From a virus: a DNA stretch of 34,132 nucleotides. A program made the position numbers and the translations under genes. The notes beneath the pieces were generated by a model. That model did no database searches. It saw only the letters and a program-made list of their open reading frames with translations, and was not told the DNA's origin. Numbering within the stretch: position 1 is the stretch's first letter; each line of letters begins with the position of its first letter. Shown here one piece after another: positions 1-34,132 of this stretch. The stretch spans positions 1 through 34,132 of IMG/VR virus record IMGVR_UViG_3300009790_000036; one strand, given 5' to 3'.

Positions 1-132
1 GATGTTATCGGAATTATTCAACGCCTCTCCTCACGCAGGGCGACAGGCGTGGGTGGTACTGGTATTAACTCCGCAGGAATTCATCAGGACTCTAAGGGTA
101 ATTTTTACTTCAACCCTGTGACAGTTGACTAA
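1..132 (+). CDS. 3' end of an unidentified gene (partial)
   Basis: An open frame runs in from the window edge and stops at TAA 130-132, giving the last 43 residues. They end in a Gly/Asn-rich stretch (GVGGTGINSAG near residues 17-27) and NFYFNPVTVD. The start and most of the protein lie outside the window and I do not recognise the family. Codon use (CTC, CGC, AAC) is richer in G+C than in the tail genes downstream. A strong hairpin terminator begins 8 nt after the stop, which supports this being a real gene end rather than chance reading. Confidence 0.6.
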   Translation, partial: DVIGIIQRLSSRRATGVGGTGINSAGIHQDSKGNFYFNPVTVD

Positions 133-139
133 CCTGCAC

Positions 140-168
140 AATGCCCCTTCACAGGGGCATTTTCTTTG
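140..168 (+). terminator. Rho-independent terminator
   Basis: A perfect 8-bp stem, ATGCCCCT (141-148) with AGGGGCAT (153-160), has a TCAC loop. An extra A-T pair (140/161) closes it and a T-rich run TTTCTTT follows. It lies 8 nt after the stop of the upstream partial gene and separates it from the small genes that follow. Confidence 0.8.
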
Positions 169-200
169 CTATCATTAACTTAAGTTCAAATTAATTCCCT

Positions 201-335
201 ATGGACGACCTTTTATTCGACACAGTATCTGACGAAGCAATTCAAATGCTTATGGAAGATGCCATTAACGGAACCCTAACCGATGAGCAAAACAAGTCCA
301 TAGATGAGTATTTGAACGGTTCCTATGATTTTTAA
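201..335 (+). CDS. Small acidic protein, 44 aa, unknown function
   Basis: ATG at 201 to TAA at 333-335. The protein begins MDDLLFDTVSDEAIQML and ends NGSYDF. It is short, acidic and apparently helical, with no membrane segment or recognised motif. It is the first gene after the terminator at 140-168 and the next small ORF follows after only 2 nt, so the two are probably co-transcribed. No clear Shine-Dalgarno sequence is seen (ATTCCCT before ATG). The call rests on compact packing, a sensible start and a coherent acidic composition. A chance ORF cannot be ruled out at this length. Confidence 0.5.
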   Translation: MDDLLFDTVSDEAIQMLMEDAINGTLTDEQNKSIDEYLNGSYDF

Positions 336-337
336 CA

Positions 338-472
338 ATGACCCAAATTACTCTCAAGAACACAAAGGCACAAATCTTTGATGCCTTACAAAATGTTAAG
401 GATGTGAGAGAAGAGAGAAATGCTCTTGCTATCCTTAGTATAATACTTTTTACAACAACCTGCCTTTTTTAA
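338..472 (+). CDS. Small protein with hydrophobic C-terminus, 44 aa
   Basis: ATG at 338, 2 nt after the preceding stop, ends at TAA 470-472. The N-terminal part is polar and charged (KNTKAQIFDALQNVKDVREER, residues 7-27, helix-like). The last ~17 residues (ALAILSIILFTTTCLF) are hydrophobic and could form one C-terminal membrane segment. The central QIFDAL resembles QIYAAL in the next small ORF (483-590), suggesting a small paralogous pair. Function is unknown. A small tail-anchored inner-membrane protein is a reasonable guess, but only an inference from composition. Confidence 0.5.
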   Translation: MTQITLKNTKAQIFDALQNVKDVREERNALAILSIILFTTTCLF

Positions 473-482
473 AATACAACCT

Positions 483-590
483 TTGACCTCTCAGATTTAC
501 GCAGCACTTAAAGAAGCAGAGCGTAAGCAAAAGGAAGAATCACTTTCTAATGCCCCACGCAGAAGAACTTCCATTCTAAATGATTTCTAA
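483..590 (+). CDS. Possible 35-aa protein with TTG start
   Basis: A frame with no ATG is open from 444 to TAA 588-590. A TTG at 483 gives a product beginning (M)TSQIYAALKEAERKQ and ending RRRTSILNDF. Two things support it: the QIYAAL segment resembles QIFDAL of the upstream 44-aa protein, and a hairpin terminator starts 7 nt after its stop. The product is charged, with a helical N-half and a basic Arg-rich tail. No ribosome-binding site is visible. It could instead be the remnant or frameshifted tail of a longer gene. Confidence 0.35.
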   Translation: MTSQIYAALKEAERKQKEESLSNAPRRRTSILNDF

Positions 591-596
591 AGATTT

Positions 597-620
597 GAGG
601 GGTTCTCATGCCCCTCTTTT
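597..620 (+). terminator. Rho-independent terminator
   Basis: GAGGGG (597-602) pairs with CCCCTC (611-616) around an 8-nt loop, followed by TTTT (617-620). It lies just after the stop at 588-590 and before the TATACT box at 625, isolating the ArdA-like gene from upstream transcription. Confidence 0.7.
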
Positions 621-624
621 CATG

Positions 625-630
625 TATACT
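625..630 (+). promoter_or_regulatory. Possible -10 box for the ArdA-like gene
   Basis: TATACT lies directly after a terminator and 24 nt before the ATG at 655. No convincing -35 is found at 16-18 nt upstream. The same TATACTA string recurs just before the gene at 1441, so it may be a shared early or middle promoter element. Position is the main support. Confidence 0.35.
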
Positions 631-654
631 AATAATAACAACGCAATCAATCCC

Positions 655-1176
655 ATGACAGCAACTCCCCTTTCATTCTCTGAGTACTTCAACGCACAGG
701 AGGATAAGTACATTCGCTCTGAGTGGATCAGACACGTTAACGACCTTCTCAACTTTGTATTTGAAGAGGGTGAGGATTTATTCCAAAATCTTAAGGGCAT
801 CCGCATAGCAGCAGACGCACTATTAGAAGGCGACCTTGAGTGGTATCAAATCTCTGAATTTGTTTCAGATCACGGCATTGCCGAACTGCCTTATATCCTT
901 GAATACTTTGAGGCAGTAGAAAATACTACCAAAGAAGTTGTAGAGGATTTCTTAGAGGAGCAGTGCGGAGACTGTGCCTACTGTGAGCATGTAGAGGATG
1001 CCTACCACGGATGTTGGGAATCAGGAGCAGACTACGCTCAAGAGTTGGTTGAGGACTGCTACTTTGAGAGCAAAAACCCTTGGTGGGTTGAAACCGATTG
1101 GAACGCCACATGGGAGAACCTTTCTGGAGATTACTGGATTTCTGAGAATGGGCATGTCTTCTCAAACGAATTTTAG
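655..1176 (+). CDS. ArdA-like anti-restriction protein (acidic DNA mimic), 173 aa
   Basis: ArdA proteins mimic bent B-form DNA and block type I restriction enzymes. By hand count this protein has 40 Asp/Glu against 7 Lys/Arg, fitting a DNA mimic. The C-terminal half follows the ArdA pattern: AYHG (116-119), DYAQELVEDCY (126-136) after WESG, then DWNATW and LSGDYWISENGHVF (156-169). This parallels the YIDY...DL.LSG...S.NHG.F ending of the Tn916-type ArdA as I remember it. Its length matches ArdA (about 165-170 aa). The usual N-terminal ArdA strand motif (YxAxLxxYNxGxxxGxW) is not seen, so the N-half is divergent or replaced. I chose ATG 655 over the in-frame ATG at 580 because the longer form would be translated through the terminator at 597-620. 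Cys residues cluster at 104-135. It is flanked by its own terminators. Confidence 0.6.
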   Translation: MTATPLSFSEYFNAQEDKYIRSEWIRHVNDLLNFVFEEGEDLFQNLKGIRIAADALLEGDLEWYQISEFVSDHGIAELPYILEYFEAVENTTKEVVEDFLEEQCGDCAYCEHVEDAYHGCWESGADYAQELVEDCYFESKNPWWVETDWNATWENLSGDYWISENGHVFSNEF

Positions 1177-1191
1177 ATTAATTTAAGATTT

Positions 1192-1214
1192 GACCCCTCC
1201 CAAGGGGTCTTTTT
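1192..1214 (+). terminator. Rho-independent terminator
   Basis: GACCCCT (1192-1198) pairs perfectly with AGGGGTC (1203-1209) around a CCCA loop, followed by TTTTT. It starts 15 nt after the stop of the ArdA-like gene. Confidence 0.8.
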
Positions 1215-1230
1215 ATGGTATTATAAAGGT

Positions 1231-1389
1231 ATGGAAAAAACAATCACTTTCACATCCGAAGAACTCCGTCTTATCTCTGACCTCTTCGGAACCGTCTCAA
1301 GTTTAGGACTCTGGGATTCTTACGAAGAAAACGAGCAGGATTCCTGCCCCGACCTCTTCGACAAAACGTGGGATAAAGTCAGTTCATAA
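1231..1389 (+). CDS. Small acidic protein, 52 aa, unknown function
   Basis: ATG 1231 to TAA 1387-1389. The product begins MEKTITFTSEELRLISDLFG and is rich in Asp/Glu, with a Trp/Tyr-containing middle (GLWDSYEEN) and a C-terminal DLFDKTWDK. It looks like a small helical acidic protein. It follows a terminator closely and the AT-rich TATTATAAAGGT just before the ATG may combine a -10 and a weak AGG ribosome site. No homologous family is recognised. High acidity is shared with the neighbouring ArdA-like protein but there is no other sign that it is a DNA mimic. Confidence 0.6.
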   Translation: MEKTITFTSEELRLISDLFGTVSSLGLWDSYEENEQDSCPDLFDKTWDKVSS

Positions 1390-1428
1390 ACTGGCACATC
1401 CCACCCCTTATTTTCTCCCATTCCTCCC

Positions 1429-1434
1429 TATACT
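1429..1434 (+). promoter_or_regulatory. Possible -10 box before the 58-aa gene
   Basis: TATACT, followed directly by AAGGAT and ATG 1441. It repeats the TATACTA string at 625. The spacing to the ATG is so short that the mRNA would be almost leaderless, and no -35 is evident, so the box may have another role. Confidence 0.3.
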
Positions 1435-1440
1435 AAGGAT

Positions 1441-1617
1441 ATGAAAAACAAAATGATCACAGGCAACGGTTACTACTGCTCTCCTAACATGGTTCAATTC
1501 TGTAAGGACATGGTAGCAAAAGAGTTGCTAGAGGCATACGAAGCAGATCAGGTTCGTGCTGGTCTTCGTCCTGCCCCTCCTACCCCTTCGTATTATAACG
1601 TATCAGACAGGCATTAG
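1441..1617 (+). CDS. Small protein, 58 aa, unknown function
   Basis: ATG 1441, preceded by AAGGAT, to TAG 1615-1617. The N-terminal third contains GNGYYCSPNMVQFC with two Cys. A helix-like segment follows (KDMVAKELLEAYEADQVRAG), then a Pro-rich stretch (LRPAPPTPSYYNV). There is no recognised domain. The last codons and the stop lie inside a strong terminator hairpin: the TAG is in the loop region at 1614-1617. A ribosome finishing this gene would therefore cover the hairpin. The gene order and single-gene terminators suggest it is expressed on its own. Confidence 0.6.
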   Translation: MKNKMITGNGYYCSPNMVQFCKDMVAKELLEAYEADQVRAGLRPAPPTPSYYNVSDRH

Positions 1618-1631
1618 TGCCTGTCTTTTTT
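1605..1631 (+). terminator. Rho-independent terminator overlapping a stop codon
   Basis: GACAGGCA (1606-1613) pairs perfectly with TGCCTGTC (1618-1625), extended by A1605-T1626, with loop TTAG (1614-1617) and TTTTTT (1626-1631). The loop contains the TAG stop of the 58-aa gene. Confidence 0.9.
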
Positions 1632-1659
1632 CGTGTCCTTTTCCCTAAAACCCCAAAAA

Positions 1660-1836
1660 ATGCAAAAAAGAACAGTTTCTCTGAACGGCAAAATCTACAA
1701 AGTGACAAAACTGCCAATTGCTCACGGTAAGGCAGCGAACAAATGGGCAACCCGAACAGGTGGGCGTTATGGCGTGGCAGTCCCACCCCTGAAATATGTA
1801 CCCACGGGAGAGCGTGGGGTCATCAGCAGGTCTTAG
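1660..1836 (+). CDS. Small basic protein, 58 aa, unknown function
   Basis: ATG 1660 (after CCAAAAA) to a TAG ending at 1836. An in-frame GTG lies upstream at 1633, directly after the terminator, but the ATG start seems better. The protein is Lys/Arg/Gly rich, beginning MQKRTVSLNGKIYKVTKLP and later GGRYGVAVPP. It could be a small nucleic-acid-binding or beta-type protein but has no recognised family. A reverse-strand frame also runs through this stretch, so coding is less certain than for its neighbours. Confidence 0.45.
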   Translation: MQKRTVSLNGKIYKVTKLPIAHGKAANKWATRTGGRYGVAVPPLKYVPTGERGVISRS

Positions 1837-2037
1837 TCGTTCGTGTATGGGCAGGGGTTGCGTCGCCCCCCGCCCCCGTTTAAAAAGCACTAACTACCCT
1901 AACCTACAAAGTGTTACGGAAGCGAGAACAATATTACAATGAAACTCAAATTTTTTTTCCCTGTTAAAAAACGCCCACAGTCCACGACTTGCGAATAATT
2001 CAAAAGTGATATATAATGAAAAAATCAGATCCTTGTG
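1837..2037. other. Non-coding gap, about 200 nt
   Basis: No convincing gene is seen. A GC-rich imperfect hairpin can form (GGGCAGGGG at 1849-1857 with CCCCCCGCCC at 1866-1875) but no T-run follows. Poly-T and AT-rich sequence leads into the gene at 2038. Two tiny ORFs (1939-1998, and one starting at 2016) look like chance. Confidence 0.5.
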
Positions 2038-2211
2038 ATGCAAAAAAATATCCCAGATCAAAAACGCCCCATAGAAGTTGATACAGTAACAGGAGAATAC
2101 TACTTAAGAATACCAGAATGGGTCGTTAATGACCAAGGATGGTACGAAGATACAGAAGTAACTTTTAAAACAGATGGCGATGAACTTATCATTACAGAAT
2201 ACGAAGACTAG
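2038..2211 (+). CDS. Small acidic protein, 57 aa, possibly AbrB/MazE-like fold
   Basis: ATG 2038 to TAG 2209-2211. After a polar N-terminus, the segment GEYYLRIPEWVVNDQGWYED (residues 22-41), then TEVTFKTDGDELIITE, has the strand-IP-helix/turn-strand rhythm of swapped-hairpin AbrB/MazE domains (typically ...v.IP..v....gl..gd.v.....dg.lii). That resemblance is by eye and unproven. The next gene starts inside this one, so the two are probably translationally coupled. A transcription-factor or antitoxin role would be inference only. Confidence 0.6.
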   Translation: MQKNIPDQKRPIEVDTVTGEYYLRIPEWVVNDQGWYEDTEVTFKTDGDELIITEYED

Positions 2212-2374
2212 TACATATCACATATACTTAAGGGGAGAGTGTCTCTTCAAGGATCTTGATGATTATGAGTTTAAATTAATATGGGGAAGAATATATCAAT
2301 CATACTTTAAGGATGAACTAACATACGAAGAAATAGAATACGATACAGATATAACAGAAGATGCAAGTTACTGA
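2174..2374 (+). CDS. Small acidic protein, 66 aa, overlapping its upstream neighbour
   Basis: The frame opens at ATG 2174 (alternative ATG 2180), inside the last 38 nt of the preceding gene, and stops at TGA 2372-2374. Its body contains YHIYLRGECLFKDLDDYEF. This resembles YNILIDGKVAYKDLSQDEY in the 51-aa protein at 3204: both have Y-x-I-x-x-x-G-x-x-x-x-K-D-L and a following acidic-aromatic pair, suggesting a small paralogous family either side of the glycosyltransferase. The C-terminus is strongly acidic (EEIEYDTDITEDASY). Function is unknown. The exact start is uncertain because homology with the paralogue begins only after residue 14. Confidence 0.55.
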   Translation: MAMNLSLQNTKTSTYHIYLRGECLFKDLDDYEFKLIWGRIYQSYFKDELTYEEIEYDTDITEDASY

Positions 2375-2396
2375 TATCACTACCTTATAATTTAAG

Positions 2397-2425
2397 TTGA
2401 CTTAACATACATATACTGATATAAT
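2397..2425 (+). promoter_or_regulatory. Strong sigma70-type promoter, extended -10
   Basis: TTGACT (2397-2402), a 17-nt spacer and TATAAT (2420-2425), preceded by TG at 2417-2418 (TGATATAAT), are near-perfect for the host housekeeping polymerase. The ATG at 2449 is 23 nt downstream of the -10. It should drive the glycosyltransferase-to-oxygenase gene run. Confidence 0.8.
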
Positions 2426-2448
2426 ATTAGTATAACATTACGTAGGTT

Positions 2449-3204
2449 ATGGCAAAAGGATTTACAGTTAAAGCGAAATCCCCTGTGGTAAAAAAAGAAG
2501 CAGAGTGGGATTACGACAAAGCAAAAGAACTCATAAAAGGAAAGACAGTAGTATTCTGTCTACCAGGTCGTGGAGTTTCATATCAGTTTTTAAAAAGTTT
2601 TGTACAGTTATGCTTTGATCTTGTCCAAGCACAGGCTTCGATACAGATCTCCCAAGATTATTCGTCAATGGTTAATTTCGCAAGGTGTAAGTGCTTAGGT
2701 GCTAATGTCTTAAGAGGACCTGATCAAATGCCTTGGGATGGAAAATTAAACTATGATTATCAACTATGGATTGATAGTGATATAGTATTCAATACAGAGA
2801 AATTCTGGCAATTAGTTCTAATGGATCAAGATATTGCTGGTGGTTGGTATTGTACAGAAGATGGTAAAACTACATCAGTTGCTCATTGGTTAGAGGAGGA
2901 TGACTTCCGTACTAATGGAGGTGTGATGAATCATGAAACTATTGAGAGTATCTCAAAGAGAAAGAAACCATTTACAGTAGACTATACTGGTTTTGGATGG
3001 TTACTTATTAAGAATGGTGTTTTTGAACATAAAGAAATGCCTTATCCTTGGTTCGCTCCTAAGATGCAGGTCTTTGAATCGGGCGAAGTCCAAGACATGT
3101 GTGGCGAAGATGTCTCATTCTGCTTGGATGCAAAGGAGGCAGGTTTCGAGATCTGGTGTGATCCAAGAGTTCGAGTCGGTCATGAGAAGACAAGAGTAAT
3201 CTAA
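2449..3204 (+). CDS. GT-A type glycosyltransferase
   Basis: The 251-aa protein probably transfers a sugar from a nucleotide-sugar donor to an unknown acceptor. Visible features: an N-terminal strand (KTVVFCLPGRGVSY, 32-45) followed by a helix; LWIDSDIVF (107-114) with the DxD metal/nucleotide motif at D109-D111; GGWYCTEDGK; a GFGWLLIKNGVF stretch (181-192) typical of the acceptor-loop region; and CGEDVSFCLDAKEAG (218-232), where E220/D221 would be the catalytic base area. A C-terminal His (H245) follows in VGHEK. Length and layout suit a soluble single-domain GT-A enzyme. Such genes occur in T4-like cyanophages. The acceptor may be a virion protein, phage DNA or host lipopolysaccharide, and nothing here decides which. 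Its own strong promoter precedes it, and its stop overlaps the next start (TAATG). Confidence 0.75.
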   Translation: MAKGFTVKAKSPVVKKEAEWDYDKAKELIKGKTVVFCLPGRGVSYQFLKSFVQLCFDLVQAQASIQISQDYSSMVNFARCKCLGANVLRGPDQMPWDGKLNYDYQLWIDSDIVFNTEKFWQLVLMDQDIAGGWYCTEDGKTTSVAHWLEEDDFRTNGGVMNHETIESISKRKKPFTVDYTGFGWLLIKNGVFEHKEMPYPWFAPKMQVFESGEVQDMCGEDVSFCLDAKEAGFEIWCDPRVRVGHEKTRVI

Positions 3205-3359
3205 TGACTCGTTATAATATTCTAATTGACGGCAAGGTTGCTTATAAGGATCTCTCTCAAGATGAGTATTTTACGACAATGGAGGATTTGGCACAAGACT
3301 TTTATATAAGTGGAGTGCCTAACCCCTCTGATATTAAAACTGAATTTATTGAAGACTAA
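3204..3359 (+). CDS. Small acidic protein, 51 aa
   Basis: ATG 3204 overlaps the preceding stop by one base (TAATG), so translation is probably coupled. TAA is at 3357-3359. The product begins MTRYNILIDGKVAYKDLSQDEY and ends TEFIED. It resembles the 66-aa protein at 2174-2374 in spacing of Tyr, Ile, Gly and KDL. Its function is unknown, though the coupling suggests it is made together with the glycosyltransferase. The next gene begins 2 nt downstream. Confidence 0.7.
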   Translation: MTRYNILIDGKVAYKDLSQDEYFTTMEDLAQDFYISGVPNPSDIKTEFIED

Positions 3360-3361
3360 TT

Positions 3362-3511
3362 ATGGCAAAAATGAAAGGTGGTGGTCTCTTAGGAGGCGAT
3401 TATATACAAGCAACCCCGAAAAAGACTCGTCAAGGAACGGGCAAACATACAAAATATGCGGCATCATCCCGTAACTCGGCTCGTAAAAGATATAGAGGTC
3501 AAGGGAGATGA
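3362..3511 (+). CDS. Small basic Gly/Lys/Arg-rich protein, 49 aa
   Basis: ATG 3362 to TGA 3509-3511. The product begins MAKMKGGGLLGGDYIQATPK and continues with many Lys/Arg (KKTRQGTGKHTKY, then SARKRYRGQGR). It is about one third basic and probably disordered, like small nucleic-acid-binding proteins. I recall near-identical small proteins in several T4-like cyanophages, with no assigned function. The stop overlaps the start of the oxygenase gene (ATGA), indicating translational coupling. Confidence 0.7.
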   Translation: MAKMKGGGLLGGDYIQATPKKTRQGTGKHTKYAASSRNSARKRYRGQGR

Positions 3512-4134
3512 GTCAATCTCCCGAAATCACGGGCTATAGAAATCACGACAACTTTATTTCCGAATATCAGAGTAATCTCGATGGAAGTAAATTTGTCGAT
3601 TTTTATGAGCGTATGGCAGCCGCTGGTGCTGGTCTAATCACTCCACGTAGTACAGGTGCAGTAAAGAATGAACAACTCTTTATAACACAGTTATTACAGC
3701 ATGAAGAGCAAAGTGTCTATAATACCACTCTACCAATCGCAAAGGATTGGAATCATATTGTGATGAGTGTGCTTCACCATTACATGGAAACATATGAAAT
3801 ACTTAAAAATACTCCATTTGAATACAAATATTGTAAGTTACAGAAGACTCGTCCCTCTGAAGGGTATCATACATGGCATCATGATGCTTGTGCTCCCGAT
3901 ACTTATCGTAAATTAGTTGTTATTGTCTACTTAAATGATGGGTTTGATGGTGGAGAAACTGAATTTCTCTATCAAAGGTGTAGAATTGAACCAAAAATGG
4001 GTAAAATCATCGTTTTCCCTGCAGGATGGACACATACACACCGTGGAAATCCTCCTTTAAACGGAGATAAGTACATAATGAATGGTTGGATTGAGGAATT
4101 TCCGCAAAATTCTTACCAACATGGTCTAAATTAA
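3508..4134 (+). CDS. 2-oxoglutarate/Fe(II)-dependent oxygenase (prolyl 4-hydroxylase-like)
   Basis: The 208-aa protein belongs to the double-stranded beta-helix dioxygenases that hydroxylate a substrate using O2 and 2-oxoglutarate. The iron ligands are visible: H124-x-D126 in TWHHDACAP and a distal His, H178, in THTHRGNPP. K188 in NGDKY sits where the 2-oxoglutarate-binding basic residue is expected. The core order LVVIVYLND, GGETEF, GKIIVFPAGW is typical. Length fits a catalytic domain without extra domains. It starts inside the stop of the preceding small basic gene (ATGA) and ends just before the first late promoter. Such genes are common in cyanomyoviruses. The substrate is unknown: prolyl residues of the Pro/Thr-rich virion proteins next door, or modified bases, are possible. 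Confidence 0.85.
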   Translation: MSQSPEITGYRNHDNFISEYQSNLDGSKFVDFYERMAAAGAGLITPRSTGAVKNEQLFITQLLQHEEQSVYNTTLPIAKDWNHIVMSVLHHYMETYEILKNTPFEYKYCKLQKTRPSEGYHTWHHDACAPDTYRKLVVIVYLNDGFDGGETEFLYQRCRIEPKMGKIIVFPAGWTHTHRGNPPLNGDKYIMNGWIEEFPQNSYQHGLN

Positions 4135-4143
4135 GAAATCTGG

Positions 4144-4151
4144 TATAAATA
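4144..4151 (+). promoter_or_regulatory. T4-type late promoter
   Basis: An exact TATAAATA lies 31 nt before the gp25 start, in the short gap after the oxygenase gene. T4-like late promoters consist of this box recognised by the phage sigma (gp55-type) and need no -35. It should start the gp25-gp6-giant gene transcript. Confidence 0.8.
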
Positions 4152-4182
4152 ACAAGAGAAAATAATATAAATTGCTTCATCA

Positions 4183-4584
4183 ATGCCGATTAAGCGAAAA
4201 TCAAGGGCATTTAAAGACATAAGTTTGTCATTTATGCCCCATCCAGTTACTAATGATATGCCTGTTTTGCTCAATGAAAGAGCAATCGCAAGGTCGGTTA
4301 GGAATATAGTAGAAACTATACCTACTGAGAAGTTTTTTGATCCATTATTTGGTTCTAATGTGAGAGGGTTATTGTTTGAGAACTATACTCAGACAACTTC
4401 TTATATAATTGAGGATCAAATCAAGACTTCAATTAGAAACTATGAACCTAGAGTAAATAATATTAGAACGATTGTTCAGGGAAAACCTGATTTGAATGCT
4501 TTTGAAGTCACTGTTGTTTTTGACATTGTTGGTTTAGAAGTCCCTCGTCAATCTTTTACCTTTTTATTAGAACCTACCAGATAA
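4183..4584 (+). CDS. 25: Baseplate wedge subunit gp25
   Basis: A 133-aa protein (T4 gp25 is 132 aa) of the GPW/gp25 family. gp25 sits at the core of each baseplate wedge and nucleates sheath assembly. Family marks in order: ERAIARSVRNIV (32-43), FFDPLFGSNVRGLLFEN (51-67), then a helical stretch leading to the hallmark EPR (88-90) in RNYEPRVNNI, and a final pair of strands. The T4 protein was once called a lysozyme, but the family is now regarded as structural and no catalytic motif is seen. It is the first gene of the late unit, with only 4 nt before gp6, matching the expected gp25-gp6 partnership. Confidence 0.93.
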   Translation: MPIKRKSRAFKDISLSFMPHPVTNDMPVLLNERAIARSVRNIVETIPTEKFFDPLFGSNVRGLLFENYTQTTSYIIEDQIKTSIRNYEPRVNNIRTIVQGKPDLNAFEVTVVFDIVGLEVPRQSFTFLLEPTR

Positions 4585-4588
4585 GATA

Positions 4589-6562
4589 ATGCCATTCACC
4601 CAATTTAGTACGCTAGATTATGATCAAATCAAGATTCAGTTAAAGGATTTCTTACAATCCAACTCGAATTTTACTGATTTTGACTTTGAAGGGTCTAATT
4701 TTTCAGTTTTAATAGATTCTTTAGCATATAATACGTATATTAACGCATTTAATGCTAATTTAGTGGTAAATGAGTCGTTTTTAGACTCTGCAACTGTAAG
4801 AGAGAACGTAATATCACTTGCTCGTAACATTGGATATGTACCTAGATCCAAAACTGCAGCGACAGCAATAGTTAATTTTGATGTAAAGATACAAGATACT
4901 AACAACGATATAAGGCAACTTAGAATAAGACCTGGTATTGTATGTGTAGGAAATGCTAATAATACCAATTATAGGTTCTCAATTTCAAATCCAGTTACAG
5001 CAAATGTATTAACCAATTCTTCTAATGAAAGAATAGCATCTTTTACTGATATTGAAGTAAAGCAAGGAACTGCAGTTCAAACAAGTTTTTTAGTTAATAG
5101 CAGTCAAGACCAAAGATTTATATTAGACAACTCTCAAATTGATACAGCAACCATAGTAGTTAAGGTTAAAGGACCTAATGAAACTGGTGAAGGTAGAGAG
5201 TATAGAAAGATTGATAATATTCTTAACTTGAATAAGAACTCTGAAATCTTCTTAATTCAAGAAGTTCAGGATGAAAAGGTAGAAATTCTCTTTGGTGATG
5301 GTTTCTTTGGTAAAAAACTTGAAGATAATTCTCAAATTCTAGTTAGATATATCATAACTGATGGTGCTGAAGGTAATGGAGCAGGTGGAAGAGCAGGATC
5401 TACTGGCGTATTCGACTTTCAAGGAACATGTGATTATCTTTTAACTAATAATATAGACTCTGTACCTGTAATTCCAGTCGATACTGTAACAGTAACTACC
5501 GTTAATCGTGCCTCAAATGGGTCTGAGAACGAAGATTTAGCATCAATCAAGTATTTGGCTCCTAGACTGTATTCGGCACAATATAGGGCGGTTACACCAA
5601 GGGATTATGAAGCGATAATACAATCAATTTATCCTGCAACAGAGTCTGTTGCGGTTGTTGGTGGTGAAGAATTAGATCCACCACAGTTTGGTAAGGTAAA
5701 GATTAGTATTAAACCAAAAAATGGAACATTTGTTTCTGATTTTGATAAGCATCAAATTAAAAACAAATTAAAGAGTTATGCTATTGCTGGTATTAATTCT
5801 GAGATTGTTGACCTTAAAATACTATATGTGGAGATTGATTCAACTGTTTATTATAACACTTCTCAGTTCTCAAGTGGAAATTTATTAAAAAGTAAGATTT
5901 CTACTGCTCTTGAGAAGTATGGTAATAACGTAGAAATTAATAAATTTGGTGGTAGATTTAAATTTAGTAAAATTAATCAACTTATTGATAGAGTTAACAA
6001 TGCCATTACCTCTAATATCACAAAAGTGAAAATTAGAAGGGATATGAAAGTCTTGATAAACCAATTTGCACAGTATGAATTGTGTTTTGGTAATCGTTTT
6101 TATATAAATCAAGCAGGGTTTAATATAAAAAGTACTGGATTTAATATTTCTGGATATCCAAATACTGTTTATTTTACTGATATTCCAAATAAAACCTCTA
6201 CAGGTGATTTAGATGGCAGTAAAAAAGGTGTTTTATGTATTGTATCCAAAGATAATAAGAATGAAATGAAAATTGTTAAAAAGGATGTTGGTACTGTTGA
6301 CTATAACAAAGGAGAAATTCTTGTTAATACTGTTAACATCACATCTACAGTCGCTTCTAACGATTTAATTGAAATACAAGCATTTCCAGATTCAAATGAC
6401 ATCATTGGATTGAAGGATTTATACCTAAGTTTTGATGTTTCAAATAGTACGATAAATATGGTTAAGGATGTAATTGCTTCTGGTGAAGACGTTTCAGGCG
6501 TTGTATTCTCTAGAGACTATTACACATCAAGTTACTCTAACGGATCAATAGAAAGAAAGTAG
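4589..6562 (+). CDS. 6: Baseplate wedge subunit gp6
   Basis: A 657-aa protein (T4 gp6 is about 660 aa) of the baseplate J-like family. gp6 dimers form the inner baseplate ring joining the wedges. Supporting features: N-terminal FTDFDFEGSNFSVLIDSLAY and the following helix typical of gp6; LARNIGYVPRSKTAA; the J-like core with LFGDG (234-238) and FFGKKL; and YRAVTPRDYEAII (332-344), a strong signature of the family. The C-terminal half is Lys/Asn rich and more diverged. It follows gp25 by 4 nt and ends 1 nt before the giant gene, so the three form one unit. Confidence 0.92.
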   Translation: MPFTQFSTLDYDQIKIQLKDFLQSNSNFTDFDFEGSNFSVLIDSLAYNTYINAFNANLVVNESFLDSATVRENVISLARNIGYVPRSKTAATAIVNFDVKIQDTNNDIRQLRIRPGIVCVGNANNTNYRFSISNPVTANVLTNSSNERIASFTDIEVKQGTAVQTSFLVNSSQDQRFILDNSQIDTATIVVKVKGPNETGEGREYRKIDNILNLNKNSEIFLIQEVQDEKVEILFGDGFFGKKLEDNSQILVRYIITDGAEGNGAGGRAGSTGVFDFQGTCDYLLTNNIDSVPVIPVDTVTVTTVNRASNGSENEDLASIKYLAPRLYSAQYRAVTPRDYEAIIQSIYPATESVAVVGGEELDPPQFGKVKISIKPKNGTFVSDFDKHQIKNKLKSYAIAGINSEIVDLKILYVEIDSTVYYNTSQFSSGNLLKSKISTALEKYGNNVEINKFGGRFKFSKINQLIDRVNNAITSNITKVKIRRDMKVLINQFAQYELCFGNRFYINQAGFNIKSTGFNISGYPNTVYFTDIPNKTSTGDLDGSKKGVLCIVSKDNKNEMKIVKKDVGTVDYNKGEILVNTVNITSTVASNDLIEIQAFPDSNDIIGLKDLYLSFDVSNSTINMVKDVIASGEDVSGVVFSRDYYTSSYSNGSIERK

Positions 6563-6563
6563 A

Positions 6564-9500
6564 ATGAGCATAGAATTTGACAGAAGAGTACAAGTCAATA
6601 AAATAATTGAAAGTCAGTTACCAGAATTTGTGGTAGCTGATTTTCCATTAGCAACTGATTTTTTAAAACAATATCATATCTCTCAGGAGTATCAAGGTGG
6701 TGCTACTGATTTAATTGATAATTTAGATCGATATCTTAAGGTTGATAATTTAGTTCCAGAAGTTATTACAGGAACGACTACTTTACCTGCAGATATTGTT
6801 GCTTCTGATACAACTATTACAGTTGCTTCAACTAAGGGATTTCCTAGTTCTTATGGTCTTATTAAGATTGATGATGAAATAATATCATATACAGGTAAAA
6901 CAGATACTACCTTTACTGGTTGTATACGTGGATTTAGTGGTGTAAGTGGATATAATGTTGGTATTTCGTCTTCTTTATTGGATGTTAATAAAGAAAGTTT
7001 AGTATTCAATGAAACTAATGCCTCCTCTCATAATATTAATTCAATAGTCACTAATTTAAGTGTATTATTTTTACAGGAGTTTTATACTAAAATAAAACGA
7101 ACATTTTTACCAGGTTTAGAGGATGAGACATTCCATCCTGGCATTGATGTTGGTAACTTTATAAAGAATGCTAGATCATTCTACCAATCAAAAGGTATTC
7201 AAGAGTCTATAATAATACTATTCAGACTTCTTTATGGTGTTGACGCTCAAGTATTAGATCTTGAAGAACGTTTAGTAAAACCATCAACTGCTGAATTTAT
7301 TCGTAGGGAAATTGTTGTTGCAGAAGCAATCAGTGGTGATCCATATAATCTAGTAGGACAAACAATATACAAATCAAGTGATTCTCAAACTAATGCTTCT
7401 GTATCTGAAGTTGAAATTATATCAAGAGAAGGTAAAACCTATTATCAACTATCATTATTTGTTGGATTTGATGATAGAGATACAATTCAAGGAACTTTTA
7501 GTATTCAAGCAAAATCTAAAGTTTTAGAAGCAGTTTCTATTGGATCATCTATCATATCTGTAGATTCTACTATTGGTTTTGGTAATACAGGTTCACTTAT
7601 TGCTCAAGGTCATAATAATATTATTAATTACACTAATAAGTCTATAAATCAATTCTTTGGGTGTTCTAATGTTATTAACGCTATCGACCAAGGAAATGGT
7701 ATAAGAACTGAAGAGAATGTATATGGATATGAAAATGGAGATATATCCAAGAAGTGTGAAATAAGAATTACTGGGGTTCTATCTGAATTTGTTCCTGGTG
7801 AAGATATATCATTAGTTTCTGAAAATGAAGAGATTTCTATAAAAAATGTTGGTGAGGTTATATTAAATACACCAGAAATTACTCAATCATATAAGGAAGT
7901 TTTTGCTAATAGTTGGATCTATAACACTAGTTCTAGGTATCAAGTTGCTAATATACAATCTGGTCAAACATCATTTACTTTACTAAGTGATATTGATAAA
8001 TCCAGTTTAAAGGTTGGTGATAATGTCAGCTTCTTGAGAAGAGGCACTATGACAGTAGTTGGTGGTGGTATTATCAAAAGAATTGATTCTTCCACTGTAC
8101 TAACTCTAGATGGACTATCATTTATTACTGGGGAACCAAATTCTGGTGCTAAGTATGATTTAAGAAGAAATTTAAATAAGGTAAAAACTACTTCTTCAAC
8201 AACAACATCTGGAACTTCAATTGGTATTGGAGCATCAAATAGTGTTATTCTTTCTGATACACTAAACGTTTATGTTGATAGTGATAAAGATGGTTATGCT
8301 GCTTCTAACTCATTACCAAGTCGTCAACTTAAATTAAGTCAGTTTATATCGGAATTATATTATCCAGATCACGGATCAAATGTACAAGATCAGCAGATTG
8401 GATCAGCTTCTACAAACTTTACTCAAACAGATCCTATTAGTGGATTAGTTTATGATTTTAGTGCCTTTAAATTAGACACTGCTACAAAATTTATTACTGG
8501 AAATTCAGTAATTTATCAAGTAAGAGATTCTGCAGGTGATGTTGGAATTCCTTTCAATGGATTAAATGATGGTGAAACTTATTATGTTAGTGTTGCTGAA
8601 GGTTCAGATAGAAAAACTATAAGTTTATACAATTCTATTAGTGCTGTTGGTAGTGCTAGTAGTGTTACTTGGAATGATCCAGTTGGAGCAGGTGGTACAC
8701 ATGTTCATAGTTTTATTCTAAAGGATCATTATCAAAGACAGTTATATGAAAATAGAATTTTAAGAAAATTCCCATTATCTCAAGATCTAAGTGTTACGAC
8801 AGAGAAAGATGTACCAGTAAATGATATTGGTATCTTAATAGATGGAGTACAAATAAGATCCACTATAGCAAATGAAACAATGACATATGGTCCTTTGACC
8901 ACTGTTGATGTGTATAATAGTGGTACTGGATATGATGTTGCTAATCCCCCAAAATTATCCATAGAAGCACCATTAGATTCAAATGGTGAAACTGCTTATG
9001 CAGAACCAATCATTAAAGGATCTGTTAAGGAAGTTCTTGTAGATTCTCAAGATTTTGATATTGATAAAGTTTTATCGATAAGCTTAACTGGTGGTAATGG
9101 TAAAGATTGTTTATTGGAACCAATTACTGGACCAAGATTTAGAGAAATTCAATTTGATAGTAGAGATATATTCTTCTCAGGTGGATTAGATATACAAGAA
9201 GAAACAATAACATTTAAATCTGACCATAATCTTGTTGATGGTCAGAAAGTTTATTATAATAGTAATGGTCAAGATTCAGTAGGAATAACCAAATTTAAAG
9301 AAGTTAGTAATGTTGTTACTGAATTTTTAGTTAATGGTGCACCATATTTTGTTAAGGTTATTAATCCAAGAAGAATATTCTTATTTAAGACTGAAGCAGA
9401 TTCTATGTTTGGTATCACTGGTATCAATACAATAGGATTTTCTACAGCAACAAATGCTGCTGGTTTCCATAAGTTTAGAACAGAATCTAAAAACACTCTA

Positions 9501-12500
9501 AGGAAGGTTAAAGTATTAAATTCTGGTTATGATTTCCAATACAGAAAATTACCAGTAAATCCTTCAGGAGTTTCAACTGCTTTTGATAGTATTAATTTTG
9601 ATAATCATGGATTTAGAGATGGTGATTTAGTAGAATATTCCACTATGGTTGGAATAGGAACAACTCAACCAAAGGCAATCCAAGGTTTAGATACTACTCA
9701 TTCATATAAAGTTATTAAATTGAATGATAGTTCATTTAGATTAGCAGATGCTGGAATTGGTGGAACAATAACTTCAAATTACAAAAGAGGTAATTATGTT
9801 GGTTTAGGATCTACTGGTACTGGTTATCAGGTATTTAAGTATCCAGATATAAAAATAGATGCTAAAGTATCATTTGCATCATCGGTTACAGGTACATTTA
9901 ATTTTACACCAATTGTTACTGGTGAAATAATAGGTTCTTACTTATATGATAAAGGTAGTAAATATGGATCAAAAATTTCTGGACATTATTTCAATCCTCA
10001 AGTAACAATACAAAATGGAAGAACTGCTGAAGTAAAACCAATAATTGAAGGTGGAAAAATTATTGATGCTTTTGTAGTTAATAAAGGAAAAGAATATTGG
10101 TCATTACCAGAACTTACTGTAGTTGGTTCTGGAACAACTGGAAGCGGAGTACAATTAAAACCAGTTATTAATGAATTGGGTCAATTAGATGATATAATTG
10201 TAATTAATCCTGGCATTGGTTATTCTACAAATACAAGTATATTTGTAGAACCTAGAGGTAATGGTGGATTATTAAATGCAAAAATAAGAAAATTATCTAT
10301 TGATAATTATCAATGGCAAGGTATAGATCATCTTGAGAACCTTAATAATGATCTATTACAATATAGTGTTCATGCTTACAATCAAGATATAGCAGATTCA
10401 TTTAATGATATTGGTGGTGTTACTAATGCTGGAGTAGGAACTCATTCTGCTCTAATTGGATGGGCATATGACGGTAATCCAATATATGGACCTTTTGCCT
10501 ATAAAGATCCTAACGACATTAACTCTGGAATTAAGAGAATGGAGTCTAGTTTTAGTGTTAATACTTCATATCTTGATAGACCATCTACAGGAGAATATCC
10601 TTCTAAGTTCTTTATTGAAGATAATGTTTATGATGGATCTGGTGATTTAGATATTCATAATGGAAGATTTGGTAAAACTCCAGAATTTCCAGATGGTATA
10701 TATGCATATTTTGCGACTAGAGATGACAATGATAATCCAGTATATCCATATTTTGTTGGTCCAACATATAGATTACCATATATTGAAGAAAATACTATAT
10801 TAGATCAATCATTTGATTTTAATAACTCTAATCTTTCTAGAAATACATTCCCATATAAAGTCAACGATCCATTTGCTGACAATGATTTTATTATAGAATC
10901 TAATGAATCAGTTAAGCAAAAATCAATTGTAGAATCTGTAACTAGAGGTGTAGTTGATAGTTTCCAAATATTGGATGGTGGTGATGGATATAAAGTTGGT
11001 GATTTCACGGTATTTGAGGATGATGGTACTGATGGTGTAGGTGCTAGAGGTCAAGTTGATGAGATAGTTGGTATTGGTGTCTCTAGTATTAATACAGTAT
11101 TAACATCATTTGATAAAGCGGTATTTGTTTGGGAATCTGCTGATACTGTTACTGCTCATCATTTACCAAACATAGAGTTAAATGATAAGGATACAGTATT
11201 AATATCTGGTTTGAGTACAGCAAACTATAAGTTAAATAATTCATTTAGTGTTGGTGTTAGTACAGATGTTATTGGATTGGCAAAAACAATGTCAGTCAAT
11301 AATAGTAGTGCTGGTATTACCGAAGACATTTACGTTAATTACATACCAAATACAGTTTCAATAGGTGGATCTCTTAGAGTAGGTGATGAAGTATTGAAGG
11401 TATTGAACCTTTATAAGGTAGGATCTATTATTAGAGTATTCAGACCTTCATCAGGCATTGCTCATACTCTTGGATCTACAATTGATGTATTAAACACAAA
11501 AATATCCATTCCTGTTAAAACAACTCCATTTGTATCTGATCTTAATAAGTCTCAATATTTTAATGGAACTATATCAGTTGGTATCGGTACTACATCAGGA
11601 AGTGTTATTGATTATACTATAGGAGAGTCTACAAAGTCGATTAATGTACCACCACAAAGCATTTATTTACCAGGACACCCATTTAAAGGTGGAGAAAAGG
11701 TTACTTTAACAAAGAGACCTGCTAAATCATCATTCTTAGTAGGTAGAACAGTTGATGCTGCAAATCAATTCTATGTTCCAAATCAAACAACTTCTACTAC
11801 AGATCTTTATGTTGTAGATAAAGGAACTGATTATATTGGACTTGCTACCAATGTTGGAGCAGCAAATACTGAAGGTGGATTATTCTTCTTTGGAAATGGT
11901 GATGATGACCATCAATATCAATTAGAAACTAATTTTGAACAGTTAACTGGAAATATTGATAGAATAGTTTCTACAGTAATGACTAAGATTGGTGCTGCTA
12001 ATACAACTACTCACGGATTACATAATGGTGATAGAATAAGTCTTAATGTTGTACCAAATACTACAGTAGGATTAGGTACAACTTCACCGTTAGTTTTAGA
12101 TTATAATGAACAATATCAGAAAATATTAATTAATACTGTAGGTTTTGAGTCTCCTGACGTTAATATTCTTAATGATTCTATAACAATTACTGATCATGGG
12201 TATAAAACTGGGGATAAAGTATTTTATGATAGTACTGAAGTAGCGGCTGGACTTACTACGGGATGTTATTATATCCATGTATTGGATTCAAATACATTTA
12301 ATTTATCAGAAACTTATAGTGATACATTCTTAACTCCACCATTATTTGTTGATATTACTGGAATAGGTGGAAATTATCACAAACTATCTTTAGTTAACCC
12401 TAAGATAGATGTAGTTAAAAACTCTAAGTTAACATTTGGTGTTGGATCTACTAATTTAGCAGGTTATAATCTTAAATTCTTCTATGATCATGAATTTAAA

Positions 12501-15500
12501 AATGAATTTGTAACTGCTGGTGATCTTAATGAATTTAATGTTAGTGGTATAGGAACAATAGGTGTTGGTACATTCTTATCCAGTCCTGTCGTTGGTGCTG
12601 CAGTATCGATAGGATTCTCGACAGCAGTTCCTGCTATTTTATATTATGCTCTAGAAAAAGGTGGATATATTAGCACTGCTGATAAAGATGTAAAAAATTA
12701 TTCACAGATAGTATTTACTAACAGTAAATATTCTGGAGATTACAATATATTTGATGCTACGACTGAGACATTTAAATTCTCTCCTAGATCAATTCCAGAA
12801 GTTCTTAAATATGAAGAAGATCAATGTGATAAGTTAGAATATTCCAGCAAATCTGGAAGCGTAGAAGGACCTATTAAGAATATTAGATTAATTTCTGAAG
12901 GGTCTAGTTATAAGAAATTACCAAAATTCCTTTCAGTTAATAGTGTAAGTGGTTCTAATGCTAATATTGTAGCAATATCAACATCAATTGGTAGAATTAA
13001 TGATTTAAGGATAGTTGATGTTGGATATGAATATTCTTCAGATAGAACTTTAAGACCAGAAGCATTTATATCACCAGTTGTTAGGGTTGATGATTTAGAC
13101 TTTATTGATAGTGTTTCTGTTCTTGATACTGGAACTGATTATTTAAATGCTCCAGATTTAATAATAATAAATCCTGAAACAGGTGAAGTTGTTGATGACA
13201 CTTCATTAGAAGCAATAGTTCCTAACCAAGGTATTGCTGACGTTAATGTTATAGCACCAATAAAAGGATTAGATTCTATAACTCATAGAGTTGTATCTAT
13301 TAATAATTCAAATGGAATTGGAATCAATTCTATGACAGTTATTAATAATACTACTGCTAGATGTGTAATGGAGACACCAATTAATGGATATACTCAAGCA
13401 CCATTTGCAGTTGATGATGAAATTTTTGTTGAAGGTATTCAGTTATTTGGAGAGTCTGGTATTGGTACACAATCATCTGCTGCTAGTGGAATAGCAACAG
13501 ATGGTGATGGATGGAATTCCTCAAATCATGGGTATCAGTTCTTTAAAGTTAAATCTTATACTTCAGCAAATCCAGATATTTTAGAATTTGATTTAGCTGG
13601 AATAACAACTAATCCAGGAATTGCTAAAACATATCAATCGGGATACGCAAATATTATAAACAGAAATAAGTATCCAGTATTTTCTCCTGTTCAAAGGAGG
13701 TCTAAGTTCTCTATTAATGAACCATTATTGGTTAAAGAGAGTCAAACAAATACATTCCAATCTAAAGATCTTAAAGCAATTGATGTTAGAGAAGACTTTA
13801 TTAAAACATCAGGACTTCATGTTCTTAAAATTGGAGATAGAATAGCTGGTCAGTTTAGTGGTGTTACTGCTACAGTTACTGGAATTGTGGCAAATTCTGC
13901 TAAATTTAATGTTGATTTTTCAAATAGAAGAGAGATTGGGTGGAATGATAATACTGGAGTTTTAAATGAAGATTTCCAAGTAACTCCTAATAATGATTAT
14001 TATCAGAATCTATCATACTCTGTTAGAAGTTCTAAGGCATGGGATGACTTTGTAGATCCTCTGAATAGGGTCATACATCCAGCAGGATTAAAGAATTTTG
14101 CTGATACGTTAATTGAGTCTAGTGTTGACGTTAGAGTGGGTCTGGGAAGCACTAGACCAGCAAGTGCAGTGGTTATTCTTGATGTATTTGGTGAGAGAAG
14201 AGTTGATACTATTAATGACTTTGATATGGTCATTGATTATGATGCCAGAGATAACAAATCCAAGTTTATTGATTTTAAAAATAGAAAATTAACAGACTTT
14301 ACTAAGTGTAAAACTAATAGAGTACTAATACATGATGATATAAGTAGCAAGTTCTCCAGTAAAGGAAGTCAGGATGGATTTACTGAAATTGAAGAAATAT
14401 CATCAAGATTCTCGAAATATACAATACAGGTTGTTGATGCTGATACATTTGATACTCAAGTTAATGATATAGTAACATTAACTTCTACAAGTGATGCTTT
14501 CTTACTAGAAAGAACCAGTGATTATACTAATCAAGTATTGGGATCATTTGATACTAAAGTCGATAGATTTAATAGAAAAACTTTAGAATTTACTCCTATT
14601 GAAAAATTTGAGAAAGATTATGATATTAAAGTTATTAAAACATCATTTAATACAGATACAATATCCGATGGCATAAAGGAAATCGGATCTATAGATTTAA
14701 TAGGTAAAAATGTTAGTGTTGCTGTAGCACAAACAGCAATGAGTGGTAATAATGTCATTGTTACTGGTAATACCACAACAAATATTTTACAATTCTCAGA
14801 TACCGATTTTAACGGTTTCTTTGCTAATGTTTTAGTTAGAGATGATGCTTCTGGTGAGATGGATTATAATGAAGTTATTGTTAATTTTGATGGTACAGAT
14901 ACTTATATTTCAGAATCTTATAGTGATGTTTTAGGTGTTACTTATAGTTCTAGTTCCAACAGTAAAGTTGGAGTATTAACTGCTAGATATGATTCTGGCA
15001 TAATTTACTTTGATTGTATCAATGATAGATCATCTAAATTAGTCCTTAGTGCAAATGTTGTTGGATTAGGAACTACAACTTCTGGTATAGGAACATTTAG
15101 ATACCAAGTACCAGGACAACCAGACGGATCTGAAAGAACTGCTAGATTTGAATCAAATTATGTTACTACAGATAATGGCACATCAGCAACAATTACAACT
15201 ATTGATAGGGTTGTTGATAGTACTATTAAAGCATTAGTAAAAGTTACTTCTGGACAAAATAGTGCTATTCATCAAGCATTACTCATTCAAGATCAGGATA
15301 ATGATGCTATAAGTATTCAATACCCACATGTTTCAATCGGAGACATAAGTGGTATAGGAACATTTGGTACAGTTACTGATATTACCAATCAAAAGGTTAG
15401 ATTGGAATTTTATCCTGATTCTGCATATAATTCATCATTAGTAGAAATTCAAGCATTTACTGAAATATTCCAGTCTGTAAATGATTTTGAAAATGAGCCA

Positions 15501-18500
15501 GGTCCTTTACAATTTGGTCCAGTATCATCTGAAGTTATAGTATCTGCTTATGATGGTATTAACGGTACTAGAGGAAATAGAATAAACTTTGATATTAAAC
15601 ATGAAGGAATTCCAGTATATTTCAAGAAATTTAATCCTGCAAATGATACTCAGGTTATTAATTCAACTGGAGCAGGAACTACATTCAGTATACCTAGCCA
15701 TTTCTTTAATACAAATGAAGAATTAACATATAAAGCAGCATCTACATTTGTTGGTGTTTCTCCTGTTTCTGTAGGTATTGCTCAAACAGCAGATAATGAA
15801 GGTAATTTAGTTAGTATTATGCCATCAAAAGTATTTGTTAAGGCATTAACTCCAGATACTTTCCAATTATTCAGTAAGAAAGAATATATTGCTGATGGTA
15901 AACCAATTGAAGTAACCAATGTTGGTTCTGGTAATGCTCATAAACTTGAAATGTCTAATAAGTTGAGTAAAACTGTTATTGGTCTTGATGGTATTATTCA
16001 ACAACCAATTACATATACTTCAATACAACATACATTGTCAAATGATATTGGTATTGGATTATCACAATTCAGTTTAAGTGGTATTAGTTCAGTACAACCA
16101 AGAGATGTATTGAAGATTGATGATGAATATATGAAGGTTGTTGAAGTTGGATTTGCTACAGAAACAGGTGCAATTATTAATTCATTTGATGGAACCATAC
16201 CAGAAGTTAAAGTACTTAGAGGATCTCTTGGTGTATCTGCTGGTGTTCATACTGCTACAAGTAAGGTTCAGGTACATAGAGGATCATTCAATATTGTTGA
16301 CAGTACACTATGGTTCTTAGATCCACCTAAAGGTAATACTAGAACTAGAAGAGATGCTACCAATCTTCCATATGTTAAGGCAGAATTTAGTGGTAGAACA
16401 TTCTTAAGAACAAATTATGATACTAATATGGTATTTGATGATATATCAGATTCCTTTACTGGTATTGGAAGAACATATACTTTAACTGTTGGTGGTGCTA
16501 ACACATCTACTGGTGTTGGTGTAGGAAATGGTATTTTATTCATTAATGGAGTATTCCAGACACCACTAACACTTAATAACTTAGGTAATAATTATGAAAT
16601 TGAAGCAGATGTTACTGCTGGAGTTTCTAGTGTAACATTTACTGGAATTAGCTCTGAAAATGGTCAATTAATTCAATCAGAATTCGATATTAACCAAAAC
16701 CAAGTACCAAGAGGTGGATTAATTGTATCTTTAGGTTCTACTACAGGTGTTGGATATGCTCCATTGGTTGGTGCTAGAGTTTATCCTAATATGACTAATG
16801 GTGCTATTACCAGTCTTGTTGGTATGGGCAAATCAGTTGGACCTATAGGTTCTGGTATAGAAACTGCAAATTATGATAATAATACTGGAATTATTACAGT
16901 TACAACTAATAAAGTTCATGGATTTGGATTAGGATCTCCTGATACAGTTAAATTAGAAGATTTTGAATTTGTTTGTCCAACCAATGTTGTTGGAAAACCT
17001 GAGACGGGAACAACATATAATCCAGCAACGGGTGATATGGTGATAAAAATTTCTGGTCATGGTCTTTCAAATGGTGATGCAGTTAAGTTAGAAAAGGAAT
17101 CAATCACCTTTAGTTGTGGATTTGGTGGTGCTACGGGTGCTGCTGCTGAAAAGGCATATCCAAGAGAAACTGATCCTGCCTATGATAGGTATATGTACGT
17201 CTCTGACGTTACTTCAGACACATTTAAGGTAAATGTATTGTTTGGTGTTACACCTACCAATACAGACGCACATACGTTCGTTTCAGCAACAACTAACGCT
17301 GTAAGAACAATTGGTGGTGGTGGATATGTAGGAGTTACTACAACAATATTCCAAGATCATGAAAGACCACTTCAATTAGTAGGAATTGTTTCTGAGAGGT
17401 CCTTTGAAGTTAGAGCTGGAATTTCCACTATTCCACACGCATATGTGAAGGGTGGTTCAGTTTGGCGTTATGAAAATGAATTAACATTTGGATCTGGATA
17501 TAGAGAACCAGTATCTATTGGAGTTACTGATATTGCTTATACTCACAAATTTGTAAGTGCTGATACGGATTCTGTTACGGCATATACTGGATCGTTCATG
17601 GGTCAAAATTTAACACCTACAGATGCTGATTATGATTCAGTCACAGGTGCTTATCTGATGACAATATCTGATCATGGAATACCAGGACCAGTTGATTTAA
17701 CAGTTAATTCTGCTGAATATGATGCAAATGTCGGTATATTGACTGTAAGTGCTGGTACAAAATTTGATGTTAGTGATGCTACCTATAATCCTACTACTGG
17801 TATTATGGTATTGACTATTGGTACACATAGTTTAACTACCAATGATAAACTTAAGATAGAGGCAAATTCATTAACATTCAGTTGTGGATTTGGTGGTGCT
17901 ACTGGTACTGCTTCCCAGAAGACATATCCAAGAGCATCTGGTTCTGGTAATCCTAGTGGTGGACCTGACCCTGCCTATAACAATTTCTTAGATATAACTG
18001 CTGTAGATACTGTCGCTGGAACAGTTGCAGTGAAAGTATTAAATACCACTCCTTCTACTAATACAGATGTTCACACATTCGTAAGTGCTACTGCTGGAGC
18101 AGTGTTTGCTCCAAGAGTGTTCACTAACAATGAACAAGTTTACTTTGAACAGAATTCAATCACATTTAAGTGTGCTATGGATAATAATTCCACTACACAC
18201 ACTTATCCAAGAGAAAGTGATCCATCAAATGGTAAATGGTTAATAGTTTCTGGAGCAACATCAACTGAATTTGAAGTTAATGTTGGAACAAGTCCATTAG
18301 TTTCTCATACACCAACAACAGGTACTACATATGATCCTAATACTGGATTAATGACATTAGAAATTGGTTCTCATAGTTTGAAAGCAGGTACAAGTGTTAA
18401 ATTAGAAGAAGAATCAATTACCTTCAGTTGTGGATTTGGTGGTGCTACTGGTGCTGCTGCTCAGAAGTCATATCCAAGATCTAATGGTAATGATCCATAC

Positions 18501-21500
18501 TATAATACTGCGATTAAAATAGAATCAGTAACAGACACAACAATAACATTGAAGGTATTGAATACTGTTCCTTCTACAAATACAGATCCTCATACATTTG
18601 TAGGGGCAACTGCTGGAGCTGTTAAATCTGGTGGATATTATACTCATGTATTTGATTCAGCAACAACTAATGGGATTAAGGCAACAAAATCTCTGAAGAT
18701 TGCTAATGAGTCGATGGTCTTTACTTGTTCTAAAGATGATTTCATGAGTGATCATCCATATCCAAGAACAACTGATCCAGCATATAATACATTCTTACCT
18801 ATAGTATCAACTACATTGGATACTATTTCAACTAATGTTGGATCTGGTGGTGGTGCTGGTAGAGGTGCTATAATTACTGCTAAAACTGCTAGGAATACTC
18901 ATAAATTTGTAAATGCTATTGGTACTCACATATACAAGAGTTCTATAAGCAATGCCGTTACCATTGGCAGCACTAAAAAGGATGTTACTAATGCTACATA
19001 TACTCCAAGTACTGGAGTATTGGTACTAACCATAGGAACACATACTTTTAGTACTAGTGATACTGTAACTATCGCACCTAAAGCACTTAACTTTACTTGC
19101 GATGCTGATAATCATGCTACAGAACATGCATATCCAAGAACAACTGATCCAGCATATAATACAGCATTAGCAATTACTGCTGTAGATCAATCTGGTGGCA
19201 CTATTACATGTAATGTTGGTATTCCTGATCAATATGAAGGAATTACTGCAGATGTTGGAGGTCCTTTCACTGCTGATACTGTTGATTATGATCCACAATG
19301 TGGAATCATGACTGTTACGACTTCTGCTGCTCATGGATTTACTGCTGCTGTTGTTAGAAATACAACTAATGCTGTATATAATCCAAATGTTGGAATATTA
19401 ACAGTCACTACAAATGTAAATCATGGATTTAGTAATGGTGATTATGTTAAGATTGCTGAGAATTCTTTAGTATTCTCATGTGCTAAGGATGGATTTATTA
19501 GTGAGCATAGTTATCCAAGAAAGGGAGATCCTCTCTTTAATAAGTGGGTACAAGTTTCAAATATTACTGCTAAGAAGTTTGAAGTTCAGACATTAGTAAA
19601 TATACCTTCAACAAATGTATCAGACCATAGTTATGAGAGGTCTATAGCAGCAAATATTATAGGAGCAAAGAATACAGTTCAAATTGCTGCTGGTTCTTTA
19701 ACACTTACATGTAATAAGGATCGTCATTCTACAAATCATTCTTATCCAAGAACAACTGATCCTGTTTATAATAGACCTGTAGGTATTGAGGGGGTTGAAA
19801 GTACTACTAAGTTTAGTATTAATGTTGGTAGATCTCCATATGGAACTGGTGGATCTCTAGAATTTACTATTGAAAATGGTGGATCTGGATATGTTAATCC
19901 TGAAATTGTTATACCAGAACCAAATTATCAAAATATGAAGGTTGAAGGTGTTTCAAGACTTGGTATTGGAAAAACAACGACTACAGGTGTTAATCTTCTA
20001 CTTAATTTAAAAGTTGGAGCAGCACAAACCTCAGTTGGAATTTCTTCTACATTATTTGAAATATCTGAGTTTGATATAGCAAGACCAGGACATTCATTTA
20101 AAGTTGGAGATAAATTTACCCCAATTGGATTAGTTACTTCTGCTGAAGTAGAGGAACCATTAAAAGATTTTGAATTAGAAGTTATTGAAATATTCAATGA
20201 TTACTTCTCCTCATGGCAATTTGGTGAGATAGACTTTATTGATACTATTAGAGATCTTCAGAATGGATCTAGAAAGAGATTCCCTCTATTCTTTAATGGA
20301 CAATTACTCAGTTTTGAAAAAGATGAATCAGATCCATTATCTGCCGATATAAACCTAAACGCAGTATTACTAATATTCGTAAATGGAGTATTACAGACAC
20401 CAGGAACTGCATACCAGTTTGAAGGTGGAACTACATTTACATTTACTGAACCACCAGACACTGGTGACAAGGTTGATATATTCTTCTATCTTGGGCAAAG
20501 AGGAATTGATGTTGAGTTGATCGACATTCAAGAAACGATCAAACCAGGTGATGATGTTAGAATCTATCGTCATCCAGCATTACCAGACTCAATTTCTCAA
20601 GATAGAGAAAGAGTTGTGAAAGAAATTCTATCATCAGACTTAATTGAAACTGATATCTATACAGGTCAAGGAATCAATGAAGATGATGATAAACCACTTA
20701 GTTGGACTAAACAGAAGATTGATAAGATAATAGCAGGTGAATTAGTAACTAAAGCAAGAGAATCTCTTGAACCTTGTGTATATCCAACCGCAAAGATTAT
20801 TGGTGATGTTAGTACAACATCTGGTGTAGGTATTGGATTACAAGATGGAATATTTGTAGATGATGCTGAATTCTTCTTCTATGAGGAAGGACCACTTCGC
20901 ATTCCTAGTTCTGAAAGATATGGTATTACAGTTGATGCTGTTGACGCATTAATGTTACCAGCAAGTGGTGCAGAGAGTCCAGCAGGAGCATCTGTTACTG
21001 CTATGCTTAATACTGTTTCTATGGCTTCTACCACTATTCCTCAAGAACAGGTTACTTCAATAACTATCACTGATGGTGGATCTGGTTATACTACTGCTCC
21101 TACTATTAAATTATCGGCTCCACCAATAATTGGAGTTGGTATTGGAACAACTGCTACAGCAACAACGACAATTACAAATGGTTCTGTTACATCAGTAACC
21201 ATTACTAATCCTGGATTATATCAGGGAGGAATTCCAAATGTTATTATTGAAAGACCTACCTATAAGACAGAAAAAATTGAGTTATTTAAATTTGCTCAGG
21301 GATTTACTGGAATAATTACTGGTATTTCAACTTCTGCAGGTACAAATAACAATCCTGTTGCTGTTAAATTCTTCTTCAAGACTATTGATGGGAATCAGGC
21401 AGGTGATTTAAGGGTTGGATATCCAATTGCTATTAAAGATACTAAGATTGGTGATGGTGTTACATCCATTGACAGTCATGATACTTCAGTAATTGGTATT

Positions 21501-21848
21501 GGTACACAGTTCTTAGATAATATATACAAAGTACATGCGATTACTACTGCCGATAAGACAGGTGAAATTACATGTAATATCTTAAGTACAACCAATACAG
21601 TTGGAATGGCTTCCACTGGACAGTATAACCAAACTGACATTGGTATAACAACTTCTCTAGGAACAATTTCATGGGGAAGATTGTATGGAGCAGATACAGT
21701 TAGAGCAGCAAATCCAATTTCAATTGGTGTAACTGGACTAACTATTGATTCTGGATTATCTACATTCCCAGTTCTTCAAAGAAGAAATTATTCTCTCGGA
21801 TCTCTTAAAGGATTGAGGAATACTGGTGCTATTAGATTACAAGTTTGA
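6564..21848 (+). CDS. Giant virion structural protein in the gp7 position, 5,094 aa
   Basis: This single 15.3-kb gene lies where T4 has gene 7 (baseplate wedge initiator, about 1,030 aa) but is about five times longer. The N-terminal 230 residues contain EFVVADFPLATDFLKQYH, FLPGLEDETFHPG (about 181) and YQSKGIQESI (about 207), which I associate with the gp7-position protein of marine T4-like phages. Then come fibre-like modules: a TTITV...GCIRGF segment (80-122); many G-x-GY-x-x-P strands (about 787, 1217, 1472, 4439, 4838); a YHYH-like segment (1300-1385); INGVFQTP (about 3325) and VNGVLQTP (about 4604); and a tandem repeat array (about 3440-4430). There is no signal peptide or membrane segment. 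Probably it forms the wedge periphery with fibre-like extensions. No frameshift is seen. Equivalence to gp7 is inferred from position. Confidence 0.85.
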   Translation: MSIEFDRRVQVNKIIESQLPEFVVADFPLATDFLKQYHISQEYQGGATDLIDNLDRYLKVDNLVPEVITGTTTLPADIVASDTTITVASTKGFPSSYGLIKIDDEIISYTGKTDTTFTGCIRGFSGVSGYNVGISSSLLDVNKESLVFNETNASSHNINSIVTNLSVLFLQEFYTKIKRTFLPGLEDETFHPGIDVGNFIKNARSFYQSKGIQESIIILFRLLYGVDAQVLDLEERLVKPSTAEFIRREIVVAEAISGDPYNLVGQTIYKSSDSQTNASVSEVEIISREGKTYYQLSLFVGFDDRDTIQGTFSIQAKSKVLEAVSIGSSIISVDSTIGFGNTGSLIAQGHNNIINYTNKSINQFFGCSNVINAIDQGNGIRTEENVYGYENGDISKKCEIRITGVLSEFVPGEDISLVSENEEISIKNVGEVILNTPEITQSYKEVFANSWIYNTSSRYQVANIQSGQTSFTLLSDIDKSSLKVGDNVSFLRRGTMTVVGGGIIKRIDSSTVLTLDGLSFITGEPNSGAKYDLRRNLNKVKTTSSTTTSGTSIGIGASNSVILSDTLNVYVDSDKDGYAASNSLPSRQLKLSQFISELYYPDHGSNVQDQQIGSASTNFTQTDPISGLVYDFSAFKLDTATKFITGNSVIYQVRDSAGDVGIPFNGLNDGETYYVSVAEGSDRKTISLYNSISAVGSASSVTWNDPVGAGGTHVHSFILKDHYQRQLYENRILRKFPLSQDLSVTTEKDVPVNDIGILIDGVQIRSTIANETMTYGPLTTVDVYNSGTGYDVANPPKLSIEAPLDSNGETAYAEPIIKGSVKEVLVDSQDFDIDKVLSISLTGGNGKDCLLEPITGPRFREIQFDSRDIFFSGGLDIQEETITFKSDHNLVDGQKVYYNSNGQDSVGITKFKEVSNVVTEFLVNGAPYFVKVINPRRIFLFKTEADSMFGITGINTIGFSTATNAAGFHKFRTESKNTLRKVKVLNSGYDFQYRKLPVNPSGVSTAFDSINFDNHGFRDGDLVEYSTMVGIGTTQPKAIQGLDTTHSYKVIKLNDSSFRLADAGIGGTITSNYKRGNYVGLGSTGTGYQVFKYPDIKIDAKVSFASSVTGTFNFTPIVTGEIIGSYLYDKGSKYGSKISGHYFNPQVTIQNGRTAEVKPIIEGGKIIDAFVVNKGKEYWSLPELTVVGSGTTGSGVQLKPVINELGQLDDIIVINPGIGYSTNTSIFVEPRGNGGLLNAKIRKLSIDNYQWQGIDHLENLNNDLLQYSVHAYNQDIADSFNDIGGVTNAGVGTHSALIGWAYDGNPIYGPFAYKDPNDINSGIKRMESSFSVNTSYLDRPSTGEYPSKFFIEDNVYDGSGDLDIHNGRFGKTPEFPDGIYAYFATRDDNDNPVYPYFVGPTYRLPYIEENTILDQSFDFNNSNLSRNTFPYKVNDPFADNDFIIESNESVKQKSIVESVTRGVVDSFQILDGGDGYKVGDFTVFEDDGTDGVGARGQVDEIVGIGVSSINTVLTSFDKAVFVWESADTVTAHHLPNIELNDKDTVLISGLSTANYKLNNSFSVGVSTDVIGLAKTMSVNNSSAGITEDIYVNYIPNTVSIGGSLRVGDEVLKVLNLYKVGSIIRVFRPSSGIAHTLGSTIDVLNTKISIPVKTTPFVSDLNKSQYFNGTISVGIGTTSGSVIDYTIGESTKSINVPPQSIYLPGHPFKGGEKVTLTKRPAKSSFLVGRTVDAANQFYVPNQTTSTTDLYVVDKGTDYIGLATNVGAANTEGGLFFFGNGDDDHQYQLETNFEQLTGNIDRIVSTVMTKIGAANTTTHGLHNGDRISLNVVPNTTVGLGTTSPLVLDYNEQYQKILINTVGFESPDVNILNDSITITDHGYKTGDKVFYDSTEVAAGLTTGCYYIHVLDSNTFNLSETYSDTFLTPPLFVDITGIGGNYHKLSLVNPKIDVVKNSKLTFGVGSTNLAGYNLKFFYDHEFKNEFVTAGDLNEFNVSGIGTIGVGTFLSSPVVGAAVSIGFSTAVPAILYYALEKGGYISTADKDVKNYSQIVFTNSKYSGDYNIFDATTETFKFSPRSIPEVLKYEEDQCDKLEYSSKSGSVEGPIKNIRLISEGSSYKKLPKFLSVNSVSGSNANIVAISTSIGRINDLRIVDVGYEYSSDRTLRPEAFISPVVRVDDLDFIDSVSVLDTGTDYLNAPDLIIINPETGEVVDDTSLEAIVPNQGIADVNVIAPIKGLDSITHRVVSINNSNGIGINSMTVINNTTARCVMETPINGYTQAPFAVDDEIFVEGIQLFGESGIGTQSSAASGIATDGDGWNSSNHGYQFFKVKSYTSANPDILEFDLAGITTNPGIAKTYQSGYANIINRNKYPVFSPVQRRSKFSINEPLLVKESQTNTFQSKDLKAIDVREDFIKTSGLHVLKIGDRIAGQFSGVTATVTGIVANSAKFNVDFSNRREIGWNDNTGVLNEDFQVTPNNDYYQNLSYSVRSSKAWDDFVDPLNRVIHPAGLKNFADTLIESSVDVRVGLGSTRPASAVVILDVFGERRVDTINDFDMVIDYDARDNKSKFIDFKNRKLTDFTKCKTNRVLIHDDISSKFSSKGSQDGFTEIEEISSRFSKYTIQVVDADTFDTQVNDIVTLTSTSDAFLLERTSDYTNQVLGSFDTKVDRFNRKTLEFTPIEKFEKDYDIKVIKTSFNTDTISDGIKEIGSIDLIGKNVSVAVAQTAMSGNNVIVTGNTTTNILQFSDTDFNGFFANVLVRDDASGEMDYNEVIVNFDGTDTYISESYSDVLGVTYSSSSNSKVGVLTARYDSGIIYFDCINDRSSKLVLSANVVGLGTTTSGIGTFRYQVPGQPDGSERTARFESNYVTTDNGTSATITTIDRVVDSTIKALVKVTSGQNSAIHQALLIQDQDNDAISIQYPHVSIGDISGIGTFGTVTDITNQKVRLEFYPDSAYNSSLVEIQAFTEIFQSVNDFENEPGPLQFGPVSSEVIVSAYDGINGTRGNRINFDIKHEGIPVYFKKFNPANDTQVINSTGAGTTFSIPSHFFNTNEELTYKAASTFVGVSPVSVGIAQTADNEGNLVSIMPSKVFVKALTPDTFQLFSKKEYIADGKPIEVTNVGSGNAHKLEMSNKLSKTVIGLDGIIQQPITYTSIQHTLSNDIGIGLSQFSLSGISSVQPRDVLKIDDEYMKVVEVGFATETGAIINSFDGTIPEVKVLRGSLGVSAGVHTATSKVQVHRGSFNIVDSTLWFLDPPKGNTRTRRDATNLPYVKAEFSGRTFLRTNYDTNMVFDDISDSFTGIGRTYTLTVGGANTSTGVGVGNGILFINGVFQTPLTLNNLGNNYEIEADVTAGVSSVTFTGISSENGQLIQSEFDINQNQVPRGGLIVSLGSTTGVGYAPLVGARVYPNMTNGAITSLVGMGKSVGPIGSGIETANYDNNTGIITVTTNKVHGFGLGSPDTVKLEDFEFVCPTNVVGKPETGTTYNPATGDMVIKISGHGLSNGDAVKLEKESITFSCGFGGATGAAAEKAYPRETDPAYDRYMYVSDVTSDTFKVNVLFGVTPTNTDAHTFVSATTNAVRTIGGGGYVGVTTTIFQDHERPLQLVGIVSERSFEVRAGISTIPHAYVKGGSVWRYENELTFGSGYREPVSIGVTDIAYTHKFVSADTDSVTAYTGSFMGQNLTPTDADYDSVTGAYLMTISDHGIPGPVDLTVNSAEYDANVGILTVSAGTKFDVSDATYNPTTGIMVLTIGTHSLTTNDKLKIEANSLTFSCGFGGATGTASQKTYPRASGSGNPSGGPDPAYNNFLDITAVDTVAGTVAVKVLNTTPSTNTDVHTFVSATAGAVFAPRVFTNNEQVYFEQNSITFKCAMDNNSTTHTYPRESDPSNGKWLIVSGATSTEFEVNVGTSPLVSHTPTTGTTYDPNTGLMTLEIGSHSLKAGTSVKLEEESITFSCGFGGATGAAAQKSYPRSNGNDPYYNTAIKIESVTDTTITLKVLNTVPSTNTDPHTFVGATAGAVKSGGYYTHVFDSATTNGIKATKSLKIANESMVFTCSKDDFMSDHPYPRTTDPAYNTFLPIVSTTLDTISTNVGSGGGAGRGAIITAKTARNTHKFVNAIGTHIYKSSISNAVTIGSTKKDVTNATYTPSTGVLVLTIGTHTFSTSDTVTIAPKALNFTCDADNHATEHAYPRTTDPAYNTALAITAVDQSGGTITCNVGIPDQYEGITADVGGPFTADTVDYDPQCGIMTVTTSAAHGFTAAVVRNTTNAVYNPNVGILTVTTNVNHGFSNGDYVKIAENSLVFSCAKDGFISEHSYPRKGDPLFNKWVQVSNITAKKFEVQTLVNIPSTNVSDHSYERSIAANIIGAKNTVQIAAGSLTLTCNKDRHSTNHSYPRTTDPVYNRPVGIEGVESTTKFSINVGRSPYGTGGSLEFTIENGGSGYVNPEIVIPEPNYQNMKVEGVSRLGIGKTTTTGVNLLLNLKVGAAQTSVGISSTLFEISEFDIARPGHSFKVGDKFTPIGLVTSAEVEEPLKDFELEVIEIFNDYFSSWQFGEIDFIDTIRDLQNGSRKRFPLFFNGQLLSFEKDESDPLSADINLNAVLLIFVNGVLQTPGTAYQFEGGTTFTFTEPPDTGDKVDIFFYLGQRGIDVELIDIQETIKPGDDVRIYRHPALPDSISQDRERVVKEILSSDLIETDIYTGQGINEDDDKPLSWTKQKIDKIIAGELVTKARESLEPCVYPTAKIIGDVSTTSGVGIGLQDGIFVDDAEFFFYEEGPLRIPSSERYGITVDAVDALMLPASGAESPAGASVTAMLNTVSMASTTIPQEQVTSITITDGGSGYTTAPTIKLSAPPIIGVGIGTTATATTTITNGSVTSVTITNPGLYQGGIPNVIIERPTYKTEKIELFKFAQGFTGIITGISTSAGTNNNPVAVKFFFKTIDGNQAGDLRVGYPIAIKDTKIGDGVTSIDSHDTSVIGIGTQFLDNIYKVHAITTADKTGEITCNILSTTNTVGMASTGQYNQTDIGITTSLGTISWGRLYGADTVRAANPISIGVTGLTIDSGLSTFPVLQRRNYSLGSLKGLRNTGAIRLQV
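10440..10800 (+). other. YHYH-like segment inside the giant protein
   Basis: Residues 1300-1385 include GWAYDGNPIYGPFAY, then LDIHNGRFG and IYAYFATRD...YPYFVGP. This is the order of the YHYH domain (G-x-A-x-DG-x-P-IYGP ... LD-x-x-N-G ... YHYHxT ... PY-x-x-G). The YHYH tetrad itself reads YAYF here. A function is not established; it may be an inserted surface domain on the baseplate. Confidence 0.6.
18757..18791 (+). repeat. 35-nt direct repeat, copy 1
   Basis: This stretch, starting CATATCCAAGAACAACTGAT, is identical over 35 nt to 19129-19163. The copies are 372 nt apart and lie in YPR repeat units 5 and 6. Confidence 0.85.
19129..19163 (+). repeat. 35-nt direct repeat, copy 2
   Basis: Identical to 18757-18791, in YPR repeat unit 6. 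Part of it (TATCCAAGAACAACTGATCC) recurs again in unit 8 near 19743. Confidence 0.85.
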
Positions 21849-21855
21849 TTATGTC

Positions 21856-21863
21856 TATAAATA
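21856..21863 (+). promoter_or_regulatory. T4-type late promoter
   Basis: An exact TATAAATA begins 8 nt after the giant gene's stop and ends 29 nt before the gp8 start. It gives gp8 and the downstream genes their own late transcript. Confidence 0.87.
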
Positions 21864-21892
21864 AAGAAAAAAAGTGTAATTAAGACAAGATA

Positions 21893-23512
21893 ATGCCAGC
21901 AATTGTCACCGACCAATTTAGGATATTAAATGCTAGTAATTTCGTAGATTCTATTGATAATAATAATTACTACGTTTTTATTGGTTTACCAAATCCAACA
22001 AAATTAACAGAATCAACTGTTGTTGGTTATGGTAGATCCGCAAATTGGAATACTAACCCACCACAACCGCTTGATAGTTTCTCTACTAATGCTCATGCAG
22101 GAGATACTATGATGTTTGGTAAGAAGATTACTTCTGCCAATATTCGTAGGGTTATACAGAGAGTTGATTGGACAGCAGGTACTAGATATGAAATATACAG
22201 AGATGATTATGCTAGTGATAATAGAAGTCCTCTGAAAAGTGCTGGCAGATTATATGATGCTCAATATTATGTAATGAACTCTGATTACAAGGTTTATATT
22301 TGTATTGATAATGGTTCTAATGGTGATAATGAAAAAGGAAATGTTTCTCAGGATGAACCTACATTTACTGATTTAGAACCATCAAAAGCTGGTGGATCTG
22401 GTGATGGATATGTTTGGAAATACTTATATACAGTTTCTCCTAGTGATATCATAAAATTTGATTCTACAGAATATATTACTGTCCCAAACAATTGGGCAAC
22501 AAGTACTGATCCTCAGATAAGAGCAGTAAGGGAGAATGGTGATTCTTCTATTAATAACAACCAAATTAAACATGTATATATTGAAAATGGTGGTTCTTCT
22601 TACCAATCATTAACAGGACAAGAGGTTGATATTGTAGGAGATGGATCTGGAGCGAAAGCAAGAGTAAATGTTAATCAAGGTGTTATATCTGATATAACAG
22701 TTAGTGCTGGTGGACAAGGATATAGTTATGGATTGGTTGATCTACAAGCGATTAATAATACATCTTCTGGTACTTCTGCTAAATTAGTTCCTATAATTCC
22801 TCCAAGTAAAGGTCATGGATATGACATTTATACAGAATTAGGTACTGATAAGGTTTTAATTTATGCTAGATTTGATGATTCCACTAAAGATTTTCCAACA
22901 GATACCAAATTTGCTGTAGTTGGTATAGTAAAGAATCCAACTTCTGGTGGTAGTGGTGGTACAGTCTCTACTGGATTTACTGGAAGTCAGTTTTCATCAT
23001 TAAATGCAATGTTATTTCATGATGAACCAAATAGTAATGATGTTACTAAAAAGGTTCAAGGAAATCCTGAAGTTGGTGAAGTTATTGAACAACAATTAAC
23101 TCTTCCTAATGGTGATACTAGAGTTGCTAGAGCATATGTTGCGTCTTTTGACACTGAAACTAAGGTTCTAAAATACTTTACTGATAGATCATTAAATTAC
23201 AAGGGTAGTAGAGATCAAACTGATTACATTGGTATTTCGACTCAAGGTCGTTTTTATGATTTTTCATCAACTGGACCTGTAGTTGAAGGTAAGTCCTCTG
23301 GATTTAAAGGTTATATAAACAATAACTATACTGGAATCACTACAAATCCAACTGGATCTAAGCAAATTAATTTGAATACCTCCTTCGCAAGTGGGTTATC
23401 AAAACCAGAGATAAATAAAGGATCAGGGGATTTGGTTTATATAGACCATAGACCTTTGATTGCTCGAAATACTCGACAAAAAGAAGACGTTAAAATCATC
23501 CTGGAATTCTAA
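21893..23512 (+). CDS. 8: Baseplate wedge subunit gp8, enlarged form
   Basis: A 539-aa protein (T4 gp8 is 334 aa). gp8 dimers join the wedge arms in the baseplate. T4-like features: N-terminal AIVTDQFRILNASNFVDSI; then IRRVIQRVDWTAGTRYEIY; GDGYVWKYLYTVSPSD (about 170-185), close to GYVWEYLFEIPPD of T4 gp8, followed by EYITVP; and a C-terminus LVYIDHRPLIARN (about 515-527) ending KIILEF, close to the T4 ending. The extra ~200 residues include two G-x-(S/G)-Y strands (NGGSSY about 233, GGQGYSYG about 273) like those in the giant protein, so the enlargement looks like an inserted fibre-like module. It has its own late promoter and is followed by the next gene after 6 nt. Confidence 0.9.
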   Translation: MPAIVTDQFRILNASNFVDSIDNNNYYVFIGLPNPTKLTESTVVGYGRSANWNTNPPQPLDSFSTNAHAGDTMMFGKKITSANIRRVIQRVDWTAGTRYEIYRDDYASDNRSPLKSAGRLYDAQYYVMNSDYKVYICIDNGSNGDNEKGNVSQDEPTFTDLEPSKAGGSGDGYVWKYLYTVSPSDIIKFDSTEYITVPNNWATSTDPQIRAVRENGDSSINNNQIKHVYIENGGSSYQSLTGQEVDIVGDGSGAKARVNVNQGVISDITVSAGGQGYSYGLVDLQAINNTSSGTSAKLVPIIPPSKGHGYDIYTELGTDKVLIYARFDDSTKDFPTDTKFAVVGIVKNPTSGGSGGTVSTGFTGSQFSSLNAMLFHDEPNSNDVTKKVQGNPEVGEVIEQQLTLPNGDTRVARAYVASFDTETKVLKYFTDRSLNYKGSRDQTDYIGISTQGRFYDFSSTGPVVEGKSSGFKGYINNNYTGITTNPTGSKQINLNTSFASGLSKPEINKGSGDLVYIDHRPLIARNTRQKEDVKIILEF

Positions 23513-23518
23513 AGTAAA

Positions 23519-26500
23519 ATGCCACAAAAGACTAATTTAAATATAAGTCCTTATTACGATGATTTTGATAAGGCGAAGAACTATTACAAGGTTTTATTTA
23601 AGCCTGGATATCCAGTTCAAGCAAGAGAATTAACAGGACTGCAATCAATATTACAGAATCAGATAGAATCTTTCGGTAATCATATCTTTAGAGAAGGATC
23701 TATGGTTATACCTGGATCTGTGACATATGATAGCACATATTTCTCATGTAAGGTAAATGATGATCATTTAGGGATAGATGTTAGTATATACCTTGATTCA
23801 TTAATAGCTAATGGTGGAACAAAGGTAAGGGGTCAAAATTCTCAGATTGTTGCTAAGATTGTTAATTATGTTTTACCTCCAGCAGAAGGTGTTGATGACA
23901 TTACAATTTTTGTAAAATATACAGAGTCTGATAGTGTTGGAGCAAGTGATCATTTTCCAAATGGAGAAATATTAGTTCTTGATGAAAATGTTACTTATGG
24001 AAACACAACATTAAACTCTGGTGATACTGTATTAACTTTAGTCAGTGAAAATGCAACAGCAACTGGATCTGCTGTTGGTGTGGATAATGGTGTATATTTT
24101 ATTAGAGGTACTTTTGTTGATGTATCAAAATCTTTAATAGTACTAGAACCATACACAAGTTCACCATCATATAGAGTTGGATTTGAAATTATTGAGGAAG
24201 TTGTATCTTCTAATGATGATTCTACTTTAAATGATAATGCAAAAGGATTTACCAATTTCGCTGCTCCAGGTGCTGATAGATTTAAAATTAGTGTTAAGTT
24301 AGCAAAAAAAGCACTTGATGACTTTGATGATACTAATTTTGTAGAATTAGTTAAAGTAAAAACAGGTCAAGTTAAAAAATTACAGAATACTACTTTATAT
24401 TCTGAGATAAAAAAATATCTTGCTAAGAGAACTTATGATGAGTCTGGTAATTATGCTATAAGACCATTTACCGTTAATGTACAAAACTCATTAAATGATG
24501 AGATAGGATCTAATGGTTTATTTGTTGAAGGTGAAAAAACTGACGAACTTAATGTGCCTAATGATGATTTGGCATGTATAAAATTATCACCAGGTACAGC
24601 GTATGTTAGAGGATTTGATGTTCCGTTAACAGGAACTACCGTTTTAGATGTAGAAAAACCAAGAGATACTAAGAGTATAAAATCTTCCTCTGTCTCATTT
24701 AAGATGGGAAGTTTGTTAAAGGTTAATAATCCACATGGAACACCTCTTATAAACTTAGGAAATTCATCAACTGGTAGTAAATTAGCAAATAATGTAGATC
24801 TTTTCAGTCAAAGAAAGGGAACTGGTGTTCCAACTGCTGGTGCTGGTACTAAAGTTGGTGAAGCTCGTGTGTATACATTTGCTCCCTCCGATGATACTTA
24901 TAAAGACTCATCAACAGAATGGGATTTGTATATGTATGATCTTCAAACATATACAAAATTAGATATTGGAAATGGTGCTGGTGGATTAACATATCAGCAA
25001 AATACTTTAGCTCCAGTTGGATCTAAAGTTAGAGGAATGAGTAGTGGTGCAGAAGCATATGTTGCTGATCATCCAACTGCTGGTAGTATAAATGTTGCTC
25101 AAACTACTGGAACTTTTGTTGCTGGTGAAAAATTAGTATTTAATGAAAGAACTAGTAATGTTGGTTTAGATACATGTACAGCTTCAGTATCTGCTGTAAC
25201 ACAGTATACGATTGATGATATAAAATCAGTTTTCCAACCTACAACTGTTGGATCTCTTCAAAAGGCATTTACGGCTGATGCTGTCCTTTATGATAGAATT
25301 TTACCTAATTTCTCTAAAACAGATACGTTAAATGTTGCTACTGATGGAAGTAATGTTACCACTGCAACCTGTGCACAAAGAAGATTTTCTGGAATTAATG
25401 GTGTAAAAGTAGATACTATACTTGGTTATTCAAATAGTACTTCAACCGATCCAATTTATAATGTAGTTTCTGCTATTTCTAATGATGGTGGTACTATAAC
25501 ACTTACTGCAGCACCTGCTGATGTTGTTGGTGTATGTGATAAGGATGTACCAGCAACTAGTACAACAGTTAGTTCAACATTTACTGTTAAATCTCCTAAA
25601 ATAATTAACTTTAATAGATCTGGACTTTATAGTAGATTGCCTAAGAAAAATATTTCTACAGTAGACTTATCTGATTCTAATTTGATAATATCAAGACAGG
25701 TTTCTGGCAAATCCTTAGAATCAAGTGGTACTTACAATGGAAATCTTGTAGTTCAAGCTAGTCAGGTATTTGAAAATTCTGGATCAGATGGTGCTTTAGG
25801 AATTACAACTGCATTCTTTGAACCATTTGATGCTGAAAGGTATTCAATTCATTATAATGACGGTACTATTGAGAAATTAACATCAGATAGAGTAGAAATT
25901 TTATCTGGTGGGTCTGCTATAAGGTTTAATGTACAAAGACCTGGAGAATGGGATACTGCTAATCCAGGAAATACGGGAGTTTTAGATAGTAACATAACTG
26001 TTAATGTCACTTTGAAAAAGTTAGGACTTAGTAGTAAAGGTAAATCTTATGCTCGAAGTTCTCAATTAGAAGTAACAAAGACTGTAGGACTTTCCACATT
26101 CATTACACAGAGCAATGCTTATGGTCTGCGTGTTGAAGATAAGGAAATATCATTAAATGTTCCTGATGTTGTTAAGGTTCATGCTGTACTTGAATCGACT
26201 GATAATTCTAAACCAACTCTTGATACTTTAGAATTTGTATCTGGATTATCTCTTAATACAAATACTTTTGTAGGTGAACGGGTTCTAGGATCAGAGAGTA
26301 GAGCTATTGGACAAGTTGTAAACAGACCAGATGTTGGAAATAAAATTGAATTTGTATATTTAAATGGAAATAGATTTATTGCTGGAGAATCTGTAACTTT
26401 TAAAGAATCTCAAATTACAGCAAATATACAGAAGTCAATAGAAGGCAATTATATTGATAGAACATCTAATTATACATTAGATAAGGGTCATAGAAAGCAA

Positions 26501-29500
26501 TTCTGTGATTATTCTAGACTTGTAAGGAGAGGAAATTCTTCTAATCCTTCTAAGAGATTATTAGTTATTTTTGATTATTATGAAAATGCTGGAACTATAG
26601 GTGATTTCTATACTGTAAATTCATATTCTAAGGATAGATATACACATGATGTTCCAAGTGTTGCTGGAAATAGAGGTTCTGATATTCTTGACTTTAGACC
26701 AAGAGTTAAAGCATTTGCTGATGTAACAGTAGCTTCTGGTAATGCTGGATCTCCATTTGCATTTGAAAATAGAGTATTTGAGACTATTACAAGATATGTT
26801 GTAACACCAGATGAAAGTACAGTTCTTGGGTATAGTTATTATTTACCTAGAATTGATAAATTAGTAATTAATAAAAATGAGCAAGTAAAATTGATTAAAG
26901 GTGTATCTGATGATAAACCAGCACCACCAACTGAAGTTGGTGATTCTATGGAAATCGCTCAGATTACATTCCCACCATATCTTTATGATCCTATTAAAGG
27001 ACCTAAGATTAGATTATATGATAATAGAAGATTTACTATGAGAGATATTGGAAAACTCGAAAAGAGGATTTCAAATCTTGAAATAATGACTTCACTTACT
27101 GCTCTAGAACTTGATACAAAATCACTTCAAGTCAAAGATGCTGACGGTATAGATCGATTTAAATCTGGTTTTGTAGTTAATGACTTTAAAAATAGAGATT
27201 TCATCAATTTTAATGTAGAAGATGGATCTAGATGTGATGTTGATGTAGTCAACAAAGAATTAATCAGTGCTGTTGATTTTTGGTCAATGAAAGCACAAAT
27301 AGGACTTGATCCTGGAATTGATGCAACAACTGCTGACATGACATCTAATCTAAGTCTATTAGATAGTAATACTAAGAAAACTGGAGATTTAGTAACTTTA
27401 GATTATACTGAAACTGATTGGATTGTACAACCACAAGCATCTGGTGTTGAAAATATTAACCCATTTAATGTTATTGTTTATGTTGGCGGTATTCAGTTAG
27501 ATCCTCCATCAGATAACTGGACAAGAACAATTTATGTTGATAATAAGAGAACAGAATCAACTGGTAATACATGGAATACTGTAGCAAATGTTATTTCTGA
27601 TAACACAACAACACAAACAGATGTAGATGTAACTGTAACTGAAGTTGATCCTGGAGAGGATGATCCAGATACACATGGACAGTTTGAGGGTAATCATATT
27701 GATACCACTACAACAACCACTACAACTACAACTCAAACTGTAGAAACTAGTTTTACTAATCAATTAACTGGTAATAACCAAGAATTTGATTATGTTGAAA
27801 GTATAAAGATTAATGGTAATACAGATCCATTTATGAGATCTAGGAATGTTTATTTTGCTGCTAACGGGTTAAAACCATTCACAAAGCATATCCACAAGTT
27901 AGATAGTGGTGTGCCTGATATGTTCCCTAAATTGATTGAAATTTCAACTACTGCTGGATCTGGTAATGGATTTACAGTTGGTGAAGATGTTAGAGTAATG
28001 AATGGATTCTATACTATAGGTAAAGTTAAAGCACAAGCACCAAACCATAAATTTGGTGATGAGAACAGACCTGAATTTGCTGCTGGATTGGGACATCCTG
28101 CAGTTACAGTTGAAAAATATACAGTCGATCCTTTTGATAGATCTAGACCTGCACCTTCAAATACATATTCTTCAACGTCAGTTTTATTTAATTGTGATAT
28201 TAGTGCCTTAGCTAATGGAACAAACTATTATGGTTATGTTGTTAAGGGTGCTACGTTAGTTGGAGAGACTTCTGGTACTGAAGCAACTGTAACAAATGTT
28301 GATTTAATGTCTGATAATTGGGGTGATGTTTTAGGAGCATTCTTCTTTAGAAATGCTAATCAAACACCACAACCATCAGTATTATTCTATAGTGGAACTA
28401 AAACCTTTAGATTAACTGCAAATACAACTGGTGCTTTTGTTCCTCCAGGCAGCACTGCTCTTGCTAGTGATGCTAGTGGAACTTATACGGGAACTGGAAC
28501 TATATTAGAAGTAACTACAAGTACTGTTGGTGTTAGAAATCCACCAGAACCTGCACAAAAACCTAATGAAATTACATCTACAATAAGTGTAAGTTCTACT
28601 TCATCTACAACGAGAGTAGAAGCACCTTATAGGGATCCTCTAGCACAATCATTTACAGTTGATGAAACTGGAGCATTCTTAACATCATTTGATGTTTATT
28701 TCTATAAGAAAGATCCAAATGCTAAAGTATTTGTTGAACTTAGAACTGTAGAGTTAGGAACACCTACAAGTTTCCTTGTTCAGGATTATGCTCAAGTAGC
28801 TTTAAATCCAAATAATATTAATACTTCAGATGATGCATCTGTACCAACTACAATTAATTTCCCATCACCAGTATTCTTAGAATCTGGTAAAGAATATGCT
28901 CTTGTATTCCTATCACCTGGTTCTGATGAATTTGAAATGTGGGTTGCTACTATGGGTCAAAAGAACGTAACTCCTCCAGTAGGATTACCTGCAACAACTG
29001 ATGATTCTCAATTTGGTGTTGTTACTAAGCAATATATTGGTGGTAGTTTATTTAAATCTCAAAACGGTACAATTTGGACACCTAGCCAATATCAAGATCT
29101 TAAATTCACACTTAGAAAGGCAGCATTTGTTCCTGAAGGATCAGTAACTTTCTATAATAGTTCTATTGAACCTGGTAATAACAATACACAATTGTTACCT
29201 AGCAATCCAATTAGATCTTTCCCTAGAAAACTTAGAGTTAGTTTAGCTGGGGTTGCTGAAGAAACTGTATCAAGTATACCTGTAGGTAGAAAGATAAGTA
29301 CAGGTCTTGTAGGTGATATTGAAGATAATAGTATTACTGCTGTTATTGAAGAAAGAGGTGGTCCTGTTTCATTAACACCTGTTGGATTAAAACCAGTAGC
29401 AAATGGATCTGGATATGACGTAGCTACTCATTCTTCTGCAAAATTCCTATCTGTAGATGGTAATGGTACAGGATTAAGTGGTAGTGTTACTGTTGCTACT

Positions 29501-31129
29501 AATGGAGCGTTGAGTGTAGGTAGTTTAACTAATAAAGGATCTGGATATAGAGTTGGTGAAATTTTAACTCTGGATGTTTCTCAAACTGGAACATTAACTG
29601 GTGGAGAAGGTTCTAAATTCGTTGTTACTGATATTCAACAAAATGAAATTGATACAATATACTTGACAGATGTTCAAGGTGAAAAATTTGTTAGTGGTGA
29701 TCAAATTATTCATTATGGTGCTAATAATGATACAAGAACAACTCTCACTGGAGTAACTGCAGCATCCGATTCAGTTGCTATTGATGATATACACACTGGA
29801 AATATTATTGAAGTTATTCAACATAACCATGCTCATCATGGTTCCAATAACACAATTAAAATTGAAAATATTCACCCAGATACTTCTAAGTCTGAAACAA
29901 CACAGGATATATCTGCTTCTGCTACCGCAGTATCAGTAGCATCAACTGCTATATTCTCTAAATTTGCTGGTATAACAACTGATAGAGGTGAAGTGTTATT
30001 AAACACTGAAATTGTGTCATATGTAATTGGTGCTTCTAATATACTATCATTAAGTGGTAGGGGTGTTGATGAAACTTTTGCTATCTCTCATCCAACTGGA
30101 TCTACTATCCAACCATATGAAGTTAATGGAATGCCATTAACTAAAATTAATACTACACATACAATTCCTACAAATTCTACATTAAGAAATTTATCAAATA
30201 TTGATAATTATTACTTAGAAATTGATAGAGGAATTGGTAATAGAGCTGCTGGTAAAAATCAGTTAAACTTTATTAGTGAAAAAACCGTAGGTGGTAATAC
30301 TGTTGGGATATCCCAAAATCATCAGTTTAGTTCATTATCTGCACAGTGTAATGTAATAACACCAGGTAAGACACAAGTTAGCTCATCATTTAGAACTGTA
30401 AGTGGTACTAGTGCTAATGGAAATGAGGTATCATTTATTGATCAGGGATTTGAACCAACTATTTTAAACGAAACCACATTCTTCCCAACACCTAGAATAA
30501 TTTCTTCTAAAGTTAATGAAGCTGCTAGACTAGATACTCTTCCAAATCAAAAATCATTGACATTGAAAGTTGATATGACATCTAGCGATGTTAATCTTTC
30601 ACCAGTATTAGATGTTCAGAATGCTACATTTATTGCTGGAAGAAATAAGATTAATAATCCAATTGGTGAAGATAATTATGCTACTGATGACAGATCATCA
30701 AAAGTTTCTGGTGATCCACATGGATCTATATTTGTAACAAGAAAGGTCAATTTAGCACAACCTGCAAGTTCATTAAAAGTTCTTGTTGCTGCTAATGTAC
30801 AATCACAAGCAGATTTTAGAGTTTATTATAGATTATTTACTGCTGATTCTAGTGAAGTTTCTCAATCATATAGAGCATTTCCTGGATTTAAAAATCTAAT
30901 AGATACTGATGGTGATGGTTTCGGTGATCAAGTTATTGATATTGGATTAAATGATGGTAGAGCAGATGCTAAAGTGAATAAGAGTGGTCAAAATGACTTC
31001 TCAGAATATCAATTTAGTGTTGATGATTTAGAACAATTTAATGGATTTACGATTAAGATTGTAATGTCATCTACTAATGAGTGTGTACCAGTTAGACTTA
31101 AAGACTTTAGAGCAATTGCCTTAGCATAA
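23519..31129 (+). CDS. Large virion structural protein with DUF4815-type N-terminus, 2,536 aa
   Basis: The N-terminus, PYYDDFDKAKNYYKVLF (11-27), GYPVQARELTGLQSILQ (30-46) and IFREGSMVIPGSV (56-68), matches the DUF4815 type found in phage tail proteins. Later parts look like T4-like fibre or baseplate material: YFAANGLKPFTKHIH (about 1444); RDPLAQSFTVDETG (about 1704); two G-x-GY strands; a GRGVDETFAISHPTGS segment and YEVNGMPLTKIN near the C-terminus. Ten consecutive Thr (1396-1405), after an acidic stretch, mark a probable linker between halves. It sits directly after gp8 where T4 has gp9 and gp10, so it may replace them in anchoring fibres; this is inferred from position. Its stop overlaps the next start (TAATG). 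Confidence 0.85.
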   Translation: MPQKTNLNISPYYDDFDKAKNYYKVLFKPGYPVQARELTGLQSILQNQIESFGNHIFREGSMVIPGSVTYDSTYFSCKVNDDHLGIDVSIYLDSLIANGGTKVRGQNSQIVAKIVNYVLPPAEGVDDITIFVKYTESDSVGASDHFPNGEILVLDENVTYGNTTLNSGDTVLTLVSENATATGSAVGVDNGVYFIRGTFVDVSKSLIVLEPYTSSPSYRVGFEIIEEVVSSNDDSTLNDNAKGFTNFAAPGADRFKISVKLAKKALDDFDDTNFVELVKVKTGQVKKLQNTTLYSEIKKYLAKRTYDESGNYAIRPFTVNVQNSLNDEIGSNGLFVEGEKTDELNVPNDDLACIKLSPGTAYVRGFDVPLTGTTVLDVEKPRDTKSIKSSSVSFKMGSLLKVNNPHGTPLINLGNSSTGSKLANNVDLFSQRKGTGVPTAGAGTKVGEARVYTFAPSDDTYKDSSTEWDLYMYDLQTYTKLDIGNGAGGLTYQQNTLAPVGSKVRGMSSGAEAYVADHPTAGSINVAQTTGTFVAGEKLVFNERTSNVGLDTCTASVSAVTQYTIDDIKSVFQPTTVGSLQKAFTADAVLYDRILPNFSKTDTLNVATDGSNVTTATCAQRRFSGINGVKVDTILGYSNSTSTDPIYNVVSAISNDGGTITLTAAPADVVGVCDKDVPATSTTVSSTFTVKSPKIINFNRSGLYSRLPKKNISTVDLSDSNLIISRQVSGKSLESSGTYNGNLVVQASQVFENSGSDGALGITTAFFEPFDAERYSIHYNDGTIEKLTSDRVEILSGGSAIRFNVQRPGEWDTANPGNTGVLDSNITVNVTLKKLGLSSKGKSYARSSQLEVTKTVGLSTFITQSNAYGLRVEDKEISLNVPDVVKVHAVLESTDNSKPTLDTLEFVSGLSLNTNTFVGERVLGSESRAIGQVVNRPDVGNKIEFVYLNGNRFIAGESVTFKESQITANIQKSIEGNYIDRTSNYTLDKGHRKQFCDYSRLVRRGNSSNPSKRLLVIFDYYENAGTIGDFYTVNSYSKDRYTHDVPSVAGNRGSDILDFRPRVKAFADVTVASGNAGSPFAFENRVFETITRYVVTPDESTVLGYSYYLPRIDKLVINKNEQVKLIKGVSDDKPAPPTEVGDSMEIAQITFPPYLYDPIKGPKIRLYDNRRFTMRDIGKLEKRISNLEIMTSLTALELDTKSLQVKDADGIDRFKSGFVVNDFKNRDFINFNVEDGSRCDVDVVNKELISAVDFWSMKAQIGLDPGIDATTADMTSNLSLLDSNTKKTGDLVTLDYTETDWIVQPQASGVENINPFNVIVYVGGIQLDPPSDNWTRTIYVDNKRTESTGNTWNTVANVISDNTTTQTDVDVTVTEVDPGEDDPDTHGQFEGNHIDTTTTTTTTTTQTVETSFTNQLTGNNQEFDYVESIKINGNTDPFMRSRNVYFAANGLKPFTKHIHKLDSGVPDMFPKLIEISTTAGSGNGFTVGEDVRVMNGFYTIGKVKAQAPNHKFGDENRPEFAAGLGHPAVTVEKYTVDPFDRSRPAPSNTYSSTSVLFNCDISALANGTNYYGYVVKGATLVGETSGTEATVTNVDLMSDNWGDVLGAFFFRNANQTPQPSVLFYSGTKTFRLTANTTGAFVPPGSTALASDASGTYTGTGTILEVTTSTVGVRNPPEPAQKPNEITSTISVSSTSSTTRVEAPYRDPLAQSFTVDETGAFLTSFDVYFYKKDPNAKVFVELRTVELGTPTSFLVQDYAQVALNPNNINTSDDASVPTTINFPSPVFLESGKEYALVFLSPGSDEFEMWVATMGQKNVTPPVGLPATTDDSQFGVVTKQYIGGSLFKSQNGTIWTPSQYQDLKFTLRKAAFVPEGSVTFYNSSIEPGNNNTQLLPSNPIRSFPRKLRVSLAGVAEETVSSIPVGRKISTGLVGDIEDNSITAVIEERGGPVSLTPVGLKPVANGSGYDVATHSSAKFLSVDGNGTGLSGSVTVATNGALSVGSLTNKGSGYRVGEILTLDVSQTGTLTGGEGSKFVVTDIQQNEIDTIYLTDVQGEKFVSGDQIIHYGANNDTRTTLTGVTAASDSVAIDDIHTGNIIEVIQHNHAHHGSNNTIKIENIHPDTSKSETTQDISASATAVSVASTAIFSKFAGITTDRGEVLLNTEIVSYVIGASNILSLSGRGVDETFAISHPTGSTIQPYEVNGMPLTKINTTHTIPTNSTLRNLSNIDNYYLEIDRGIGNRAAGKNQLNFISEKTVGGNTVGISQNHQFSSLSAQCNVITPGKTQVSSSFRTVSGTSANGNEVSFIDQGFEPTILNETTFFPTPRIISSKVNEAARLDTLPNQKSLTLKVDMTSSDVNLSPVLDVQNATFIAGRNKINNPIGEDNYATDDRSSKVSGDPHGSIFVTRKVNLAQPASSLKVLVAANVQSQADFRVYYRLFTADSSEVSQSYRAFPGFKNLIDTDGDGFGDQVIDIGLNDGRADAKVNKSGQNDFSEYQFSVDDLEQFNGFTIKIVMSSTNECVPVRLKDFRAIALA

Positions 31130-31638
31130 TGATAACATTTCAAGAATTTTTAGTATTATGTGAAGGTGGTTTATCAAGATATCTTGGTAAGTCTGAAACT
31201 CACGATACTGGTCATATATCACCTGATCGTGGAGATGATGAAAATGAAAATCGTAAGAAAAGAAGAAGTCTTGAGAATGATTTAAAACGAAGTGGTGTTG
31301 GATTTAGAAAATCTACTGGAAAATATAAGTACGATGATGGATCTGATGCTCGTGAAGTTTCTTATGCAACCACAAGACCAAGCAGTATGTCTAAACGAAA
31401 GTTTGGAACTCTTATGAGAAGTCTTGGCAATAAGTATGGTCAAGAGTCTATCATTACAAAGAAAGCTGGAAAAGATGCTAGATTACATTATACTGATGGT
31501 AGTGGAAGAACTCCTGATAATATAGGATCAGCAAAACCAGGTCCACATCCAGATGGTTATGGTGAAACTGGTGAAAAGAGACAACGTGGTAAAAAATTAA
31601 AAGATAAGAAAAAGGATAGAGACTTCCACTATTCATGA
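31129..31638 (+). CDS. Basic protein with capsid-targeting-like N-terminus, 169 aa
   Basis: The N-terminus MITFQEFLVLCEGG resembles the capsid-targeting sequence of T4 internal proteins (MKTYQEFIAEA). It is followed by a possible gp21-type prohead protease site (L-C-E before G; consensus L/I-x-E before A/G/S). The rest is strongly basic: many Lys/Arg, a folded-looking middle (REVSYATTRPSSMSKRKFG, then LGNKYGQESIITKK), and a Gly/Lys-rich tail ending KKLKDKKKDRDFHYS. That suits a DNA-binding protein packaged in the head and injected with the genome. The start overlaps the upstream stop (TAATG) and the stop overlaps the next start (ATGA). The middle may be a small alpha/beta domain but I cannot name it. 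Confidence 0.75.
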   Translation: MITFQEFLVLCEGGLSRYLGKSETHDTGHISPDRGDDENENRKKRRSLENDLKRSGVGFRKSTGKYKYDDGSDAREVSYATTRPSSMSKRKFGTLMRSLGNKYGQESIITKKAGKDARLHYTDGSGRTPDNIGSAKPGPHPDGYGETGEKRQRGKKLKDKKKDRDFHYS

Positions 31639-31772
31639 GGAATTCTGTAAATCCAGCAACCAAATTTATTATAGATCCTAGTGGATCTGGTAAATTAGTT
31701 AAATTTCATCTTCCAATAGATCTTAGATCTGTTGATGACAAGTTAAAACAATATCCGTTTAATCAGATATGA
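31635..31772 (+). CDS. Small protein, 45 aa, unknown function
   Basis: ATG 31635 overlaps the preceding stop (ATGA) and its own TGA (31770-31772) overlaps the next start (ATGA). It has no match that I recognise. The sequence begins MRNSVNPATKFIIDPSGSGK and continues LVKFHLPIDLRSVDD; it is mildly basic with alternating hydrophobic residues, probably a small beta-type protein. Overlap on both sides within a row of coupled genes is the main support for its being real. Confidence 0.65.
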   Translation: MRNSVNPATKFIIDPSGSGKLVKFHLPIDLRSVDDKLKQYPFNQI

Positions 31773-32035
31773 AGACCTTTAAACAATTTCTAGAAGAAGC
31801 TGCTAATTCTATTAGAGGTATTAGAGACAGTGGACATAAATTATATAAAGGTGGTCGTGAAGCACCTATCAATTTACCATCTGGAATGACTGGATATGGG
31901 TGGAGAATTAAGAAAGCAAAACTTTCTAAAGATGATAAACTTATGATAAGGTATAAGGATATTAATAATCCTAAAAAACCATCTGAGGCTGATTTACTCA
32001 AAGGAACAGGAGTTTTACCAATTACAAAAGCATGA
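31769..32035 (+). CDS. Small basic protein with capsid-targeting-like N-terminus, 88 aa
   Basis: The first 12 residues, MKTFKQFLEEAA, closely match the T4 internal-protein targeting signal MKTYQEFIAEA. A gp21-type cleavage site (L-E-E before A) falls at residue 10/11, as in T4. The mature part is Lys/Arg-rich (GHKLYKGGREA, RIKKAKLSKDDK), consistent with a packaged DNA-associated protein. In T4 such proteins (IPI-IPIII, Alt) are targeted to the prohead core, trimmed and injected; IPI counters host restriction. The role here is unknown. Start and stop overlap the neighbouring genes (ATGA), so expression is coupled to late structural genes. Confidence 0.75.
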   Translation: MKTFKQFLEEAANSIRGIRDSGHKLYKGGREAPINLPSGMTGYGWRIKKAKLSKDDKLMIRYKDINNPKKPSEADLLKGTGVLPITKA

Positions 32036-32235
32036 TACCAGTTGAAGGACATAAAGACCTGTTTCGTGATGAAAAAACAGGAGCAATATTAGATACAAAT
32101 TCTAATTCATATTCTAGTTATATTACTAGAAAAAATAAAAAAATGGATGAAAAAGCTGAATTGGATAATATGAAAAAGGATATCCAAGAAATTAAAGAAC
32201 TATTAAAACAAATTACAGGTCAGATAACATCTTAA
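32032..32235 (+). CDS. Small coiled-coil protein, 67 aa
   Basis: ATG 32032 overlaps the preceding stop (ATGA); TAA is at 32233-32235, directly before a late promoter. The N-half has DLFRDEKTGAILDTNSN, typical of a short beta-hairpin. The C-half (MDEKAELDNMKKDIQEIKEL, then LKQITGQI) has heptad-like spacing of hydrophobic residues and should form a coiled coil. I recall similar small proteins in T4-like marine phages without a known role. It may oligomerise or bind a virion component. Confidence 0.7.
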   Translation: MIPVEGHKDLFRDEKTGAILDTNSNSYSSYITRKNKKMDEKAELDNMKKDIQEIKELLKQITGQITS

Positions 32236-32237
32236 AG

Positions 32238-32245
32238 TATAAATA
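32238..32245 (+). promoter_or_regulatory. T4-type late promoter
   Basis: An exact TATAAATA starts 2 nt after the preceding stop and ends 28 nt before ATG 32274. It opens the fibre-gene transcript. Confidence 0.87.
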
Positions 32246-32273
32246 ATACATAGATTCTGAATTGCATACATAA

Positions 32274-32501
32274 ATGGCAGATATTAAGGTAAGGGTTGGG
32301 CAACATAATGCAGTGAAGGTTGTTTCCTCACTTGCTGGTGCTCAGGGCTTATCACTCGCTGAATTAAGCGATGTTAATGCCTCGAACCTGTTAAATGGAA
32401 TGGTTTTAGTCTATAACGGAGCAACCCAGAAATGGGATGCCACTCATGAACTGACACCTGGAACGGAACAAAATTTAAACATTAACGGGGGAAATTTTTA
32501 A
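32274..32501 (+). CDS. Mini fibre-like virion protein, 75 aa
   Basis: The protein begins MADIKVRVGQHNAVKVVSSL and contains LSDVNASNLLNGMVLVYNGA followed by TQKWDAT. This pattern (L-x-D-V-x-x-S-x-x-x-x-G-x-V-L-x-Y-N-x-x-x-x-x-W) is common at fibre N-termini and neck or whisker regions of tailed phages. At 75 aa it has only this module, so it may be a small attachment or capping piece of a fibre. Its stop codon is immediately followed by the ATG of the 523-aa fibre gene with no intervening base, so the two are almost certainly made together, perhaps as partners. Confidence 0.75.
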   Translation: MADIKVRVGQHNAVKVVSSLAGAQGLSLAELSDVNASNLLNGMVLVYNGATQKWDATHELTPGTEQNLNINGGNF

Positions 32502-34073
32502 ATGGCTAGTATTATCAGGATCAAACGATCCTCTGGAACCGATAAACCTGCCAGTCTAAATTGGGGTGAAATGGCCTATGTGACTGGTATAGGAAGTCAC
32601 GCTGGTATAAACCAATATAAAGATAGAATTTTTGTTGGTGATGATGGAAATAATGTTCATTCAATAGGTGGTCATTTTTACACCTCTATGATGGAACATG
32701 CAGCAGGTTCTGTTGCTGGTGTACAAAATACAAGAAATACTGATGGTGGTATAGTTGCCATCATGGATAATAATAGAAAGGTTGACCAGTGGAATGTAGA
32801 TAATCTAAGAATAGATTTAAATACAATTTCATCAACCAATGTAGACGGTGATATTATATTTGATACCAATGGTGATGGTCATATTAATGTAGTGGATGAT
32901 ACTTTCTTATCATTTGGTACTGATAAAGATGCTAAGATTGAATATGATGAAGATGGAGATAATGATGTAAAGGTTACTGGTGCTCAATGGACTTATGATA
33001 CTAATCTTAAAGTTACTGGTAAGGGTAAGTTTGGATGTGTTGGAATAAGTTCTAATGTTATTGAAACTGAAGCAGGATGTGGTGATCTCTTATTCATTGA
33101 CCCATATCCAGATGGTTTAAGTAATGAAGGTACTGTTGTTATTAAAGGTAGTTTACAGGTAGATGGAACAACAACATCTGTAAACTCTACAACATCAACT
33201 TTAAATGATCCTATTCTACATTTAGGTGATCTTACTAGTGAAAGAACAGTAACACAACCTGTTCTTGCTGGTATTAGCACAATTACTTTAGATTCAGTTA
33301 TTGGTATTAATACAGGTGATGTTGTTTCTTCAAGTTCTGCATTATCAGCATCTGGTGTAGCAACAGTTACTCAATATGATGAAGCAACTAAAATAATTAC
33401 TGTTGATCAGACTATTGGTGCTCCAGGTATTAGTACCACAACACAATTAATTATTACCCACGCATACGATACAAATACTGATCGTGGTATTTCTTTCGGA
33501 TACAATACAAGCACTGGTGCTGGTAATAATAAATTAGGATTCTTTGGTTATATTGACCAGACTAATCCAAATAGTAGTGCTACTGCAAGAGCATGGACTT
33601 ACATTCCTGATGCTAGTACTGCTAATGCTTTAGTATCTGGAACTAGAGGATTCCTTGATATTAAAGGTATCTACTATCAAACTGGTGATTACAATACTCA
33701 TGGTGTTGTATATTTTGATGAGAATGGACTACAGACTTCTACTAATGCTGTAGCATCTCCAGTTAATACCTCAAAACAGATATTGACTGCTGTAACAAAA
33801 AACACTCTTGCTTTATCTGGTAGTGTAACTGTTGCTGTTGGTGATATTGTAAGGCAAGATACCACTAATGCTTATGGTGTCGTTGAAACTGGTGGATCTG
33901 GTACTTCAATAAGTTTGGTTGGTGTTGAAGGTACGTTTGATACTACTAACAATTTAAGGAAGGAAGGTAATAATGGTGCAATTGAAAACTTATCCGTAAC
34001 AGCATCCTCTGTTAGTGTGATATATACTAATAAGCCTAGTTGGACTTCTACACTAGACGGAGGTACTTTCTGA
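32502..34073 (+). CDS. Tail fibre-like structural protein, 523 aa
   Basis: The N-terminus IIRIKRSSGTDKPASLNWGE, then MAYVTG and DRIFVGDDGNN (41-51), is the fibre start seen in many marine myoviruses (KRSS...P.L..GE.A......R.FVGD.). The middle is beta-rich with repeated short Gly/Asn/Thr segments: VVIKGSLQVDGTTTSVNSTT then LNDPILHLGD, and DTNTDRGISFGYN. It then enters a Thr/Ser-rich C-terminal region without an obvious receptor-binding knob or chaperone domain. Late-promoter control and adjacency to the mini-fibre support a virion role. Which fibre it corresponds to in T4 cannot be told from sequence alone. Confidence 0.8.
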   Translation: MASIIRIKRSSGTDKPASLNWGEMAYVTGIGSHAGINQYKDRIFVGDDGNNVHSIGGHFYTSMMEHAAGSVAGVQNTRNTDGGIVAIMDNNRKVDQWNVDNLRIDLNTISSTNVDGDIIFDTNGDGHINVVDDTFLSFGTDKDAKIEYDEDGDNDVKVTGAQWTYDTNLKVTGKGKFGCVGISSNVIETEAGCGDLLFIDPYPDGLSNEGTVVIKGSLQVDGTTTSVNSTTSTLNDPILHLGDLTSERTVTQPVLAGISTITLDSVIGINTGDVVSSSSALSASGVATVTQYDEATKIITVDQTIGAPGISTTTQLIITHAYDTNTDRGISFGYNTSTGAGNNKLGFFGYIDQTNPNSSATARAWTYIPDASTANALVSGTRGFLDIKGIYYQTGDYNTHGVVYFDENGLQTSTNAVASPVNTSKQILTAVTKNTLALSGSVTVAVGDIVRQDTTNAYGVVETGGSGTSISLVGVEGTFDTTNNLRKEGNNGAIENLSVTASSVSVIYTNKPSWTSTLDGGTF

Positions 34074-34082
34074 GTATAAATT

Positions 34083-34132
34083 ATGCAACAACCTAATAGT
34101 GATGTGGATGTGAACGTTCTCGTCAGTTTATA
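34083..34132 (+). CDS. 5' end of a gene cut by the window edge
   Basis: ATG 34083 opens a frame that is still open at the last base. It begins MQQPNSDVDVNVLVSL. It lies 9 nt after the fibre gene stop, so it probably belongs to the same late unit. Too little is visible to identify it. Confidence 0.55.
   Translation, partial: MQQPNSDVDVNVLVSL

What the first reader, a model, noticed from the sequence alone, without database searches (positions are those of the whole stretch)
31769..32035. Candidate internal head protein with an almost exact T4 capsid-targeting sequence
MKTFKQFLEEA against T4 MKTYQEFIAEA: same length, same pattern, and a gp21-type cleavage site at the same place. The remaining ~78 residues are basic and unrelated to known internal proteins. 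It may be a packaged, injected effector not described before.
Basis: partly seen in the sequence, partly recalled or inferred. Interest (0 to 1): 0.75.

Follow-up and report, generated by a model that had tools for sequence, protein, structure and literature searches.

The report
Phage head-targeting tag on cargo protein
A small protein of a marine cyanobacterial phage starts with the same short address label that phage T4 uses to load proteins into its head, and similar labels sit on many unrelated phage proteins, some of them already found in virus particles, so it probably marks cargo that the virus carries to its host.

Summary
ORF 31769-32035 begins MKTFKQFLEE|A, matching T4 IPII/IPIII (MKTYQEFIAE|A) at the residues that T4 mutants single out: 4 and 7 for targeting, 8 and 10 for processing. 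It does not stand alone. (1) The gene upstream (31129-31638) has a variant tag and is a Pfam SAM lyase with its key residues kept. (2) In relatives chosen only by a downstream gene, 32 of 33 occupied slots at this locus hold an ORF with the targeting half of the tag (Phe/Tyr 4 and 7) on several unrelated bodies; 17 of those 47 ORFs have the full motif, against 0 of 532 ORFs outside. (3) A capped scan of viral contigs gave 128 tagged starts; with the window protein, 79 body clusters, 58 with Glu10, which the pattern did not ask for. (4) In cyanophage S-CREM2 the motif occurs at four starts in the genome, and all four proteins are in its published virion proteome, one a SAM lyase related to the upstream gene. 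The protein itself is untested: packaging, cutting, injection and target are inferred. Best reading: a capsid-targeted, protease-trimmed internal head protein, probably an injected accessory effector; a new member of a known kind in a wider cargo system.

The parts
31769..32035 (+). 88-aa tagged ORF, the finding; relative of P-SSM2 PSSM2_115 (T4-GC 111)
31769..31798 (+). capsid-targeting-like tag MKTFKQFLEE; predicted cut after codon 10, before Ala11
   Evidence: T4 residue roles from passages of PMC9026906
31799..32032 (+). predicted mature protein, 78 aa, basic; middle part highly variable among relatives, C-terminal part (KDINNPKKPSEKDL) conserved in most
31129..31638 (+). 169-aa SAM lyase (PF23780) with variant tag MITFQEFLVLCE|GG
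31129..31164 (+). variant tag of the SAM lyase (12 residues, Glu at 12 instead of 10)
31635..31772 (+). 45-aa untagged ORF MRNSVNPATKFIIDPSGSG..., conserved in several relatives, between the two tagged genes
32032..32235 (+). 67-aa gene (counterpart of T4-GC 112, 'virion structural protein' in RefSeq; phrog_473), right border of the cargo slot
23519..31129 (+). 2536-aa gene (counterpart of PSSM2_113 by position and by its C-terminal part; Pfam DUF4815), left border of the cargo slot
21856..21863 (+). TATAAATA, like a T4 late promoter (consensus recalled), just before the gp8-like gene that begins the gene run containing the slot; the motif is not over-represented in the window

Best explanation
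The first 10 residues are a capsid-targeting sequence of the T4 type. The precursor is made late, the tag binds the inner core of the prohead (Phe4 and Phe7), the phage's gp21-type protease cuts after Glu10 (Leu8-x-Glu10|Ala11), and the 78-aa basic remainder stays in the head with the DNA and leaves with it at infection. It lies in a cargo slot of P-SSM2-like cyanophages, beside a SAM lyase that carries a variant of the tag, so its most likely job is early counter-defence or host take-over. Shown here: the tag, its conservation, the slot, and related tagged proteins listed in virion proteomes. Inferred: late expression, packaging, cutting and injection of this protein, and its target.
For: Window family (17 sequences: the window, P-SSM2 and 15 of the 19 loci; four incomplete or short ones left out): M1 K2 F4 K5 F7 L8 E9 (and K63, P68) invariant, Q6 E10 A11 N13 nearly so, the middle variable. 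T4 mutants place targeting mainly at residues 4 and 7 and processing at 8 and 10 (passages of PMC9026906). The cytidylyltransferase T4-GC190 was detected in S-SM1 virions (passages of PMC3037559); 80 relatives (best of 375), found with peptides beyond its residue 100, begin M..[FY]..F[ILVM].E in 75 of 78 untruncated loci, 39 of 42 distinct N-termini. S-CREM2: four motif sites at any start codon in the whole genome, each the start of one of the 52 listed virion proteins; the record has 221 annotated features (hypergeometric 0.0028; 0 of 300 permuted patterns reach four sites). An earlier, different pattern (Lys2 fixed, Glu10 free) gave two sites, both also in the list. Slot test with 80 loci chosen by the downstream 75-aa gene: 54 complete slots, 33 with an ORF of 40 aa or more, 32 of these with an ORF that keeps Phe/Tyr at 4 and 7 (47 of 59 slot ORFs, 2 of 532 outside); 17 of the 47 have the full motif including residue 8 and Glu10, against 0 of 532 outside. 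Peptidase S77 is in P-SSM2, S-CREM2 and MH319749, the record 91% identical to the end of the window. gp23 precursors of 10 of 14 relatives read have a like-looking site at the end of the delta region (judged by eye).
Against: I saw no virion data for this protein or PSSM2_115. The window is a fragment without Peptidase S77. The tag is not universal: the stringent pattern is absent from 3 of 9 T4-superfamily genomes (S-PM2, HTVC008M, phiM12) and from three gp23-bearing contigs (G021, G022, G028); cytidylyltransferase relatives in HTVC008M and Cr30 start without it. At the slot itself 30 of 47 tagged ORFs lack the motif at 8-10: 18 are SAM lyases with Glu at 12, 12 others keep only the targeting residues, so cutting, if general, does not always follow the T4 spacing. 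Family members L017 and L412 have Asp10, which in T4 blocks processing. Four of 14 gp23 precursors gave no like-looking site (HTVC008M, S-PM2, G002, G011). CsCl-purified virions can hold contaminants, as the authors of PMC10665884 and PMC9602691 say. No protein labelled SAM lyase is among the 30 in the S-SZBM1 list; I could not match the SZBM1 homologue to a locus tag.
Confidence: 0.77

Rival explanations
1. The tag is a true capsid-targeting sequence, but the protein is a structural or DNA-condensing head component, not an effector that acts in the host.
For: Small and basic (pI about 10); conserved C-terminal part; predicted mostly helical, at low confidence.
Against: The slot holds no ORF of 40 aa or more in 21 of 54 relatives and is filled by unrelated tagged ORFs in others, so the cargo is dispensable; the middle of the protein is highly variable.
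Confidence: 0.25
2. The shared N-terminus is an address for another part of the virion (baseplate, neck) or for another protease, and only resembles the T4 signal.
For: The genes lie among baseplate and neck genes; published proteomes are of whole virions and do not locate the protein; 30 of 47 slot ORFs lack the T4-spaced cut motif.
Against: The same tag lies on T4 ipII and ipIII, known head proteins; residues 4, 7, 8 and 10 match the T4 mutant data in the cytidylyltransferase set; gp23 sites look alike in 10 of 14; S-CREM2 ORF6 and ORF14 lie at 3.8-12.8 kb, far from its structural block.
Confidence: 0.1
3. Chance likeness of a short N-terminus, or a spurious ORF.
For: The motif is only ten residues long.
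Against: 0 of 100 shuffles; conserved family with mostly synonymous change in the tag; Glu10 in 58 of 79 body clusters against 6.5% background although the pattern did not ask for it; 26 sites against 0 for the reversed pattern in 20 contigs, ten of them chosen for bearing the tag and ten from a control scan that also catches some tags.
Confidence: 0.02

Closest known systems
T4 internal proteins IPII, IPIII and IPI with the capsid-targeting sequence
   Same: N-terminal 10-residue tag with aromatic residues at 4 and 7, hydrophobic 8, Glu10, Ala11 (IPII, IPIII); body that differs between phages; accessory role
   Different: Cyanophage of the P-SSM2 kind, no detected likeness of the mature part, different locus (between baseplate and neck genes), packaging untested
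P-SSM2 PSSM2_115 (T4-GC 111, hypothetical protein)
   Same: 48.9% identity over 88 residues, same gene order, same tag
   Different: Tag begins Met-Lys-Ser instead of Met-Lys-Thr; different middle part
S-CREM2 virion proteins ORF6 (SAM lyase), ORF14 (APH/ChoK-like kinase), ORF136, ORF154 (cytidylyltransferase)
   Same: Same tag motif at the start; listed in the virion proteome (PMC10665884 Table 3)
   Different: Bodies unrelated to the 88-aa protein as far as annotation shows; ORF6 is related to the window's 31129-31638 gene (35.9% identity)
Phage SAM lyases Svi3-3 and T3 SAMase
   Same: The window's upstream gene matches PF23780 and keeps counterparts of Gly56, Tyr58, Glu69, Gln104, Glu105 of Svi3-3
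   Different: Carries a tag at the N-terminus and lies in a virion gene run; T3 SAMase is described as the first viral protein expressed on infection (abstract of PMC8406200 in a search listing)

Membership tests
T4-type capsid-targeted internal head proteins | N-terminal tag with targeting residues at 4 and 7 | tested here: met
   Phe4 and Phe7 invariant in the 17-member family; role of these residues from PMC9026906 passages
T4-type capsid-targeted internal head proteins | gp21-type site, hydrophobic 8, Glu10, small residue 11 | tested here: met
   LEE|A in the window; nearly invariant in the family, Asp10 in L017
T4-type capsid-targeted internal head proteins | Phage encodes a gp21-type protease (Peptidase S77) | tested here: inconclusive
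   Not in the 34-kb fragment; present in P-SSM2, MH319749 and S-CREM2
T4-type capsid-targeted internal head proteins | Protein present in the virion, cut at the site | not testable with these tools
   No proteome of this phage or P-SSM2 seen; other tagged cyanophage proteins are listed in virions
T4-type capsid-targeted internal head proteins | Accessory gene with a body that varies between relatives | tested here: met
   Slot without an ORF in 21 of 54 and filled by unrelated tagged ORFs in others
T4-type capsid-targeted internal head proteins | Injected and active in the host | not testable with these tools
   Inference only
SAM lyase family PF23780 (upstream gene 31129-31638) | Profile match above the curated cut-off | tested here: met
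   34.0 bits against 28, E 3.2e-8; tagged relatives L282 62 bits and S-CREM2 ORF6 70.1 bits
SAM lyase family PF23780 (upstream gene 31129-31638) | Substrate-binding residues Gly, Tyr, Glu, Gln, Glu | tested here: met
   Window TGKY ... E ... QE; kept in the close relatives, with Asp for the last Glu in the more distant tagged cluster (by eye); residues from passages of PMC7877911
SAM lyase family PF23780 (upstream gene 31129-31638) | Degrades SAM | not testable with these tools
   None

The most novel reading that the evidence does not exclude
The ten-residue tag is a general address code of marine T4-superfamily phages: dozens of unrelated proteins, among them SAM lyases, ADP-ribosyltransferases, kinases and nucleotidyltransferases, are loaded into the head by it and delivered with the DNA, and P-SSM2-like cyanophages keep a dedicated, swappable cargo slot in which this 88-aa protein and a ready-made SAM lyase travel together.
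Probability: 0.62. Interest if true: 0.82.

Novelty: new member of a known kind. Interest (0 to 1): 0.64.

Why it matters
Cyanophage virions repeatedly turn up enzymes that do not look structural, and the authors could not tell cargo from contamination (PMC10665884, PMC9602691; passages). A readable address tag would let this be judged from sequence, list candidate injected proteins of abundant ocean phages, and point to counter-defence functions in hosts whose defences are poorly known. A review of T4 (PMC9026906, passages) says the T4 tag may be a general way for T4-like phages to load proteins; the present data extend that to cyanophages with a concrete test set. In the listings of my paper searches and the passages I opened I saw no description of the tag in cyanophages; I read no paper whole, and the library lacks most subscription journals.

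Tried and rejected
AlphaFold on the 16-member alignment gave pLDDT 64.4 and pTM 0.28; no fold search was made, because it would be meaningless. Pfam gives nothing for the 88-aa protein, PHROGs only weak matches to the tag. A sequence search of solved structures with the SAM lyase gave one chance-level match (E 0.13). A control pattern with the acidic/amide residue shifted was contaminated by true tags; at about equal depth, judged by shared loci, it gave 44 matches, 30 of which also fit the real pattern and 14 not. TATAAATA is not over-represented (3 against 6.8 expected), although all three sites lie shortly before genes on the coding strand. The Phage_capsid protein among the tagged 79 (L081) may be a chance likeness of its start. 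S-SM1 alone gives no statistical weight (1 site; 51 of 300 permuted patterns do as well); P-SSM2 gives 3 sites (1 of 300), one of them a TTG start of unknown worth. Diversifying selection on the body was not shown: dN is below dS in the 14 closest pairs.

Full report
What is there. The window is a 34,132-base virus record with the gene order of the P-SSM2 baseplate region: gp25-, gp6-, giant gp7- and gp8-like genes, a 2536-aa gene, then small genes up to the next long gene. The closest records to its last 4.1 kb are Marine virus AG-345-F15 (MH319749; 91.0% DNA identity) and P-SSM2 (73.5%), both classed as Salacisavirus. The ORF at 31769-32035 is the counterpart of PSSM2_115 (T4-GC 111), annotated only as hypothetical.

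The tag. MKTFKQFLEEA compares with T4 IPII and IPIII MKTYQEFIAEA and IPI MKTFKEFTSTTT, all read here from the T4 record. A T4 review reports that mutants place targeting mainly at residues 4 and 7 and processing at 8 and 10, and that Asp10 still allows targeting but inhibits processing (PMC9026906, passages seen). I aligned 17 members of the window family: the window, P-SSM2 and 15 of the 19 loci (L005, L018, L019, L020 left out as incomplete or short). Residues 1, 2, 4, 5, 7, 8, 9, 63 and 68 are invariant; 6, 10, 11 and 13 are among the nearly invariant; the middle varies in sequence and length. Change in the tag is mostly synonymous. L017 and L412 carry Asp10 and may be targeted but not cut.

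A wide-spread address. Of 128 matches 126 open at least 40 codons. With the window protein these 127 fall into 79 body clusters; Glu10, which the pattern does not ask for, is present in 58 of 79 representatives against a background of 6.5% (binomial 3e-51), and the strict site [ILMV]xE|[ASG] in 30 of 79. Pfam finds 23 families at E 0.01 or better among the 79, many perhaps by chance; they include ART-PolyVal (two members; L107 9.7e-24 is above its cut-off, L098 0.0026 is not), CTP_transf_like (5e-10), GNAT (4.3e-8) and HNH (1.1e-4). Three members match PHROG 2667 'internal head protein' weakly (best 0.0029). A stricter pattern hits 9 sites in 6 of 9 T4-superfamily genomes and none in SPO1, phiKZ and Felix O1; the reversed pattern hits one site in the 12, in phiKZ. 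S-PM2, HTVC008M and phiM12 have none. The nine are PSSM2_115, PSSM2_194, the cytidylyltransferases of S-SM1 and Syn9, KVP40.0066, Cr30 OZ74_gp060, T4 gp61.1, ipII and ipIII.

Test on a known virion protein. The cytidylyltransferase T4-GC190 was detected in S-SM1 virions (PMC3037559, abstract and passages seen). I fetched its 80 best relatives of 375 with peptides beyond residue 100, away from the tag. Two are truncated. Of the other 78, taking the first Met of the frame, 75 begin M..[FY]..F[ILVM].E; among 42 distinct N-termini 39 do. Entropy is lowest at positions 1, 2, 4 and 7, then 10, then 15. The HTVC008M and Cr30 relatives lack the tag, so it is a module. Cytidylyltransferases are also in the S-CREM2 and S-SZBM1 (PMC9146016, passages and Table 1 seen) virion lists; whether these are orthologues was not tested.

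Test against a published proteome. The S-CREM2 record has 221 annotated features; 52 proteins were found in purified virions (PMC10665884, passages and section 18 with Table 3 seen). A first pattern (Lys2, no Glu10) gave two sites, the starts of ORF6 and ORF154. A second (any start codon, no Lys2, Glu10 required) gave four: ORF6 SAM hydrolase, ORF14 APH/ChoK-like kinase, ORF136 hypothetical, ORF154 cytidylyltransferase. All are in the table. By chance four of four has probability 0.0028, and none of 300 permuted patterns gives four sites. I read the N-termini of 47 of the 52; looser likenesses lie in ORF13 (MKDLHSFLTE), ORF15 and, from residue 18 on, ORF12. The two endolysins and most hypothetical virion proteins show none, so the tag does not explain the whole list. 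The authors left open whether the non-structural proteins are cargo or contamination; the tag favours cargo. The proposal that a virion-borne SAM hydrolase protects phage DNA is theirs.

The neighbour. ORF 31129-31638 starts MITFQEFLVLCE|GG and matches Pfam S-AdoMet_lyase above its cut-off (34.0 bits against 28). The residues named for Svi3-3 (Gly56, Tyr58, Glu69, Gln104, Glu105; PMC7877911, passages seen) have counterparts TGKY ... E ... QE in the window and its close relatives; a more distant tagged cluster has Gln-Asp (by eye; one row there, L087, is not a relative). S-CREM2 ORF6 is related (35.9% identity) and scores 70.1 bits against the same family. In P-TIM40 the lyase is the C-terminal part of a longer protein with FSDFLNE|G at the joint.

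The slot. Among loci brought in through the tagged genes, plus three named records or the window, 33 have both borders, but that sample is biased. Of these, 54 hold the whole stretch between the 2536-aa and the 67-aa gene; 21 have no ATG-started ORF of 40 aa or more there; 32 of the other 33 have an ORF that keeps Phe/Tyr at positions 4 and 7. Of 59 slot ORFs 47 do so, in 9 body clusters, against 2 of 532 ORFs outside. Of the 47, 17 have the full motif (0 of 532 outside), 18 are SAM lyases with CE|GG, and 12 keep only the targeting residues. Of the 12 untagged ORFs, 5 are the conserved 45- to 65-aa ORF also at 31635-31772, 5 seem to overlap a tagged gene in another frame, one is a 184-aa ORF in L431, and one (L432, the only occupied slot without a tag) looks like the C-terminal part of the 88-aa family. 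Some contigs are the same as in the earlier sample.

Protease. Peptidase S77 is absent from the window fragment but present in P-SSM2, MH319749 and S-CREM2, and in 8 of 20 tag-bearing contigs, which may be fragments; gp23 is in 7 of 10 tag-bearing contigs and in all nine T4-superfamily genomes used. Three other contigs have gp23 but no stringent tag site. Of 14 further gp23 precursors, 10 have a site like [ILVMF]xE|[ASGTP] at the end of the delta region, for example FLYE|S, LLQE|A, ILNE|T, FLSE|S (Syn9 ILTE|T, misread there); HTVC008M, S-PM2, G002 and G011 do not. P-SSM2 has FLSE|A, T4 FLTE|A and S-SM1 ILTE|T, S-CREM2 LTE|A. That these are the true gp23 cut sites is recalled for T4 and inferred for the rest.

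Reading. Targeting to the head is well supported for the tag as a class and, by likeness, for this protein. Trimming is likely here, where the full site is present, but the slot shows that the site is less conserved than the targeting residues. Injection follows from what T4 internal proteins do: IPI inhibits a restriction enzyme and IPIII is needed on strain ECOR17 (PMC3012670 and PMC9391042, passages seen). [quoted passage not shown]

Noticed in passing
window 31129-31638: SAM lyase of family PF23780 with a variant of the head tag; a related tagged protein is in the S-CREM2 virion list.
   Followed up: yes
NC_000866 18966-19130 (L265): T4 gp61.1 (54 aa) starts MKTFKEFIKED, so T4 itself may have a further capsid-targeted protein beside gene 61.2.
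   Followed up: partly
L422, L064, L056, L059, L075; L021, L029, L287, L066: The domain of P-TIM40_114 (DUF6321 in RefSeq) occurs either alone behind a tag-like start or as the last unit of long multi-domain frames, often after an xE junction (by eye); such long proteins may be polyproteins cut by the head protease.
   Followed up: partly
L107:6037-7306 and L091:6505-9422: L107 has two adjacent tagged genes, the first a confident ADP-ribosyltransferase (ART-PolyVal, 9.7e-24); L091 has four tagged genes within 2.9 kb.
   Followed up: partly
L445:3599-4252: 218-aa slot ORF starting MKTFKTFQQ, with an HGSS stretch that resembles ADP-ribosyltransferases by eye; no Pfam match.
   Followed up: partly
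NC_005083 39187-39834 (L267) and NC_025422 28015-28335 (L268): KVP40.0066 and Cr30 gp060 begin with the tag; the latter has a weak match to PARP (0.0018, below the cut-off).
   Followed up: partly
L504:7704-10313: S-CREM2 ORF12, called Cas9-like and listed in virions, has RFASFMAE|A at residues 18-26; Pfam gives no match to the protein.
   Followed up: partly
window 31635-31772: Conserved untagged 45-aa ORF between the two tagged genes, of unknown function.
   Followed up: no
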